DNA of 64,000 nt from Pelotomaculum schinkii (GTDB taxonomy: Bacteria > Bacillota > Desulfotomaculia > Desulfotomaculales > Pelotomaculaceae), in assembly GCF_004369205.1 (NCBI RefSeq), contig NZ_QFGA01000002.1:124001-188000 (forward strand). The letters run 5' to 3'. The notes below the pieces were generated by a model. The model made no database searches, was not told the origin of the DNA, and saw only the letters and a list, made by a program, of their open reading frames with translations. This document shows, piece by piece, positions 1-64,000 of the stretch. Numbering within the stretch: position 1 is the first letter of the stretch; each line of letters opens with the position of its first letter. The translations under genes and the position numbers were made by a program.

Positions 1-819
1 GCGTTCAGTACGGTCGAGGAGTGAAAAAGGCGTCCAGGGGTTGTCCTTGATAAAATCCTCAAGATAACCGGATTCCAGAATCCCGTCGGTATCAATCCTT
101 TTGAGACGGCTGATTACTTCATCCTTGAGGGCCGGGTCGGTGAGGCCGTGGATATAGGCTACGGAGATATCGGTTTTAGTCAGACGTCCCAATTGGAGTG
201 TATCGAAACGAAGTAGAGGTGTCTTGAGCCGCCGTCTGACCAGGGCAGTACTGGTACGGAGGGTTTCGTTGAAAGCATCCCGGGGGCCACGTACAAAGGC
301 CTCAGACTTTGCTTCTTCCACAGCCCTTGCCTTCCAGCCCTTGACCACCATGACAAGGACCTGGGAAGTTCCGTCGATGAAGAGGGCCGCGCAGCCTGTC
401 AGCACGTAGTCGAGCACCTCGTTGATCCTGGTCGCTTCTTTGATGCTGCCAAAGGTGATCAGCCAGTCACGGATCATCGGATAGGCATTCCCGGGCAGAA
501 GAGGAGCCTGATCGTCACTCAGCGAGCGATAGAGGAAAGGTTTAAGAATTGCCTCGCTGATTGAGTTCGAGTCGCTCAACCCATCTATGAAGACCAGGGC
601 CACTCTGATCTCCTGGCGCACACCGAAATTAAACTCCCGTACCAACAGGTCGCTGGTGTTGCCAAACAGTTTTTTGAACAGGGACACATTCTCATCAAGG
701 CTGGAACTGAAAGAATTGTTCAGTTCCTCAGAACCGGGTTGGAGAGCCGCCAGCTTTGCATCTATTTGCTGCCGTTTCCGTTCTTCCAGTGTTTGCGGTC
801 TGCGTGGTTTGCGGAACAT
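1..819 (-). CDS. GerA-family spore germination receptor A subunit (5' part, cut by window edge)
   Basis: The minus-strand frame is open from an ATG at 819 to the window edge (273 codons), so the C-terminal half is missing here. The translation begins MFRKPRRPQTLEERKR and continues with a soluble domain typical of GerAA/GerKA proteins, including a VALVFIDGLSD stretch and an RGPRDAFNETLRTSTALVRRR stretch seen in two pieces (RGPRDAFNE, then TALVRRRLKTP). GerA A subunits sit in the inner spore membrane and form part of the nutrient germinant receptor. The start is chosen because AAGGAG lies 7 nt before this ATG; an ATG two codons upstream is too close. B and C subunits should lie to the left, outside the window. 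The family is recognised from the residues; the nutrient cannot be inferred. Confidence 0.85.
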   Translation of the reverse strand, partial: MFRKPRRPQTLEERKRQQIDAKLAALQPGSEELNNSFSSSLDENVSLFKKLFGNTSDLLVREFNFGVRQEIRVALVFIDGLSDSNSISEAILKPFLYRSLSDDQAPLLPGNAYPMIRDWLITFGSIKEATRINEVLDYVLTGCAALFIDGTSQVLVMVVKGWKARAVEEAKSEAFVRGPRDAFNETLRTSTALVRRRLKTPLLRFDTLQLGRLTKTDISVAYIHGLTDPALKDEVISRLKRIDTDGILESGYLEDFIKDNPWTPFSLLDRTER

Positions 820-1053
820 AACCATGCTCCTTCTGCACCATATTGGTGTAACTGTCTATTGCCGCCGCTTGTTGCATTTATTTCCACAGCTATGATATTC
901 TCTGCAAGAAAGGTCCAGTTTATGCTAAAACCTTCCATTGAAATAAAAGTCAAGGAATAATGTGAATCTCTTAAAACATAATCTCTAACCATGACACCAT
1001 GGCTAAAGCTCTTTGGAACCACCTGCATATAGGTGGTTTTCTATATAGACGAG

Positions 1054-1094
1054 AACACTAAAAGCCGCGAAATAAGCGGCTTTTAGTGTTTCTC
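1054..1094. terminator. Strong hairpin downstream of the men operon
   Basis: Perfect 15-bp arms (1054-1068 and 1076-1090) enclose a 7-nt GAAATAA loop. The T-rich run (TTTTTTATATTTT) is on the plus-strand side, while the men operon approaches on the minus strand, where only the arm's own TTTT follows. It probably acts in both directions. A smaller hairpin (AACCACCT/AGGTGGTT, 1017-1038) followed by TTTCTA lies next to it. The rest of 820-1156 shows no convincing gene. Confidence 0.6.
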
Positions 1095-1156
1095 GTTTTT
1101 TATATTTTCTATCCGCATGTCTTGATCACATGAAAGGATATTTTTTCTTCGTTGAC

Positions 1157-1603
1157 TCATTCTAAAACATCAAATTGCCGGGTGTTTAAAGTACTTGACA
1201 GCAAGCCCTCCGTTTGGCTTTTATTTAACTTAATGATAGCATTCACAACTGTCATATATGATATTAATACATTATTTTCATCATACATTTCAATACCCCA
1301 AACATGGGATGTCTTTCCCTTATGCATGAGTTTTCCTTTGGCTATGATATAACCTTCTATCTTTTTCGATTTCATATGATTGGCAGTAATGGTCTGGCCG
1401 ATTGCTGCTTGATCTTTGTCTATTATTTGATTTGATGCATAGCCTGCCACAGTCTCTCCTAATGAAATGATCGCACCACCGTGCAAAATCCCGAAGGCCT
1501 GACTATGAAACTGGGTTAAATTCATTTTAGCCTCGAGTGTATCGGTACCCGCACCAATATATTCAATATTTAACCCCTCGATTAAGTTCATTCTATTCAC
1601 CAA
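1157..1603 (-). CDS. menI: Hotdog-fold thioesterase, probable 1,4-dihydroxy-2-naphthoyl-CoA hydrolase
   Basis: A 148-residue PaaI/YdiI-type hotdog protein. The family signature is the HGG segment (FGILHGGAIISLGET), where the His-Gly-Gly and the following Glu sit at the start of the central helix and active site. It is the last gene of the men cluster and overlaps menC by 11 bp, so it is translated with it. Family knowledge plus context point to hydrolysis of DHNA-CoA to 1,4-dihydroxy-2-naphthoate, the step between MenB and MenA. It could have broader acyl-CoA specificity, since this family is promiscuous. The function rests mainly on its place in the operon. Confidence 0.8.
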   Translation of the reverse strand: MVNRMNLIEGLNIEYIGAGTDTLEAKMNLTQFHSQAFGILHGGAIISLGETVAGYASNQIIDKDQAAIGQTITANHMKSKKIEGYIIAKGKLMHKGKTSHVWGIEMYDENNVLISYMTVVNAIIKLNKSQTEGLLSSTLNTRQFDVLE

Positions 1604-2702
1604 CTATTCTGATGTGGTCAATTGTATAATCATTTAAAGAATTTTCATCAATTTCTACTCCTAAACCAGAGCCTTTAGGTACTTGAATCATGCCATTTTC
1701 AACTATAATTTCAGGTTCAATGATATCTTTTTGAAAGTAACGCCGGGACGGTGCTAAATCTCCGGGAATATAAGTATCTTTTAAGCTTGCCAAATGAACG
1801 TGTAATATTTTAGAAATACCGCTCTCAACCATACTCCCTATCCAATAGAGAATATTATTCTCCCTGCAAATTTCAATCATTTGCTTTGCATAATACATTC
1901 CACCGATACGGCCTATTTTTAAATTCACGACTTTGCAGGCTTTTAACTGAATGGCTTTCTTTAAATCATCCACTGTTTGAATGCTTTCATCCAGGCATAT
2001 GGGGACTTTTATCTCTTTCTGTAGTTTTTGATAGGCTAATAAATCCATTGAGGCCAGTGGTTCTTCGATACAAAGCAAGTCCAGTTGATCTAATTTTTTT
2101 AATTCATGCATTTGCTGCAATTCATAGCTCCTGTTGGCATCTGCCAGCAGTTTAAGATCAGGGTATTTTTCTTTAATTAACTTTAATTTGAAAAATCCAT
2201 CTTCCGGTTTGATTTTAATTTTAAAGCGGATATACCCTTCTTTCTGAAAATAATCTATTTGTTGCATGAGGCTTGAAATATCCAAATCTCCCAGGACAAT
2301 GCCTGCAGCGATCCTATCATGGGTTGCTTCAGCAAAAACAACATCCATAATAGGCTGCTGTTGACGCCTGGCGAACAGATCTAACAGCGCGTTTTCCAAA
2401 CCGGCAATTGCCATTGGATAGGTTAAGTCAATCCATTTATGGAGTTCAAATGGATGCTTTATTTCTCGATTAACAACCCAAGGGATATAACTATTGATTA
2501 GTACGCTTTTCGAATCCATTAGTAATTCATTGCTATAAAATGGTTCATTAAAGGCGACAACTTCCCCATATCCTGTATTCCCCAGCTCATCTACCGCTCT
2601 GATGACAATTGTCTCCCGGTGGTTTAAGCTGGTTTGTGATGTTTTAAATGTGAAATTCAAAGGCATTTTAATTTGAAATAGTTCTATACTTTTAATCCAC
2701 AT
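1593..2702 (-). CDS. menC: o-Succinylbenzoate synthase (MenC)
   Basis: A 369-residue enolase-superfamily protein that dehydrates SHCHC to o-succinylbenzoate. Visible catalytic features in order: the KIKIKP lysine motif at about residue 160, metal ligands in LLADANRSY, CIEEPL and CLDESI, and the second catalytic Lys in VVNLKIGRIGG. The muconate-lactonizing N-terminal capping domain precedes them. It resembles the Gram-positive MenC/N-acylamino-acid racemase branch rather than the shorter E. coli enzyme. It overlaps menE by 11 bp and the thioesterase by 11 bp. Confidence 0.93.
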   Translation of the reverse strand: MWIKSIELFQIKMPLNFTFKTSQTSLNHRETIVIRAVDELGNTGYGEVVAFNEPFYSNELLMDSKSVLINSYIPWVVNREIKHPFELHKWIDLTYPMAIAGLENALLDLFARRQQQPIMDVVFAEATHDRIAAGIVLGDLDISSLMQQIDYFQKEGYIRFKIKIKPEDGFFKLKLIKEKYPDLKLLADANRSYELQQMHELKKLDQLDLLCIEEPLASMDLLAYQKLQKEIKVPICLDESIQTVDDLKKAIQLKACKVVNLKIGRIGGMYYAKQMIEICRENNILYWIGSMVESGISKILHVHLASLKDTYIPGDLAPSRRYFQKDIIEPEIIVENGMIQVPKGSGLGVEIDENSLNDYTIDHIRIVGE

Positions 2703-4047
2703 AGTATCTCTTTAATAAATCCTTTTTTAATATTTTGCCTGATGGATTTTTAGGTAGTTCGTCCAAATAAACTATTTTTTGCGGAAGTTTATATTTAGCT
2801 ATTTTCTTTACAAGATATTTGTATATTGCATCTTCATTCAATGAGGATACAACGAATAATACAGGAACTTGTCCCCATTTTTTGTCCTCCATACCGATAA
2901 CTGCGCATTCGAATATCTCAGAATGCGCATACAAAATATTTTCAATTTCTTGAGGGTAAATATTTTCACCGCCAGAAATAATTATATTTTCACGGCGGTC
3001 AAGGATATATAAAAAACCGTCCTCATCTAAATACCCGATATCTTCCGTATTGAAAAAACCGGAGATGGTTTCCATTCCAAGATATCCATCCATTAACATC
3101 GGACTTTTAATTAAGACTTCACCAGCTCCATCTTCATCAGGATTTTTAATAGAAATCCTTACTTCCTCAAGCGGTACGCCGACCGAATCAATTTTTTCAG
3201 GGTAGTTAAATACACAGAAAGTTACAGACTGACTTGTGGTCTCCGTCATCCCATAGGTTTTATAGATGGGAATATTTTTGCGTAGACACTTTTCAACCAG
3301 TGGTTCAGGAATAAATTCACCGCCTACCAGGACTACACGCAAATTATGTCTTTCTATTCGATCAATGATTCTATTTAACATGGTCGGGACAATCGACAGC
3401 ATATTGATTGCAGCGTCCCCAATCAATTTTAGTACTTGTTCTTCATTAAATTTATCAACAATAGTAACCGCTGTCCCATTGTACAAACTTCGCAGTAAGA
3501 TGGTTAAACCGCTAATATGATACATGGGTAATACCATAAGCCAATTATCTTCTTCATTTATTCCCACACTCTTCTGCGACGCTTCGACATGGGCATAAAA
3601 CTGCTTCCAACGCAAAGGTACTGATTTAAATTTACCGGTTGTAGCACTTGTATTCATTATGACAGCTATTTGTTCCGGATTAAATTCTCCGGCTAATTTT
3701 ATATCTTGTTTTTGATCACTTTGATAAACTTCCTGAAAAGATATAAATTTTTTATTTTGAGAAAAGACAACTTTTATGTTTAAAGTCTTTAATTGCTCCG
3801 TTATCTCCTCATCTGTTAAACGCGTATTAAGCATCAATACTTCAATTTGCATAACTTGTAATGCCAGAAAAAATAAAGCCACGTCCACGGAGTTATTGGA
3901 GTAAAGAGCAACTCTTCTCTGATTTTTTACATAAAGATATAGTCTTTTCGCCAAATCTGTTACACGCTCATATACTTCTTTAAAGGTTAGACTATTAAAG
4001 AATTTTTTATCTGGTTTTTCAATGGATTGTTTTTCAAGCCAGTTCAT
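2692..4047 (-). CDS. menE: o-Succinylbenzoate-CoA ligase (MenE)
   Basis: A 451-residue ANL-superfamily adenylating enzyme that makes o-succinylbenzoyl-CoA. The P-loop reads TSATTGKFKSVP, a slight departure from the usual SGTTGKPKG. Further motifs are YKTYGMTETTSQ, IISGGENIYPQEIE and the C-terminal catalytic Lys in NPSGKILKKDLL. It is slightly shorter than typical MenE. It lies between menB (14 bp gap) and menC (overlap), consistent with its substrate passing from MenC to MenE to MenB. Confidence 0.94.
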   Translation of the reverse strand: MNWLEKQSIEKPDKKFFNSLTFKEVYERVTDLAKRLYLYVKNQRRVALYSNNSVDVALFFLALQVMQIEVLMLNTRLTDEEITEQLKTLNIKVVFSQNKKFISFQEVYQSDQKQDIKLAGEFNPEQIAVIMNTSATTGKFKSVPLRWKQFYAHVEASQKSVGINEEDNWLMVLPMYHISGLTILLRSLYNGTAVTIVDKFNEEQVLKLIGDAAINMLSIVPTMLNRIIDRIERHNLRVVLVGGEFIPEPLVEKCLRKNIPIYKTYGMTETTSQSVTFCVFNYPEKIDSVGVPLEEVRISIKNPDEDGAGEVLIKSPMLMDGYLGMETISGFFNTEDIGYLDEDGFLYILDRRENIIISGGENIYPQEIENILYAHSEIFECAVIGMEDKKWGQVPVLFVVSSLNEDAIYKYLVKKIAKYKLPQKIVYLDELPKNPSGKILKKDLLKRYYVD

Positions 4048-4061
4048 TTTACCACCCGGAT

Positions 4062-4910
4062 TTACGGAAATTTAGGAAACTGTTGAAAATCAGGATTGCG
4101 TTTTTCTTTAAAAGCATCCCGTCCTTCTTTGGCTTCCTCTGTTGTGTAAAATAACAAAGTCGCATCTCCGCCCAGCTGCTGCAAACCGGCTAAACCGTCC
4201 GTATCGGCATTAAAGGATGCTTTAAGGAAACGCAGGGCGGTAGGTGAATGCTTTAAAATTTCTTTCGCCCATTTTACCGTCTCTTCTTCCAATTGGCTAA
4301 AGGGAACAACCGTGTTGACCAATCCCATTTCAAGAGCTTCCCTGGCGGTATATTGACGGCAAAGATACCAAATCTCGCGTGCTTTTTTATGACCGATGAT
4401 GCGCGCTAAATAACCAGCGCCATATCCTGCATCAAAAGAACCCACCTTAGGTCCTGTCTGGCCGAATTTAGCATTTTCAGATGCTATGGTTAAATCACAA
4501 ACGATATGCAGTACATGTCCCCCGCCAATGGCATATCCATTGACCATGGCAATAACAGGTTTTGGTGTAATGCGTATTAAATGCTGCAGATCCAAAACAT
4601 TTAACCTGGGAATCTGGTCATCTCCCACATAACCCCCATGTCCGCGTACCCTCTGGTCGCCACCCGAACAAAAAGCTTCTTTATCCGGACCTTGTCCATG
4701 GTTGGCGCCTGTTAAAATGATGACCCCTATTTTGTCATCTTCACGGGCTATGGTAAAAGCATCAATAAGTTCCATCACGGTTTTGGGGCGGAAGGCATTG
4801 CGGACTTCCGGACGATTAATTGTGATTTTGGCAATTCCGCTGTATGTTTCGTAAATAACATCCTCATACTTTCGGTTTAATTTTTCCCAAGGAAACTTAT
4901 TCATTCGCAA
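4062..4910 (-). CDS. menB: 1,4-Dihydroxy-2-naphthoyl-CoA synthase (MenB)
   Basis: A 282-residue crotonase-fold enzyme that closes the second ring by Dieckmann-type condensation. Diagnostic stretches are [15 protein letters not shown] (oxyanion hole and substrate loop), [28 protein letters not shown], and the conserved C-terminus [11 protein letters not shown]. Length and motifs match MenB closely. It sits 20 bp downstream of menH in the same operon. Confidence 0.97.
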
Positions 4911-4930
4911 GAACCCCCTGTAAAATTTGT

Positions 4931-5722
4931 TTATAAGAATTGTTTTATAACTGCAATAAAAGCATGAGGATTTTCAATATGCGTATTGTGCCCTACGCCC
5001 TTGATTATTTCATGCTTTATATTTGAATTTAATTTTTTAAACTCAAGACCGACGTGCTCGTATTTTAAGTCGTATTCCCCGTTGATGTATAGAGCAGGCA
5101 TTGACAGCTTACAGATTTGATTTTTAAAACATGGGAATTTCCCTTGTCCACTGCCCAGCAAAGTATTTGACAGGGCATGAGGGATATTCAATAAACGTCT
5201 TGCACTTATTTGATCGATAATAGCTTTGGGTAACAGGGCTTGAGTGGTAAAAATGTCCAATCCGGACCAGTAACGGTTAAACCATTCTATTCCATTTCGC
5301 CGGATATTTTTTGCCAGATTCAAATCATTTCTGCGTCGTTTTAACCGCTTGATTAAGCCGCATTCCCCATAAGATGCACTTTCCAAAATAAGTTTGTCTA
5401 TCTCTTGAGGATAAGCCAGGGCGTAGGCCAGGGCAATTCGTCCACCCATAGAATAGCCTAATAGCGAGTATTTTTTGAGGCCTAATTTGAGAGCGAGCTT
5501 ATTTAAATCCCTGATTATTACTTTCCAGTAATAAGCTTGCCTGGAATAAGGTTTTTTACTTTCTCCATGTCCGATCAAATCTATCAAAATCATTTGATGG
5601 TCCGCTAATTGTATCGATTCCCAGGTGCTTAAGTTTTCCGAAAAACCATGCAAACAGATTATTGGCTTTCCTGTACCTCTTATTTCAAGGTGATATCTTA
5701 TTTTATTAATTGTAATGAACAT
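4931..5722 (-). CDS. menH: SHCHC synthase, alpha/beta hydrolase (MenH)
   Basis: An alpha/beta hydrolase of about 263 residues that eliminates pyruvate from SEPHCHC. The nucleophile elbow is GYSMGGR, the oxyanion region [12 protein letters not shown], and the catalytic His lies in [11 protein letters not shown]. The start at 5722 (MFITINK) is preferred because AAGGAG lies 9 nt before it; an upstream in-frame start at 5752 would overlap menD. It follows menD in the operon, as in many Firmicutes. Confidence 0.88.
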
Positions 5723-5745
5723 ACTCCAATACTCCTTAAACCCGT

Positions 5746-7404
5746 TCACCACTCCTGTAACATTGTATATTTATCATGTAATGCTTTACTTAAATCTAAA
5801 TCAATTTTTACCTCGATTAGCTTAATTCCTTTTAAAGTTAGTGCTTCCTTTAAGTCATGTTCAAACTCATCATAACTCTGTGGTTTAAAATAGGTTACAC
5901 CGTATAAGGTTTTTAGCCCAGCAAAATTCATTTCATGAGGAGTTAGGAATAAATAATCAAAATGCTTCTCGTTACTTTGCGGCAAATATTTAAAAATTCC
6001 TCCGCCATCATTATTCAACAAAACAATCACTAAATTCAATTTATGTGTTATGCCAATTAATAATCCATTCAAATCATGGTAGAACGATAAATCACCTGTT
6101 AACAGAACCGTTGGTTTATTAGATATAGATATACCCAAGGCAGTTGAAACAACGCCATCGATTCCATTTGCTCCTCTGTTGCCTAATATTTTAATATTTT
6201 GATCGCAAGCTTCAAAGAAGTAATCTACGTCACGAATTGCCATGCTATTGGCAACAACTAACCTGCTTTCCTCCGGCAGTATAGCCTGCAGCATTTGAAT
6301 CAATTTACCTTCGAAGATGCCGCTTTCATCTCTGGCATATCTTATCTGTTTACGCATTTGTTTTTGATAGTTTTGCCACTTGGATAAATATTCCGTGTTT
6401 CTATTTTTAATTTGAATCGACCTGGCAAACAATCCTGGCGATGAGATAATGAATTTATCCGTAGAAAGAGATGGATTTCGATATTGAAATGTTTGATCCA
6501 CTTGACAATATAATACATCCTGGTGCATAGACAAAAATCGGTGCAAACGCTTGGATACCGGAGCTTGCCCGAAATGAATGATGAATTCAGGCTTTAGTTC
6601 TTTATTAATTAAATAACTTTTTAAAAAGGCATCATAACTATCAATGATAATAGCATTTGAATAATTTCGAAAATTTGAAATAGGATCAGCCAATACCGGC
6701 GCTTTTAACCGTTCTCCTAATTCCAACACATCATTGTGATAATCTGCGTAAGCGTCTCCGCCACAAATGATGATCCCGTTCTTATTTTGGAAAACCAAAT
6801 CATTAAAAGAAATAGTCCCTTCTTTTTGTATCAATTCAAACTTATCTTTTGTCTGGCCTGCGGTAAAATCCAGCTTACTTAAATCCGGGATTAAAGGTTC
6901 ACGCAGCGGTACATTGATATGAGCCACGCCATATTCTTTTGACATAGCACTAGCATATGCCTTTCGCATCACCACACGGACATACCGGTACATGCTTTCT
7001 GTTTCTTCAGGCAGAGCTAATTCTTCATAGCATTTTGTATAATCGTTAAAGATCTTATTCTGATCAATTACCTGAGGCGCACCGACATGGCGTAATTCAT
7101 GAGGCCGATCAGCAGTTAAAACAATTAAAGGGACTCTTGAATACTTTGCTTCAACAATAGCAGGCAAATAATGCGCTACAGCAGAACCTGAAGTACAAAC
7201 TAACACAACAGGTCTTTCATGTTCTTTAGCAATACCCAGTGCGAAAAAACCCGCGGAACGTTCATCGATATTTAAAAATATTTTAAATTGGTGCTCACAA
7301 AACAATATGGATAATGGAGTCGATCGTGAACCAGGACTAATTACAACTTCACGCACACCCAATTTATATAATTCATCTACCAACGCCGCAATATAGTTCG
7401 TCAT
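5746..7404 (-). CDS. menD: SEPHCHC synthase (MenD), ThDP-dependent
   Basis: About 552 residues. MenD adds decarboxylated 2-oxoglutarate to isochorismate. Visible features are the N-terminal pyrimidine-binding domain with SPGSRSTPL and the activating Glu in [11 protein letters not shown], and the C-terminal ThDP motif [11 protein letters not shown] followed by NNDGGGIF. Start 7404 (MTNYIAAL) has GGGG 6 nt upstream; the ATG at 7416 is embedded in the ribosome-binding site. It follows menF by a short gap. Confidence 0.95.
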
Positions 7405-7419
7405 TTCTATCCCCATTTA

Positions 7420-8571
7420 TTATAAACTTTCAATGATCGTTTTTAATTTATTATTTGTCTCGATATATTCAGCTTCACACTCTGATTTATCTACTATACC
7501 ACCACCTGTGTAGGCAAAAACCATATTTTTACAAATGAGTGCCGAGCGTATTCCCGCCACAAAAATTCCATCCCCATTTTCATCCATAATGCCAATTGGA
7601 GCGGCATACAATCCTCTCTCATGTTTTTCATACTTTTTTATTATTTCCAACGCTTTATACGCAGGATTTCCTCCTAAAGCAGGAGTAGGATGTAATCGAG
7701 TTACCCATTCAGATAATGTACTATTATCCTTACCATAAATACGTGTTTGGAGATGGTGTAAATTTTTAAGTGTCAAAATTTTTATTTCATCAATTATAAC
7801 GTCTCTGATATATTGTTTCATCACATCCGCTATTTTATCAATCACTATTTGATGCTCATAACGATTCTTTCTATCATTGAGCAGCATCATCTTTTGCAAC
7901 TCATCATCTTCATCATTTCGTAAAATTGTCCCTGCCAAAGCATAACTTATAATATTATCCTTTTCCTTTTGAACCAAGATCTCCGGGGTCGCACCCAGAA
8001 AAGTTTTACCGTTCTTGAAATACGCAAAAATAAAACTGTTTTGGTTTTTTTCTAAAAGATTTTTTAATACACTCTCTGTATTCACCAAAGTTTCGCACAC
8101 AATCTTAACTTCTCTCGAAATAACAACTTTATTTACCTTTCGAGATGAAATTTCATAATATACATTTGCAAATAGTTCCTTCCATTCTTCATAATCATCT
8201 GCTGAAATATTGTAAAAATGTTCATTGGATTTTATTTTCAGATTTTCTATCTCCACTAAATCTTCAAAGTAATAAAGAGTCTGCTTGCCTTTTTTTTCAA
8301 CAAGATAATATTCAAAAGCAACCGTTTCATTCCCAAACTCTGCCCACTTTTGATCTTTAACTGAGTCAAAGAAAGTCCTTGAAGAAAATACATATAAATA
8401 GTTGTTGTAGTTTTCTTCTTGCCCAAAGGTTTTTAAGCGTTTAGCTCCAATAATAAGCTCATTATTTAACGGATTATAAAATAAAACACGCTCTTCTTTG
8501 TCAAAATGCTTCCAGAACGAAAGTGAGTTATCTAACTTAACTTCTGTTTTCTGATATTTCAAAGTATACAT
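7420..8571 (-). CDS. menF: Isochorismate synthase (MenF), first enzyme of menaquinone branch
   Basis: A 383-residue chorismate-utilising enzyme, short for MenF because the N-terminal domain is reduced. The conserved C-terminal core shows FLGATPEILV, ALAGTILRNDED, HLQTRIYG, LHPTPALGGNPAYKAL and YAAPIGIMDENGDGIFVAGIR. The Lys of VNKVVISREV is the usual general base region. The listed ATG has GGAG directly against it, so a TTG at 8562, 9 nt downstream, may be the true start. It opens the men operon; a terminator hairpin lies about 40 nt upstream. Confidence 0.92.
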   Translation of the reverse strand: MYTLKYQKTEVKLDNSLSFWKHFDKEERVLFYNPLNNELIIGAKRLKTFGQEENYNNYLYVFSSRTFFDSVKDQKWAEFGNETVAFEYYLVEKKGKQTLYYFEDLVEIENLKIKSNEHFYNISADDYEEWKELFANVYYEISSRKVNKVVISREVKIVCETLVNTESVLKNLLEKNQNSFIFAYFKNGKTFLGATPEILVQKEKDNIISYALAGTILRNDEDDELQKMMLLNDRKNRYEHQIVIDKIADVMKQYIRDVIIDEIKILTLKNLHHLQTRIYGKDNSTLSEWVTRLHPTPALGGNPAYKALEIIKKYEKHERGLYAAPIGIMDENGDGIFVAGIRSALICKNMVFAYTGGGIVDKSECEAEYIETNNKLKTIIESL

Positions 8572-8610
8572 CTCCGAATGTATTGAAAAATAGCTGTTGC
8601 TACTTAGATC

Positions 8611-8636
8611 AAAAAAACCGGCGTACTGGCCACCGG
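8611..8636 (-). terminator. Intrinsic terminator upstream of menF
   Basis: On the minus strand a 6-bp stem (CCGGTG/CGCCGG, one G-U pair, 7-nt loop) at 8618-8636 is followed by seven T residues (8617-8611). It ends transcription from the broken small gene upstream. It lies inside any menF leader started further upstream, so it could also work as an attenuator; there is no evidence for an alternative fold. Confidence 0.55.
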
Positions 8637-8657
8637 CGGGAATGGTAGAGGTATTAA

Positions 8658-8859
8658 TTAGGAAAGCGACCCATATATCCAGCCGGTTTCGAAGTTCAGA
8701 AACTTAATAGCCTGTCCTTCCTGTCTGTAGGTGTTAAACCTGAGGCATCAGTGCATAACATTTTAGTAATGCATGATCAAAGGCCTCCTCCAGGTATCGT
8801 AACCAACCATATATTTCGATAAGGACAAGGGCTTTTCCTTCAAATAACTGAATCACCAT
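8658..8859 (-). pseudogene. Small protein gene of about 65 codons broken by one frameshift
   Basis: An ATG at 8859, preceded by AGGTG with a 9-nt spacing, opens a 41-codon frame (MVIQLFEGKALVLIEIYGWL...) that stops at 8734. The next frame then reads TYRQEGQAIKFLNFETGWIY and on to a stop at 8658. The two halves have protein-like composition and join at about 8735-8740, which suggests a single-nucleotide indel. I do not recognise the family. It lies between the men operon and the insertion element, and a terminator follows it. It could be a sequencing error rather than a true lesion. Confidence 0.4.
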
Positions 8860-8885
8860 TCATTTTTTCACCTAATTATTTCAGA

Positions 8886-10430
8886 AACAATTTATCATCT
8901 CTCGGCAGAAGATCCCCACTTCCAAAGTGGGGGATGAATGCCGGTTACTGTCCCAGAACATATGTTTCAATCGCTGGCATTTTGTGGTACAATGAAAGTG
9001 GTCAATACGCGATAAAAAGAGGTGAAAAGCTATGATACGCGTTCTTAAGACCACTTTCCGAACATCAAAACACGAAATGGACAGATTGTTTGCCTGCAAC
9101 CGGGAATCGGCAAAAGCATGGAACGACTGCCTCAACTATGCCAGGGAATACCACAAAACCAACGGTAAGTGGATCGGCAAGAGTGACTTGCAAAACTTAC
9201 TAAGGGTCGGTATTATCTGCATAGCCAGAGTATCCAAGCTGTGCAGGAACGCTACCTGGATGCCAGGACCAACGCCAACAGAGCCAAACAAGCAGGGCAT
9301 GGACATGTCCGCTACCCATGGCGGCAGAAAAAGAATTACCCGACCAGGTGGAAAAAAGACGGTTTCACCATCCAGCCTAACGGCAAGATCGAGCTATCCA
9401 TGGGCATCCACAACGGTAAACGGGAGAAACCTATCATTGTTCACGTCCACCGCATCCCTCCACGAAAAGTCAAAGAGATTGAACTTGTCTGGGACCGCAA
9501 GCTGACACTGGCGATAAGCTACGATGATGGTACCCAGCCCCGGGAAAACCTCAATCGAGGCATCGCCGCCATCGATATGGGCGAAATTCATGGGATTGCC
9601 GCTGTAGCCGACACGGGTGAGGCGTTGGTTGTCACATCCCGGAAACTGCGCAGTGTCAAACGGCTGCGCAACAAGAAATTCAAGGAAATATACCAAAAGC
9701 GCAGCCGGTGCAAAAAAGGCAGCCGGAAGTGGAAGAAATACACCTGTGCCATTGCTCGCATAGGCAGCAAGACGGACAACCAGCAGCGGGACATTTTGCA
9801 CAAGATGAGCCACAAGTTTGTCGCCTGGGCCAACGACCAGGGGGTCAAAACGGCCGTAGTCGGCAACGTAGAGGGCGTGCAAAGGAACACGTCCAGGCGC
9901 AATAAGAAAAACCTTAAGCAGAAACGTCATTCCCGCGGATTAAACCAAAAGATGAGCCAATGGCCATTCGGGTTGTTGCTGGCTTATCTTACATACAAGC
10001 TGGCTGCTCTTGGTATCGACCTGATCAAGATTGATGAGAGTTATACTACGCAGACATGCCCTGTCTGTGGTCGGAAGAAAAAGCCTTCCGGCAGGACGTA
10101 TCAGTGTCATTGCGGGTACATATGCCATCGGGATGTGCATGGCGCAAGGAATATCTACGCCAAGCACAAATATGGCGAGATTCGAACACTGGATTGGAGT
10201 GTCGAAAACATCAAGTATCTACGGCCTGCTTCGTGAGAAGTAGAAAGTAGTAGAAGCCTGGAACCGGGCCCGATGGGAGGCAAAAGCCGTTGGTACCATT
10301 GTTGTCGGGAGAATCGGCAGGAAGGAAAGCATCCTTTGTGGATGAGGCTACCTGAACAGGTTGCTGCCAGAAATTCTTACCGGTAAGCTCCCTGAAGCCC
10401 CCACTTCTACAAGCGGGGGAGGTTCACTTG
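8886..10430 (+). mobile_element. IS200/IS605-type (IS1341-like, tnpB only) insertion element
   Basis: A tnpB reading frame is bracketed by subterminal hairpins of the IS200/IS605 kind. At the left, CCCCACTT/AAGTGGGG lies around 8912-8932. At the right, CCCCCACTT/AAGCGGGGG lies around 10398-10419 and is followed by GGTTCAC. No tnpA is present. The exact ends are estimated, because this family makes no target duplication. The right end abuts the aroA remnant and supplies its stop codon. The stretch from 10237 to 10420 would contain the omega-RNA scaffold that TnpB proteins of this family use. Confidence 0.75.
9032..10236 (+). pseudogene. tnpB: RNA-guided nuclease TnpB, frameshifted near codon 55
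   Basis: The N-terminus starts at ATG 9032 (AGAGGTG 7 nt upstream) and reads normally to KSDLQ. The frame then shifts at an A-run (about 9192-9195), and the rest continues in the next frame (KGRYYLHSQSIQAVQERYL...) to 10236. Restoring one A would give the usual DLQKLTKGRYYLHSQ. The RuvC residues look intact: D in AAIDMGEIHG, E in VVGNVEGV, D in CHRDVHGARN. The zinc ribbon CPVCG...CHCG is also intact. Unless the frameshift is an error or is bypassed by slippage, the gene is inactive. Host genes flank it on both sides. Confidence 0.85.
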
Positions 10431-10735
10431 CCCAGACGAAGTAACGAGGGACCACCTTCCTGCTCGACCAGCAATTTTTTAAGTACATCCTCAAATTCAG
10501 GAAAGGATACTTTAATGCATTCAGCGTCACGTACCAATGTTGTTCCCTCAGCCAGCAGGCCGTCCGGCAGTTCCTCCACCTTAGCTCCAAAGCCGGGCAG
10601 CAATCCGGCAACAGTTGAGATACGGTTGCTTTCTTTAACTTTCAGTTCCGCAGCAACCCGGATTTCTGTTGTTCCTGCAGCCAGCGCGGCGGCTCCAGCC
10701 TGGACCGGCACCTCGTAAATGAGGCGGGGAATCAA
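10424..10735 (-). pseudogene. aroA: aroA (EPSP synthase) remnant with 5' and internal deletions
   Basis: The 103-codon frame encodes IPRLIYEVPVQAGAAALAAGT and then AAELKVKESNRI, which are core EPSP synthase motifs from the C-terminal third. It runs to KVEELPDGL and then jumps to LAEGTTLVRDAECIKVSFPEFEDVLKKL, which is normally some 30-40 residues further on. The intervening segment, with the DHR motif, is missing. About 300 N-terminal residues are also absent, and the 3' end runs into the insertion element, which supplies the TGA. It lies 20 bp after aroF, where an intact tyrA/aroA would be expected. It cannot encode an active enzyme. Confidence 0.8.
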
Positions 10736-10758
10736 TACCCCAATGCTTCACAATAAGA

Positions 10759-11775
10759 TCAAGGCATTTTCCTTCCCATGACCCCGGCGATTTTCTTCAA
10801 GTCGGACATTACGTTAATAAAATTATTGGGGGTCAGTGACTGCTGCCCGTCACATAGAGCTTCGGCCGGGTTGGGGTGCATTTCTATCATCAGCCCATCG
10901 GCGCCCGCGGCTATTGCAGCCATAGACATGGCAGGGATATAGCGCCATTTGCCGATAGCATGACTGGGATCAACTATTACCGGGAGATGGGAAAGGTGCT
11001 TGACCACCGGGACAGCGGTGAGGTCAAGCGTATTCCTGGTATAACTCTCAAAGCTGCGGATACCGCGCTCGCATAAAATCACGTTGTAGTTGCCGCCGAC
11101 CATGATATACTCAGCCGCCATCAACCATTCTTCGATGGTAGCGGAGGGCCCCCTCTTCAGCACTACGGGTTTATCTACCTTGGCTACTTCCCGCAGCAGG
11201 AAAAAATTCTGCATATTGCGGGCGCCTATCTGTAATATATCGGCATATTCAGCGACCAAAGGGAGCGTCTTGGCGTCCATGACCTCGGTTACGATCAGGA
11301 GGCCGGTGGCCTCCCTGGCCTCGGCCAATAACCTTAAGCCCTCTTCCTCCAAACCCTGAAAGGAATACGGGGAAGTCCTGGGCTTGAAAGCCCCACCCCG
11401 CAACATTGTGACGCCGCAACTGCGTGCGATGCTTGCCGCCTCCATGAGCTGTTCCCTGCTTTCCACAGCACAGGGACCGGCTATCATATGAATGGTGTCC
11501 CCTCCGATTTCCAGGCCGCCGACCCTGATTACGGTATCTTCCTCCTGAAAGGTCCGGCTGGCAAGCTTGTAGGGTTGAAGAATAGGGACAACCCTCTCAA
11601 CAGAAGGCATCGCTTCCAGGCTAACGTCACCCAGGCTTATTTTATCCCCAATAGCGCCGATGATGGTACGCTCAACTCCACGGGAAAGGTGAATCTGGAA
11701 GCCAATCTTTTCCAGACGGAGCACAACGGCTTCTATCTCATCATCCGTAGCTTTATGTCTCATGACCACAATCAT
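10759..11775 (-). CDS. aroF: DAHP synthase, type I-beta with N-terminal ferredoxin-like regulatory domain
   Basis: A 338-residue 3-deoxy-D-arabino-heptulosonate-7-phosphate synthase, the first shikimate-pathway enzyme. Residues 1-70 form the small ferredoxin-like domain used for feedback control in this subclass (MIVVMRHKATDDEIEAVV). The barrel follows with IAGPCAVESREQL, RGGAFKPRTSPYSFQG, LQIGARNMQNF, VLKRGPSATIEEW and VIVDPSHAIGK. GGGGG lies 7 nt before the ATG. It is on the same strand as trpA but about 340 bp away, beyond a weak hairpin, so it may have its own promoter. Confidence 0.96.
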   Translation of the reverse strand: MIVVMRHKATDDEIEAVVLRLEKIGFQIHLSRGVERTIIGAIGDKISLGDVSLEAMPSVERVVPILQPYKLASRTFQEEDTVIRVGGLEIGGDTIHMIAGPCAVESREQLMEAASIARSCGVTMLRGGAFKPRTSPYSFQGLEEEGLRLLAEAREATGLLIVTEVMDAKTLPLVAEYADILQIGARNMQNFFLLREVAKVDKPVVLKRGPSATIEEWLMAAEYIMVGGNYNVILCERGIRSFESYTRNTLDLTAVPVVKHLSHLPVIVDPSHAIGKWRYIPAMSMAAIAAGADGLMIEMHPNPAEALCDGQQSLTPNNFINVMSDLKKIAGVMGRKMP

Positions 11776-12115
11776 TTTTTAACCCCCTTACCTCCCGTAA
11801 AGACAGATTAAATAATTATAATTCCCATTTACGTCAAGAGCACTCCACATGGAGTGCTGTGCCCGGCCATAAGGCCACCTTATCGCCCACACTGAAAATG
11901 AGAGTCCAGCAAACACCCATGCCCGATAAATGTGGGAGAAGAAATTCAATATATATAAAACTGCATCGCAGTTTTCTGCGATTGGAATCACATCCACATA
12001 AAGTATGGACAACTTTACCATCCTCTGTCAGTATAACATATTACTCTGATTCCACGATAAATAGTTCTACAAATTTAAATAATATTAGCATACCGGGCAA
12101 TAAATGGCAATGTTC
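11776..12115 (-). other. Intergenic region between trpA and aroF, with a weak terminator
   Basis: No convincing gene is seen here. On the minus strand an 8-bp stem with a 3-nt loop (AAAACTGC/GCAGTTTT, 11957-11975) is followed by an A/T-rich tail and may end the trp transcript. A palindrome AGCACTCC/GGAGTGCT lies at 11838-11857. A 77-codon minus frame over 11788-12021 has no ribosome-binding site and spans both hairpins, so it is not called. Confidence 0.4.
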
Positions 12116-12922
12116 TTAAATCGTATCCAATGCGAACCTGAGCCTCTCAACCAGGCCGGCAGCACATACAGCAGGTGATACCATTCCGCTCTCCGCAATA
12201 GCCTTCACAATAGCGCTTCCAATAACCACAGCATCGCAGTGAACCGCCGCTCTGGCCGCCTGTTCCGGGCCGGCGATCCCGAAACCTACGGCCAGAGGCA
12301 GGTTGGTATGACACCTGACCCTTGCAGTAAAGGCGGCCAGGTCGGTTTTTATTTCTGCTCTGGCGCCGGTAACACCTGCTACTGAAACACAGTAGATAAA
12401 ACCTGTCGCAGCTTTTGTGATTTTATGCAAACGGCCGTCGGTGGTGGTAGGCGCCACCAGGGGAATCAGGTCCAGGCCGGCCTCCAGGGCAGCTTCCCGC
12501 AGTGGAGCTGATTCCTCAAAAGGCAGGTCGGGTACGATTAACCCGTTGACTCCTGCCGCAGCGGCATCCCCGGCAAACTGCCGGATCCCGTACTGGTAGA
12601 GAGGGTTGTAGTACCCCATCAGGATGATTGGTTGGGGGCAATCCCTCCTTATATTCTCTACAGCATGCAGGATGCCGCTTAAGTCTACACCTGCAGCCAG
12701 GGCCCGGCAGGAAGCCTGCTGGATGACCGGGCCATCAGCCAGGGGATCGGAGAAAGGTATCCCGAGCTCAATAACATCGGCACCATTCGCAAACATTTGC
12801 CGTGCTATCTCAACTGTAGCTGCTAGGTTTAGGTCGCCCGCGGTGATATAGGCGATTAATCCTTTTCTCCCCTTAGACCGGAGCTTTTCAAGGCAGTCCG
12901 TAATTAGACCTTGCGCACTCAC
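12116..12922 (-). CDS. trpA: Tryptophan synthase alpha chain
   Basis: A 268-residue TIM-barrel protein that cleaves indole-glycerol phosphate and passes indole to TrpB. The catalytic Glu and Asp lie in [19 protein letters not shown]. The phosphate loop is in [10 protein letters not shown], and the [11 protein letters not shown] and [13 protein letters not shown] segments are typical. The start overlaps the trpB stop by 4 bp, so translation is coupled. It is the last gene of the trp operon. Confidence 0.97.
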
Positions 12923-14133
12923 ACCGTCACCCCCTGGGCGCCCGCCACGGCTGGGATATCCTTGTCGCCTCGCCCTGACAGGTTTACCATGATTATTTTT
13001 TCCGGAGAGAGAGAAGGCGCCAGCCGCACTGCCTCGGCCAGGGCATGCGCGCTTTCCAAAGCCGGTATAATACCTTCGGTGTGACAGAGCAGATGAAAAG
13101 CAGACAGCGCTTCAGCATCCGTCACGGAAGTATACCTTACCCGGCCGCTGTCTTTTAAATAGGCGTGTTCCGGTCCCACCCCGGGATAGTCCAGCCCGGC
13201 CGATATCGAATGGGCGCACTTAATCTGGCCGTTATCATCCTGCAAAACATAACTCAGTGTCCCGTGCAGCACGCCGGGGCTGCCACAGCTTAAGGTAGCG
13301 GCATGTTCTCCGGTTGCCAGTCCTCTCCCTGCCGCCTCAACCCCAACCAGCTTGACCTGCGGTTGATCTAGAAAGGCATGGAAAATTCCCATAGCGTTGC
13401 TCCCTCCACCTACACAGGCCACCACGTAATCGGGCAGCCGGCCGGCCTGTTCCATGGCTTGCTTGCCGGCCTCGTCGCCGATTACCGACTGGAAATCCCG
13501 GACCATGGCCGGGTAAGGATGCGGACCGGCCACCGACCCAATCAGATAGTAGGTATCTTCCACGTTGGTCACCCAGTCCCGGATGGCTTCATTCATAGCG
13601 TCCTTCAGGGTCCTGCTGCCGCTTGCGACAGGGATCACCTTGGCGCCCAAAAGCTGCATACGGTAAACGTTGGGGCTCTGCCGCCTGATGTCCTCCTCGC
13701 CCATGTAAACAGCACAGTCCAATCCGAACAGAGCTGCTGCGGTTGCAGTGGCCACACCATGCTGGCCTGCCCCCGTCTCGGCGATAACCCTCCTTTTTCC
13801 CATGCGGCGCGCCAGGAGTATTTGCCCGATGGTATTATTTATTTTGTGGGCGCCGGTATGGTTTAGATCCTCTCTTTTAAGGTAAATAGCAGCTCCCCTG
13901 CAGTGCTTTGTCAGCCCGGCGGCCTGGTAAAGGGGAGAAGGCCTGCCTACATAATTTTTTAGGTACAATTCCAGTTCACGGTGAAAATCCGGATCTTCCT
14001 GTGCCCTCCGATAAGCCTGCTCCAGTTCCTCCAGGGCAGGCATCAGTGTTTCCGGCACAAAGCGCCCGCCATATAGCCCAAAGTAACCTCTATTGTCCGG
14101 CAGAGCTGCTTTTTTATTGCTCAAATCCAACAC
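12919..14133 (-). CDS. trpB: Tryptophan synthase beta chain
   Basis: A 404-residue PLP enzyme that condenses indole with serine. The PLP lysine lies in [14 protein letters not shown], the phosphate-binding glycines are in [12 protein letters not shown], and the catalytic Glu region is [15 protein letters not shown]. It is the standard TrpB1 type that partners TrpA. The frame opens with a GTG at 14133, but GGGGG lies directly before it; a TTG at 14124 has better spacing and may be the true start. Confidence 0.97.
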
Positions 14134-14749
14134 CCCCCTTGGCTGCCTGAATAAACAGCCTGATTTTTTCGGGATCTTTTTGCCCGCCGCTTTCCACCCC
14201 GCTTGAAACGTCCACGGCGTAAGGTCTGGTGGTTTCCACGGCCATCCTCACATTATCCGGCCTCAAGCCCCCGGCCAGGATGACCCGTCTTGCCGCCGCC
14301 AGTTCCCTGGCTATATTCCAATCGAAGCAGCGGCCCGTCCCCCCTGCTGCGCCCGGGACGTAGGTGTCGAGAAGGATAGCCTCAACGTCATAGTCCTTGA
14401 CCAGATCCAGGGTATTGGTGTTCCGTACCCGGAAGGCCTTAATAATCTTGTATTTAAGAGAACGGCAATACTTCGGCGTCTCTTCCCCGTGCAACTGCAG
14501 GGTATCCAGTCCACAGTAAGCCGCTGTTTCTTCGGCCAGGGCAACTGGGGCGTTGACAAAAACCCCCACCCTGGCTATAAAGGGCGGCAGCTGGGTACAG
14601 ATATCCCGGACTACTTCCCTTGGCACCTGACGTGGTCCCGGTGCAAAGACAAAGCCTAAAGCGTCAGCCCCGGCGTCTACCGCTGCCATTGCTCCAGCCA
14701 AATCTTTAATGCCGCATATTTTAATTCTAACCGGGTTAATTGTTTTCAT
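14114..14749 (-). CDS. trpF: Phosphoribosylanthranilate isomerase
   Basis: About 211 residues; isomerises PRA to CdRP. Motifs are [19 protein letters not shown] at the start (catalytic Cys in KICG), LQLHGEET, and the phosphate site [11 protein letters not shown] with VDVSSGVE. The start at 14749 ([10 protein letters not shown]) is chosen because AGGTG lies 9 nt upstream; the frame itself is open 12 nt further. It overlaps both trpC and trpB slightly, as expected in a compact operon. Confidence 0.95.
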
Positions 14750-15557
14750 AATCTTGCTCACCTGTATTTTTCCTTAAGCCGGGTCCGGCCAGTTTTAATA
14801 AAGCGCGGCCTGGGAAAGGGTTAGCCGACAGGGCTTCACCCACCAGGGCTGCGTGTATGCCCGACTCCAAAAGCCGCAGGATATCGTTATGGTCCTTTAT
14901 CCCGCTCTCCGACACAACCGTGATATTTTCCCTGTCAATCAACTCCGCCAGCCTGAAGGTATGGGTCAGGTCGGTTTTAAAAATTTTCAAGTCACGGTTA
15001 TTGATACCAATCATTTCAGCTCCCGCGGCAAGAGCGCGGTCCAGTTCCTCTTCCGTGTGAACTTCCACCAGGCAGGACATGCCCATTCCTTCGGCAAGTG
15101 CTTTTAATTGAGCCAGTTCTTCATCCGTAAGGATAGAAGCAATCAGAAGCACTGCATCGGCCCCTAAAATTAAGGATTCATAAATCTGGTAGGGGTCGAT
15201 GATAAAGTCCTTGCGCAGGAGCGGCAGGTGGACCGCCTCTCGTACCATGGCCAGGTGGGAAGGGTGACCGAGGAAGAATTTTTCCTCGGTCAGTATCGAT
15301 ACCGCGGCTGCGCCGGCTCCCTGGTATTGAACCGCAAGCTCCACAGGATTATAGGATTGACGTAAAATCCCTTTGGATGGTGAGGCTTTTTTGGCCTCAG
15401 CGATAATGGCCACCCGGCCAGGCCGGCGCAGTGCGGCGGTAAAATTACGAGCAGGTGGACTATCCGGCAGCCGGGTCTCCAAGAAGGCGAGGGGCATGAC
15501 CTGTTTGCGTTCAACCAGTTCCTTTTTCTTATGAGCTACAATCTGCTCAAGGATCAT
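14736..15557 (-). CDS. trpC: Indole-3-glycerol phosphate synthase
   Basis: A 273-residue TIM barrel that closes the indole ring. Visible are IAEAKKASPSKGILR (catalytic Lys), LTEEKFFLGH, LLRKDFIIDPYQIYES, EVHTEEELDRALAAG, IGINNRDL and VSESGIK. Its start overlaps the trpD stop by 4 bp. It is not fused to TrpF, unlike in enterobacteria. Confidence 0.97.
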   Translation of the reverse strand: MILEQIVAHKKKELVERKQVMPLAFLETRLPDSPPARNFTAALRRPGRVAIIAEAKKASPSKGILRQSYNPVELAVQYQGAGAAAVSILTEEKFFLGHPSHLAMVREAVHLPLLRKDFIIDPYQIYESLILGADAVLLIASILTDEELAQLKALAEGMGMSCLVEVHTEEELDRALAAGAEMIGINNRDLKIFKTDLTHTFRLAELIDRENITVVSESGIKDHNDILRLLESGIHAALVGEALSANPFPGRALLKLAGPGLRKNTGEQDYENN

Positions 15558-16591
15558 TGAACCACCGCCTGGGAAGGCGCACAGCGCCGGGTAAAATCGA
15601 CCAGTTTCTGGAGTTTACCCAGGGCAGCGCCGCTATCGATGCTGCAGGCAGCCATTTTCAGGGCTTCTGCAATACCACCGGCAGCTCCCCCGGCAACTAA
15701 CCCCAGGGCGGCATTAATGAGGACTACATCACGACGCGGCCCTTTCTCCCCTTCCAGGATGGACAGGGTAACCATGGCGTTCTCACTTGGTGTCCCCCCC
15801 GCCAGGGCGGAAACAGGCGCGTATTTAAAACCAAAGCGTGCCGGGTCCAGGGTGCCCTTACGGACAGAACCTTCTTTAACTTCACAGAGGACGGAAGGAC
15901 CGGCCAGGGAAACCTCGTCAAGACCTCCTGCCCCGTGCACCACGAAGGCCCGGACCGAGCCGAGCCTGGCCAGCACTCTGGCCAGCGTCTCCGCAAGCGG
16001 CGGGTTGTAGACACCCAAAACCTGCGCCCCGGCCCCGGCCGGGTTGGTGAGGGGCCCCAGAATATTAAAGACGGTGCGGATACCGATCTCACGGCGCGGG
16101 CCTGCGGCGTATTTCATAGAGTGGTGCAGGGACGGCGCAAACAGAAAGGCTATGCCAACCTCACGCAGGCAGGCCTCCACAGCTTCCCGTGCGAGGTCAA
16201 CCCTTACCCCAAGTTCCTCCAGTGCGTCAGCGCTGCCACTGCGGCTTGAAACAGACCGGTTTCCATGCTTGGCGACGGGTAAGCCGGCTCCCGCCACCAC
16301 AAAGGCAGCAGTGGTGGAAATATTGAAGGTCCCTGAACCGTCTCCCCCGGTTCCGCAGGTGTCAACCAGGACCGGGTAGTCCGATTTGACCGGCTCTGCT
16401 TTCTGCCTCATCACCCGTGCAAAACCGGTAATTTCCTCCACAGTCTCACCCTTCAGGCTCATCGCCGTCAGCAATGAGGCGATCTGCGCGGAGCTCGTTT
16501 CCCCCGCCATAATTTTCTCCATAACTGCGGCAGCCTCTCCTTCTGTAAGGTGCTGACCGCAAACGACCTTTCTAATTGCTTCTTTAATCAC
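15554..16591 (-). CDS. trpD: Anthranilate phosphoribosyltransferase
   Basis: A 345-residue enzyme that transfers phosphoribose to anthranilate. The PRPP motif is DTCGTGGDGSGTFNISTT, and the anthranilate-binding region KHGNRSVSSRSGSAD is intact. The start is GTG 16591, with GAGGAGG 8 nt upstream. It is stand-alone (not fused to TrpG) and is separated from trpG by about 120 bp that hold a repeat element, the only sizeable gap in the operon. Confidence 0.96.
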   Translation of the reverse strand: MIKEAIRKVVCGQHLTEGEAAAVMEKIMAGETSSAQIASLLTAMSLKGETVEEITGFARVMRQKAEPVKSDYPVLVDTCGTGGDGSGTFNISTTAAFVVAGAGLPVAKHGNRSVSSRSGSADALEELGVRVDLAREAVEACLREVGIAFLFAPSLHHSMKYAAGPRREIGIRTVFNILGPLTNPAGAGAQVLGVYNPPLAETLARVLARLGSVRAFVVHGAGGLDEVSLAGPSVLCEVKEGSVRKGTLDPARFGFKYAPVSALAGGTPSENAMVTLSILEGEKGPRRDVVLINAALGLVAGGAAGGIAEALKMAACSIDSGAALGKLQKLVDFTRRCAPSQAVVQ

Positions 16592-16620
16592 TCAGCTTAC
16601 CTCCTCTCAGCTATGCTAAT

Positions 16621-16693
16621 GGTCGTGGGACGTGGGTATATCCTGCATTCCTATGGGGTCGTAGGAAGCAAAAGAACCGTCCCCCTGCTTCCT
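16621..16693 (+). repeat. Composite heptamer repeat plus hairpin inside the trp operon
   Basis: The stretch 16621-16660 (GTCGTGGGACGTGGGTATAT, then CCTGCATTCCTATGGGGTC) is a copy of the dispersed repeat family also found at 26130, 39482, 42045 and 42553. It is followed by a hairpin with arms AGGAAGCA (16663-16670) and TGCTTCCT (16686-16693) around an AACCGTCCCC loop. The insertion lies between trpG and trpD and could affect mRNA stability or distal expression; that is inference. Confidence 0.7.
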
Positions 16694-16710
16694 GAGCTAA
16701 ACAAAATCCG

Positions 16711-17280
16711 TTAATAGGCTAGTGCCAGGAAGTTCTGCAGCAGGCGGTGGCCGTGCTCGCTAAGTATAGATTCCGGGTGGAACTGCACTCCCTCCACCGT
16801 ACAGCTGCGGTGCCGGAGACCCATCACCTCGCCTTCCATGGTATAAGCTGTTATCTCCAGGCAATCGGGGATGCTTTCCCGCTCGACCAGGAGCGAATGA
16901 TAGCGGGTGGCGGTAAACGGCTTTGGAATCTGGCGGAAAATTGTCCGGCCGTCGTGGTGAATCGGGGAGGTCTTACCGTGCATCAATCTCTCCGACCGCA
17001 CTACCCTGCCGCCGAAGCACTGCCCAATGGCCTGGTGCCCGAGACAAACACCCAGGATGGGTACTACGCCTGCAAAGCGCCTGATTACCTCCATGGATAC
17101 ACCCGCCTCGTTTGGAGTGCAGGGACCGGGGGATATTACCAGGTGCTGCGGTTTGAGTTCCTCAATTTCTTCGCAGGTAATCGTGTCATTGCGGTACACC
17201 CGGACCTCCTGGCCCAGCTCACCCAGATACTGGACCAGGTTGTAAGTAAATGAATCATAATTGTCAATCATCAGCACCAC
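16711..17280 (-). CDS. trpG: Anthranilate synthase glutamine amidotransferase subunit
   Basis: A 189-residue class I amidotransferase that supplies ammonia to TrpE. The nucleophile lies in [13 protein letters not shown], and the His and Glu of the triad in [13 protein letters not shown]. The start overlaps the trpE end by 17 bp. It might double as PabA, which is common when no separate pabA exists; this cannot be judged here. Confidence 0.95.
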
Positions 17281-18742
17281 ACTGTCCGACCTCCTCCAGT
17301 GTTTTAATCAGCGCCATAGCTTTGTTTTGGGTTTCCCGGTATTCCATTTCGGGGTCGGAATCGGCGACAATCCCGGCTCCGGCCTGAACATAGGCGCAGC
17401 CATTATGGATAACTACCGTCCTTATGGCAATGGCCGTATCCAGGTTGCCTGAAAAACCGAAATAGCCGATTGCTCCGGCATATATTCCCCGCGCCTCCGG
17501 CTCCAGCTCGGAAATTATTTCCATAGCCCGCACCTTGGGGGCTCCAGTGACCGTGCCGGCGGGGAAACATGCTTTGAGTGCGTCAAAGACATTTAAGCCT
17601 GGAGCTATACGGCCCGTGACATGGGATACCAGGTGCATCACATGCGAAAATTTTTCTACTTCCATCAAACGGGACACTCTTACACTGCCTGTTTCAGACA
17701 CTTTGCCCAGGTCATTGCGGCCCAGGTCTACCAGCATCAGGTGCTCGGCCCTTTCTTTGGCGTCTTCCAGAAGGTCTTTGGCCAGGCGCTGGTCGGCCTC
17801 AGGCCCATCCCCGCGCGGACGGGTGCCGGCAATTGGACAGGTCTCCACCGTACCGCCATCCAGCCGTACCAGCATCTCAGGTGAAGACCCGATTATCTTG
17901 GCGTCGCCAAAATCCAGATAATACAGGTACGGAGAGGGATTCAGAGACCGCAATCTACGGTAGACTTTAAATGAATCACCATGAAAAGGCATGCTAAGTC
18001 TTCGCGACAGTACCACCTGCAGAACATCCCCCGCCTTTATGTACTCTTTGGCCCGCGCCACACCAGCCTTAAACTCTGCAGCTGTAATATTGGACTCGAC
18101 CGGACCAAAACCGGCGGAAGGTTTGCCAGCCCCATCCTTTGCGGCCAGTCTGCCACAAATTGCCCTGGCCACTTCCGCAATCCGCCGTTCAGCCTCGTCG
18201 TAGGCATGATCAGGGCAATTGCCGGGCCGGCTGTTAATAACGATGGTCAAGGACCTGCTGACGTGGTCAAAAATCAACACCGTACCAGCGAAGATAAAGC
18301 TGCAGTCCGGCAGATCCGGCGCCCCACAGCGAGGCAAATTGACTCTTTCCATAAAACGGACTGCGTCATAGCTGAGATAACCCACCGCGCCTCCGGAAAA
18401 ACGGGGCAGTCCGGGCGCCGGGTAAACCCGGTACTTGGAAATAATCCGGGCCAAATTTTCCAGCGGGGAGCCCTGTAAGGCTTCCTGCTGCCCTGCTGCG
18501 GTAATAAACGATGTTTCTCCACGGGAGGAAAAGAGTAAAAAAGGGTCACAGCCGATAAAGGAGTGCCGGGCCAGGTTCTCTCCACCTTCGACGCTTTCCA
18601 GGAGGTAGGCCGGGCCTTGTGGTGATACTTTTTTGTAGACACTGATAGGTGTGTCCAAATCGGCGTTGATTACTTGACTGACCGGAATCAGATCGTAGCG
18701 CTTACTTAATGACAGGTATTCTCCTTTGCCCGGTGAACTCAA
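17264..18742 (-). CDS. trpE: Anthranilate synthase component I
   Basis: About 492 residues; converts chorismate to anthranilate. The tryptophan feedback motif [19 protein letters not shown] is present near residue 50, so the enzyme should be inhibited by tryptophan. The C-terminal chorismate core shows [32 protein letters not shown] and [16 protein letters not shown]. The start is taken as TTG 18742 because AAGGAGGT lies exactly 7 nt upstream; the longer frame to 18796 would put coding sequence in the leader. The operon leader with NAG triplets and a terminator lies directly upstream. Confidence 0.95.
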
Positions 18743-18839
18743 GGGCTTTACCTCCTTAAAAGAACACATTACCTCTGCTGACCTGTGTGCTAACAAGCGG
18801 CCTATGGTTCGGGACTATAATCGTATGGGTAATTACCCC

Positions 18840-18874
18840 AAAAAAGCAAAAACCGGCACTCAAACGAGTGCCGG
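18840..18874 (-). terminator. Attenuator terminator of the trp operon
   Basis: Reading the minus strand, a 9-bp GC-rich stem CCGGCACTC/GAGTGCCGG with a GTTT loop (18853-18874) is followed by TTTTTGCTTTTT. It lies about 100 nt before the trpE start and after the NAG array, so transcription must pass it to reach trpE. A partial alternative pairing is possible between GAGAGTTCGG at the end of the array (about 18904-18895) and the 5' arm of this stem. That would be an antiterminator; the pairing is imperfect. Confidence 0.85.
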
Positions 18875-18898
18875 CGGAATTCCAATTCCAGCAACCGA

Positions 18899-18971
18899 AC
18901 TCTCATCTCAGCTAAGCTCAAAACTTCTCAACTTTACTCTGCTCTAAACTTACTGCTCTAACTACCTACTT
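18899..18971 (-). promoter_or_regulatory. NAG-triplet array in the trp leader (TRAP-like or HutP-like RNA site)
   Basis: On the minus strand, NAG triplets start at a strict 5-nt period: plus coordinates 18902, 18907, 18912, 18917, (18922 empty), 18927, 18932, 18937 and 18942. Read 3' to 5' they are GAG, GAG, TAG, GAG, gap, GAG, AAG, GAG, GAG, separated by exactly two nucleotides. Further AAG, CAG, GAG and TAG triplets lie upstream, to 18971, with looser spacing. The B. subtilis TRAP target is eleven (G/U)AG triplets spaced 2-3 nt; HutP also reads NAG triplets. The terminator follows about 25 nt downstream. Confidence 0.8.
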
Positions 18972-18984
18972 AAACTTAATGCAA

Positions 18985-19014
18985 ATATTAACATGATGGA
19001 CAAGGGAACGTCAA
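18985..19014 (-). promoter_or_regulatory. Candidate sigma-A promoter of the trp operon
   Basis: TTGACG (19014-19009) and TAATAT (18990-18985) are separated by 18 nt on the minus strand. Initiation would fall near 18978, just upstream of the NAG array, giving a leader of about 235 nt before the TTG start of trpE. It lies between the HutP-like gene and the array, so the operon can be transcribed independently of that gene. Confidence 0.6.
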
Positions 19015-19075
19015 GCATCATTTTCAACAGACCACCCTGGAAATAACATTCCAGGTTAGCCATAGTCTACCACCA

Positions 19076-19495
19076 TTAAGATTGTACTGCCCTGTGGCCC
19101 AAACCGATAGCTACATCATCCATATGCAGGAGGCCAACACCAAAGAATACGGCTACACTGATATGGTCACCCTGCCTGGCTATCCCGATTTTTCCCCCAA
19201 CGTTAAAACCAATGGACTTTGTCATAATTTGCGTGATAGCTTCGTGGGCAGCCCCGGCAATGGCGCCTTCGTCGGCGTGCACTTCCTTGATCACGCCTTC
19301 CCGCTTTGCCGCAACTACAGCGCGCTCAATCATTTTGTTTACCGAAGCAATAAAATCTCCACCATAATCAACGGCGGCCGTCTTAATCCCTTCCATGGCA
19401 AAGCGCTGCTTTAATGTCTTTTCTTCTTCCCTGCTCTCGGTTAACGCCATTTCAATTGCCACTCGCGCTACTTTCCTGCTTCCGTAAAGGGCCAT
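19076..19495 (-). CDS. HutP-family RNA-binding antiterminator-like protein upstream of trp
   Basis: A 139-residue protein; start 19495 has GGGAGGAG 9 nt upstream. It resembles HutP across its length: an N-terminal helix with VARVAIEMALTESREEE, a central AAVDYGGDFIASVNKMIERAV, the helix GAIAGAAHEAITQI (counterpart of the HutP His-rich helix), and the strand pair GDHISVAVFFGVG...LLHMDDVAIGLGH (HutP: GDWIAVSLYGTIG...). By eye, the HutP metal ligand His77 and the C-terminal His138 have counterparts, but His73 appears to be Ala, so the ligand may not be histidine. HutP hexamers bind NAG triplets in hut mRNA. The next gene on this strand is the trp operon, with its NAG array. Control of trp by this protein is inference. 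Confidence 0.72.
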   Translation of the reverse strand: MALYGSRKVARVAIEMALTESREEEKTLKQRFAMEGIKTAAVDYGGDFIASVNKMIERAVVAAKREGVIKEVHADEGAIAGAAHEAITQIMTKSIGFNVGGKIGIARQGDHISVAVFFGVGLLHMDDVAIGLGHRAVQS

Positions 19496-19612
19496 AAACG
19501 GCATCTCCTCCCGCATACATTAAAATACACTCCTTAAAGGGAGTGTTACAGCCAATATTATTATACCCCTGGCAACATTATACTGGAGGGATTTTTAAAA
19601 AGCAACAAGGCT

Positions 19613-20080
19613 CTATCTGTTCCCCAGCCGCACCCGGGCCAGGCAGGATATACCACCTTCAACACGTAAATGGTCGCCTGCGGATGGAACCAGCACTTCC
19701 TTTGACACGTCCAAGACCTCTATATCGAGAGGCCTGCTGTAACGGGAACCATCCACTTCAATCAGGTCACCTTCCTGGACAAAAACTGTAACGTACCGAT
19801 CACGGAATTCCCCACGGGATTCACCGTTAACCAGTATCCTGGCCAATGGCAGTGTGGAATAATTTTTTAGCTGAAAGGTAACCACAGGTTCCTGCAACAA
19901 GCCGGCTGTAAGAGGGGGGTGGGTCCGTTCAAGCGAGGCAACCGGCACAGCGTCCTCCGGCAGGGGATCACCCGCTCTAAGCGACTGTACCAACATTATT
20001 ATCGCGGCTATAACTACCACCAACCGGATTAGAGCCCGTTCCAGCCTATCCCGGCCCGGCCTGCGCATCCCTGTTTTCAT
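19613..20080 (-). CDS. Membrane-anchored protein of unknown function
   Basis: About 155 residues. A basic N-terminus (MKTGMRRPGRDRLERALIR) is followed by one membrane segment (LVVVIAAIIMLV) and then an extracytoplasmic part rich in beta-like stretches (VVTFQLKNYSTLPLARILV; FVQEGDLIEVDGS). The start at 20080 has GGGGGTG upstream. I do not recognise the family. It lies between a second unknown gene and the HutP-like gene on the same strand, about 90 bp and 120 bp apart. Confidence 0.7.
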   Translation of the reverse strand: MKTGMRRPGRDRLERALIRLVVVIAAIIMLVQSLRAGDPLPEDAVPVASLERTHPPLTAGLLQEPVVTFQLKNYSTLPLARILVNGESRGEFRDRYVTVFVQEGDLIEVDGSRYSRPLDIEVLDVSKEVLVPSAGDHLRVEGGISCLARVRLGNR

Positions 20081-20171
20081 CAATACACCCCCGCCCAATT
20101 TTCACCCAGTAAAGTCTATGAACTCACCTGGAAGAAAATACACTGACAGGCGTTTCAACCAGCATAAAAAC

Positions 20172-20642
20172 TTATTTTAAGTTATACTTTTTTTCCAGGC
20201 GCAACCTGTATTCTCTCATTTCCTCATGCACTCTGAACAAAAGCCTCTCCAGGTCGGAATGACTGAGATTGATAGACGCAGGATCCAGTATTTCAATTTT
20301 TCTAAAATCCTCTCTGGTTATGAACCGGACAATATTCTCCAGGTTATCAGCCTTAATCGTCATTACCAGGGGGGCGTAGGCAGCATATGTATTGGCTATT
20401 TCGTCATAAACAGAGTAAACATCAGTGCTTACGTCTATATCGATAATCTGAATACCCTGCAGGGGAATGTTCCGGAAAACAGCAACCTGTTGCTCCCTGA
20501 CCTCCTCCGCTGCTTTTTCAGAAGGCTTTCCTCCAAAAAGCAGCCGTCCCGGCTTGCCATTTGACTTGAAATCAAGACGGACCTTAAACAGTACGCCATT
20601 CCTATCAAGAAGGTTGTTGTCCTCACTTAATGGTTTAGGCAA
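20172..20642 (-). CDS. Protein of unknown function, cytoplasmic
   Basis: About 156 residues with no signal or membrane segment. The start is taken as TTG 20642, because GGGAGGG lies 6 nt before it across a T-run; the frame extends to 20660. The sequence has a mixed alpha/beta middle (IQIIDIDVSTDVYSVYDEI; APLVMTIKADNLENIVRF) and a charged helical tail (SDLERLLFRVHEEMREYRLR). I do not recognise a family. It is downstream of rluB on the same strand. Confidence 0.7.
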   Translation of the reverse strand: MPKPLSEDNNLLDRNGVLFKVRLDFKSNGKPGRLLFGGKPSEKAAEEVREQQVAVFRNIPLQGIQIIDIDVSTDVYSVYDEIANTYAAYAPLVMTIKADNLENIVRFITREDFRKIEILDPASINLSHSDLERLLFRVHEEMREYRLRLEKKYNLK

Positions 20643-20768
20643 AAAAAACCCTCCCGTCAAAGGGGATTACCCTGCTAAAGGTAATTCAACCCTAAATTAA
20701 AAATTCCTGCGCGCTATTGCCAGATTGTGCCATTCTCTACACAAGGACAAGTACTTCAACAGGTTAAT

Positions 20769-21509
20769 TTACTGCTTGCCTGTGCCAGGCTTCAACCCGG
20801 CCAGCGCTTTCAACTGCTTCACTTCCAGCTCACTCAGGTGCCGGTACTCCCCCGGTCGCATTGTCTCCAGGCCGAGGTTTCCAAGCTTGCTCCGTTTTAA
20901 CCGTAACACCCGGTACCCAATATGATCAAACATGCGCCTGATCTGGCGATTGCGGCCTTCCCGGATGGTCACCTCCACCAGCGCGTTACCGTCATGCTGG
21001 CCAACCAGCCTGACTTTGGCGGGCGCGGTCAGGCCGTCCTCCAGGTTGAGTCCTGCGGACATCTGTTCCAACTGTTCCTTGGCAGGAACGCCTTCTACCC
21101 GCACCAGGTAGGTCTTCGGGACGAGGTGACTGGGATGAGTCAGCGCGAAAGTAAGTTCTCCATCATTGGTCATCAAGAGCAGGCCTTCACTATCGTAGTC
21201 CAGCCTGCCGACGGGATAAACCCTGGCAGTGATTCCTTTAAGCAAGTCGGTTACCTGTTTGCGGCCTTTCTCATCGCTCATGGTTGTGATATACCCGCGA
21301 GGCTTGTACATCAAGAGATAATATTTTTGTGACGACAGACGCAGGGTCTCGCCGCCTACCTGGATTTTATCCTTGTCCGGGTCAACCTTGGTACCCGGTT
21401 CGGTTACGACCCGGCCATTGATTTTTACCATCCCGGCTGCAATCATAGCCTCGCAGTGCCGCCTGGAGGCAACCCCGGCACGCGCCATCACTTTTTGTAT
21501 GCGTTCCAT
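20769..21509 (-). CDS. rluB: 23S rRNA pseudouridine synthase, RluB/RsuA type
   Basis: 246 residues. The N-terminal S4 RNA-binding domain (ARAGVASRRHCEAMIAAGMV) is followed by the catalytic domain with the nucleophilic Asp in VGRLDYDSEGLLLMTNDG, and later VTIREGRNRQIRRMF. It isomerises a uridine in 23S rRNA helix 89 in the RluB subfamily. AGGTGG lies just before the ATG. In spore-formers it is often next to spmA/spmB, as here. Confidence 0.93.
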   Translation of the reverse strand: MERIQKVMARAGVASRRHCEAMIAAGMVKINGRVVTEPGTKVDPDKDKIQVGGETLRLSSQKYYLLMYKPRGYITTMSDEKGRKQVTDLLKGITARVYPVGRLDYDSEGLLLMTNDGELTFALTHPSHLVPKTYLVRVEGVPAKEQLEQMSAGLNLEDGLTAPAKVRLVGQHDGNALVEVTIREGRNRQIRRMFDHIGYRVLRLKRSKLGNLGLETMRPGEYRHLSELEVKQLKALAGLKPGTGKQ

Positions 21510-21598
21510 ATACCACCTGACCGTATTCCATGTATTTTAACGATTGTGCCCCTTTACTTAATTATACCCAATAATATCATTATGGGTAATCTGTGGAC

Positions 21599-21643
21599 TG
21601 CATTTCTCCTGGGCATGTGTAAATGAATTCGCAGCCGCATTTT
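21599..21643 (+). repeat. Partial copy of the dispersed repeat, in the rluB-spmB gap
   Basis: CTGCATTTCTCCTGGGCATG followed by TGTAAATGAATTCGCAGCCGCATTTT is the conserved tail of the composite repeat, without the heptamers. The gap 21510-21949 otherwise holds only the spmB terminator and a short unsupported plus-strand frame (21653-21838). Confidence 0.6.
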
Positions 21644-21889
21644 CGGGGATAGTTGCCCATGCCGCCAGCGGCGCCACGGATCATAAAAATATCTTTTAAA
21701 GTCTCGCTGTTTTATACTGAAGCCTTTTGCTGCACACTGCGGACAAAACCGACCCTAAGAAAATTTAATCAGAACCAAACTCTGTTGTCAAATAAAAACA
21801 ATGGGCCGCTTTTTCGAGAAACACTCTCTTATACGTAGAGGTTACGAAAATTGAGACCATCGGGGAGGGAACCAAGTAAACTTTGCCGC

Positions 21890-21918
21890 AAAAAAATACC
21901 GGAGCTGTGAGTCTCCGG
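21890..21918 (-). terminator. Terminator after spmB
   Basis: Minus-strand stem CCGGAG/CTCCGG (21899-21918) is followed by TATTTTTTT. It ends the FAD-oxidoreductase/spmA/spmB transcript about 30 nt after the spmB stop. Confidence 0.75.
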
Positions 21919-21949
21919 ATTAAACAGTACTGTAATCAATTTTATATCC

Positions 21950-22483
21950 TCAAAACAAGGTACTGACGATAAAAACCGAGGCAACCAGGGTGGTAAAGTC
22001 CGCTACCAGTCCCAGGAGCACCGAGTAACGATATTTTCTGATACCAACCGATCCAAAATATAATGTGAGGACGTAGAAGGTAGTATCGCAGCTGCCCTGC
22101 ATGGTGGAGACCAGCCGCCCCAGGAAGCTGTCCGGGCCGTAGGTTTTGACAATATCCGAGGCAATGCCAAGGGCGGCTCCACCGGAGAGAGGACGCATGA
22201 TCGCGTGGGGCAAGACCTCCGCCGGCAGACCGACAAAGCCAAGCAAGGGCGAGAGAGACGCGACCAGCACTTCCATTGCTCCAGAAGCCCGGAAAATACT
22301 GATGGCGACCATCATAGCCACCAGGTAGGGAATGGTTTTAACAGCGGTTGCAAAACCAGCCTCGGCCCCTTCCACAAATGTTTCGTAGACCTTGACCCCA
22401 CGAAGCACCGCCACCAGGGGAACCACCAGTAGAATAACCGGTATGGCCCAGCGGGACAGCTCCGAAATAAACTCAAACAACAC
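21950..22483 (-). CDS. spmB: Spore maturation protein B
   Basis: A 177-residue multi-pass membrane protein of the nucleoside recognition (Gate) family. Typical stretches are KTIPYLVAMMVAISIFRASG, MRPLSGGAALGI and MQGSCDTTFYVLTLYFGSVG. SpmB works with SpmA in dehydration of the spore core. The start is one base after the spmA stop region (gap of about 1 bp), so the two are coupled. Confidence 0.93.
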   Translation of the reverse strand: MLFEFISELSRWAIPVILLVVPLVAVLRGVKVYETFVEGAEAGFATAVKTIPYLVAMMVAISIFRASGAMEVLVASLSPLLGFVGLPAEVLPHAIMRPLSGGAALGIASDIVKTYGPDSFLGRLVSTMQGSCDTTFYVLTLYFGSVGIRKYRYSVLLGLVADFTTLVASVFIVSTLF

Positions 22484-22484
22484 C

Positions 22485-23075
22485 TTACCTCCTTTTGCCC
22501 GAATAAAACAACCTTAGCAGCCGGTCCACCAATATAGCTACCAACATGCTGAAGGCGGTCGCTATGATGGTTGGCCCTACGATATCAGTGGGGTCGCTGG
22601 AACCGTATAGCAGGCGGATACCGATAATAGTGGTCGGGATCAGGGTGACACAGGAGGTATTAAGAGCAAGAAAGGTACACATGGAGTCCGAAGCAGTGTC
22701 TTTGGAGTGGTTCAGTGTCTGTAGTTCCCGCATGGCAATCAGTCCCATGGGTGTTGCAGCGTTCCCCAGTCCCAGGATATTGGCGCTGAGGTTCATAACA
22801 ATAGCGCCCATGGCCGGGTGTTCCCTGGGCACACTGGGGAAAAGAAAACGCATTACCGGGCGCACCAGCCACGCCAGCGCGCGTACCAGTCCAGCCTCTT
22901 CGGCCAGCTTCATGATACCGAGCCAGAAGGTGATAATAGCAATCAGGCTGATGGATATTTTTACCGCATTATTAGCGCCGTCAAAGGCAGCCTTCGTTAC
23001 AACCTCGATATTTCCGTTGATCCCGGCCACAACAATGCCGAACACAACCATCGCCAGCCAGACAAAGTTGACCAC
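22485..23075 (-). CDS. spmA: Spore maturation protein A
   Basis: 196 residues from GTG 23075, the usual SpmA length; the longer frame to 23198 would run into the upstream gene. GGGGGTG lies upstream. Membrane segments begin at FVWLAMVVFGIVVAG. The paired Gate-domain motifs are FWLGIMKLAEEAGL, MNLSANILGLGNAATPMG and FLALNTSCVTLIPTT. It is followed immediately by spmB. Confidence 0.93.
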   Translation of the reverse strand: MVNFVWLAMVVFGIVVAGINGNIEVVTKAAFDGANNAVKISISLIAIITFWLGIMKLAEEAGLVRALAWLVRPVMRFLFPSVPREHPAMGAIVMNLSANILGLGNAATPMGLIAMRELQTLNHSKDTASDSMCTFLALNTSCVTLIPTTIIGIRLLYGSSDPTDIVGPTIIATAFSMLVAILVDRLLRLFYSGKRR

Positions 23076-23194
23076 TTCCACACCCCCACTAAAGCTTGTC
23101 CTCTGATACTTTATGAGTCGGAGCGGACAAATAGTACAAATAATGGTAATTTTTACTATCACGGAAATAACGCTAAGGGTGTCTTTAAAAATAA

Positions 23195-24472
23195 TCACAT
23201 GATCCTGCGATTGAAGCTCCCTGCCAGCCCGGTTTTGCCGACCCGTTCACGGATTTGCGCCATGTCGGTAGTATAGAGTCCCCGCTCCTGCATCCTCTGG
23301 AAGTATACTGAACCGGAAAAAGTATATTTCTTGCTCATCCCTTTAGAGGTTTTCATTTCCCTGTGCATAAAGGAAATAATATCGCCGCAGGCCAGTTCGG
23401 ACGGCAGCACGAGCAGTTCGCGCCCGGCCAGCATCCTTACCGCATTGTGGCCGGCCAGAAAGCCGGTTACGATAGCCTCAGTATGACCAACCAATAGGCC
23501 TGTCTTCTCCCCGGCGCAAAACAGGTTTAGCGAGCCTGAAACAGCAAGGCTGTCATCGCATGGCGCCATCGCCATAAAACGGACTGAATTTCCCATCCCG
23601 CCTGAATAGGGATCGGCATAGCGGGCATCCTCTAAGCCTTCCAGGGTGCGGAGTATTTCCAGCGGAAAATAAGAGGCCATTAACTTGGCGTGGCCGGTGT
23701 CAAGGAACACCAGGTTATCCGCAAACTCAGGCAGGGAGTACTGCTGACAGGCCTTGCGGTCCAGCCTGGCTTTGGCGCGGAGGGTTTCAGGAAGGGGAAT
23801 GATCAGCACCCCAGTTTGCTCCAGCTTTGCCACCAGGACAGGTGATATGGACTTTTTTTCAAGCTTGCAGGACCCGCTCATGGCCTCAAACTGGGGGAAA
23901 CCCTCCCCGGCCGTTATTTCGCTAATACCGGCTTTGGCTGTAAGGCTAATACGTGGTCCGAAGGTGGGACAGCGCAGTATGCACATGGCGCAACCAGAAC
24001 CATACCGGGTGCAGTATTGTGCCGGTCCGGCCGTACCGGTACAGTCAATAAAGACAGCCCCCTCGATGTGATCACCGTCGGCCGTATCAATCCCGGTAAT
24101 AAAACCATTGTTATTTGTAACACCGGACATCCTTTTCTGCAGCTTTAAGCGAACCCCTGCTGTTCGAAGCGCCATTCTGATCGATGGCTCTATTCTGGTT
24201 ACGTCGTACAGCATGGCATGGCGATGCCCCGGGAAATCAACGTTCAGATGGGTGGCAGACTGCTCAATGAGCTTAAGGAAATCCCCGGCGCCGAGTTCCC
24301 GCATTTCTTCCATAGCCGTGAGGCGGCCGTTGTTGCGCATAATACCGCCTACCAGGCCGGTGCCCAGGAGCATATCAGTTTTTTCAATAATTACCGTTTC
24401 AGCTCCGGCCACAGCTGCGGCATAAGCGGCAGAACACCCGGCCCAACCGCCCCCGACAATAACAACAGTCAT
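23195..24472 (-). CDS. FAD-dependent oxidoreductase with a cysteine-rich motif
   Basis: About 425 residues; start 24472 has GGGGAGGG 7 nt upstream. The N-terminal dinucleotide motif is VVIVGGGWAGCSAAYAAAVAG, followed by an EKTDMLLGTG segment. A Cys-rich stretch GCAMCILRCPTFGPR at about residue 180 could be redox active or bind metal. The C-terminus has FCAGEKTGLLVGHTEAIVTGFLAG, the usual FAD-closing segment. The substrate is unknown. It heads the spmA-spmB transcript, so a sporulation or redox role is possible; that is inference. Confidence 0.8.
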   Translation of the reverse strand: MTVVIVGGGWAGCSAAYAAAVAGAETVIIEKTDMLLGTGLVGGIMRNNGRLTAMEEMRELGAGDFLKLIEQSATHLNVDFPGHRHAMLYDVTRIEPSIRMALRTAGVRLKLQKRMSGVTNNNGFITGIDTADGDHIEGAVFIDCTGTAGPAQYCTRYGSGCAMCILRCPTFGPRISLTAKAGISEITAGEGFPQFEAMSGSCKLEKKSISPVLVAKLEQTGVLIIPLPETLRAKARLDRKACQQYSLPEFADNLVFLDTGHAKLMASYFPLEILRTLEGLEDARYADPYSGGMGNSVRFMAMAPCDDSLAVSGSLNLFCAGEKTGLLVGHTEAIVTGFLAGHNAVRMLAGRELLVLPSELACGDIISFMHREMKTSKGMSKKYTFSGSVYFQRMQERGLYTTDMAQIRERVGKTGLAGSFNRRIM

Positions 24473-24586
24473 AAAAAAGCCCTCCCCAAAAAACAGTATA
24501 TTCAATGGGAGCGCTAAAAGCTTCTGCCTTTACCAGATTAAGGCTGAAAATATAAATGCTGTTATCTATATGCACTTTATTTTTCT

Positions 24587-26008
24587 CTACAAAAACTTTT
24601 TGGATCCCTTTTCACCATTGTAGGAAAAAAGCACCGGCTTGTTGTCCAGGCGTGTTTCCAGGTGAACGGTCTTACCCCACAGGGTATACACGTGAGGGAG
24701 GGTCTTTTCCAGGTAGAAAACATCAAGTTCAACCCCCTCAAAGTAGTGCTTGAGGTAGAGCTCACCCTTCTTGTTAAAGTCACCGTCCTGTACCACGATA
24801 TGTGGAAAACTGCAATTGGTAAGATTGATTACCAGGCCGTCCCTGACCTTTTCCCACTCCTTCTGGCTGATTTTCCAGTCGTAACCCATTTTTTTAAATA
24901 AATACAGGTCCAGATCGTCGACCAATTCTTTGGTGAGGTAATTCCGGAGAAAGGAAATATCATTTTCCATTGCCCTCACCTCAAAAATTTTCTGTTTCCC
25001 TTCCCCACCCGGACGGCCATATTTTTCCTTTTCTTCCTCCGTAGGGTTTTCCCACCGTTTTTCAATGTCCTCGAAAATTTTTAAGCCCAGTGTGTAAGGG
25101 TTGAGGTGGGTGCGGGAGGTCTGTACGATGCCTGAGTGCATCTTGGCTAACTCGATTGTTTCCGCCTCGTCCAGTTCAATTTCCCGCATAATCCTGAGGT
25201 GCCAGTAGGACGCCCAACCTTCATTCATTATTTTTGTCTCCATCTGAGGCCAAAAGTAGAGCATTTCCTGACGGATTACCGACATGATATCCCTCTGCCA
25301 GTCCTCCAGTTCCTTACTGTTTTGAGTTATGAAAAGCATCAGGTCCTTTTCCGGTTCAGTTGGAAACTTCCTGGGATGATCGCAAGTATCGCATTTAAAT
25401 GTATCTTTATCATCCAGGGACCAGAGATCGTCGTAAGGCGTTTCAGGCTTTTTATGCCGGCAGTCATGCTTTGAAGCCTCGTCCTTTTTTGAGTTTTTTC
25501 TGATCATCCGTCTTGGCTCCACATGTTCCTGAATTGCAATCGCCGCGTCGATAAAAGACTCTACTTTGGCTTTGCCATACTTGAACTCGTATTCCCGGAA
25601 GCGGTTGGCGGCCGCAGCCATGGATTCAACCATAGCCGTGGAAGTATTTTTGAAATAAATATTGTTCTTAAAAAAATCACAGTGGGCAATGACGTGCGCC
25701 ATGATCAACTTGTTCTGGATCAGGCTGTTCCCCTCCAGCAAAAAAGCGTAACAAGGATCGGAATTAATTACCATCTCATAAATACGGCCCAGATTATAAT
25801 CGTACTGTGTCTTCATTTTGTGGTAGGCCTTGCCGAAGGTCCAGTGAGAAAAGCGGGTGGGCATGCCGTAAGCGCCAAAAGTATAGATAATATCAGCCGG
25901 GCAAATTTCAAAAAAAATATCATAAAAATCAAGACCAAATTCCCTGGCCTTTGCCGAAATCTTTTCCATGGCCACTTCCAGGCAGCTCATTTCTTTCTGT
26001 GGGTTCAA
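24587..26008 (-). CDS. spoVR: SpoVR-family protein
   Basis: 473 residues from TTG 26008 (AAGGAG 9 nt upstream). Typical family features are DFYDIFFEICPADIIYTFGAYGMP, GRIYEMVINSDPCYAFLLEGN, VIAHCDFFKNN, and NEGWASYWHLRIMREIEL. An inserted CDTCDHPRKFP segment with paired cysteines lies mid-protein. SpoVR affects spore cortex formation in B. subtilis, and its homologue YcgB occurs with YeaG/YeaH in enterobacteria. Here it is the third gene of the same trio. Confidence 0.93.
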   Translation of the reverse strand: MNPQKEMSCLEVAMEKISAKAREFGLDFYDIFFEICPADIIYTFGAYGMPTRFSHWTFGKAYHKMKTQYDYNLGRIYEMVINSDPCYAFLLEGNSLIQNKLIMAHVIAHCDFFKNNIYFKNTSTAMVESMAAAANRFREYEFKYGKAKVESFIDAAIAIQEHVEPRRMIRKNSKKDEASKHDCRHKKPETPYDDLWSLDDKDTFKCDTCDHPRKFPTEPEKDLMLFITQNSKELEDWQRDIMSVIRQEMLYFWPQMETKIMNEGWASYWHLRIMREIELDEAETIELAKMHSGIVQTSRTHLNPYTLGLKIFEDIEKRWENPTEEEKEKYGRPGGEGKQKIFEVRAMENDISFLRNYLTKELVDDLDLYLFKKMGYDWKISQKEWEKVRDGLVINLTNCSFPHIVVQDGDFNKKGELYLKHYFEGVELDVFYLEKTLPHVYTLWGKTVHLETRLDNKPVLFSYNGEKGSKKFL

Positions 26009-26129
26009 CAGTCATCACTCCTTGGTTTTACAATATGCTAAGAAATCTTTTTATTGCCACTGTCCGGGAAACGGTAGTGATGCAAGGATTATAAAAAAGT
26101 CCCCCGTTTAGGGAGACCGAGGCTGATTT

Positions 26130-26207
26130 GGTCGTGGGTCGTGAGTCGTGGGTCGTGGGTATATGCTGTAATCCTTTGGGGTCATTGTACGAATGTATTC
26201 GCACCTC
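26130..26207 (+). repeat. Full copy of the composite heptamer repeat, between spoVR and the DUF444 gene
   Basis: Four heptamer-like units (GTCGTGG, GTCGTGA, GTCGTGG, GTCGTGG) lead into GTATATGCTGTAATCCTTTG, GGGTCATTGTACGAATG and TATTCGCACC. Copies at 16621, 39482, 42045 and 42553 share the same order of parts. Confidence 0.7.
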
Positions 26208-26257
26208 GGGACGCATTAGCTGTTTCATTAGCGTTAGGGTAGGTTCCGTGCAAGAGC

Positions 26258-27406
26258 TTACTTTTGCTCTTGTGTCTGGCTGAAGAATTTTTTCAGGGCG
26301 GGGTAGACCCCACTTTTGTCGCGGATGGTGACGCAGGTAAACTTGGGGTTCTGGATTTTTTTGAACGTGTTGCGCAAAGTACTGGTGTAGTAGTAGGGCC
26401 CCTCAATCTCACCGTAGCCCACCATATTGCAGACCTCCAGCAGCGCATTGATGTTTTTGACGCAGTTCTCATTATCTGAGGACAGGTTATCACCATCGGA
26501 AAAATGAAAGCCGTAGATATTGTAGTCTTGAGGGCTATAGCGCTTTTCAATAATCTCCAGAGCCAGTTTATACACTGAAGAGCAGCGGGTACCACCGCTG
26601 GCCCCCTTGGTGAAGAACTCTTCTTCGGTTGTTTCCTTGGCTTCGGTATGGTGGGCCAGGAAAACAATCTGGACGTTGTTGTACTTGGTACGCAGGAAAC
26701 GGACCATCCAGAAGAAAAAACTGCGGGCGATGTACTTCTCAAAGGGCCCCATCGACCCCGAGGTATCCATCATGGCCAGGACCACGGCGTTGGATTCAAA
26801 TTTGTAGGTTGTTTCCCAGGTCTTATAGCGCAGGTCCTCGGGCGTAATGCCGTGCAGACCGGGGTTCCCTTGCAGGGCGTTGCGCTTGATGACCTCCATA
26901 ATCGTCCGTTTACGGTCGATGTTGCTGGCAATGCCTTTTTTGCGGACATCCTTAAATTCGACCGATTCCGAGGCAATTTCCGGTTTTTTCTTCTGCTCCA
27001 GGTTTGGCAGGCCCAAGTCCTCGAAAATCATCTCAGCCAGCTCATCAACGGTAATATCGGCCTCGTAGTAATCCACACCCGGCTCTTCGCCGGCGCCCTT
27101 TCCTTTACCCTGACCATGCTGCGGATCGGAATAAATTACGTCCCCTTGCTTGCTGTTGCCGTCACCCTGACCGCCATGCTGCTGCTTGCCGAAATCATAG
27201 CGGAAGTGAAATTCATCCAGGGAGCGTATCGGCACTTTGACTACCTTGCGCCCGTCGTGCATAATAATACTTTCTTCACTGACAATATCGGCAAGGTTCT
27301 TTTTTATAGCGTCCCGTACCTTTTCCTGGTGCCGCTGCCGGTCAATCTCCCCCTTGCGGTGAAGCGACCAGTCCTCCCGGGAGATGACGAAGTTGGTTTT
27401 GGCCAT
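26258..27406 (-). CDS. yhbH: DUF444 protein (YhbH/YeaH), von Willebrand A-type
   Basis: 382 residues. The N-terminal half is charged, with a Gly/Gln/Lys-rich linker (about 85-115). The C-terminal VWA domain has the metal site motif MMDTSGSMG and FSDGDN. The family is stress- and sporulation-associated and always travels with the PrkA kinase, as it does here: 12 bp after prkA. The biochemical role is not known. Confidence 0.92.
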   Translation of the reverse strand: MAKTNFVISREDWSLHRKGEIDRQRHQEKVRDAIKKNLADIVSEESIIMHDGRKVVKVPIRSLDEFHFRYDFGKQQHGGQGDGNSKQGDVIYSDPQHGQGKGKGAGEEPGVDYYEADITVDELAEMIFEDLGLPNLEQKKKPEIASESVEFKDVRKKGIASNIDRKRTIMEVIKRNALQGNPGLHGITPEDLRYKTWETTYKFESNAVVLAMMDTSGSMGPFEKYIARSFFFWMVRFLRTKYNNVQIVFLAHHTEAKETTEEEFFTKGASGGTRCSSVYKLALEIIEKRYSPQDYNIYGFHFSDGDNLSSDNENCVKNINALLEVCNMVGYGEIEGPYYYTSTLRNTFKKIQNPKFTCVTIRDKSGVYPALKKFFSQTQEQK

Positions 27407-27418
27407 GGCGCTTCCTCC

Positions 27419-29314
27419 CTATCGGTTCAGCAGGCTGCCGACATATCTCAATAATTCATTGGCACAGGTCGGGCAGTACCCGTGCTCAGCTATCAATCTG
27501 GCGCTAACCTCATTGATCCGCTTCAACTGTCCGGCATCCGGCGTCTTTGTAGAAGTCGTTATTTTGACCACGTCCTTGAGGTCGGCAAACAGTTTTTTCT
27601 CAATAGCTTCCCGCAGGCGTTCATGCGAGCTGTAATTAAAACGCCTGTTTTTACGGGCGTAGCTGGAGAGCCTGATCAAAATTTCCTCCCGGAAAGACTT
27701 CTTGGCGCTTTCAGAGATACCGATTTGCTCCTCAATGGATCGCATCAACTTTTCATCCGGATCCATTTCCTCGTCGGTCAGGGGATCCTTGATCTTTACA
27801 CCGTTGCAGAATGCTTCAACATTGTCGAGGTAGTTATCGAACAACACTTTGGCCGATTCCTCGTAAGCGTAGACAAAAGCTCTCTGGACTTCCTTCTTGG
27901 CCATTTCATCATATTCTTTGCGCGCCACAGAAATGAAATTGAGCAACCGGTCCTTCTCTTCTTTGGTAATGGATGGATGCTGATCAAGCCCTTCCTTCAG
28001 CGCCCGCAACACGTCAAGCGGGTTGATGCACTGAGTGGAGGTGCGAATCAGAGCCGATGAGAGCCGGTTGATCACATAACGGGGATCGACACCGCTCATA
28101 CCCTCGTCGATTGCCTCAACCTGGAGTTCATGAAGATCTTTTTGTTTGAAACCTTCGACATCCTCACCGTCGTACAGTTTCATCTTTTTGACCAGATCCA
28201 TACCCTGCTTCTTGGACTCCTTGAGCCGGGTCATAACCGAGAAGATGCTAGCCACCCGCAAAGCGTGGGGGGCGATATGGATGCTGCGCAGGTCACTTTG
28301 CCCGATCAGCTTCTCGTAAATTTTTATTTCATCGCTAACCCGCAAGTTGTACGGAATTTTCAGGACGATAATGCGGGACTGAAGGGCTTCGTTCTTTTTG
28401 TTGCTGATGAAAGCCTTATACTCGTTTTCGTTGGTGTGAGCCACAACCAGTTCATCCGCGTAAATAAGCGCGAAACGGCCGGCTTTGAAGTTGCCTTCCT
28501 GAGACAGGCTTAAAAGGTTCCAAAGGAATTTCTCATCGCATTTGAGCATCTCCTGGAATTCCATCAAGCCCCGGTTGGCAATGTTCAGTTCACCGTCAAA
28601 GCGGTAGGCGCGAGGATCCGATTCCGAGCCGTACTCGGCAATAGTGGAAAAATCCACGCTTCCGGTAAGGTCGGCGATATCCTGGGATTTGGGATCCGAA
28701 GGTGTAAAGGTCCCGATACCCACCCGGTTGTCCTCGGACAAAAATATTCTCTCCACCGGTATTTTCTCAATTTTACCATTGTACTCCTGATCGACCATCA
28801 TCCGGCAGGAAGGACATAGTTCCCCTTCAATATAAACTCCGTAGGTCTTTTGAAAATCTCCCCTGAGTTCTTTGGGGATCAAGTGCAACGGCTCCTCGTG
28901 CATGGGACAGCCTTTAATCGCGTAAAGGCTCCCGCGTTCTTCACGGCTGTATTTCTCCAGACCTCGCTTCAACATGGCCACCAGGGTTGATTTTCCGCCG
29001 CTGACAGGCCCCATTAACAGCAGGATCCGTTTGCGTACATCCAGACGCCGCGCGGCCGGGTGAAAATATTCTTCCACCAGTTTTTCCAGTGTCTTGTCAA
29101 GACCAAATAGTTCCGAGGAAAAGAAAGTATAGTGTTTTACGCCTTCTTTTTCCTCCACCCCGGCATCCTTGATCATTGAATAAAGCCTGGCATGGGCAAG
29201 CTGTGACACATACGGCCTTTCTTTTAAGATGGCAATATAATCCTGGAACGTTCCCTCCCAGGTAATCTGTTTTTCTAAGGAGCGGTATTCTTCCAAACGC
29301 CGCAGGAAGTCCAT
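27419..29314 (-). CDS. prkA: PrkA-type serine protein kinase with AAA domain
   Basis: About 631 residues from ATG 29314 (GGGAAGGAG 8 nt upstream; a GTG three codons earlier touches the ribosome-binding site). The N-terminal AAA domain carries the Walker A GPVSGGKSTLVAMLKR. Two CxxC-like pairs follow (KGCPMHEE; CPSCRM). The C-terminus is the PrkA kinase-like domain with IGISESAKKSFREEILIR. It opens the prkA-yhbH-spoVR trio. A TATAAT box at 29385-29380 could belong to its promoter. Confidence 0.94.
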   Translation of the reverse strand: MDFLRRLEEYRSLEKQITWEGTFQDYIAILKERPYVSQLAHARLYSMIKDAGVEEKEGVKHYTFFSSELFGLDKTLEKLVEEYFHPAARRLDVRKRILLLMGPVSGGKSTLVAMLKRGLEKYSREERGSLYAIKGCPMHEEPLHLIPKELRGDFQKTYGVYIEGELCPSCRMMVDQEYNGKIEKIPVERIFLSEDNRVGIGTFTPSDPKSQDIADLTGSVDFSTIAEYGSESDPRAYRFDGELNIANRGLMEFQEMLKCDEKFLWNLLSLSQEGNFKAGRFALIYADELVVAHTNENEYKAFISNKKNEALQSRIIVLKIPYNLRVSDEIKIYEKLIGQSDLRSIHIAPHALRVASIFSVMTRLKESKKQGMDLVKKMKLYDGEDVEGFKQKDLHELQVEAIDEGMSGVDPRYVINRLSSALIRTSTQCINPLDVLRALKEGLDQHPSITKEEKDRLLNFISVARKEYDEMAKKEVQRAFVYAYEESAKVLFDNYLDNVEAFCNGVKIKDPLTDEEMDPDEKLMRSIEEQIGISESAKKSFREEILIRLSSYARKNRRFNYSSHERLREAIEKKLFADLKDVVKITTSTKTPDAGQLKRINEVSARLIAEHGYCPTCANELLRYVGSLLNR

Positions 29315-29535
29315 CGTCTTCACTCCTTCCCTTTGTATTTAGACTTTCTCGATACTGTCAGACGGGTTAATAATGCTACATTATATGCAAAGCGGTTAAA
29401 AAGAAGAATGTTGGTACAAGTATTAGCGCCACCAGGAGACATTTTTTGTCTTTTTATTTGCATAGGGTTTACAGACCAGCAAAGCAATCGCCATCCGCCA
29501 CGCCAGTTACACATTACAAACTATTAAGAGCACAC

Positions 29536-29564
29536 AAAAAAGGCCACAATAATTTTGCGGCCTT
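29536..29564 (-). terminator. Terminator between the MITE-like units and prkA
   Basis: Minus-strand stem AAGGCC/GGCCTT extended by CAA/TTG pairs, followed by TTTTTT (29541-29536). It isolates prkA from transcripts coming through the repeat units. Confidence 0.7.
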
Positions 29565-29702
29565 CCGTCATGACATAAAGCTTACTCTATAATCCTACAT
29601 GCAATCTCGATAATTGTGGATGCGAATTAATATTCAAATAGTTTTGCAGCCCAATATAAAATGTGAGTGTATCTCAATGGCAAAGGTTATTGTTAACTGG
29701 GT

Positions 29703-29925
29703 CACGAAAAGCCTTTGGGGTAGTGGGCTTGGGGTTATCCTTCGCTCTCTTCGCAATTCTCCATTTGTGCATCAAGAGCGTCATACCGACCGCATCTGCA
29801 GACAGCCATCCGGTAGCTACGCGCTATTTAAGCTTTTCTGCAAGCAACACACGCGCTAAGGAACGCACCCAGGTGCTCCGTTCGCTCCAGATAACCCCAA
29901 GCCCGCATGTCAAGCCTTTTCGAGA
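29703..29925. repeat. MITE-like unit 1 with terminal inverted repeats
   Basis: The unit starts CACGAAAAGCCTTTGGGG and GGGCTTGGGGTTATCC, and ends GGATAACCCC-like sequence followed by AAGCCCGCATGTCAAGCCTT and TTCGAG. The ends are imperfect inverted repeats of about 32 bp. The interior is nearly identical to unit 2, 42 bp further on. Both strands carry only short unsupported frames. Confidence 0.75.
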
Positions 29926-29966
29926 ACAATGTTTGTAAGTGAAACAGAGGTGTTCTCCGTTCTGCC

Positions 29967-30194
29967 GTTCTCGAAAAGTCTCTGGGGTAGTGGGCTTGGG
30001 GTTATCCTCCGCTCTCTTCGCAATTCTCCATTTGCGCATCAAGATCGTCGTACCGACCGCATCTGCAGACTGCCATCCGGTAGCTACGCGCTATTTAAGC
30101 TTTTCTGCAAGCTACACACGCGCTAAGGAACGCACCCAGGTGCTCCGTTCGCTCCGGAAAACCCCAAGCCCGCAAGTCAAGCCTTTTCGAGAAC
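29967..30194. repeat. MITE-like unit 2 with terminal inverted repeats
   Basis: Same ~225-bp unit as the preceding one, in the same orientation, roughly nine in ten bases identical by eye. The outermost 12 bp, GTTCTCGAAAAG and CTTTTCGAGAAC, are perfect inverted repeats. No transposase lies inside or next to it. Confidence 0.75.
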
Positions 30195-30231
30195 TCAGTT
30201 AACAAATTTTCATTGGTATTATCCGATTTCA

Positions 30232-31122
30232 CTACCAGATAACCGGTACGACCACCTTATCAAGCTCCTCTCCATCTTTCGGGCTGATCCAAAACACCTC
30301 CACCTTGCCGCTGCCCGTTGTGGGGGGCGTAAACGGCAGCGAAAACACGAAGTCTCCGCGGCCCGGCGCGCCCTCGCTGGCAGTAGCATACCCCCGGGCC
30401 AGTTCTTTGCCTGAATCATCTATAATCCTGGCATTCACCGTAGCCTCAAAAACCCTCGCGCTGCCCCGGATTTGCACGGGGGACGCTATTTTCTGACCGG
30501 GTTCAGGAGAGGTCACCCAAATGACCGGCTCATAAACTGAGGATACATCTCTTTTAAAGGGCTGGGTATAGAGACCGACATGACCCCACCAATCCTTTGT
30601 TCTTTCATCCAGCTTACCCTCTACCAAAAAAGAGACCTGCTTAATCTCCGGGAACTCGGTCAGAGTATTTACGATGCTCTGGATACCCAGAGCTTCCCCC
30701 GCAGCCCCCACGTTGGCCTTCAGTACCTCACTTGAAAAGTCGACACTGGCATTCCCGTCCTTAAGAGAGATGCCCCTGATTTTCGTTTCAGGCGGGAGCA
30801 CCCCCGCTGCGCCCGGGGTCTTCGGGCTGCCCTTGATAAGCTCTTCCAGGGCGGCTTTGGCCACTTCGCTGGTATAAGGGACCTGGTGCACTTCGCGGAC
30901 CAGGTAGGCGTCTTTATCGGTAATTTTGACGTAGTACAAGGCCAGATTCAATGATTGCTGAGCAGGTAAATCTTCTTCCTGCCCTTGAGGCGCGCCACCC
31001 GGCGCAACCTGCCCGGAACCCTTGCCGCCAAAAAGTGTACAACCGCTTAGCAATAATAATACTAAGAGTAACGCCGCCAGGGTGGCGGCAGCCCTGATTG
31101 TTTTCAGGGTGGACCAGTTCAT
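30232..31122 (-). CDS. Lipoprotein with GerMN and Gmad2 domains
   Basis: About 296 residues from ATG 31122. The lipobox is LLLLLSGCTLFGG. A GerMN domain (about 60-180) contains TSEVAKAALEELIKG, SLKDGNASVDFSSEV and IQSIVNTLTEFPEIKQVSFL. A C-terminal Gmad2 immunoglobulin-like domain contains VTSPEPGQKIASPVQIRG and FEATVNARIID. GerM-type proteins act in spore cortex assembly and germination, although this pair of domains also occurs in cell-wall lipoproteins of non-spore roles. Confidence 0.88.
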   Translation of the reverse strand: MNWSTLKTIRAAATLAALLLVLLLLSGCTLFGGKGSGQVAPGGAPQGQEEDLPAQQSLNLALYYVKITDKDAYLVREVHQVPYTSEVAKAALEELIKGSPKTPGAAGVLPPETKIRGISLKDGNASVDFSSEVLKANVGAAGEALGIQSIVNTLTEFPEIKQVSFLVEGKLDERTKDWWGHVGLYTQPFKRDVSSVYEPVIWVTSPEPGQKIASPVQIRGSARVFEATVNARIIDDSGKELARGYATASEGAPGRGDFVFSLPFTPPTTGSGKVEVFWISPKDGEELDKVVVPVIW

Positions 31123-31168
31123 GTTTCTCCCTCCTTGAATATGGACATTATGTTCTTTTAATATATAC

Positions 31169-31193
31169 AAAAAGGCCGGATTAATCCAGCCTT
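31169..31193 (-). terminator. Terminator downstream of gatD and the small acidic gene
   Basis: Minus-strand stem AAGGCTGGATT/AATCCGGCCTT (one mismatch) followed by TTTGTATATATT. It lies just upstream of the GerMN lipoprotein gene, separating the transcripts. Confidence 0.75.
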
Positions 31194-31282
31194 AGATTAT
31201 GTTAGGATCTGAGGTTTAACGACAAGTCTTGTGAAAAAATCTAATCACAATATTTATACTTCTTGTTTGTACTTCTTGGCGG

Positions 31283-31405
31283 TTAATTGGGCAGCACGGC
31301 CACTATATATTTTTTATCTTCCTCGAACAAACTGCCGATCTCATCTTCATCTACAAAACGGTAACAGACCTCGTCACCCTCCGACCAGGTTACGATGTAT
31401 TGCAC
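31283..31405 (-). CDS. Small acidic protein, 40 residues, unknown function
   Basis: GTG 31405 is preceded by AGGGGG with 9-nt spacing and opens a frame reading MQYIVTWSEGDEVCYRFVDE and then DEIGSLFEEDKKYIVAVLPN. Acidic residues dominate, with one Cys. It is shorter than a usual ORF cutoff. It lies between gatD and a terminator on the same strand, about 125 bp after gatD. The family is not recognised; the ribosome-binding site and composition support it. Confidence 0.55.
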   Translation of the reverse strand: MQYIVTWSEGDEVCYRFVDEDEIGSLFEEDKKYIVAVLPN

Positions 31406-31531
31406 TGTCCACTACCCCCTGTCATTGTATACAGGATTCTTTATTCACTATACTATATTTATTTTAAACAACAGGGACTGTAATGGAAACGGAAATAAAA
31501 GACCTAAAAGGAAAAAATAAAAGCAAAATAT

Positions 31532-32263
31532 CTATCCTTTCACCACTCTAAGCCTATCCAGCATAACCTGGCAGGCGCTGTTTTCGATCCGGTCATCCAG
31601 GGGTATCAGTTCTGGTTCCATGCCTCGCCTGGCCAGGGCCAGAGCAATCAATTGATCGGCCAGTCCGGCGTTCTTGGGCAACAGCGGGCCATGCAGGTAA
31701 GAACAAAATACATTTTTGTGGCGGGCGCCCTCAAGCCCGTCCACACCGTTGTTGCCCCGCCCGGCCAGGACCCTGCCAAGTGGCCGGATATTCCCCAGGT
31801 AGGTCTCGCCGGAGTGGTTTTCAAAGCCAGCTATGTTGAACTTCTTTCCGCCCAAATTCACCTCGACCGCTACATTGCCGACCATACGTTTGTTTCCGGC
31901 GCGGGTATAAAAATCCAGGATGTCCAGTCCGGGTATAGTTTGGTGATCAAGTGTAAGATAATACTTTCCAAGCAGTTGGTAGCCGCCGCATATAGCCAGT
32001 ACCACCAGCCCATCCTCGATGGCCGCCGCAAATTCGTCCCTGCGTTTAATTAAATCAGCCGCGATGAGGTTTTGTTCCCGGTCCGACCCGCCGCCCAGGA
32101 AGACAAAATCGTAATCTTTGAAATGAACCGGTTCTCCGAGGTTGATAGCCCTCACCGAAACGGGTATATTGCGCCAGCGGCAGCGTTGCACAAAGGCGAT
32201 GATATTGCCCCGGTCCCCGTATAGGTTTAACAGGTCAGGATACAGATGACACACCTGAAGCAT
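31532..32263 (-). CDS. gatD: Lipid II isoglutaminyl synthase glutaminase subunit
   Basis: A 243-residue CobB/CobQ-like glutamine amidotransferase. The nucleophilic Cys lies in LVVLAICGGYQLLGKYY, and the catalytic His in CSYLHGPLLPKN. GatD supplies ammonia to MurT to amidate the D-Glu of lipid II. It overlaps the murT end by 29 bp, so the two are coupled, as in staphylococci. Confidence 0.93.
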   Translation of the reverse strand: MLQVCHLYPDLLNLYGDRGNIIAFVQRCRWRNIPVSVRAINLGEPVHFKDYDFVFLGGGSDREQNLIAADLIKRRDEFAAAIEDGLVVLAICGGYQLLGKYYLTLDHQTIPGLDILDFYTRAGNKRMVGNVAVEVNLGGKKFNIAGFENHSGETYLGNIRPLGRVLAGRGNNGVDGLEGARHKNVFCSYLHGPLLPKNAGLADQLIALALARRGMEPELIPLDDRIENSACQVMLDRLRVVKG

Positions 32264-33638
32264 AAGGACCCTCCTTGTCGGCCATGCTGTTCAGTATTTT
32301 GTGGACAGGCCACAAAGCGGTGTAAGTCGAAAAGAGGTAGGCCATATCCGTGCGACTGTCCAGTACACTTCTGATGCCTCTCCCCATATCCTTGTAGACA
32401 ACGATTTTGTTCACAGGTATGCCGGCGTATTTCAAGCGCAGGGCGATTTCTTCTCCCCTGCTGCCGGAACAGATAAAGACCGCCAAATCATTGTGGTCTG
32501 TATCCAAAACCTCAAAATCAACGTCCCACAGCCACGAAATGTCTCTCCCGTCCGCATCATTGTCGTTAATGGCAAAGAAGACGCTTTTTGTTCCCTTGAT
32601 ATTGCGCAAATCTGCAAGGCCCTCGTTAAAACCGGTGGGGTTTTTGACCAGACTTAAGAAAGCGCTCCTGCCTTGATAGTGAAACCGCTCCAACCGGCCA
32701 AGGACCGGACGGTATTTGCGCAGGCTCTCCAGCATAAGCGGCACTTCAACCCCAAGGTGCAATCCCACGGCAAAGGCAGCCATAGCATTATAAAGGTTAT
32801 AAAGGCCCTGTACCTGCATGGTCAGCGCAGCTTCCTGCCGGTCAAAATACAGGCGGCAGTTGACAACACCGTCCTTTATATCCGGCTCCCCGGCCTCAAC
32901 CCTGGCGAGTGGACGGGCAAACCCACAGCCGTTACAGCGGTAACGGCCCAACTGCCCATAATGGTAAAAATCATATCCCAGTGGCGAACCACAGAAAGGA
33001 CAGTACTGCGCCTCCCTGGTCTGCGTGCTGGTACTGACCGAGCGCTCGCTGCCGGATAGGCCGTAAAACACCACAGGTAAGCCGGTGGTCCTCTCAAACT
33101 GGGCCACCAGCGGGTCGTCTGCGTTCAGGATCAGAGTGATATTTTTACCGCTATTTTTTAGGGATTTACGTATGACACCGGTGACTTTGTCAAGTTCCCA
33201 GTAGCGATCCAACTGGTCCCGGAAAAAGTTGGTCAGGACCACACCCCCTGGACTTAGTTCTTTCAAAACTATGGGCATGGTGGCTTCATCCACTTCCAAC
33301 ACCGCATAGTCGCAGTCGATGGTCCCACTAAGCCCGGCGCTCTTGATAAAGCTTGCAGTAACACCCGAGACCAGGTTCGCCCCCTCCAAGTTGGCGATGT
33401 TCTTGTAGCCGGCAGCGCTCAATATCCCGAAAATCATATTGGAGGTGGTAGTTTTCCCGTTGGTCCCGCTGACAACGACAATCTGCTTGCGGACCTGGGC
33501 GGCCAAATAACGCAGCGTGCCGGAATATATTTTGAGAGCAACCATACCCGGCAAGGAAGACCCTTTGTTGCCTTTTTTTTTGCTAAGCCAGAAGGCGATC
33601 TTCCCGGCCGCAATGGCAGCGGATACCCTCAGGTTCAT
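32235..33638 (-). CDS. murT: Lipid II isoglutaminyl synthase, Mur-ligase subunit
   Basis: 467 residues. The Mur-ligase ATP loop is VVVSGTNGKTTTSNMIFG. The characteristic zinc ribbon CPFCGSPLGYDFYHYGQLG...CNGCG is inserted in the central domain. The C-terminal DUF1727 domain ends near MAYLFSTYTALWPVHKIL. GGGGG lies 7 nt before the ATG. It acts with GatD in the cytoplasm on lipid II. Confidence 0.94.
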   Translation of the reverse strand: MNLRVSAAIAAGKIAFWLSKKKGNKGSSLPGMVALKIYSGTLRYLAAQVRKQIVVVSGTNGKTTTSNMIFGILSAAGYKNIANLEGANLVSGVTASFIKSAGLSGTIDCDYAVLEVDEATMPIVLKELSPGGVVLTNFFRDQLDRYWELDKVTGVIRKSLKNSGKNITLILNADDPLVAQFERTTGLPVVFYGLSGSERSVSTSTQTREAQYCPFCGSPLGYDFYHYGQLGRYRCNGCGFARPLARVEAGEPDIKDGVVNCRLYFDRQEAALTMQVQGLYNLYNAMAAFAVGLHLGVEVPLMLESLRKYRPVLGRLERFHYQGRSAFLSLVKNPTGFNEGLADLRNIKGTKSVFFAINDNDADGRDISWLWDVDFEVLDTDHNDLAVFICSGSRGEEIALRLKYAGIPVNKIVVYKDMGRGIRSVLDSRTDMAYLFSTYTALWPVHKILNSMADKEGPYASGVSSVS

Positions 33639-33662
33639 GCGTATACCCCCTTTAAATTTTTT

Positions 33663-34616
33663 TTAGGAGGAATGGCGGTACAAGGAAACCCCATTCTGCA
33701 CTTCGTGTCTCACCTTACCCCGGGTCTCAAGGTAATCCAGACAAGCGAAAACTTCGGAAACTCCCAGCAGAATTTCAAACCCCCTGACTGCGGGGTACAT
33801 GGTCCTCATTACCTGGTAGGGATTTAAAACCGCTCCATCAAGGATGTCTGCAATAACATCCAGCCGCTTATACCGGTGTTCTAAAACCTTTTCAACCGAC
33901 GTGGCGCAATCGTCAATATTCTCCCCATGTCCGGTTAAAATTACACCTATATCCATATATTTCATTCTATTTAACCCCGTCAAATATTGAGCCAGTACCG
34001 GGACTCTTTTAACGGGGTCTTCCGGTCTGGCCGTCATAAAGGGATTTGGGGTAATGTGTGCGAGGATGAAGTCCCCGGCCAGAAATATTCTACTTTCAGT
34101 GTCATAGAGGCAGATATGTCCCGTAGTATGGCCGGGCATATGTATAACCTGAATTTCGCCACCGGTAAAGGCAAATGCCTCTCCACCTTCCAACAGATTG
34201 ACCCTGGTTGCGGGCAGCAACGGCCCGGGCAGCGGGTCCCGGTCGTTGAGCACTTCCTCCAGGTCACCTGCAGGCACGCCGGCTTCACGCAGGAAGGGCA
34301 GTCTTTCCGCATGCTTGTCATAACCAGGCGTGAGCTTTGGCTTTTCCAGCCTGTGCACGTAAATTTGCGCCCCCCACTGCTCGCTAAGCCAGCGGGCCAA
34401 GCCGCTATGGTCGGCGTGCCAGTGGGAAATTATCACCTGTTCGATTTCGTCAGGTCTTACATCTGCGGCTGTAAGACCGGCCAGCAGGCCTTTGCGTCCC
34501 TCTGCCGATTCAGGCCCCGGATCAATCAAGGTATAAGGCCGGTTCCTGATCAGGTAGCAGTTGACCGGACCAACCTGGTAAGGTGTTGGAACATGAATCT
34601 TGCGAATATCAAGCAT
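33663..34616 (-). CDS. Metallo-beta-lactamase-fold hydrolase
   Basis: 317 residues. The metal motif HxHxDH appears as ISHWHADHSGLARW, with further ligands in IQVIHMPGHTTGHICLY and LAGDFIL. The C-terminal helical part (about 220-317) is typical of the glyoxalase-II/LACTB2-like branch. The substrate is not predictable. It lies 24 bp upstream of murT on the same strand. Confidence 0.85.
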   Translation of the reverse strand: MLDIRKIHVPTPYQVGPVNCYLIRNRPYTLIDPGPESAEGRKGLLAGLTAADVRPDEIEQVIISHWHADHSGLARWLSEQWGAQIYVHRLEKPKLTPGYDKHAERLPFLREAGVPAGDLEEVLNDRDPLPGPLLPATRVNLLEGGEAFAFTGGEIQVIHMPGHTTGHICLYDTESRIFLAGDFILAHITPNPFMTARPEDPVKRVPVLAQYLTGLNRMKYMDIGVILTGHGENIDDCATSVEKVLEHRYKRLDVIADILDGAVLNPYQVMRTMYPAVRGFEILLGVSEVFACLDYLETRGKVRHEVQNGVSLYRHSS

Positions 34617-34721
34617 GTTTATCTCCTTTATAAAACTATATGCATGGGTGCGAAACGCACCCGAATATAACTTATGTGATGGGTCAATTATCCTTTTACT
34701 GTAAGCTAACTGGTAACTCTC

Positions 34722-35003
34722 CTAACTAACGATGCTGAAATCTTGATATTCACCTCTAAAATCCCCCCACTCAACTTGTACGCCACGGACTTGTGACGCT
34801 GGGGGACCTTGCCGGCACCAGTCAATAAATTTTAAGACCTTTACCCTATCCCCTTCAATCACAGCTTCCACGGCTCCGTCCGTTCTGTTTTTAACCCAGC
34901 CGGTTATATTGAGAGTACGGGCTTCTTGCCTCGCCGTGGCCCTGTAATATACCCCCTGAACCAGGCCGGTTACAATTAGGTGCGCTCTAACAGCCTGTGG
35001 CAT
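34722..35003 (-). CDS. acyP: Acylphosphatase
   Basis: About 93 residues from ATG 35003 (GGGGGG 6 nt upstream). The active-site arginine loop is GLVQGVYYRATAR and the catalytic Asn is in ITGWVKNRTDGAVEA. Hydrolyses acyl phosphates. Normal length for the family. Confidence 0.93.
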   Translation of the reverse strand: MPQAVRAHLIVTGLVQGVYYRATARQEARTLNITGWVKNRTDGAVEAVIEGDRVKVLKFIDWCRQGPPASQVRGVQVEWGDFRGEYQDFSIVS

Positions 35004-35086
35004 TGCTATCCCCCCAAGCATAATGGGTAATAATTACTTCATTCCCATTTAATTGCAACTTGATCCAATTTATATATTATTATACC

Positions 35087-35118
35087 AAAAAGGCCGGTGA
35101 TTTTAAAATCACCGGCCT
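35087..35118 (-). terminator. Perfect terminator at the end of the orphan ecfA
   Basis: Fourteen-bp perfect arms (35091-35104 and 35105-35118) form a stem of AGGCCGGTGATTTT and its complement, followed by a T-run on the minus strand. The ecfA stop codon lies inside the stem. Confidence 0.9.
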
Positions 35119-35948
35119 GCCGTATCTTTTATTCTGAGTGAGTTCCTTATCTGGGAAACCGCGTCTGTAATTTTTATGGGCAGGGGGTCGGGCTGCAACT
35201 CCGGCAGGTTGCGAAAAATCTGGGCAACGACCGGAAAGCGCAACTCAGCCTCCCTTACCAGGTGTTCGTCGGCTAAAAGGGAGGTACCTCCCTGAGCCAG
35301 AGTCCGGCCATCCTTGATCACCAGCACTTGTTCAGCCCACTCTGCCGCCAGGTCGACATCGTGAGTGGCGATGACCACGGTGGCGCCATTTTGGTTCAAC
35401 CGGCTCAAAATATCCATCAAGATGTCTTTACCGCATGGATCAAGGTAGGCGGCCGGCTCGTCCAGGATAATTACCCGCGGGTTCATAGCCAGCACTCCGG
35501 CAATGGCCACCCTTTTTTTCTGCCCGTAACTCAGGTGATAGGGAGCCTTGTCACGGTACTTCGCCATCCTGACCGCGGCCAAAGCCCCTTCCACCCTGCT
35601 CGCGATTTCATCTTTGGACAGTCGCAGGTTGGTGGGACCAAAAGCCACGTCTTCCCAGACCGTTGCTGAAAAAACCTGGTCGTCAGGATCTTGAAAAACC
35701 AGGCCTACTACACCGCGCACCCATTGCTGATTCCTGGAGGTAAGCTCCTGGCCCTGTACCTTCACTTTGCCCTGTTGGGCCTGGTAGATACCGTTCAGGT
35801 GCAGCAGGAGTGTTGACTTGCCGGCCCCGTTAGGCCCCAGCAAGGCCACCCTGGCGCCATCCTCAATGGTAAGATTCAGACCGTCCAAAGCTTTGGTCCC
35901 GTCCCGGTAGGTGTAGTGCAAATTCTCTATTTCAATGACATTTGCCAT
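35109..35948 (-). CDS. ecfA: ECF transporter ATPase (EcfA/CbiO type), orphan module
   Basis: About 279 residues from ATG 35948. Walker A ALLGPNGAGKSTLLLHLNG, Q-loop VFQDPDDQVF, signature LSYGQKKRVAIAG, Walker B VIILDEPAAYLD and the His in VIATHDVDLAAEW are present. It overlaps ecfT by about 20 bp. No substrate-binding S component lies nearby, so it may serve several S proteins or form a cobalt/nickel-type transporter with one encoded elsewhere. Confidence 0.9.
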   Translation of the reverse strand: MANVIEIENLHYTYRDGTKALDGLNLTIEDGARVALLGPNGAGKSTLLLHLNGIYQAQQGKVKVQGQELTSRNQQWVRGVVGLVFQDPDDQVFSATVWEDVAFGPTNLRLSKDEIASRVEGALAAVRMAKYRDKAPYHLSYGQKKRVAIAGVLAMNPRVIILDEPAAYLDPCGKDILMDILSRLNQNGATVVIATHDVDLAAEWAEQVLVIKDGRTLAQGGTSLLADEHLVREAELRFPVVAQIFRNLPELQPDPLPIKITDAVSQIRNSLRIKDTAGR

Positions 35949-36706
35949 AATTGACCCCCGATTTCTATCAGGCGGAGACTGAGGGCAAAAACGAGAATGC
36001 CGGCTCCCAGGCACAAATCCTTGATGCTAAAGCTGCGCCCGGCGACCGGCCCGGCCTGGCCGGAATACCCCCGGGCCAGCATGGCGTTGTAAACACGCTC
36101 TCCCCGTTCCCAGGAACGGATGAAAAGGACTCCCACCAACTGGCCGGTGGTTTTGAAAACATGACGGTTAAACAGGCTGCCTCCTCCCTCGAAGCAGCGG
36201 GCGCGACGGGCGGTGCGCATGCGCTGCATCTCATCGGACAGTACAAACATGTAGCGGAAGGTAAACTCAATCAGGCTCACCAGCAGAGACGGCGCCCGGA
36301 GCTCTTTGAAAGCGGCCGTCAGAGCGCTGAACCCGGTAGTGGACGTCAGTAAGGAAAGAGCGGATACTGCGGCCAAAACCCTGCAGAAGAGCACGGCGGC
36401 ACGGTTAATCCCATCTTCGGAAGCCGTCAGGGTGAACAGGCCCGTTTTAATTTCAAAAGCCGGCACGCCCGGTGTGATGAAAGGGAACAACACTACAAGC
36501 ATGCCACCGAAAGGGATAATCCAAAGCAGCCTCTTGAAGAAGCTACCTGCCGGAATACGGGCGATGCCCACCAGGAACAGCAGGAATAACACCGCAGTAG
36601 CCAAGAGAGGGATGGAGTTCATGGTAGAGGTGAGCGCGACAAAACTGCAGATGGCAACCACCTTTACCCGGGCGTCAAGATTATGTATTATTGATGTCTC
36701 CAACAA
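35927..36706 (-). CDS. ecfT: ECF transporter transmembrane T protein (EcfT/CbiQ type)
   Basis: About 259 residues from TTG 36706 (GGGGG 6-7 nt upstream); the frame is open to 36811 but without a ribosome-binding site. The EcfT signature is in the C-terminal cytoplasmic part: RTARRARCFEGGG and ERGERVYNAMLARGYSGQ. Several membrane helices precede it. Pairs with the adjacent ATPase. Confidence 0.88.
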   Translation of the reverse strand: MLETSIIHNLDARVKVVAICSFVALTSTMNSIPLLATAVLFLLFLVGIARIPAGSFFKRLLWIIPFGGMLVVLFPFITPGVPAFEIKTGLFTLTASEDGINRAAVLFCRVLAAVSALSLLTSTTGFSALTAAFKELRAPSLLVSLIEFTFRYMFVLSDEMQRMRTARRARCFEGGGSLFNRHVFKTTGQLVGVLFIRSWERGERVYNAMLARGYSGQAGPVAGRSFSIKDLCLGAGILVFALSLRLIEIGGQLWQMSLK

Positions 36707-37040
36707 TTTAAACCCCCATAAAAAATGCCATAAAAATCCTGCCGTTTTCCCGGCAAAACCTTCATGGCCTGAGTTCCTTATATTCAATTCATAAATTAAG
36801 GCTGTAATCATTGAAAGAGGAATCTTCTTGATCCCATTGAGATTATTATACTACCACACCTCCACGGTGGCAATAACAGTAAAGTTGAAATGCGTACCAA
36901 TATGCGTTATCGAGTTATTGCAAAGTAATAACTTCTGGTAATTTATAGTTATAAGCAAACCACAATGATCGTTTCTGCTGCCGGAACATATATTAGAACA
37001 AGTATAACAGTTAAAAAACCAGTGGTGATGAAAAACGCAA

Positions 37041-37976
37041 CTGATAAAACCACATGCTCTGGCTTATGGCTCTACCCTGGGTATCATCGCGCCGGCAAGT
37101 CCCTCATACGATCCCCTGGAAGTAGAGCTTGGAAAATATTTGCTGGAAGAGCTAGGCTTCCAGGTTGCTGTGGCTCCGAACGCATTAAAGAAAAACCGTT
37201 ACCTGGCCGGAACAGACACAGAAAGATTATCCGACCTGAGACATATGTTCCTTGAACCCGCCATAGACGGTCTGCTCTGCCTGCGGGGGGGGTATGGGTG
37301 TATGAGACTGCTCTCCCAAATAGATTACCGCGTCGTCAGGAACAATCCCAAGATACTGGTGGGTTATAGCGATATTACCGCTCTCCAGCTCGCTATCTGG
37401 AAGCATGCCGGACTGGTGACTTTCTCCGGTCCCATGCTGGTATCCGATTTTGGCCGGGGAGCAGGGGCATACACAATCAACCATTTTTATAAAGCCCTTA
37501 CCAGCCCCTTTACGCTGGGGGTCATCCCACCTGCCCCGGACACCAGGTGCGAGGTAATCAGGCCGGGCCGGGCCAGCGGCCGCCTACTGGGCGGCAATCT
37601 TACTCTCATTGCAGCCACCCTGGGTACTCCTTACGAGATTGATACCCGGGGGGCGATCCTTTTCCTGGAAGACGTAGATGAACAGCCCTACCGCGTTGAC
37701 AGGATGCTGCAGCAATTGCGGTTGGCCGGCAAATTCAGATTTGTCGCGGGTGTTGTTTTTGGAGAATTCGCCGGTTGTGAGGCGGAGGAAAACACGAGTT
37801 CCTTTTCACTTCTGGAAGTACTCAAGGACGCAATGAAGGATACAGCCGTCCCCTGTTATTACGGTCTCGCTACCGGGCATGGAGTCAACAAGGCCACCCT
37901 GCCGCTGGGAGTAAAGGCGGAAATCGATGCAGCCGAATGCATTCTGACCATAACCGAATCAGCCACTATTATATAA
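37041..37976 (+). CDS. LD-carboxypeptidase (S66 family), irregular 5' end
   Basis: The domain is complete only if translation begins well before the first ATG of this frame (37140). Upstream codons read KPHALAYGSTLGIIAPASPS, the normal N-terminus of LdcA/MccF proteins. They contain no ATG/GTG/TTG between a TGA at 37029 and residue ~34. A CTG lies at 37041. Alternatively, an ATG at 37028 would join this frame if an AAAA run (37046-37049) had one A fewer. Catalytic features include GGYGCMRLL, VGYSDITALQLA (Ser nucleophile nearby), FLEDVDEQPYRVDRM and the His in GLATGHGVNK. It trims tetrapeptides in cell-wall recycling. Confidence 0.8.
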   Translation: MIKPHALAYGSTLGIIAPASPSYDPLEVELGKYLLEELGFQVAVAPNALKKNRYLAGTDTERLSDLRHMFLEPAIDGLLCLRGGYGCMRLLSQIDYRVVRNNPKILVGYSDITALQLAIWKHAGLVTFSGPMLVSDFGRGAGAYTINHFYKALTSPFTLGVIPPAPDTRCEVIRPGRASGRLLGGNLTLIAATLGTPYEIDTRGAILFLEDVDEQPYRVDRMLQQLRLAGKFRFVAGVVFGEFAGCEAEENTSSFSLLEVLKDAMKDTAVPCYYGLATGHGVNKATLPLGVKAEIDAAECILTITESATII

Positions 37977-38038
37977 TAAGTACCCGGTACCCATATTTTA
38001 ACAACCTGGACACTCATGCTCCTTACTAAAACTTAGCC

Positions 38039-38094
38039 ATGTGGGTGCGGGCATTCCTCCGGGGTCATGCGCAAATGAATTCACACCCACATCG
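38039..38094 (+). repeat. Short copy of the dispersed repeat
   Basis: ATGTGGGTGCGGGCATTCCT, then CCGGGGTCATGCGCAAATGA and ATTCACACCCACAT. The outer parts ATGTGGGTG and CACCCACAT are inverted repeats. It lies between the LD-carboxypeptidase gene and the Gly-Pro-Phe small protein, in a gap with nothing else visible. Confidence 0.6.
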
Positions 38095-38158
38095 TTGGGT
38101 AATTGTTTTGTTTTGTATTGTTTTTCTATAGGTAGGTACCGGATATCATGATTCTGTA

Positions 38159-38374
38159 TTAAAAAAACCTCCCTCTCCTGAATAATAATTCCCTGATTAA
38201 CAATATGGCAATCAAGTCTCTTAAAAATCTTCTTCCAACAAAAGGTCCCCCAAATCCGGGCCCGACAAACCCAGGTCCTACAAACCCCGGCCCTACAAAC
38301 TGGCGCGGCATGGGTTGCACATCATCTCTAATCCCGAAGTTAATTGCTACGGTATTATATATTTGGTCAGCCAT
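38159..38374 (-). CDS. Small Gly-Pro-Phe repeat protein with hydrophobic tail
   Basis: 71 residues. Four near-identical units FVGPGF/FGGPF occupy residues 26-46, followed by a hydrophobic, basic end (FLRDLIAILLIRELLFRR). Small proteins of this composition are common among spore coat and exosporium components, but the family is not recognised. No good ribosome-binding site precedes the ATG at 38374. The upstream frame is continuous except for one TAG (see next entry), so this may be the second half of a longer gene. Confidence 0.55.
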   Translation of the reverse strand: MADQIYNTVAINFGIRDDVQPMPRQFVGPGFVGPGFVGPGFGGPFVGRRFLRDLIAILLIRELLFRRGRFF

Positions 38375-38389
38375 CTGTTCACAACGGCT

Positions 38390-38557
38390 CTACTTGGGGA
38401 AGGATACATACAAGTATTTGCAGGAACATCGTACATCTCGCACATGCTTCTTACCATCGGATACACACAATGATAAATATCCGGGTAACATAGACTCCAA
38501 AGCCTCTCCGCAGTTTGCAGAAATATTCATTTCATTCGGAGATACATTATCCGGCAT
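38390..38557 (-). CDS. Small Cys-containing protein, 55 residues, in frame with the next gene
   Basis: ATG 38557 has AAGGGTG upstream and encodes MPDNVSPNEMNISANCGEAL and on to HVRDVRCSCKYLYVSFPK, with four cysteines. It ends at TAG 38392-38390, five codons before the ATG of the Gly-Pro-Phe protein in the same frame. It may be a separate small gene, the upstream half of one gene with a nonsense change, or (less likely) a readthrough gene. Function unknown. Confidence 0.45.
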   Translation of the reverse strand: MPDNVSPNEMNISANCGEALESMLPGYLSLCVSDGKKHVRDVRCSCKYLYVSFPK

Positions 38558-38691
38558 AATGGGATCACCCTTTCAACACTTACATAGCCATATTATGCTA
38601 TATAAAGATATTTGTTCCATCTGACACAAAAATCATCCCTTGGCAGTTGCCGGGATTATGAATATTTTTGTGGCCCTATGAGATTTTTGTA

Positions 38692-38720
38692 GTGACATTA
38701 TGACGGTCCTGTGATAATAT
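38692..38720 (+). promoter_or_regulatory. Candidate promoter of the trpP transporter operon
   Basis: GTGACA (38692-38697) and TAATAT (38715-38720) are separated by 17 nt. Initiation would fall near 38727, upstream of the triplet array, giving a leader of about 170 nt. Confidence 0.5.
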
Positions 38721-38751
38721 TTAGTAAGTTGGAAGGGTAGCCTTCCACATG

Positions 38752-38826
38752 TAGCAGAGTTGGAATCGACAATTGCATAAGTGAGGTGAGTTGAGCATGA
38801 GCTGAGCCTGGGCGAGTGGAGACGAG
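38752..38826 (+). promoter_or_regulatory. GAG-triplet array in the trpP leader (TRAP-like or HutP-like RNA site)
   Basis: Eight GAG triplets start at 38783, 38788, 38793, 38799, 38804, (38809 empty), 38814, 38819 and 38824. That is a 5-nt register with one 6-nt step and one vacant place. TAG (38752) and CAG/GAG (38755, 38757) lie upstream. The array has the same build as the one before trpE, including a single 7-nt gap. In B. subtilis, TRAP controls trpP through such triplets. Confidence 0.82.
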
Positions 38827-38848
38827 GATTTTTTTTATTTGTCCAAAG

Positions 38849-38876
38849 ACCGGGCCGCGCTGCCCGGTTTATTTAT
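38849..38876 (+). terminator. Attenuator terminator in the trpP leader
   Basis: Stem ACCGGGC/GCCCGGT (38849-38868) with a 6-nt loop is followed by TTATTTATTATT. It lies between the GAG array and the GAGGAGG ribosome-binding site of trpP. The sequence CTGGGC in the gap of the array could pair with GCCCGG of the 3' arm, a possible competing fold (inference). Confidence 0.8.
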
Positions 38877-38896
38877 TATTGAGGAGGTTATTTATA

Positions 38897-39463
38897 ATGT
38901 CTGAACCCCAAGCTTACGAGATTAATATAAACGAAAACAGGATGGCGCGCTCCAAGCAGCTGGCTGTTGTAGCAGTCCTGATTGCCATCGGAGCCGTCCT
39001 GCGCATGTTCACGCCGCCCATCGCGGGTATCACTCCCAACTTCGTCATTGCCATGTACTGTATTGCCATCCTGTTGGTTCGTCCCAACCTCGGCGGCGCT
39101 ATAGGCATCGGCCTGGTAGGCGGCGCGGTGGCCATGATGTTCTCCAAGTCACCCATCCCCTACCTGAATTTATTCTCCGAGCCGGCCGGAGCGCTGGCCT
39201 GCGCTTTTATCGTCAGGTACCTACCGGAATTCAACCTCAGCAACTACTCCTTCAAGCCAATCCTTGCAACAACCATCGGTACGCTGGTCAGCGGCCTGTT
39301 ATACATCACTTTAAACTTCAAGTTTGCCCTGGACCTGCCGCCTGATAAAATGATGATCGCCTGGAAAGCGGCCTGCATCGGAGTGGTAATTCCTGTTACC
39401 GTGATCAATGCCGTGCTGGCCCAGATCCTGTACCTGCCGGCCAAAAAGTTCCTCAAGCTCTAA
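38897..39463 (+). CDS. trpP: ECF transporter S component, tryptophan-specific type (TrpP-like)
   Basis: 188 residues from ATG 38897 (GAGGAGG 8 nt upstream). About six membrane helices: QLAVVAVLIAIGAVL, FVIAMYCIAILLV, IGIGLVGGAVAMMF, ALACAFIV, TIGTLVSGLLYITL and IGVVIPVTVINAVL. The start (LIAIGAVLRMFTPPIAGITP) resembles B. subtilis TrpP (LFAAIGAVLHSIIPPFLGGM). The three genes behind it supply the ATPases and T protein. The regulated leader supports tryptophan as substrate; that remains inference. Confidence 0.82.
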   Translation: MSEPQAYEININENRMARSKQLAVVAVLIAIGAVLRMFTPPIAGITPNFVIAMYCIAILLVRPNLGGAIGIGLVGGAVAMMFSKSPIPYLNLFSEPAGALACAFIVRYLPEFNLSNYSFKPILATTIGTLVSGLLYITLNFKFALDLPPDKMMIAWKAACIGVVIPVTVINAVLAQILYLPAKKFLKL

Positions 39464-39481
39464 GGCTGCGGCTAAGCAAAA

Positions 39482-39556
39482 TTAATTCATTCGCACAAAG
39501 ACCCAAGAGGAATGCAGTATATACCCACGTCTCACGTCTCACATCTCACGTCCCAA
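39482..39556 (-). repeat. Composite heptamer repeat copy, minus orientation
   Basis: On the minus strand: GGGACGTGAGATGTGAGACG and TGAGACGTGGGTATATACTG, then CATTCCTCTTGGGTCTTTGT and GCGAATGAATTAATT. This follows the same order as the copies at 26130 and 42553. It sits between trpP and the first ATPase gene. Confidence 0.7.
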
Positions 39557-39574
39557 TGGAAGGATGAACGAGTG

Positions 39575-40423
39575 ATGCCACTGCTGGAAATCAAAAATTT
39601 CACCTTCAGCTACCCCCAGTCGCCGCAGCCGGCACTGAAAGACATCAACTTCAGCGTGGCAAAAGGTGAATTTATCGGTATCACCGGGCCTACCGGAGCG
39701 GGCAAGACCACCCTGGCCTGCTGCTTAAACGGCATCATCCCTCATTTCCAGGGTGGGAGACTGCAGGGCCGTATCGACCTTCAAAGAACATCAATATTCG
39801 AGCACAGCACCGCCCAGATTTCCCGCCTGGTGGGGAGCGTTTTTCAGGACTCTGAGGCGCAGATTATCTCCACCGAGGTTGAACAGGAACTGGCCTTCGG
39901 ACCGGAAAACCTCGGCTTTCCACCCAGGGAAATTGAGCGGCGCATCAGCGAGGCGCTGGAACTCGTCGGCATCACAGAACTGCGCAACCGGCCAACCATC
40001 AACCTTTCCGGCGGCGAGAAACAGCGTGTGGCTATCGCCGCCGCCCTGGCCATGCTGCCGGAAATTCTGCTATTGGATGAGCCCACTTCCGAGTTGGATC
40101 CAGTGGGTACAGAGGAAATATTTCAGGTCTTGAGCCACCTGAACCGTGCGCACGGCATCACCATCCTGATGATTGAGCAGAAGACAGAGCAATTGGCCGC
40201 CTATGCCAACCGGATCCTGGTACTCAACGGCGGAACGGTCGCGTTGGAAGGGGAACCCTGGCAGGTTTTTGCCAGGCAGAATGAACTGGAGGAAATAGGT
40301 GTCAGGATACCCCAGGTGACCCGGCTGGCAAGCATGCTCGGCGGTCATGACAAGTATTCACTGCCCCTGACGGTGGAGCAGTGCCGCATTTTTGTAGAAA
40401 GAATGCTGCGGAGGCAAATATAA
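39575..40423 (+). CDS. ecfA: ECF transporter ATPase 1
   Basis: About 282 residues from ATG 39575. Walker A GITGPTGAGKTTLACCLNG, Q-loop VFQDSEAQI, signature NLSGGEKQRVAIAAA, Walker B ILLLDEPTSELD. The stop overlaps the next start (TAATG). Forms the ATPase pair of the tryptophan-type ECF transporter with the following gene. Confidence 0.94.
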   Translation: MPLLEIKNFTFSYPQSPQPALKDINFSVAKGEFIGITGPTGAGKTTLACCLNGIIPHFQGGRLQGRIDLQRTSIFEHSTAQISRLVGSVFQDSEAQIISTEVEQELAFGPENLGFPPREIERRISEALELVGITELRNRPTINLSGGEKQRVAIAAALAMLPEILLLDEPTSELDPVGTEEIFQVLSHLNRAHGITILMIEQKTEQLAAYANRILVLNGGTVALEGEPWQVFARQNELEEIGVRIPQVTRLASMLGGHDKYSLPLTVEQCRIFVERMLRRQI

Positions 40424-41271
40424 TGACCAGACCGGCTTTGATCAAAATAGAAAACCTTTCCTACGCCTATAACGGAGGGCGCCCGGTCCTGAAAAATATT
40501 TCCATGGAAATAGGCAAGGGAGAATGTGTGGCCATCATCGGTCAAAACGGAGCCGGTAAAACTACTTTGGCCAAGCACTTTAACGGACTGCACAAGCCTT
40601 CCTCGGGCAAGGTTTACGTCGGAGGCAGGGACTCCAATCCCCTTAAAGTTTCCGAACTGGCCCGTACGGTGGGTTACGTCTTTCAGAACCCCGACCACCA
40701 GATCTTCCATGATACCGTCGGCCGGGAGGTCGCTTTCGGCTTAAAGAACCTGGGACTGCCTGCCGGGCAGATCAAAGAAAGGGTCGACGAAGCGCTGGCA
40801 GAAGTGGGATTAACCGGGCATTACCAGACCTACCCCTTCAATCTGAGCAAGGGGCAACGGCAGCGGGTGGCCCTGGCCTCGGTGCTGGCCATGCGGACTG
40901 AAGCAATAGTACTGGATGAGCCCACCACCGGCCAGGATTACCGCGAATCGAAGCAGATCATGGAGATGGTCAGAAAGCTGAATGAAGCCGGGCATACCAT
41001 ACTCTTTATTACCCATGACATGTCGCTGGTGGCGCGTTACGCCAAACGCGTCATTGTACTTTGCCGGGGTGAGGTCCTGGTTGACGGGGAGGTGCGCTCA
41101 GTATTCGCCCGGCCTGAGTTATTGAAAGAAACCTACCTCAGCCCGCCCCAGATAACGGCCCTGGCTCAAAGCCTGGGAAGGCACGCGATCCCCCCCGGAG
41201 TTTTAAGTGTCGAGGAGATGTACCAATTGCTGACAATGATGGGAGGTGAGCAGCTTGGCTGCTGCCGTTGA
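40423..41271 (+). CDS. ecfA2: ECF transporter ATPase 2
   Basis: 282 residues from ATG 40423, which overlaps the previous stop. Walker A IIGQNGAGKTTLAKHFNG, Q-loop VFQNPDHQIF, signature NLSKGQRQRVALASV (K replaces the usual G), Walker B AIVLDEPTTGQD and the His in FITHDMSLVARY. Partner of the preceding ATPase. Confidence 0.94.
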   Translation: MTRPALIKIENLSYAYNGGRPVLKNISMEIGKGECVAIIGQNGAGKTTLAKHFNGLHKPSSGKVYVGGRDSNPLKVSELARTVGYVFQNPDHQIFHDTVGREVAFGLKNLGLPAGQIKERVDEALAEVGLTGHYQTYPFNLSKGQRQRVALASVLAMRTEAIVLDEPTTGQDYRESKQIMEMVRKLNEAGHTILFITHDMSLVARYAKRVIVLCRGEVLVDGEVRSVFARPELLKETYLSPPQITALAQSLGRHAIPPGVLSVEEMYQLLTMMGGEQLGCCR

Positions 41272-42046
41272 ATATATCCATGGCAACTCCCCGGTACACC
41301 GGTTAAATGCCATGTCCAAGATTTTCTGGTCTCTTTTTGTCCTGGCGGCGGGGCTCCTCTTCAATGATTACCGCTACCTCCTGACCCTCTTGTTATCCGT
41401 GCTGTTTGTAGCCGCCCTGGGCGGAGTGCTGAAAAATTTCCTCCCGGCCTGCGCCGGACTGTCAATATTTGCCCTTATTTTATTAATCATTCAAGCCCTT
41501 TTCTACGACCAGGGGCAGGCCCTTTTCCATCTGGTCCCCGGCGCCAACTACCTGCCAGTAACCGACCAGGGCTTGCTCACGGGACTGGCAATGGCCGCCC
41601 GCATGCTGGCACTGGTATTGAGCTTCATGGTTTTTCTGGCCACAACACGCACCCAGGATATCGTCTTGACCCTGGTTGAGAAACTTAAAATCCCTTACGA
41701 CTATGCTTTTACCTTTTTGACGGCGCTGCGCTTTATCCCCACTTTCTTCGGAGAGGTCAGGCAGGTCAGTGAGGCTCAGCAGGCCAGAGGACACGCTTTA
41801 GAAGGGCTCAACCCGTTTAAAAAAATCATGTCCTACGCGCCGGTAGGTGTACCTTTGGTATTGCTCTCTCTTAACAAGGCCGAAAACCTGGCCATGGCCA
41901 TGGAAACCAGGGGCTACGGCGGCGGGCGCCGCACCTACCTGCGTGATCCCCGCCTGGGAGTCGCGGATTACTGTTTGACAGGCCTGATGGCGCTGCTATT
42001 GGCCATCAGCGTGTACGCACGGGTTAAAGGCTACGGTGTCGTTTGA
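41255..42046 (+). CDS. ecfT: ECF transporter T protein
   Basis: 263 residues from TTG 41255 (GGGAGG 8 nt upstream), overlapping the end of the ATPase gene. Membrane helices include FWSLFVLAAGLLFNDYRYLL and FAVLILLIIQALFYD-like segments. The EcfT coupling motifs are EAQQARGHALEG and METRGYGGGRR. It completes a dedicated ECF module with trpP, whereas many S proteins share a common module. Confidence 0.92.
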   Translation: MAAAVEYIHGNSPVHRLNAMSKIFWSLFVLAAGLLFNDYRYLLTLLLSVLFVAALGGVLKNFLPACAGLSIFALILLIIQALFYDQGQALFHLVPGANYLPVTDQGLLTGLAMAARMLALVLSFMVFLATTRTQDIVLTLVEKLKIPYDYAFTFLTALRFIPTFFGEVRQVSEAQQARGHALEGLNPFKKIMSYAPVGVPLVLLSLNKAENLAMAMETRGYGGGRRTYLRDPRLGVADYCLTGLMALLLAISVYARVKGYGVV

Positions 42047-42318
42047 GACGTGGGACGTGGGACGTGGGTCGTGAGAGTGAGTCTTGGGTATGCTTGCATT
42101 TCTCTGAAGCTGAAAACCTGTGACCGCAGGTATGGATTTTTCCGATGTGGGGTACGAATTCTTTCGCACACCAAAAATGCTTTAAGAATACTTAAACTGC
42201 TTCGTACACATAAAACACCAGGCGATGTAGGCGCCATTTCAATCGCACAAGGGCGCACTAGCGCCGGACTTGTGTGGCTAATGTAACTTCTGTGCGAATG
42301 AATTCGCACCTGCATTTT
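42045..42318. repeat. Cluster of dispersed repeats between ecfT and iorA
   Basis: Heptamers GACGTGGGACGTGGGACGTG at 42046 lead into TTGGGTATGCTTGCATTTCT, a composite-repeat copy that begins at the ecfT stop. The second repeat type follows at about 42231-42318: palindromes AATCGCAC, GGGCGCACTAGCGCC and GTGCGAATGAATTCGCAC, then CTGCATTTTT. The second type recurs at 60421. The whole gap 42047-42626 has no gene. Confidence 0.65.
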
Positions 42319-42552
42319 TCAGATTCGCTCTGTGGGCTGAACAGTTGTACAGTTGTTTTCAGATAGAGTATTTCCCTGACGATGTGCGCCGTAACAAAGG
42401 AATCCAGCGTCAGGTGTCGAATTATATAAAAATTTGCGTCTTTTAAGCTTATATTTGCCGTCTGAATCCATGCAAATCTAAACGGTCGGATAAAGGAAAT
42501 CAGACAGTACTTTAGACGCGGCACATGGGACATGCAAATTTCAGGAGATTCT

Positions 42553-42611
42553 CCGGAATTACAAGAGACCCTGAAGAAATGCAGGATATACCCACGTCCC
42601 ACGTCCCACAT
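42553..42611 (-). repeat. Composite heptamer repeat copy before iorA, minus orientation
   Basis: On the minus strand: ATGTGGGACGTGGGACGTGG, then GTATATCCTGCATTTCTTCA and GGGTCTCTTGTAATTCC. It ends 16 nt before the iorA start and so may lie in its leader. Confidence 0.65.
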
Positions 42612-42626
42612 AGGGGGAAAACAAAC

Positions 42627-44420
42627 TTGACATTAAAACTCCTCATGGGAAATGAAGCAATTGCCTACGGCGCGATAGAGGCCGGCGTTCAGGTAGCTGC
42701 CGCCTATCCGGGCACACCCTCCTCGGAAGTTCTGTCCACCCTGGCCGGATTGGCCCGGGAAAAGGGCTTTTACGCTGAGTGGTCGGTCAACGAGAAAGTA
42801 GCCCTGGAAGTCGCGGCAGGCGCCGCCTACGCCGGAGCGCGGTCGCTGGCGGCCATGAAGCAAGTCGGGCTGAATGTGGCCTCCGACCCACTGATGAGCC
42901 TGGCCTACATCGGTGTCAAGGGCGGGCTGGTATTAGTGGTGGCGGACGACCCCGGACCGCACAGCTCCCAGACCGAACAGGACACCCGCCTGTTTGCCCG
43001 GTTTGCCAAACTCCCGGTCCTCGACCCGGCCACGCCACGTGAAGCGCTGGAAATGACCAAGTACGCCTTTGATTTATCAGAGAAACTGCTCCTGCCGGTA
43101 ATCTTAAGGCCAACCACGCGGACCTGCCACGCCTGCCAGGACGTGGAGATACAGGATGGCAACGCATCGCTCCAGCCTATTTCCGGTTTTCAAAGAAGTC
43201 CCAACTGGGTGATCTTTCCCAACCTATCCGCCCGTAAACATGTCTGGCTCAACGGCCAGCAGGAAGTCGCGCGGGATAGCTTCGAGAGTTCACCATTTAA
43301 CCAGCTAACAATTAATAAACAATCTGACGTGGGGATTATAGCCTGCGGTGTCAGCTACAACTACGTGATGGAGGCGCTGCAGCTGACCGGCCTTGCAGCC
43401 TCCGTCTTGAAAATCGGCACTCCCTACCCCTTGCCTGCCGGTCCGGTCCTAAAGCTTTTGCAGCATGCCAAAAAAATCCTGGTAATTGAGGAACAGGAGC
43501 CGGTGGTGGAAGACCAGGTTATCGCCCTGGCCTGGAAAAACCGGTATACGACGCAGATATCCGGTAAAAACGACAATCATTCGCCACGTGAAGGCGAGTT
43601 CAATGTGAATAAAGTAAGGAGTATCCTGGAAAGTTTTTACGGCCGGCAGCCTGAGCAGGCTGCAACCTTTACTGCGCCGGAGCTGCCTTTGCGCACGCCC
43701 GTCCTATGCGCCGGTTGTTCGCACCGTGCCTCCTTCTATATTCTTAAAGAAGCCGCGCGTGGCAAAGACACGTTATTTGCCGGGGATATCGGCTGCTATA
43801 CTTTAGGCGCCATGGCGCCTTTATACACAACGGACACCTGCCTTTGCATGGGCGCCAGTGTCAGCATCGCCGCAGGCTTAAGCCGGGTGGAGCCGCACCG
43901 CAAACAGGTAGCCTTTCTGGGAGACTCCACCTTCTTTCACTCCGGCATACCGGGCCTGATTAACGCGGTACACAACGGCGCCAACATCACTCTGATTATT
44001 CTTGACAACAGTACCACGGCTATGACCGGCCACCAGTCCCACCCCGGGCTTAACCGTACAGCAATGGGGCCGACTGACAGGTCGATTGACATAGCCCGGA
44101 TGGCTGAAGCCTGTGGCGTAGAGTTTGTGCGGGTGGCTGATCCCTTTGATCTGAAAACAGCCATGCAGGTGGCTAAAGAGGCCCTTGCTTTTGACGGGCC
44201 ATCCGTAGTGGTTATGCAGCGTGCGTGTGTTGCGCAAATGAAAAAAGGGCGGCGCCGCAGGATTAACCCCGATCTCTGTACAGGATGCGGCGCCTGCGTT
44301 GACGAATTGGGCTGCCCCGCCATCGGTAAACCGGCCGGCAGTCCGGAAATTCTGGATAACTGCTTTGGTTGCGGCTTTTGCGACCAGGTCTGCCCCGTCG
44401 GGGCCATCGAGGAGGTTTAG
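42627..44420 (+). CDS. iorA: Indolepyruvate:ferredoxin oxidoreductase, alpha subunit
   Basis: 597 residues from TTG 42627 (GGGGG 9 nt upstream); the longer frame to 42525 is repeat sequence. The pyrimidine-domain segment is VAAAYPGTPSSEVL, the ThDP domain carries AGDIGCYTLGAMAPL and LDNSTTAMTGHQ, and the C-terminus holds two ferredoxin motifs CTGCGACVDELGCPA and CFGCGFCDQVCPVGA. Oxidatively decarboxylates arylpyruvates from aromatic amino acids to aryl-acetyl-CoA with reduced ferredoxin. Followed by iorB and an aryl-CoA ligase. Confidence 0.95.
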   Translation: MTLKLLMGNEAIAYGAIEAGVQVAAAYPGTPSSEVLSTLAGLAREKGFYAEWSVNEKVALEVAAGAAYAGARSLAAMKQVGLNVASDPLMSLAYIGVKGGLVLVVADDPGPHSSQTEQDTRLFARFAKLPVLDPATPREALEMTKYAFDLSEKLLLPVILRPTTRTCHACQDVEIQDGNASLQPISGFQRSPNWVIFPNLSARKHVWLNGQQEVARDSFESSPFNQLTINKQSDVGIIACGVSYNYVMEALQLTGLAASVLKIGTPYPLPAGPVLKLLQHAKKILVIEEQEPVVEDQVIALAWKNRYTTQISGKNDNHSPREGEFNVNKVRSILESFYGRQPEQAATFTAPELPLRTPVLCAGCSHRASFYILKEAARGKDTLFAGDIGCYTLGAMAPLYTTDTCLCMGASVSIAAGLSRVEPHRKQVAFLGDSTFFHSGIPGLINAVHNGANITLIILDNSTTAMTGHQSHPGLNRTAMGPTDRSIDIARMAEACGVEFVRVADPFDLKTAMQVAKEALAFDGPSVVVMQRACVAQMKKGRRRRINPDLCTGCGACVDELGCPAIGKPAGSPEILDNCFGCGFCDQVCPVGAIEEV

Positions 44421-44427
44421 TATAGCA

Positions 44428-45018
44428 ATGAAGCTCGATATAGTTATCAGCGGCGTCGGCGGTCAGGGGTCCGTGCTGGCCTCCCGGGCGCTGGCCGGCG
44501 CAGGTATGGGCCTGGGACTGGATGTGCGCACCTCGGAAATAATCGGGATGGCCCAAAGGGAAGGCTCTGTCACCAGCCAGGTGCGGATAGGTGAACAGCT
44601 CTTCGGCGCCACCATACCGGACCACGAGGCCGATATCCTGCTCGGTTTTGAACTGGCGGAAACCATAAGAGCCCTGCCCAAGTTGAAACCGGGCGGCGTC
44701 ATTATCGCCAGCTCCTCCGCCATCGTCCCGGTTTCGGTGCAGCTGGGCATCTCCAGCTACGACCGGGAGGCAATGCGACGGTACCTGCGGGAACAACCCG
44801 GAAAGGTAGTTTTGCTCGACCTGGATGAACTGGCCAAAAGCGCCGGCAACATTAAGACCGGCAACGTCATTATCCTGGGAGCCCTGTCCACCCTGCCGGG
44901 ACTTCCTTTTGAACCGGAGCAACTGCAGCAGGCAGTCTTAAACTTAATTCCGGAGAAGCTTCAGAATACCAACAAGCGCGCTTTTGAAGTCGGGCGCCGG
45001 GCCATGGAGGTGGCGTAA
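44428..45018 (+). CDS. iorB: Indolepyruvate:ferredoxin oxidoreductase, beta subunit
   Basis: 196 residues from ATG 44428 (GAGGAGG 9 nt upstream). The gamma-type domain shows IVISGVGGQGSVLASRAL, TSEIIGMAQREGSVTSQVRIG and LLGFELAETIRALPKLKPGG. Partners IorA to complete the oxidoreductase. Its stop overlaps the start of the next gene (TAATG). Confidence 0.95.
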   Translation: MKLDIVISGVGGQGSVLASRALAGAGMGLGLDVRTSEIIGMAQREGSVTSQVRIGEQLFGATIPDHEADILLGFELAETIRALPKLKPGGVIIASSSAIVPVSVQLGISSYDREAMRRYLREQPGKVVLLDLDELAKSAGNIKTGNVIILGALSTLPGLPFEPEQLQQAVLNLIPEKLQNTNKRAFEVGRRAMEVA

Positions 45019-46301
45019 TGTCAGTGGTATCAATTAAAACCAAGAAGCGTTTCGACCTGGAGGAAATCATTGGCGGCCAGGAAGCCAAACTGCGTGAGTT
45101 CTTACCGCGCATCTACAAGAATTCGCCGTTTTACCGCAAAAAGCTGGATGAGGCCGGAATAGACCCGCTGGGTGTGAAAACCATGGCCGATCTGGCCCGG
45201 TTACCATTCACCTCCAAGGAGGAGCTGCGCCAGGGCTACCCGCTGGGGCTGCAAGCCGTTCCGGAAGAAAAAGTGGTACGTATCCACTCCTCATCAGGCA
45301 CCACCGGCAAGCCGATCATCGTACCCTACACCGCCAACGACGTTTCAATTTGGGCCGAGATGATGGCCCGCTGCATGGCCATGGCCGGGGTAACCAACCG
45401 GGACCGCGTCCAGGTCACCCCCGGCTACGGGTTGTGGACGGCGGGGATCGGCTTTCAGGCCGGGGTGGAACGGCTGGGCGCCATGGCCATTCCCATGGGC
45501 CCCGGCAACACGGAAAAACAAATTGAGTTTATGATCGATCTGCAAAGCACCGTCCTGACCGCGACTTCCTCTTACGCCCTGCTCCTGGGAGAAGAAATCA
45601 ACAGGCGGGGACTTAAAGACAAGATCAAGCTGCGCATCGGTATCATCGGTTCGGAGCGCTGGGGCGACAAAATGCGGGCCAGGATCGAAGAACTTTTAGG
45701 CATCGATTCCTTTGATATCTACGGCCTTACCGAAATTTACGGGCCCAGTATCTCCATCGACTGCCCTGAACACGCCGGTCTGCACTACTGGAGCGACCAC
45801 CTGCTTTTTGAAATCATCGACCCGGTCACAGGCGCGCAGCTGCCTCCAGGTAAGGAAGGCGAGCTCGTCGTTACAACCTTGACCAAGGAGGGCATGCCCC
45901 TCTTGCGCTACCGTACCCACGACATCACCCGCCTTCTGACTGAACAATGCGCCTGCGGCAGCCCCTACCCAATGCACGCCCGGGTCCTTGGCCGCACCGA
46001 CGATATGGTTAAAATCAAAGGGGTCAACATCTACCCCGGCCAGATTGACCACGTGCTGAAAATAACCGAAGGAGCCGGCAGCGAATACCAGATCATAGTA
46101 AAACGCTCTGAGGGCAAGGACTCCATCCTGATTAAGGCTGAAGCGCTGGAGGGCCAACCACTTGACAAGGTGGCCGGCGAGCTGAAGAAAAATATAAAAA
46201 CCCGCATTGGGATCCTCACGGACGTGGAAGCCGTCCCACACGGTTCTCTGCCACGGAGCGAAAAGAAAAGCAAAAGAGTATATGACTACAGGGAGTGCTG
46301 A
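45018..46301 (+). CDS. paaK: Phenylacetate-CoA ligase (aryl-CoA ligase)
   Basis: A 427-residue ANL enzyme. P-loop IHSSSGTTGKPIIVPYT, YGLTEIYGPSISIDC, RYRTHDITRLL and the C-terminal GRTDDMVKIKGVNIYPGQ match PaaK. Next to iorAB it could run in reverse, making arylacetate plus ATP from aryl-acetyl-CoA; this is a known pairing in anaerobes but is inferred here. The start overlaps the iorB stop. Confidence 0.94.
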   Translation: MSVVSIKTKKRFDLEEIIGGQEAKLREFLPRIYKNSPFYRKKLDEAGIDPLGVKTMADLARLPFTSKEELRQGYPLGLQAVPEEKVVRIHSSSGTTGKPIIVPYTANDVSIWAEMMARCMAMAGVTNRDRVQVTPGYGLWTAGIGFQAGVERLGAMAIPMGPGNTEKQIEFMIDLQSTVLTATSSYALLLGEEINRRGLKDKIKLRIGIIGSERWGDKMRARIEELLGIDSFDIYGLTEIYGPSISIDCPEHAGLHYWSDHLLFEIIDPVTGAQLPPGKEGELVVTTLTKEGMPLLRYRTHDITRLLTEQCACGSPYPMHARVLGRTDDMVKIKGVNIYPGQIDHVLKITEGAGSEYQIIVKRSEGKDSILIKAEALEGQPLDKVAGELKKNIKTRIGILTDVEAVPHGSLPRSEKKSKRVYDYREC

Positions 46302-46319
46302 AAAGCACTCCCTGTTTTT
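46289..46319 (+). terminator. Terminator after paaK
   Basis: Eleven-bp perfect stem CAGGGAGTGCT/AGCACTCCCTG around GAAA, followed by TTTTTA. The paaK stop lies at its base. Hairpins with the same CAGGGAG core recur at 48061 and in weaker form at 52205. Confidence 0.9.
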
Positions 46320-46550
46320 ACCGGCAATATAAATTACAGTAAATCAGCACGAAAAATAGCATCGCAGGTTGGCCTTACAATGCGGCGTAAAAATCATCCC
46401 GGAGCCACAGGTAAAAATTACACTAACAATATCGACAGATGAAGAGCAAAATAGTCCCTGGGTTCCTTTATTATTAAAAAAACGACTGAATTTTTTAACA
46501 ATTTATCTGAAATTAAAGAAATTTGTTTTTGATGGAGGAATAATCGCGAT

Positions 46551-46605
46551 GCAAGACGAAATGAAATTAAAGAGCCATGCTAAAGAAAGGAGATTAAGTC
46601 AATAA
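46551..46605 (+). CDS. Possible 18-residue leader peptide before the NlpC/P60 gene
   Basis: ATG 46551 with GGAGG 10 nt upstream encodes MQDEMKLKSHAKERRLSQ and ends 34 nt before the hydrolase start. It is charged and contains no run of one amino acid that would suggest attenuation. The stretch 46320-46550 is AT-rich, and I see no riboswitch consensus in it. Confidence 0.25.
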
Positions 46606-46639
46606 CATCTATTTTGGTCAACAAAGTGAGGGCGAATTA

Positions 46640-48025
46640 TTGAAAAGGAGTTTGAAGCTTTTTACAATCTGCCTGGCAACGCTGTTGATTTTATTCCTCC
46701 AAAACACTGCCGGTTTTGCTGACCAATCCGTGTTAAAAGAAGGCATGTCCGGGGACGGTGTGCTAAAACTTCAACAAAAATTGCGCGATTTGGGTTACTA
46801 TCAAGGTACGCCGGACGGAGTCTTTGGTCCGGGCACCCGCAGTGCTGTCGCCAGCTTTCAGTCGGCCAATAACCTGACTGCGGACGGCATCGCCGGTGTG
46901 GGTACATTGGAGGCGTTGCGCCTTTCCGGCTCAAATGGCGGAGTCCTCAAGGAAGGCATGACCGGAGACAGTGTGTTAAAGCTCCAACAAAAACTGCGCG
47001 ATCTGGGCTACTATCAGGGCACGCCTGACGGTTCCTTCGGGCCCGGTACCCGCAGCGCCGTAGCCAGCTTTCAATCCGCCAACAACCTTACGGTGGACGG
47101 TATCGCTGGGGCGGGCACATTGGAAGCCTTGCGCGTTCTGAGTTCAAATAATGGAGAACAATCAGCGTTAAAAGAAGGCATGTCCGGAGACAGCGTGTTA
47201 AAGCTCCAACAAAAACTGCGTGATTTAGGCTACTATCAGGGCACGCCGGACGGTTCCTTCGGGCCCGGCACCCGCAGCGCCGTAGCCAGCTTTCAATCCG
47301 CCAACAACCTTACAGTGGACGGTATCGCTGGGGCGGGCACACTGGCAGCGTTGCGCCAAGGAGGCACGATGGCCTCTGCAGGGAATACTGCGGCAGGCGG
47401 CGAGCCGGCAGCGCTAAAGCAAGGCATGTCCGGGGACAACGTACTTAAACTGCAAACAAAGCTGAGCGAGTTAGGCTACTATCAGGGCGTGCCTGACGGC
47501 GCTTTCGGTTCCGGCACGCGCAGCGCTGTCGCCAACTTTCAATATGACAACAAGCTTACTGTAGACGGCGTCGCCGGCGAGAAAACATTGCTGGCGCTGC
47601 AAAGCGCAAATCCTCAAGTAGCGCTTGCCAATCGCGGACAAGCTATAGACCGGGACACTCAGGCGATTGTAGCGTTTGCCAGGCAATACCTTGGAGTGCC
47701 GTATGCCTGGGCCGGTCAAGGACCGTCAGGTTTTGACTGTTCAGGGTTCACTTACTATGTATTCGATTACTTCAATATTAATTTGCCGCGTACAGCCGAC
47801 GGGCAGTATAGTGCCGGCAGCAAGGTCAGCAAGGTCAGCAAGCTTCAGCCAGGGGATTTGGTGTTCTTCAGCACCTATGAAGCAGGACCGTCACATGTAG
47901 GCATATACATAGGCGACAATCAATTTATCCACTCCAGCTCCGGCGCGGGTGTTGTTACTATAACTTCTCTATCTGATTCATATTACAAAGCGAGGTATTT
48001 AGGCGCCCGAAGAGTTATTGGTTAA
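46640..48025 (+). CDS. Secreted peptidoglycan hydrolase: four PG-binding repeats plus NlpC/P60
   Basis: 461 residues from TTG 46640 (GAGGG upstream). A signal peptide (KLFTICLATLLILFLQNTAG) precedes four PG_binding_1 modules of about 70 residues. Units 2 and 3 are almost identical in DNA and protein (LGYYQGTPDGSFGPGTRSAV). The C-terminal NlpC/P60 domain has GVPYAWAGQGPSGFDCSG (catalytic Cys) and SHVGIYIGDNQFIHSSS (His). Cuts D-Glu-diamino-acid bonds in the cell wall. Flanked by terminators on both sides, so transcribed alone. Confidence 0.94.
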   Translation: MKRSLKLFTICLATLLILFLQNTAGFADQSVLKEGMSGDGVLKLQQKLRDLGYYQGTPDGVFGPGTRSAVASFQSANNLTADGIAGVGTLEALRLSGSNGGVLKEGMTGDSVLKLQQKLRDLGYYQGTPDGSFGPGTRSAVASFQSANNLTVDGIAGAGTLEALRVLSSNNGEQSALKEGMSGDSVLKLQQKLRDLGYYQGTPDGSFGPGTRSAVASFQSANNLTVDGIAGAGTLAALRQGGTMASAGNTAAGGEPAALKQGMSGDNVLKLQTKLSELGYYQGVPDGAFGSGTRSAVANFQYDNKLTVDGVAGEKTLLALQSANPQVALANRGQAIDRDTQAIVAFARQYLGVPYAWAGQGPSGFDCSGFTYYVFDYFNINLPRTADGQYSAGSKVSKVSKLQPGDLVFFSTYEAGPSHVGIYIGDNQFIHSSSGAGVVTITSLSDSYYKARYLGARRVIG

Positions 48026-48060
48026 ATATGAAACAAATCGCATACCGTTTGAAATGATTA

Positions 48061-48085
48061 CAGGGAGTGACGGCGCTCCCTGTTT
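48061..48085 (+). terminator. Terminator after the NlpC/P60 gene
   Basis: Stem CAGGGAG/CTCCCTG (48061-48081) followed by TTTTATAT, about 35 nt after the stop. Confidence 0.75.
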
Positions 48086-48273
48086 TATATTTACCGGTAT
48101 CAGTGATCAGCTTGTTCTTAAACAATATGATCGTGAATTCATATACACTCTATAGATCTTAATGAAGGCATTCAGATCTTTTCTATTATTTAAAATGGCA
48201 GTATGTTTAGCCCGGAAATGACAAAGAATAATGCCGCTATTGTGATAGAGCCGAAAGATGGGAGTCCCGGACC

Positions 48274-49191
48274 GTGGTAATGAACATACGCCTAATGGCC
48301 AGCATGGCAGCGTTGGCCATTCTCATCATTAAAATATTAATATTTTCGTCTTCAACCCCCCAACCAGTAACCCCTATTCAACAGATGCAAAACCTCCCAC
48401 CCCCTCAGGAAGAAACTTATGTTATCTTCGTGCCCGGGCTTGATACCAGTTGTGATGGAACCCCCTACAATACCATGGGTTTTGAATATTTTCGCACGTC
48501 ATTTGAACGATTGGGCTTCAGCTACAATGACAAGCATTTTCTGATGTACAGCTATACTGGCGGCCTGGTGCAGGAAGGGCGGTGGTATCCAAAGCCTTAC
48601 CGGCCTGCAGACACAGGACAGCCGATCCAGTTCAGCGTCAACCATTTGAAAAACATGATTGATGAATTCACCCGGAGCCATCCGCAGGCCCATTACCTCC
48701 TGGTAGGACACAGTCTCGGAGGCAGGATTGTATTTGACTATGTCACCAAGTATCGCCTTGGAAACGCGGGGCCCATCAAAGGAGTTATTACCCTTAATTC
48801 CCCCCTTACCGGCTTATCCTACAACAGGATTGATTTACTTGGGTCAGTCCGAAAAATATGGGGATCACCGGCGGTAAGACAGTTGGCCGCAGAAAACCAG
48901 TTGAAAGACAAACTGGGAATAGAAAGGCAAAAAAATGAAGCCGCCCGAAGGATGATTCAGGCAGGCATCCACGTGGCCACATTTGGAACCCGGCAGGACG
49001 TAGTTGTTAATCCGTTCATGGCCTGCCTCACAGACGAGTATGGAGCTCCGATAACTAAAGGGTATGTTTTGTCCGTTAGCTGCTTCTCCATGTTGCCGCT
49101 GGACTTGTTCGGGCACATGCGTATCCTGTACCAGCAAAAAGTGGCTGAAGAAATCGTCCATGCATACTGCGCCAACATTAACAAACGCTAG
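48274..49191 (+). CDS. Membrane-anchored alpha/beta hydrolase, lipase-like
   Basis: 305 residues from GTG 48274 (GGGAG 9 nt upstream). An N-terminal membrane anchor (MAALAILIIKILIFSSS) is followed by a Pro/Gln-rich linker. The hydrolase domain has VIFVPGLDTS near the oxyanion hole and the nucleophile elbow LLVGHSLGGRIVFDYV. The substrate is unknown; PGAP1-like lipases and acyl hydrolases share this pattern. Its end is 10 bp from the convergent SLH gene. Confidence 0.8.
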   Translation: MVMNIRLMASMAALAILIIKILIFSSSTPQPVTPIQQMQNLPPPQEETYVIFVPGLDTSCDGTPYNTMGFEYFRTSFERLGFSYNDKHFLMYSYTGGLVQEGRWYPKPYRPADTGQPIQFSVNHLKNMIDEFTRSHPQAHYLLVGHSLGGRIVFDYVTKYRLGNAGPIKGVITLNSPLTGLSYNRIDLLGSVRKIWGSPAVRQLAAENQLKDKLGIERQKNEAARRMIQAGIHVATFGTRQDVVVNPFMACLTDEYGAPITKGYVLSVSCFSMLPLDLFGHMRILYQQKVAEEIVHAYCANINKR

Positions 49192-49201
49192 TTTACTGAT
49201 A

Positions 49202-51694
49202 CTATTTCCTGGACAGACCGTCGCTCTCCGTTTCAACCTGCCCACCAGCGGCGCCCACAGACTCCTCAGGCACTGTGCCGGCCGGAGCCGCATAGGTCCC
49301 GTTGATCCAGCTGTAAATGTCGTCGTATACGGCCCGTACTTTGAGGCTGCTGCTTGCGGCCGCCTTGACCAGCGCCTTGGAACCCGCATACCAGGCCAAG
49401 GTGATGTCCTGGTCCAGCCCCAGCCGCTTGGCCCTGTTCAACTGTCTGTAGAACAGGTCGTAGTAATAGCGGTTGTAGAGGATATTACCGTCACACTCCA
49501 GCTCCATTCCCAGGTTATAGCGCCTGGCCAGGTCCGCCGTACGATCCATGCGTTCCTCCGGCGGGCTGTCCACCGAGTAAAAATTCGGCTGCAGGAATAC
49601 GCGGGTGAAGCCGTATGACCTCCAGTCCTCATAACCGCGCGACCCGTGGTAGGGAATCCAGAAAAACTCAAGCCCGTCACCACGTACCAGACGCGCCGTA
49701 CCCTGCACCAGTTCTTTCTCTCCGTTAACAGTTTGGTCTATCGTTTCACTGTACCAGTATATCCCTGATAATTCCAGGTTGTTTAGCCCGGCCATCTTCC
49801 ACCTGCTGATCAGGCTGTCATAAAACCACCGTACGGCTTTTAGCCTGCTCACAGCAGCCTGCTCTCCGCTATCAACGGATCCGGAAAAATCCAGGGTCGC
49901 CCCACCTTCTTCCAGCGCTCCGAAATCTTGCTGTTTTGGATCAGGGTAGGGGATAGTCAGGATGACCTTTTCTTTTCCTGTTATTGCAGTGTTTTCATTC
50001 AAACGCCCCACCACCTCGTCCAGGGCGGAAAGCTGCGCCCCCTCCTTAAACAGGTCGTCCAGATAGGCATTCCAGCCATCCCTGGTGCAGGGTACATCCG
50101 CATAGGGCAAAAAGAGCATCGTATCAAAGAGCCTGCCCCTGATAACCCACTTGCTGTCCTGGTAGGCTACCATCGGCTGAAAGTCATTACTTTTCCAGGT
50201 TCCATCATCACCGTTGCCGCCGGTATAGACCAATAGAATGTTGTTCATGTCCGGAACATTCAAGAAGCCTTCACCGGATGGGACTGCGTAACCGGCAGGA
50301 GCCAGAACCGCAGGACTATCCACACGTCTGCCTCCCCTGACTGAAAGATGCCTCGCAAAGACCCAGCTGTTCACGGGAAAGCTGAGCTTTATATAGCGCG
50401 TGATGACGGGCGCAAAGGAAAGAGTCAAATTTTTAGTCTGCACCACCGTATCGGCAGGGTCAACATTATGGCTGACCTGCCCTAAGTGGTACCACGATTT
50501 CCCGTCCGGAGAAACCACAGCTTTTAGGAAACCGGGAAGACTTATTCCCGACGCTGCATCTTGTAAAAACTCAAGTGAAATACTGCTGACGACTTGGGCT
50601 GTTTTCAGATCGACAGTAATCTCCCGTCCCTGCTGGCGTAGAAACCCAGTCCAGGCTTGGCCTTGGGATGTAAGCCCTTCGACAGGGCCGGAGTAGCTCT
50701 TGTATTCTTTCTCTTGAAACCCCAAATCGGGCGCCAGCTGTTCCACCTGGTAGGAAGCGCCGGTTGTCAGTTCCTTCTCAGGCTGGCTGTTTTCTGCAAA
50801 CACGCCCTCATTTTTGTTTTCCGCCTGTGAAGCCCTTACGCTTGTTATTACCTCATAGGAGTTCAAACCGGCGTTAACTGTGATGGTGGCAGAAGCGGCC
50901 TGTTTGCCGGCGGTAATAATCCCGTCATTTGACAATGCTCCAAGGGACGGGTCGTCCACCCCGTAGGCGGTGGTAAAGGCTAGAGGTATAAGCGCCGTCT
51001 CCGGAGCAATATGCATGGCTTCCCCTGCCTTTAGTTCCAGCTTTCTCGATGAGACTACCGGAATAGCCGTCAGGGCCTGTCCCTTTCTCATAATCACTAG
51101 TTGGTTGGCTATCATCGCCGCTTCAGCGCGGGTCAACTCCCGCAGGGGAAAGAAACAGCCGTCACTGCCTCTCATCCAGCCCCGGCCGGTCACGTAGACC
51201 ACGCCTGCTTCCGCATAGGGAGATATCTGGCCCCAGTCAAGATAGCGTCCATCCAGGGACGATGACAATGACTGCTCCTCCAGCGCGCGGTAAAGCATTA
51301 CGGCAGCATCCTGCCGCAGGACCGGCTCATCCGCACCCAGTCTGCCGTCCCCCTCACCATGCCAAACACCCAGTTTGGCCAGCGCCTCCACATAACCGGC
51401 GCCTGGCGCATCGAAGGGCACGTCAGAAAAAGTGGGCTTCAAGGGAGCAAACGGCTGTATCCCCAGCACCTTGGCCAGGAGGACGGCAAAATCCCTGCGG
51501 GTTAGGCTCTGCTCAGGGCCGAACTCTACCGGGTTGATACCGCTGATGATGCCCTGCTGCGCCAGCTCCAGGATCGCCTTTTCGGCAAATGAACCGGTGA
51601 TATCTTGAAAAGCAGGGGAAGCCGGTTGGGCTTGAGCTGGGAGTGTGAATATAAGGGAAAGCAACAGCAAAAAGGTTGTTATTCTGAATATCAT
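49202..51694 (-). CDS. SLH-domain surface protein with DUF4855
   Basis: About 830 residues from ATG 51694 (GGAG 6 nt upstream). A signal peptide (FLLLLSLIFTLPAQA) is followed by three S-layer homology modules (FQDITGSFAEKAILELAQQG; LTRRDFAVLLAKVLG; FSDVPFDAPGAGYVEALAKL), which anchor to the cell wall. A middle region holds beta-rich segments like a discoidin/F5-8 fold (SSISLEFLQDAASGIS). The C-terminal DUF4855 domain shows NILLVYTGGNGDDGTW, ILTIPYPDPKQQDFG and FFWIPYHGSRGYEDWR. DUF4855 probably has a glycosidase-like barrel; the function is unproven. Confidence 0.88.
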   Translation of the reverse strand: MIFRITTFLLLLSLIFTLPAQAQPASPAFQDITGSFAEKAILELAQQGIISGINPVEFGPEQSLTRRDFAVLLAKVLGIQPFAPLKPTFSDVPFDAPGAGYVEALAKLGVWHGEGDGRLGADEPVLRQDAAVMLYRALEEQSLSSSLDGRYLDWGQISPYAEAGVVYVTGRGWMRGSDGCFFPLRELTRAEAAMIANQLVIMRKGQALTAIPVVSSRKLELKAGEAMHIAPETALIPLAFTTAYGVDDPSLGALSNDGIITAGKQAASATITVNAGLNSYEVITSVRASQAENKNEGVFAENSQPEKELTTGASYQVEQLAPDLGFQEKEYKSYSGPVEGLTSQGQAWTGFLRQQGREITVDLKTAQVVSSISLEFLQDAASGISLPGFLKAVVSPDGKSWYHLGQVSHNVDPADTVVQTKNLTLSFAPVITRYIKLSFPVNSWVFARHLSVRGGRRVDSPAVLAPAGYAVPSGEGFLNVPDMNNILLVYTGGNGDDGTWKSNDFQPMVAYQDSKWVIRGRLFDTMLFLPYADVPCTRDGWNAYLDDLFKEGAQLSALDEVVGRLNENTAITGKEKVILTIPYPDPKQQDFGALEEGGATLDFSGSVDSGEQAAVSRLKAVRWFYDSLISRWKMAGLNNLELSGIYWYSETIDQTVNGEKELVQGTARLVRGDGLEFFWIPYHGSRGYEDWRSYGFTRVFLQPNFYSVDSPPEERMDRTADLARRYNLGMELECDGNILYNRYYYDLFYRQLNRAKRLGLDQDITLAWYAGSKALVKAAASSSLKVRAVYDDIYSWINGTYAAPAGTVPEESVGAAGGQVETESDGLSRK

Positions 51695-51919
51695 TATGTT
51701 CTCCACGTTTTAGATTAACAAAGTTTTAGATTAAACAAGTCTGTTTGTATTTTACATTAACTCCCTATTTAAGGACGGCCTGGGATATCTCTCTATATAT
51801 ATACCGTCCTATCTACTTAATAACACTATAAACCAGCTTAGCAGAAAAATCTCACGGCCTTCTGAATAAAGATATTGATTAACCGCTAAATAATAGATTA
51901 CAAGACTAACAGCTATAAA

Positions 51920-52240
51920 TTACTCCTTGAAAATTTCTAATATATCTTTACCATATTTACCAACCTTTATTTTACCAAACCCCTTTTCTTTAAGCAACTC
52001 ATCTTCGCTAGTTGGATAAGCAGTAATTAATGCATCCATTTCCTCTTTATTAAAGATCAAATAAACTGCAATGCTTTCTTCCCTTGATTTTATTAATCTA
52101 AATCTCTTGAGTTCTCTCACAAGATCTTCTTTGCCATTTTTACTAATAATTACTTCTTCTTTAGCACATGCACAAAAGGTATTAAAATGGGCATATGGCT
52201 CGAGATTACTACAGGGAGTGCTGAGCCCCCCCTGTTTCAA
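51920..52240 (-). CDS. Orphan HRDC domain (truncated helicase or small nucleic-acid-binding protein)
   Basis: The last ~67 residues match an HRDC domain: LVRELKRFRLIKSREESIAV then YLIFNKEEMDALITAYPTSE and GFGKIKVGKYGKDILEIF. Upstream residues include CACAKEEVIIS. No helicase or nuclease domain is attached, and the 5' part of the frame overlaps a hairpin, so the true start is uncertain. It may be the 3' remnant of a larger gene such as a RecQ or NERD-type helicase. Confidence 0.55.
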   Translation of the reverse strand: MKQGGLSTPCSNLEPYAHFNTFCACAKEEVIISKNGKEDLVRELKRFRLIKSREESIAVYLIFNKEEMDALITAYPTSEDELLKEKGFGKIKVGKYGKDILEIFKE

Positions 52241-52288
52241 TTGATCTGGTATTATAAGGCAATAAAAATATCGAACCGGGAGCTCTTT

Positions 52289-52651
52289 CTAAAACGGTAA
52301 TCTTCGCGTACGTATAGACTTCTCATTAACAGAAATAATTACACCTGCTTCGATATCATGCTTGCATACTGTTAGTACTTTTTCAAGACGTCTATTAACT
52401 ACTTCAGAACGTTCGTCGTTCAACCGGAATATAATAACACTTGGCAAATTACTTTCACTTGTTGCAACAAGATAGCCAAAATCTAAATCCACCGTTAAAA
52501 TAGTGCGATTTTCTCGCTGCGCTTTTAAAAGAACATCCTGATCAGATAACCTTTGCAAGCCTTCCTCACTTAAATGAATAGCGTCATAACCTTTCTGACG
52601 CAACCATTTGACAGTTCGATTTGAGATACCCATATCCGCCAAAAATCTCAT
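52289..52651 (-). CDS. DUF5615 PIN-like toxin
   Basis: About 120 residues from ATG 52651 (GGGG upstream). The start MRFLADMGISNRTVKWLRQK and TILTVDLDFGYLVATS carry the conserved acidic residues of the Mut7-C/PIN-like RNase family. It follows the DUF433 gene by 13 bp, the usual antitoxin-toxin order. RNase activity is expected from the family, not shown. Confidence 0.85.
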   Translation of the reverse strand: MRFLADMGISNRTVKWLRQKGYDAIHLSEEGLQRLSDQDVLLKAQRENRTILTVDLDFGYLVATSESNLPSVIIFRLNDERSEVVNRRLEKVLTVCKHDIEAGVIISVNEKSIRTRRLPF

Positions 52652-52664
52652 AACTTTTTCCCCG

Positions 52665-52886
52665 TCACTGAGCATATATATTGTCACGAGTCAAAAATGC
52701 CGCATACTTTAATGCCTGCTGGATATCTTCTATTTCCAAATCCGGATACTCGTCAAGAATTTCATCAAAACTCTTACCATGCGCTACGAGATTAACAATG
52801 AGTGAAACCGGTAAGCGCATTCCACGAATACATGCTTGCCCTCCCATTATGCGCCTATCAAACGTTACACGGTCAAAGCCAAACAT
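52665..52886 (-). CDS. DUF433 antitoxin
   Basis: 73 residues. The winged-helix DUF433 pattern is RRIMGGQACIRGMRLPVSLI, HGKSFDEILDEYPDLEIEDI and QQALKYAAFL. GGGGG lies upstream of the ATG. Typically it represses its own promoter and neutralises the DUF5615 partner. Flanking sequence to 53104 has no other gene. Confidence 0.87.
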   Translation of the reverse strand: MFGFDRVTFDRRIMGGQACIRGMRLPVSLIVNLVAHGKSFDEILDEYPDLEIEDIQQALKYAAFLTRDNIYAQ

Positions 52887-53104
52887 TTTTTAGACCCCCA
52901 GTCAACTCATATCTGTCTTATACACCATCAGAACAACTGCTATTACCAATATACACCAAGGACTTTATTTTGCCCAGTATCTCAGCAATACAATTTTTAT
53001 ACTTGAAGCAATGTTAATTTTTTAGCTACTTAAAAAAAGACACTTGTTTTTCTATTCTCCCAGAAAACGAAACATTTAAACAGATGTTATAAGATATCGT
53101 TTCC

Positions 53105-54499
53105 TCAAAAAACCATCTTACCCGTTAAATCTCCTTTAGCATTTAACACATGAGTGCCGCAGCTTATACAGGGGTCAAAGGAACGGATGATCCGCCCCAA
53201 AACTGTATATAACATGTCCGGCCCGGGAATGACTGTCCCTGTCAGGGCGCTCTCTACGGGTCCCGTCTGAACCTTGTTGTTCTTAGGCGAAAAGTTCCAG
53301 GCGGTCGGCGTAATAATCCTGTATTCCTCCACCTGCTCCCCCTTAATCCGGGCACTGTGCAGCAAAGCGCCGCGCATCACGTCCGTTGCTGCCACAGCGT
53401 ATTCCTTTACCGGTACTTTCTTTTGTTGGATTGGAGGTGGGCCGGGAACAAGTTTATTCAGCCAATCTATTACCAGTTCAGTTATCAGCAGGGTTTCCAT
53501 GGAGCGGGCATAAATCCGGTCCATGGCGGAATTGCCCCCACGGTAGAAACCATTGATCAACATCCGTGCCAATGGGCCCATTTCAAAGGTCTGTCCGGCA
53601 TACTGGACGGATTTAATATAGGAATAGGCTGCGGGTTTACTTGGGCTGGGAATTTCCTGGCCATCGGCATTGACAAACCAGGAGCTGGTTATATCCTCAC
53701 TGATTAACCGGACATCAGGTACACTCAGTTGAGCTCCTGCCAATACACCGCTGCGCCAGAGGGGGGACTGGTTTTTAGACCCGAAACGAAACATGCCAAA
53801 GGATAAAAATCTTCCGGGTGTCCCCCCTATTCTAAAATAATCCCTGTAAGCGCTTGCTATCAGCTCGGTGTCCGGAACGAGGCACTCCTTAACAAAACTA
53901 TGCACACTATGAATTAAAGCCAGGCACTGGCTTATTTTATCAGCGGTGGGAGCCACTGCCACACCGCCGTGGACAAAACTATGCTGGTGCGGTATTTTGC
54001 CGCCAAATACCGTTAACAACTGGTGACATTCCTGAGAGACGGCAACAGAGCGAAAATAGTGGTTTACCAAACGTGCGTTATCCTGTTGGGACAGCCTGTG
54101 ATCGTGTAAGTTTTGGTTTAAAAAAGGCGGCTGTTCCGGCATCTTAACATAATCAGGCAGGCTGAAAAAATAAAAATGCCTGATATGGTTCTGCAAAGTA
54201 TCTGCCGCCAGCATGATATTCCTTAAATACTGGGCATTTTCCGGTAATTCATGGTCATAAAGCCCATCCAACAGGTAACCGGCAACAGTGCCGTGAGCCA
54301 GCGAACAGATGCCGCAAACCCGCTGGGTTAAATAAACCGCGTCGGTTATGTGACGTCCCTTCATGATCGCTTCAATGCCCCTGAACAGGGTGCCGCCGGC
54401 CTTTGCTTCTATAATACCCCCCCGCTCCTCTACCACTTCTACCGATAAGAGGCCGCTTAAGCGTGTGACCGGGCTAAACATAACTCTCTTTTTACTCAC
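53105..54499 (-). CDS. [NiFe] hydrogenase large subunit
   Basis: About 464 residues from GTG 54499 (AGGAGGGG 7 nt upstream), overlapping the small-subunit stop by 8 bp. The Ni ligands are in QRVCGICSLAHG near the N-terminus and DPCISCGTH near the C-terminus. A 15-residue extension after the final His would be removed by the maturation protease, encoded divergently. The subunit holds the Ni-Fe(CN)2CO site. No Tat signal is present on its partner, so it should be cytoplasmic. Confidence 0.93.
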   Translation of the reverse strand: MSKKRVMFSPVTRLSGLLSVEVVEERGGIIEAKAGGTLFRGIEAIMKGRHITDAVYLTQRVCGICSLAHGTVAGYLLDGLYDHELPENAQYLRNIMLAADTLQNHIRHFYFFSLPDYVKMPEQPPFLNQNLHDHRLSQQDNARLVNHYFRSVAVSQECHQLLTVFGGKIPHQHSFVHGGVAVAPTADKISQCLALIHSVHSFVKECLVPDTELIASAYRDYFRIGGTPGRFLSFGMFRFGSKNQSPLWRSGVLAGAQLSVPDVRLISEDITSSWFVNADGQEIPSPSKPAAYSYIKSVQYAGQTFEMGPLARMLINGFYRGGNSAMDRIYARSMETLLITELVIDWLNKLVPGPPPIQQKKVPVKEYAVAATDVMRGALLHSARIKGEQVEEYRIITPTAWNFSPKNNKVQTGPVESALTGTVIPGPDMLYTVLGRIIRSFDPCISCGTHVLNAKGDLTGKMVF

Positions 54500-55460
54500 C
54501 TTTTGCCCCTCCTTTAGAAGCAGCCGGTTGTTCTTCATGCGGGGGTGGATTTTTTTCCGGCAAGGGAGTAAAAAAGGGCGAGGAACCGTCGGGAAAATCT
54601 TCATTGGTACAGCCAATGCACGGGGTATTGGCCCTGACAGGCCAGTTCACGTGGTTAATCCACTGCCGGTAAGGGCAGTCGGCGCCGGTCCTAGGCCCTA
54701 CACATCCCAGAGAAAACATGCACTCCAGGTCACCCAGCTTTTCTGCAAAATGCCCCTGGTCAAAATAGGAACGCCGCTGGCAATGGCGGTGTACGGTAAA
54801 ACCGTAAAAAAGGGCTGGACGGTTCAAGCTGTCTAACTCCGGCGCTCCAAAAAGCAGAAGGTGGGCCAACGTACCCACGAACCAGTCGGGATTTACGGGG
54901 CACCCGCTTACATTTATGACCTCCCGTTTCAATACGTCCCGGACACCTACACTTCCGGCAACATTTGGTCTGGCAGCCGAAACCCCGCCAAAACTGGCGC
55001 AGGTACCAAGCGCCACAACGTATTTAGCCAGCGGACCAAGCCATGTTAAGACATCCCGGGCGGTAAGGCTGTAGTTTTCAGTACGGGCAATTACTGTATA
55101 GAGGCCGTTATCTTTTAACGGTACAGCGCCTTCCACCACCAGGGTGAATTTACCCCGCAGTTCTGTGGCAGCCTGCTCCAGAATATTTAGCGCATCTTTT
55201 CCCTGAGCCGCCATAAAGGTATTGCTGTACAACAAGTCTATCAAACCGGAGAGGACCTGACCCAGATAGGGATAGGTTGTATTCATAAAGGCGATGTTGT
55301 TATCCCCGCTGTCGCTGGTCTCAATCCAGATCACAGGGAGTTTCCCGGCTGATTTGCTTTTTCTGTGCTCCTGTACCGTATCAAGTACATATTTAGTCAA
55401 CTGAAAATCCAGTCCGGCAGATAACTCCCGGCAGCGGTAATTAAATTCCTCTTTTTGCAT
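54492..55460 (-). CDS. [NiFe] hydrogenase small subunit with altered proximal-cluster motif
   Basis: 322 residues. The usual N-terminal CxxC after the Trp-Leu-Glu segment is absent: the region reads PVIWIETSDSGDNNIAFMN. The other proximal-cluster cysteines remain (LGTCASFGGV; VSGCPVNPDW). The distal and medial cluster ligands are also present (VHRHC; LECMFSLGCVGP; GADCPYRQWIN; NTPCIGCTNEDFP). There is no Tat signal and no C-terminal membrane anchor; the C-terminus is Pro/Lys-rich. AGGAG lies upstream of the ATG. It starts 43 bp from the divergent maturation protease. Confidence 0.92.
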   Translation of the reverse strand: MQKEEFNYRCRELSAGLDFQLTKYVLDTVQEHRKSKSAGKLPVIWIETSDSGDNNIAFMNTTYPYLGQVLSGLIDLLYSNTFMAAQGKDALNILEQAATELRGKFTLVVEGAVPLKDNGLYTVIARTENYSLTARDVLTWLGPLAKYVVALGTCASFGGVSAARPNVAGSVGVRDVLKREVINVSGCPVNPDWFVGTLAHLLLFGAPELDSLNRPALFYGFTVHRHCQRRSYFDQGHFAEKLGDLECMFSLGCVGPRTGADCPYRQWINHVNWPVRANTPCIGCTNEDFPDGSSPFFTPLPEKNPPPHEEQPAASKGGAKGE

Positions 55461-55503
55461 GCAGAATACTCCTAAAATTTTTATCCATTAATATAAATGT
55501 ATT

Positions 55504-55983
55504 ATGAATATAGGGCAAGATGACCCAAGGCTGCAAATATTAATACTTGGATTAGGCAATCTGCTAATGACGGATGACGGGATAGGCATCTTCGTGCTGG
55601 AAGAGCTTCAGAAGTTAGAGTGGCCCCCGGAAGTACAGCTACTTGAGGTGGGGACATCTGTATTTTATTATCTGGCGGAAATCAGCCGCTCCCGGCACGT
55701 TATTGCCATAGACGCGATACGCGCGGGGGATAGCCCGGGCAGTGTCTACTGTCTGGGTATTGATGATGTTCTGGATCATAAAGAGCAGGACTTGCACGAT
55801 ATGTCACTTCCCGGGGTGATCAGGCAGGCCCAAAATATAACTGGTTTACCTGAAACATTGACCATTTACGGAGTTGAGCCTGCGGATATAGATTTGGGGG
55901 TAACGCCTACAAGCGCTTTACAGCAGGCGGGAAAGAGGCTTGTCGCTTTAATAACTGCTGAAATACAACGTTTATTAGGGTAA
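55504..55983 (+). CDS. Hydrogenase maturation protease
   Basis: 159 residues, HyaD/HycI-type. ILGLGNLLMTDDGIGIFVLEEL (Ni-binding acidic residue) and VIAIDAIRAG (second acidic residue) match the family, and a His lies in EQDLHDMSLPG. It cuts the C-terminal peptide of the large subunit after nickel insertion. The 43-bp divergent gap to the hydrogenase genes has no clear ribosome-binding site for this gene, so it may be leaderless. Confidence 0.92.
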   Translation: MNIGQDDPRLQILILGLGNLLMTDDGIGIFVLEELQKLEWPPEVQLLEVGTSVFYYLAEISRSRHVIAIDAIRAGDSPGSVYCLGIDDVLDHKEQDLHDMSLPGVIRQAQNITGLPETLTIYGVEPADIDLGVTPTSALQQAGKRLVALITAEIQRLLG

Positions 55984-56159
55984 GTAAAAGGGTGATTCCA
56001 GCTAGTGGGAACACCCTTCTTTCATTGCAGCAAATCAGAACCCCTTTTATATCTGACAGATAAACAAAAACAAATAACAATAAAGGAATACCCGCCTATT
56101 TAGTCAAATTAAGTAAATGGTTTTTCAATATCCGCATTTTATTACAGGAGAACAACAAT

Positions 56160-57308
56160 ATGCGAATCCTTCACACCTCAGACTGGCACCTCGGCCGCAT
56201 CTTCCACGGCGTGCACCTCACTGATGACCAGTCCTACATACTTGACCAATTCGTCAAACTGGTTGGCGATACCAGACCAGACGTTATCCTGATCGCCGGG
56301 GACATCTACGACCGCTCCGTCCCCCCGGCGGAAGCAGTGAAACTGTTGGATGAGACACTCTCAAGCATACTCCTGGACTTCGGTGTCCCCATCGTTATGA
56401 TCGCAGGCAACCACGACAGCCCGGAGCGGCTGGGGTTCGGCACCCGCCTGCTGGCCCGCCAGGGCCTGCACCTTATCGGACAGCTACAGGGGCTGACGCC
56501 GGTTGTGCTCCACGACTCGCACGGACCGGTCTACTTCTGCCCCCTCCCCTATGCCGAACCGGCTGTGGTGAGAGAAATCTTGGCCGACCCTGAAGCGGTC
56601 GACCATGAGCGGGCTATGTATTCTCTGGTTAACCGGACAGTTAAAACCCTCCCCCCGGATGCCCGCAAGGTGGCGATAGCCCACGCCTTCGTGGCCGGCG
56701 GCGAGGCCAGCGAGTCGGAGCGTCCACTGTCCGTCGGCGGCACGGGGACGGTCGACGCCTCCTGCTTCCAGCCCTTCCACTACACGGCGCTGGGGCACCT
56801 GCACCAGTCCCAAAATAACGGTGACAACATTCGCTACGCCGGTTCTTTGATGAAATACTCCTTCTCTGAGTCGGCACATACCAAGTCTGTGACCCTGGCG
56901 GAAATGGACGGCACCGGGAAAACCGCCCTGAAGGAAATCTGCCTCACACCCCGCCGCGACGTGCGCTGTTTGGAGGGTTTTATAAAGGATATTCTGACCG
57001 GGCCGCAAAACGGGGAAAGCCGGGAAGACTACCTGATGGTCACTTTGCAGGACACCGGAGCTGTACTTGACGCCATCGGCAAGCTCCGCGAGGTTTACCC
57101 CAACGTCCTGCATATCGAGCGCCCCCACCTCACTTCGGGCGGAGAGCTGCGCGGGCCAGGCGGGGACCACCGCCGCTTAAGCGAGATCGACCTCTTCTCC
57201 TCGTTCTTTGAGCAGGTCACCGGCGCCCCGCTGGATGACGGGCAGGCCGGCGCCTTTACTGAAACAGTGGAGGGACTGTATCGAAAAGAACGGGAGGCGC
57301 GGCCATGA
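56160..57308 (+). CDS. sbcD: Exonuclease SbcD, Mre11-like
   Basis: 382 residues. Metallophosphoesterase motifs in order: HTSDWHLGR, LIAGDIYDRS, IAGNHDSPERL, VAIAHAFV and ALGHLHQSQ. Forms the nuclease of the SbcCD complex that opens DNA hairpins and ends. Overlaps sbcC by 4 bp. Confidence 0.96.
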   Translation: MRILHTSDWHLGRIFHGVHLTDDQSYILDQFVKLVGDTRPDVILIAGDIYDRSVPPAEAVKLLDETLSSILLDFGVPIVMIAGNHDSPERLGFGTRLLARQGLHLIGQLQGLTPVVLHDSHGPVYFCPLPYAEPAVVREILADPEAVDHERAMYSLVNRTVKTLPPDARKVAIAHAFVAGGEASESERPLSVGGTGTVDASCFQPFHYTALGHLHQSQNNGDNIRYAGSLMKYSFSESAHTKSVTLAEMDGTGKTALKEICLTPRRDVRCLEGFIKDILTGPQNGESREDYLMVTLQDTGAVLDAIGKLREVYPNVLHIERPHLTSGGELRGPGGDHRRLSEIDLFSSFFEQVTGAPLDDGQAGAFTETVEGLYRKEREARP

Positions 57309-60300
57309 AGCCACTAAAGCTCTCGATGAACGCCTTTGGGCCGTATGCCGGTACGCAGACACTGGATTTTACGGAACTTGGGGATCGTACCTTCTTCCTG
57401 GTGCACGGTCCCACCGGCTCGGGCAAGACGACCATTTTGGACGCCATCTGCTTTGCCCTCTACGGAGACACCAGCGGGGCGCAGCGGGACGGCAAGCAGA
57501 TGCGCAGCGACCATGCCGACCCGTCGGTTTCTACCGAAATAACTTTTGACTTTGCCGTCGGTCAAGAGCAATACCGCATCAAGCGCAGTCCCGAACAAGA
57601 GCGGCCCAAGAAGCGCGGCGAAGGCTTTACAGTCATGTCCAATAACGCGACCCTGTGGAAACGGACAGGTCTCACTACTGACACTGAGGAAGGTCACGTC
57701 CTGGAAAACGGGTGGAGTAAAGTTACTGAGGCGGTGGAAAAGCTTTTAGGGTTTAAGAGCAGCCAGTTCCGCCAGGTGGTGATGCTGCCCCAGGGCGAGT
57801 TCCGCCGGCTTTTGAACGCCGACTCGCGGGAACGCCAGGTGATCCTGGAAGCGCTGTTCCGCACAGAACTCTACCGGCGTATTGAGGAGGCGCTGAAAGC
57901 GTCCGCCAAAGAGCTCTCTGATAACTTTAAAAAGCTGTCGGAAAGAAAGACCTGGGTGCTGCAGGAAGCAAAAGCGGAAAACGGGGATGCGCTTGAAAAA
58001 CGGCTCAAGCTGGATACGGACCAACTAAATGAAGCGGCGGCTAAAACTGAACGCAGCGGTAAAAAGCTTAAAGACGTACGGGACAAGCTTGATGAGGGAA
58101 ACCAGGCCAAAGACAGGCTTGAGGAAAAAAAGCAGGCGGCCGGCGCTTTGGCCGGGCTGGTAGCAAAAGTTGAAATAATTAATGCAAAAAAAGCCTTGCT
58201 CTCTCAAGCCCGGCTGGCCTCCAGCCTGGCGGACGCGGAGAAATCCCTGCAAGCCCGGCGACAAGACGCGTCAGGCGCGGCTGCAAACTTCCTGGCCAAA
58301 GAAAAGGTCAGAGCTGACGCGCTGGCAACAAAAGAGCTGGCGGAAAAGGAGCTGGCAGCGGAAACAGCAAGAGAACCCGAGCGGGAAGCCGCCGGTCAAA
58401 CGCTGACCCGGCTGGAGGAACTGACCGGAAAAGTCGCCGCACTGGCTGAGGCCCGCGTGTTGGCTGCGGAAACCGGCAAACTAGCTTCTACAGCAGAAAT
58501 ACAGCTTAAGAAGGCTGAAGCGGCTGTAACCCGGCTCAGAGAGGCCATCGATGAAAAAATTACGGCGCACCTTCAAGCGGTAAACCAGGGAGCAAAGGCA
58601 GCTGAGTTGGAAGCGGTCTTCCATAACACTGAGCAGGTATACCAAAAGAGAAAAATTCTCGAAGACAAACGCGGCGAGCTGTCGCTTGTAGAAAAGGACC
58701 TGGCGCGGGCGGCCGGCGCCTTGCGGCAGTGCCAGGGCAACTACAGCAAAGCCAGGGACGAAGTTGCCCGTTTGCAGGAAGCCTGGAACAAGGGTCAGGC
58801 AGCAATTTTGAGCGGCGCCCTGCAGGACGGCCTCCCCTGCCCGGTATGCGGTTCAACGGACCATCCCTCCCCCGCGCAGAGCAATGTCAGGCTTCCGGGC
58901 GAAATGGAAATCAAGGCTAAACAGCAAGCCGCAGCTGAATTTGAAAAACGCCGCGACAAGGCCCAGCTCGAATTAAATGCCATCACCAATAAAAAGGCAG
59001 CGATCTCGGGCGGCATCAGGGAGCTTGAGCAGGAACTGGGGGAAAAGGACGGAACGAACCTGCAGACTCTCCTGGAGACAGTCGTTAAAGCCAAAGAAGG
59101 TTGGCTGGAGGCAGGCCGGGCGGCGTCAAACGCCTCCGTCTTAAGCGATCAAATTGAGCAGTTGAAACTCCGGCTGGAAAAGGCAAAAGAGCAGTTGGAA
59201 ACCTTGCAGAGGGATGCAGGAAAGGCGAGTGAGGACTATAAAGCAGCGTTGGCTGTGGTAAAGGAACGGGAGTCCGTCATCCCGGCGAAGCTCTGCGACC
59301 AGGCTTCCCTGCAAAAAGCCCAGTTGGAAGCCAGGAGAAAACGTGACCTGCTGCTGGCCGGTTTTGAAGGAGCCCGCAAGGCCGCGGAGGCAGCGGCTCA
59401 GTCGCTGGCCAGGGCTGAGACCGCCGTGCAGGAAGCCGCCGGCGCCCTGCAGGCCGCCAAAGAGCGGGCGACCAATGAAGAGCTCGCTTTCAAACAGCGG
59501 CTGGAGGAAGCCGGCTTTAAGACCCTGGCGGAATACGAGGCGGCCAGGGTGGGAAAAGCCGCCATGCTGGCGCTGGAAAGGGAACTCGCGAAATATGATG
59601 AGGACCTGGCGGCTGCTAAAGACCGCCTGGACCGCTCAGTCCAGGCGGCTGAGGGACTGGTCGAGCCCGACCTGGTTGCTTTAAAACAGGCTGTAAGGGA
59701 CCTTGAAAAAGAGCGGGACGATCTGTTGACCCTGCGTACAAGGTTGCAGACCCAGGTGGGGCAGGAAAAAGACTGGTTGGAACAGCTGCGTCTGCTGTCA
59801 GGCAGTATCAAAGAGTTAGAGAACAGGCATGAGATAATCGGCCGCATCGCAGAGGTTGCCAACGGTAAAAACAAGTACGGTCTGACTTTCCAGCGCTTTG
59901 TTCTGGGAGCGCTGCTGGACGACGTGACAGTGGCCGCCACCCAGCGCCTCAAGCTCATGAGCCGGGGCCGCTACCACCTGCAGCGCACCCTGGACCGGGC
60001 GCGCAGCAACGCCGCCGGGGGGCTGGACCTGGAGGTGTTCGATACCTACACGGGGACGGCCCGCGGCGTGGCGACGCTATCCGGCGGAGAAACTTTCTTG
60101 GCCTCCCTGTCCCTGGCCTTGGGACTGGCCGACGTGGTCCAGTCTTACGCGGGGGGCATCCACCTGGATACTATCTTTGTGGACGAGGGGTTCGGCACAC
60201 TCGACCCGGAGTCCCTGGACTTTGCCCTGCGGGCTTTGCTTGATTTACAAAAAGGCGGCCGGCTGGTTGGCATCATCTCCCACGTGCCGGAGTTGAAAGA

Positions 60301-60370
60301 GCGTATTGACGCCAGGCTGGAGGTCGTGCCTACCGAAAAAGGCAGCGTGGCGGGTTTCAGGTTCTCATAG
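57305..60370 (+). CDS. sbcC: Exonuclease subunit SbcC, Rad50-like SMC ATPase
   Basis: 1021 residues. Walker A LVHGPTGSGKTTILDA near the N-terminus, then coiled coil. The zinc hook CPVCGSTDHPSP at about residue 510 is followed by the returning coil. The C-terminal half has the signature TLSGGETFLASLSLALGLA and Walker B/D-loop IFVDEGFGTLDPESLD. The length is normal. Coupled to sbcD. Confidence 0.96.
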   Translation: MKPLKLSMNAFGPYAGTQTLDFTELGDRTFFLVHGPTGSGKTTILDAICFALYGDTSGAQRDGKQMRSDHADPSVSTEITFDFAVGQEQYRIKRSPEQERPKKRGEGFTVMSNNATLWKRTGLTTDTEEGHVLENGWSKVTEAVEKLLGFKSSQFRQVVMLPQGEFRRLLNADSRERQVILEALFRTELYRRIEEALKASAKELSDNFKKLSERKTWVLQEAKAENGDALEKRLKLDTDQLNEAAAKTERSGKKLKDVRDKLDEGNQAKDRLEEKKQAAGALAGLVAKVEIINAKKALLSQARLASSLADAEKSLQARRQDASGAAANFLAKEKVRADALATKELAEKELAAETAREPEREAAGQTLTRLEELTGKVAALAEARVLAAETGKLASTAEIQLKKAEAAVTRLREAIDEKITAHLQAVNQGAKAAELEAVFHNTEQVYQKRKILEDKRGELSLVEKDLARAAGALRQCQGNYSKARDEVARLQEAWNKGQAAILSGALQDGLPCPVCGSTDHPSPAQSNVRLPGEMEIKAKQQAAAEFEKRRDKAQLELNAITNKKAAISGGIRELEQELGEKDGTNLQTLLETVVKAKEGWLEAGRAASNASVLSDQIEQLKLRLEKAKEQLETLQRDAGKASEDYKAALAVVKERESVIPAKLCDQASLQKAQLEARRKRDLLLAGFEGARKAAEAAAQSLARAETAVQEAAGALQAAKERATNEELAFKQRLEEAGFKTLAEYEAARVGKAAMLALERELAKYDEDLAAAKDRLDRSVQAAEGLVEPDLVALKQAVRDLEKERDDLLTLRTRLQTQVGQEKDWLEQLRLLSGSIKELENRHEIIGRIAEVANGKNKYGLTFQRFVLGALLDDVTVAATQRLKLMSRGRYHLQRTLDRARSNAAGGLDLEVFDTYTGTARGVATLSGGETFLASLSLALGLADVVQSYAGGIHLDTIFVDEGFGTLDPESLDFALRALLDLQKGGRLVGIISHVPELKERIDARLEVVPTEKGSVAGFRFS

Positions 60371-60420
60371 TTTGAGGGAAGTTTCCATGCCGCGAGGCGG
60401 CATAGGAGAATATAAAACAT

Positions 60421-60519
60421 GGTGATGTGGGTGCGATTTTAATCGCACACGGCGCGTTAGCGCCGAACTTGTTGGATCTAGTGCAACATTCGTGCGAATG
60501 AATTGGCGCCCACATTTTT
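60421..60519 (+). repeat. Second dispersed palindromic repeat, best copy
   Basis: GTGGGTGCGATTTTAATCGC then ACACGGCGCGTTAGCGCCGA, then a spacer, then GTGCGAATGAATTGGCGCCC and ACATTTTT. Palindromes ATTTTAAT and GGCGCGTTAGCGCC sit inside inverted ends GTGGG/CCCAC. A second copy lies at 42231-42318. Confidence 0.6.
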
Positions 60520-60575
60520 AAAGGCAACTCAGAACTTATATTTTCAGGGATAGTATATATACGGGGGGATTGACA

Positions 60576-61100
60576 ATGAAAGGCAACAATCCTGTAATCG
60601 AGGAATTTAAGACACGGGAGTCTCTTTTGGCCCTGCTGGAGGATATGGCCAAGCGCTGGCTGGCGCATGACGGCCTCTGGTTCCAGGCAGTCGAAAAATC
60701 ATGCGGGATGGCAGAGGCCATCAGTCTTGACGCGGCTGCCTGGGAGAAGTTTTCTGTGGTTGAGGCTAAACGGATCATGCCGCTTTTGGAGATTGCCCCA
60801 AACGGAGGACTGCCGTCATTGAAAAAGGCGCTGGGTTTAAGACTGTATGCTTTCGTCAACAAACAGGAAATCATCGAGGTCAACGAAAAACATTTTATCT
60901 TCAGGATGAACGACTGCAGGGTCCAGTCAGCCAGAAAGCGCAAGAACCTGCCGGACTTTCCCTGCAAGTCTGTGGGACTGGTGGAATACGAAAGCTTCGC
61001 CAGGACCATCGATCCCCGCATCAAGACCCGCTGCATCGCCTGCCCGCCGGATGACCACCCCAGTGAATACTGTTGCGCCTGGGAGTTCTCTATTTTATAA
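60576..61100 (+). CDS. Conserved protein of unknown function, possibly DUF6125
   Basis: 174 residues from ATG 60576 (GGGGGG 7 nt upstream). The N-terminus LLEDMAKRWLAHDGLWFQAV and the cysteine-rich end CIACPPDDHPSEYCCAWEF resemble a family of small cytosolic proteins in anaerobes (DUF6125 from memory, low certainty). The cysteines could bind metal. It sits alone between sbcC and a stalk-domain gene. Confidence 0.7.
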   Translation: MKGNNPVIEEFKTRESLLALLEDMAKRWLAHDGLWFQAVEKSCGMAEAISLDAAAWEKFSVVEAKRIMPLLEIAPNGGLPSLKKALGLRLYAFVNKQEIIEVNEKHFIFRMNDCRVQSARKRKNLPDFPCKSVGLVEYESFARTIDPRIKTRCIACPPDDHPSEYCCAWEFSIL

Positions 61101-61110
61101 TTGCAGTTCA

Positions 61111-61135
61111 AAAAAAGAACCGCCTTGCGGCGGTT
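61111..61135 (-). terminator. Terminator of the stalk-domain gene
   Basis: Minus-strand stem AACCGCC/GGCGGTT with a 4-nt loop (61118-61135), followed by CTTTTTTT. It also separates the convergent upstream gene. Confidence 0.8.
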
Positions 61136-61142
61136 GCTCAGT

Positions 61143-61775
61143 CTATTTAAGGACTACATTAAAAACTGGGACAAACTCAACGTATGGATCTCCAATCAAG
61201 GCTTTAGCATAGAATTTAAACACCTTTTCGTTTGTCGGTAAAGCAGGGAATCTTACTTCCCCTTGAATTGTTTGGCCGGGGAGAATATCATTTACAAATG
61301 AAGAACTGACATCGTTGGGCTTCTCAAAATACAGGCCGGCACAATAAATTTTAGTCTCTGAAACTTTGAATTTTACTTTAGCAACGGAATTGTTCGTTAC
61401 TCCCAATGTTAAAGTAGTATAGCGATGATCACCGGTATTCACCGACTTCAAGGTTATTGTTACCCCTTTATCAGTGACTGAAATCGGTGGAGTTGTATCT
61501 TCCGGGACATTTATTGAATTATCTATGGAAACAGTCTGGGTCGTTTCATCCCAGGCAACGGACGCCCCCAGGGATTCACTTATAAAGCGAAGAGGGACGT
61601 AAGTCCTCCCGTCAATCATTATTGGCGGACTGTCAGTGGCGGCTGGTTTGCCGTTTAGCAGCAGATTAACGACAGGAAAGCCGGCATATGTACTTGTACC
61701 TGTTGCCAGGGCCCATCCCGCTACGGAAAGAATAAGGATCAAAACGATTATAACAACTTTCGCCAATTTTTTCAT
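61143..61775 (-). CDS. Secreted protein with copper-amine-oxidase-like N-terminal (stalk) domain
   Basis: 210 residues. Signal peptide (VVIIVLILILSVAGWALA). The stalk domain shows VNLLLNGKPAATDSPPIMID, GRTYVPLRFISESLGASVAW and TTQTVSIDN. A second beta-rich domain from about residue 100 (VTITLKSVNTGDHRYTTLTL) looks DUF4352-like. Common surface module in Clostridia; the ligand is unknown. Confidence 0.85.
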   Translation of the reverse strand: MKKLAKVVIIVLILILSVAGWALATGTSTYAGFPVVNLLLNGKPAATDSPPIMIDGRTYVPLRFISESLGASVAWDETTQTVSIDNSINVPEDTTPPISVTDKGVTITLKSVNTGDHRYTTLTLGVTNNSVAKVKFKVSETKIYCAGLYFEKPNDVSSSFVNDILPGQTIQGEVRFPALPTNEKVFKFYAKALIGDPYVEFVPVFNVVLK

Positions 61776-61890
61776 AAGAAGCCCTCCCTGTAAATTAATT
61801 AAATGGAAGTATTCTTAACCGATTACCGCGAATGATTTACACCCACATCAGGACGTATCCTCTTAGTAACTAACTCTAATTAATTCGAAT

Positions 61891-64000
61891 TTACAATGAT
61901 ATGGCCAGGCCGTGATGGAACAGGTAGATATTTTTTTCTTTGATCTTTCTGCCCAGGATGCTTTCCACCGCGCGGGCATATAGGTCCAGCTGGCCACGGT
62001 AGCGCTTAACCGCCTCCTGCAGCTGGCCGGGGGCTATGCGGTCGGTTTTATAGTCCACCAAGAGCCAGCCATCTCCCTCGTCGACCAGGCAGTCCACCAC
62101 GCCCTGGATGATCACCACTTCACCATCAGACCCGGTCAAATCGGGGTAGAGTTCCTGCGCCGGCAGGGCCAGGGTAAAGGGGAGTTCCCGCAGCACCTCG
62201 CGGCCTGCCAGCAGCCTGGCGCCCAGAGAGCCGGCAAAGAAATCGGCTATTTTCTCAGCCGGTACAGCTGCTGCCTGTTCTGCAGTCAGTATTTCCCTTT
62301 CCACCATCTTTTCTATACACTGCCTGATTGCTGCTGTGTCCAGCGGTCCCTTTAAATCCAGGCTCTGCATAGCCAGGTGCAGGGCTGTGCCTGCTTCCGC
62401 CGCTGACAGGCCGCGCTCTTCCTGCAGGAAAAGCGGCCTCCCCCCGACAGGTGGACGGAAGTCCCGTGCTGAGGAATCCTCACCCTCCTCCGCCTGGTCA
62501 AACCTGCGTTTGATTTCTGTCACCGTGGTCTTGGCGGCCCGGCCCAGAAGCCCGGCAGCGGGGTAGGTCCACTCAAGCCTGGCTTTGATAACATCAGCCA
62601 GAGGCCCGGGCTCTAGTGGTTCCATGCGGCTGACCCTGGCCAGCCATTCTGGTTCAGGCGTCTTTTCAGCTGCGGCGCCCTCACCGCGACTGGCTAAAAG
62701 GATTTTCCAACGGGAGCGATCGCCGGCAACTTCTAACGGCGGCGGGTCCTCACTTATTCCCAGCTTCCTGAGCTCCGCCCCGTCCCGGTGACGGGCCAGG
62801 GCCGGCGCCAGCCAGTCCAGGGGCGAATTGACCCCGCCCAGGTAACCGTCCGGCAGTAGCCAGCCCTCCACCCCGGCCGGACCGCACCATTTCCGCGCGC
62901 TTTGCGCCAGGTTGCGCACGGAGCCAACCAGCACCAGCTTTTCCCGCGCCCTGGTCATGGCTACGTACAGGATGCGCATCTCTTCCGCCAGAGCCTCCAT
63001 CCTCAGCCTGTGCTTCAAGGCCAACTTGGCTGCTGTGGGATAGGTTACCCGCGCCACGGCGTCCACCAACTGGGGACCCAGGCCCAGGTCTTTATGAAAG
63101 AGCAAGTCCTTGTTGAGATCCTGGAAGTTGAATTTTCTGTTCAGACCGGCCAGAAAAACCACCGGAAACTCCAGGCCTTTGCTCTTATGGATGCTCATAA
63201 TCCGGACCACGTTTTCTTTCTCACTGAGCGCGCGGGCAGCTCCGAGATCACGGCCGCCCGCACGGATACGCTCGATAAAACGCAGGAACAGGAACAAGCC
63301 GCGGAAGGTGGTGGCCTCGTACTGCCGGGCCCGGTGGTGCAGCGCCCTCAGGTTGGCCTGGCGCTGGCTGCCGCCGGGCAGGCCGCCGGCGAAATCGTAA
63401 TAGCCGGTGTCGCGGTAAACGGACCAGATCAGGTCGGCCAGGGCGCCCTGTCTGGAAGCGGTCCGCCAGCGTTCCAACCTTTCCAAAAACACCACCAGAC
63501 GTTCAGACAGCTCCCCCCGGCCGGCAAGGGCTGCCGCCACCACGGCGTCGTAGAAATCGCCACGGCGGGCGGCCAGCCTGACTTTGGCCAGGTCAGCCGC
63601 TTTCAGGCCAACCATGGGTGAGCGTAACACGCCGGCGAGGAAAACGTCCTGTCGCGGGTTATCGATGATATGTAGAAGGGACAGCACGGTCTCTACCTCG
63701 GTGGCCTCGAAATACCCGGTAGCCAGTTCCGCGTAGACCGGGACACCCTTTAGCCGGAACTCTTCCACAAAAGTATTGGCTGCGCCGGAGGTCGCCCGCA
63801 GGAGCACAACCACGTCCCGGTAAGCCAGGGGGCGGTAGGCGCCTTTATCCCGGTCATAAATCCGCATGCCCGGCTTCCCGCCGGGTGTGCCGTGCACCAG
63901 TTCCCGGATCCTGTCCGCAACCAGCCCGGCCTCCTGCTGCAGGGCGTCCTTCTCCTCCTCCACCTCATGTTCCTGCCCGTTATCTCCAGCTGCCTGGTCA
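61891..64000 (-). CDS. addA: AddA helicase-nuclease subunit, C-terminal part (cut by window edge)
   Basis: About 703 codons remain; the frame is open to the window edge, so the N-terminal ATP-binding half lies outside. Helicase motifs V and VI appear as VRIMSIHKSKGLEFPVVFLA and EEMRILYVAMTRAREKLVL. The C-terminal nuclease has AGTALHLAMQSLD, VVIIQGVVDCLVDE and WLLVDYKTDRI. It acts with AddB in recombinational repair; addB should lie upstream, beyond 64000. Confidence 0.94.
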   Translation of the reverse strand, partial: DQAAGDNGQEHEVEEEKDALQQEAGLVADRIRELVHGTPGGKPGMRIYDRDKGAYRPLAYRDVVVLLRATSGAANTFVEEFRLKGVPVYAELATGYFEATEVETVLSLLHIIDNPRQDVFLAGVLRSPMVGLKAADLAKVRLAARRGDFYDAVVAAALAGRGELSERLVVFLERLERWRTASRQGALADLIWSVYRDTGYYDFAGGLPGGSQRQANLRALHHRARQYEATTFRGLFLFLRFIERIRAGGRDLGAARALSEKENVVRIMSIHKSKGLEFPVVFLAGLNRKFNFQDLNKDLLFHKDLGLGPQLVDAVARVTYPTAAKLALKHRLRMEALAEEMRILYVAMTRAREKLVLVGSVRNLAQSARKWCGPAGVEGWLLPDGYLGGVNSPLDWLAPALARHRDGAELRKLGISEDPPPLEVAGDRSRWKILLASRGEGAAAEKTPEPEWLARVSRMEPLEPGPLADVIKARLEWTYPAAGLLGRAAKTTVTEIKRRFDQAEEGEDSSARDFRPPVGGRPLFLQEERGLSAAEAGTALHLAMQSLDLKGPLDTAAIRQCIEKMVEREILTAEQAAAVPAEKIADFFAGSLGARLLAGREVLRELPFTLALPAQELYPDLTGSDGEVVIIQGVVDCLVDEGDGWLLVDYKTDRIAPGQLQEAVKRYRGQLDLYARAVESILGRKIKEKNIYLFHHGLAISL

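Follow-up and report, generated by a model that had tools for sequence, protein, structure and literature searches.

A probable TRAP-dependent transcription attenuator precedes the tryptophan ECF transporter genes of Pelotomaculum schinkii

TRAP is a tryptophan-sensing RNA-binding ring protein that, to our knowledge, is known almost wholly from Bacillus. The usual TRAP leader carries about 9–11 NAG triplets (mostly GAG or UAG) separated by spacers of 2–3 nt; in the attenuation of the trp operon, such an array overlaps the antiterminator and is followed by a terminator. Two further RNA-based systems resemble this one: T-box leaders (RF00230), which also attenuate transcription of tryptophan genes in Gram-positive bacteria and which read uncharged tRNA, and HutP, an RNA-binding protein that likewise reads NAG motifs in a leader, with a motif spacing unlike that of the array described here, and acts by antitermination with histidine. 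The trpP (yhaG) gene of B. subtilis is already a TRAP target, and its control, as the first-pass annotation of the present locus also states, is translational, with TRAP blocking ribosome binding (Yakhnin 2004 and Sarsero 2000, listed in PMC4347634; PMC13170310). Here we analyze a 64,000-nt stretch of Pelotomaculum schinkii DNA (the window), which pairs the same regulator family with the same target family (TrpP, PF17099) and in which, unlike in B. subtilis, the array precedes a terminator and lies off the Shine–Dalgarno site. We put at roughly 85% the probability that this leader is a TRAP-dependent transcription attenuator in the broad sense, that is, by either of the termination mechanisms weighed below, and we consider that the same protein very probably switches both tryptophan uptake and tryptophan synthesis in this organism. 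The leader and the genes 3' of it comprise the following features.

38692–38720, + strand: predicted promoter GTGACA-17-TAATAT with TG ahead of the -10 (consensus scan, 9 of 12)
38730–38747, + strand: 5' stem-loop TGGAAGG-GTAG-CCTTCCA, close to where the transcript is predicted to begin (fold)
38767–38781, + strand: element CGACAATTGCATAAG, between the 5' stem-loop and the array (by eye)
38783–38826, + strand: TRAP-type array (predicted binding), eight GAG with one vacant slot (sequence, chain score, genome scan)
38806–38811, + strand: candidate antiterminator strand GCCUGG, in and beside the vacant slot (read from the sequence)
38829–38836, + strand: run of eight U directly 3' of the array (sequence, fold)
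38847–38870, + strand: intrinsic terminator hairpin AGACCGGGC-CGCGCT-GCCCGGTTT, 9 pairs, predicted -14.8 kcal/mol
38881–38887, + strand: trpP Shine–Dalgarno GAGGAGG, outside the hairpin and the array (sequence)
38897–39463, + strand: trpP, tryptophan-type ECF S component, ATG at 38897 (PF17099, E 6e-14)
39512–42046, + strand: ecfA, ecfA' and ecfT, a dedicated energy-coupling module (two ECF ATPases and EcfT)
42525–46301, + strand: iorA, iorB and a paaK-like arylacetate-CoA ligase gene

The GAG triplets start at 38783, 38788, 38793, 38799, 38804, 38814, 38819, and 38824, with periods of 5, 5, 6, 5, 10, 5, and 5 nt that imply one vacant slot, occupied by CCUGGGC. The eight triplets and the vacant place reported in the first-pass annotation therefore stand, and its 5-nt spacing is amended to periods of 5–6 nt. 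We count the array as conforming to the usual TRAP leader; it is one triplet below the usual number unless the vacant slot is included or an AAG at 38779 (period 4), which could serve as a weak additional slot. The array has 8 clear slots versus the 11 subunits of TRAP, which we count against a TRAP attenuator; close relatives have 9–12 slots. The succession of terminator and trpP ribosome-binding site after the array is as first annotated, with an interrupted U-tract 3' of the hairpin (UUUAUUUAUUAUU). The 3' end of the array is 54 nt from the trpP Shine–Dalgarno sequence, and neither the sequence nor the chain score described below reveals an array over the Shine–Dalgarno and start region (38870–38900) of the window. 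Several relatives have a similar AGTGACA...TATAAT spacing upstream, and a 5' stem-loop is also present in the trp leader of B. subtilis (PMC3913778). The CGACAATTGCATAAG element is similar in most relatives, with a consensus (by eye) of about GACAAYUnnAUA; in three loci (L023, L140, and L145) more GAG/UAG repeats lie 5' of an element of this kind, suggestive of a TRAP site in two parts. An Rfam search of the window returned no match at gathering score, the T-box RF00230 included, and a permissive search of the trpP leader gave chance-level matches only.

We scored chains of NAG triplets by dynamic programming, with 30 first-order Markov simulations of a 64-kb strand as the null. The trpP array is the top chain of the window (9.9) and an array in the trpE leader is the second (8.6), against a simulation maximum of 5.2, which bears out the earlier view that a code shared by two leaders is improbable by chance. 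A generic model of ten (G/U)AGNN units was also constructed, with synthetic sequences as its input to keep it independent of the trpP and trpE sequences. Run over the whole 4.44-Mb genome, in the manner of the scan for NAG arrays that the first-pass annotation proposed, this model matches the trpE leader (E 0.0029), the trpP leader (E 0.0036), and the ribosome-binding site of trpD (E 0.098); matches are limited to these three sites, the next one being at chance level (E 9.8), which is the result that the annotation predicted. A five-repeat pattern with one mismatch shows no enrichment in the genome (four matches versus five for a reversed control), and all four forward matches lie at trpP and trpD; it is the full-length array only that discriminates from chance. 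The sites of the trp operon and its neighbor are as follows.

18902–18968, - strand: TRAP-type array of the trpE leader, GAG/UAG/AAG/CAG (chain score, genome scan)
18853–18874, - strand: terminator hairpin of the trpE leader, CCGGCACTC-GTTT-GAGTGCCGG
16591–16618, - strand: third array, UAG UAG GAG GAG AAG GAG, over the trpD Shine–Dalgarno and start (chain score, genome scan)
19076–19516, - strand: HutP-family gene directly upstream of the trp operon (PF09021, E 1.8e-49)

The trpE and trpP leaders lie about 20 kb apart on opposite strands, as first described, and the code is more degenerate at trpE. The trpE leader fits the arrangement known from trp operon attenuation, and the 5' arm and loop of its terminator are, like those of other leaders considered below, complementary to the array in a truncated fold. 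The third array is held in a trpG–trpD gap of roughly 120 nt; arrays at the trpD start occur in about a dozen of the 60 relatives to which the generic model was applied. This trpD site, the identification of the regulator as TRAP, and the dual-mode relatives described below were absent from the first-pass finding.

The genome encodes one TRAP/MtrB protein (PF02081, E 1.9e-39), whose closest solved chains are TRAP rings, single-ring chains scoring E values of about 1e-29 to 1e-27 (1c9s, 1wap) and 1c9s itself 5.5e-29. It keeps the segments HSEKLDKGE and IKIRG, which in B. subtilis TRAP hold Lys and Arg residues that contact the RNA. A search of the genome for anti-TRAP (PF15777) found none. As in the known attenuation of the trp operon, a TRAP gene is present, the NAG triplets have 2–3 nt spacers, the terminator follows the array, and the array overlaps a candidate antiterminator; the trpP leader differs in its target (a transporter operon), in its stronger, GC-rich hairpin, in its vacant slot, and in that anti-TRAP was not found.

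TRAP is found in 109 of 120 relatives. Homologs of trpP occur in 26 genomes, that of P. schinkii included, nearly all with an array and a terminator, and each of the 24 leaders measured has its terminator 13–42 nt 3' of the array. When 60 relatives (P. schinkii among them) were scanned with the generic model, an array was present upstream of trpP in 15 of the 16 genomes that bear the gene and upstream of trpE in 34 of 47. In a named panel that overlaps the 120 relatives (28 loci plus G113; Pelotomaculum, Desulforamulus, Desulfofundulus, Heliobacterium, Desulfosporosinus, Pseudobacteroides, and other genera), the array precedes trpP in 22/22 TRAP-positive genomes and is absent in 4/7 genomes without a TRAP match (Fisher about 0.0015, a value that assumes independent genomes, which these are not). 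In two of these four genomes a T-box (RF00230) stands before trpP instead of the array (L027:338–764 and L146:784–1062), whereas the window is without a T-box match; the three genomes that keep the array without a TRAP match (L135, L150, and L151) are draft assemblies and possibly incomplete. In L134, which encodes a TrpP 70% identical to that of the window and in which TRAP was not found, the leader contains a terminator-like hairpin and no array, possibly a remnant after TRAP loss. The leaders take three forms: array and terminator only (the window, its family, L010, L012, and L024); array and terminator with a second short array over the Shine–Dalgarno sequence (L013, L014, L016, L017, L020, L025, L139, and others); and, as in B. 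subtilis, an array over the Shine–Dalgarno sequence only (L026). The proposal that a single RNA-binding regulator serves tryptophan synthesis and uptake thus gains support from the TRAP gene, from the confinement of the arrays to trp genes, and from the way in which array and TRAP track each other across genomes.

We infer TRAP binding, a tryptophan response, the direction of control, and an antiterminator from these features, and propose that, when tryptophan is plentiful, the Trp-bound TRAP ring would wrap the GAG array as the trpP transcript emerges; the wrapped array could not pair downstream, the terminator at 38847–38870 would form, and transcription would stop before trpP and the ECF genes. 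Under tryptophan shortage, TRAP would not bind, and the array region, including GCCUGG, would compete for the 5' arm of the terminator and allow read-through. The trpE leader would be controlled by the same protein in the same way, and trpD through a blocked ribosome-binding site. GCCUGG is complementary, with one G-U pair, to CCGGGC in the terminator 5' arm (38850–38855), and in relatives the 5' arm and loop are complementary to GAG-containing segments of the array. In 20 of 24 leaders this complementarity exceeds that of shuffled arms (mean z -1.2); cognate array–arm pairs show no preference over swapped pairs (permutation p 0.46), and a hairpin between the last repeats and the U-tract gives a borderline permutation p of 0.055. 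At equilibrium, the predicted probability of the terminator rises with TRAP from 0.21 to 1.00 in L004, from 0.36 to 0.99 in L012, and from 0.53 to 0.99 in L023, and is 1.00 in both states in the window, where the predicted gain from the antiterminator is only -4.6 kcal/mol (truncated RNA). We regard an antiterminator overlapping the array as only moderately supported, and as weak in the window. Given that the window terminator is predicted to form in both states and that its antiterminator is weak, a switch would have to be kinetic or depend on direct TRAP-induced termination.

The latter would mean that TRAP binds and halts transcription directly, by pausing or forward translocation at the run of eight U or at the hairpin, without a classical switch. 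Precedent exists in B. subtilis: as an intrinsic terminator the trp attenuator is weak there, and TRAP still ends transcription in its absence, a termination for which A+U-rich segments matter (PMC3913778). The weak antiterminator of the window fits this route, as does the position of the eight U, which adjoin the array in the window and in relatives of its family; by analogy with B. subtilis (PMC3913778) they may be a TRAP-dependent pause or termination site, or else may pair with the last GAG triplets. Against it, the window has a strong, GC-rich hairpin, in contrast to B. subtilis, and several relatives have a thermodynamic switch. We therefore consider direct termination a possible but rather unlikely main route; given that it is a sub-case of TRAP attenuation, its probability overlaps with that of our main reading.

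The readings that depart from TRAP attenuation fare less well. A mainly translational control of trpP by TRAP, on the B. subtilis pattern and with an incidental terminator, draws on the extra GAG array over the trpP Shine–Dalgarno sequence in many relatives and on L026, where this is the only array; we nevertheless judge it improbable, given that such an array is missing from the window and from its family, that the window array stops well upstream, and that every leader measured has a terminator. The earlier preference for transcription attenuation over translational control is thus favored by leader anatomy. The HutP-family gene beside the trp operon raises the idea that HutP reads the array, as HutP relatives recognize NAG motifs and the gene is a strong family match that adjoins trpE in 10 of 30 trpE loci. 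HutP motifs are few and spaced more widely (about 7 nt), whereas the 5-nt period fits TRAP, the genome encodes TRAP, and arrays tend to occur where TRAP does, so we set HutP aside as very improbable. A functionless, purine-rich chance repeat would agree with the five-repeat patterns, which are equally common forward and reversed, but is hardly credible in view of full-length arrays that are confined to trp genes genome-wide and kept across families.

TRAP control may extend to further genes. The iorA, iorB, and paaK-like genes start 479 nt 3' of the ECF genes and so are possibly under the trpP leader. In relatives, an array and a U-tract hairpin precede trpX, encoding a tryptophan ABC transporter substrate-binding protein (NF041285, E 6e-87; L045 and L050, near 1501), and also iorA (L053 and L062), a trpB-led operon, an amino-acid permease gene, and some other genes. 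A phenylacetate-CoA-ligase-like paaK has an array directly upstream in L039 and L051, with no clear terminator. These leaders and the gene order of the window hint at a possible salvage route from indoleacetate to tryptophan under TRAP control. Array-plus-terminator leaders also precede genes for an iron alcohol dehydrogenase, an amino-acid permease, a DctP-like binding protein, and a 4Fe-4S protein (L057, L059, L061, and L066), targets not accounted for as tryptophan genes. With less than even confidence, we speculate that in Pelotomaculum, Desulforamulus, Heliobacterium, and relatives the TRAP regulon comprises trpE and trpD, the transporter genes trpP and trpX, and arylacetate salvage (paaK and iorAB), that some transporter leaders combine an attenuator with a ribosome-binding-site target, and that a T-box replaces the trpP attenuator in some genomes that lack TRAP.

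TRAP attenuation of the trp operon and translational control of trpP are known. In the open-access literature searched, we found no description of TRAP in Desulfotomaculum, Carboxydothermus, or Symbiobacterium, nor of transcription attenuation of trpP by TRAP, of dual leaders, or of the trpD site; these last three appear to be new here, although priority is not certain. TRAP appears to control a transporter here by halting transcription, in contrast to its block on ribosome binding in B. subtilis, and in relatives the two modes occur together. Given that one gene family spans attenuation only, dual control, a Shine–Dalgarno site only, and replacement by a T-box, the evolution of RNA-based control becomes directly testable, and the leaders before iorA, paaK, and trpX predict a role in tryptophan supply for these genes.
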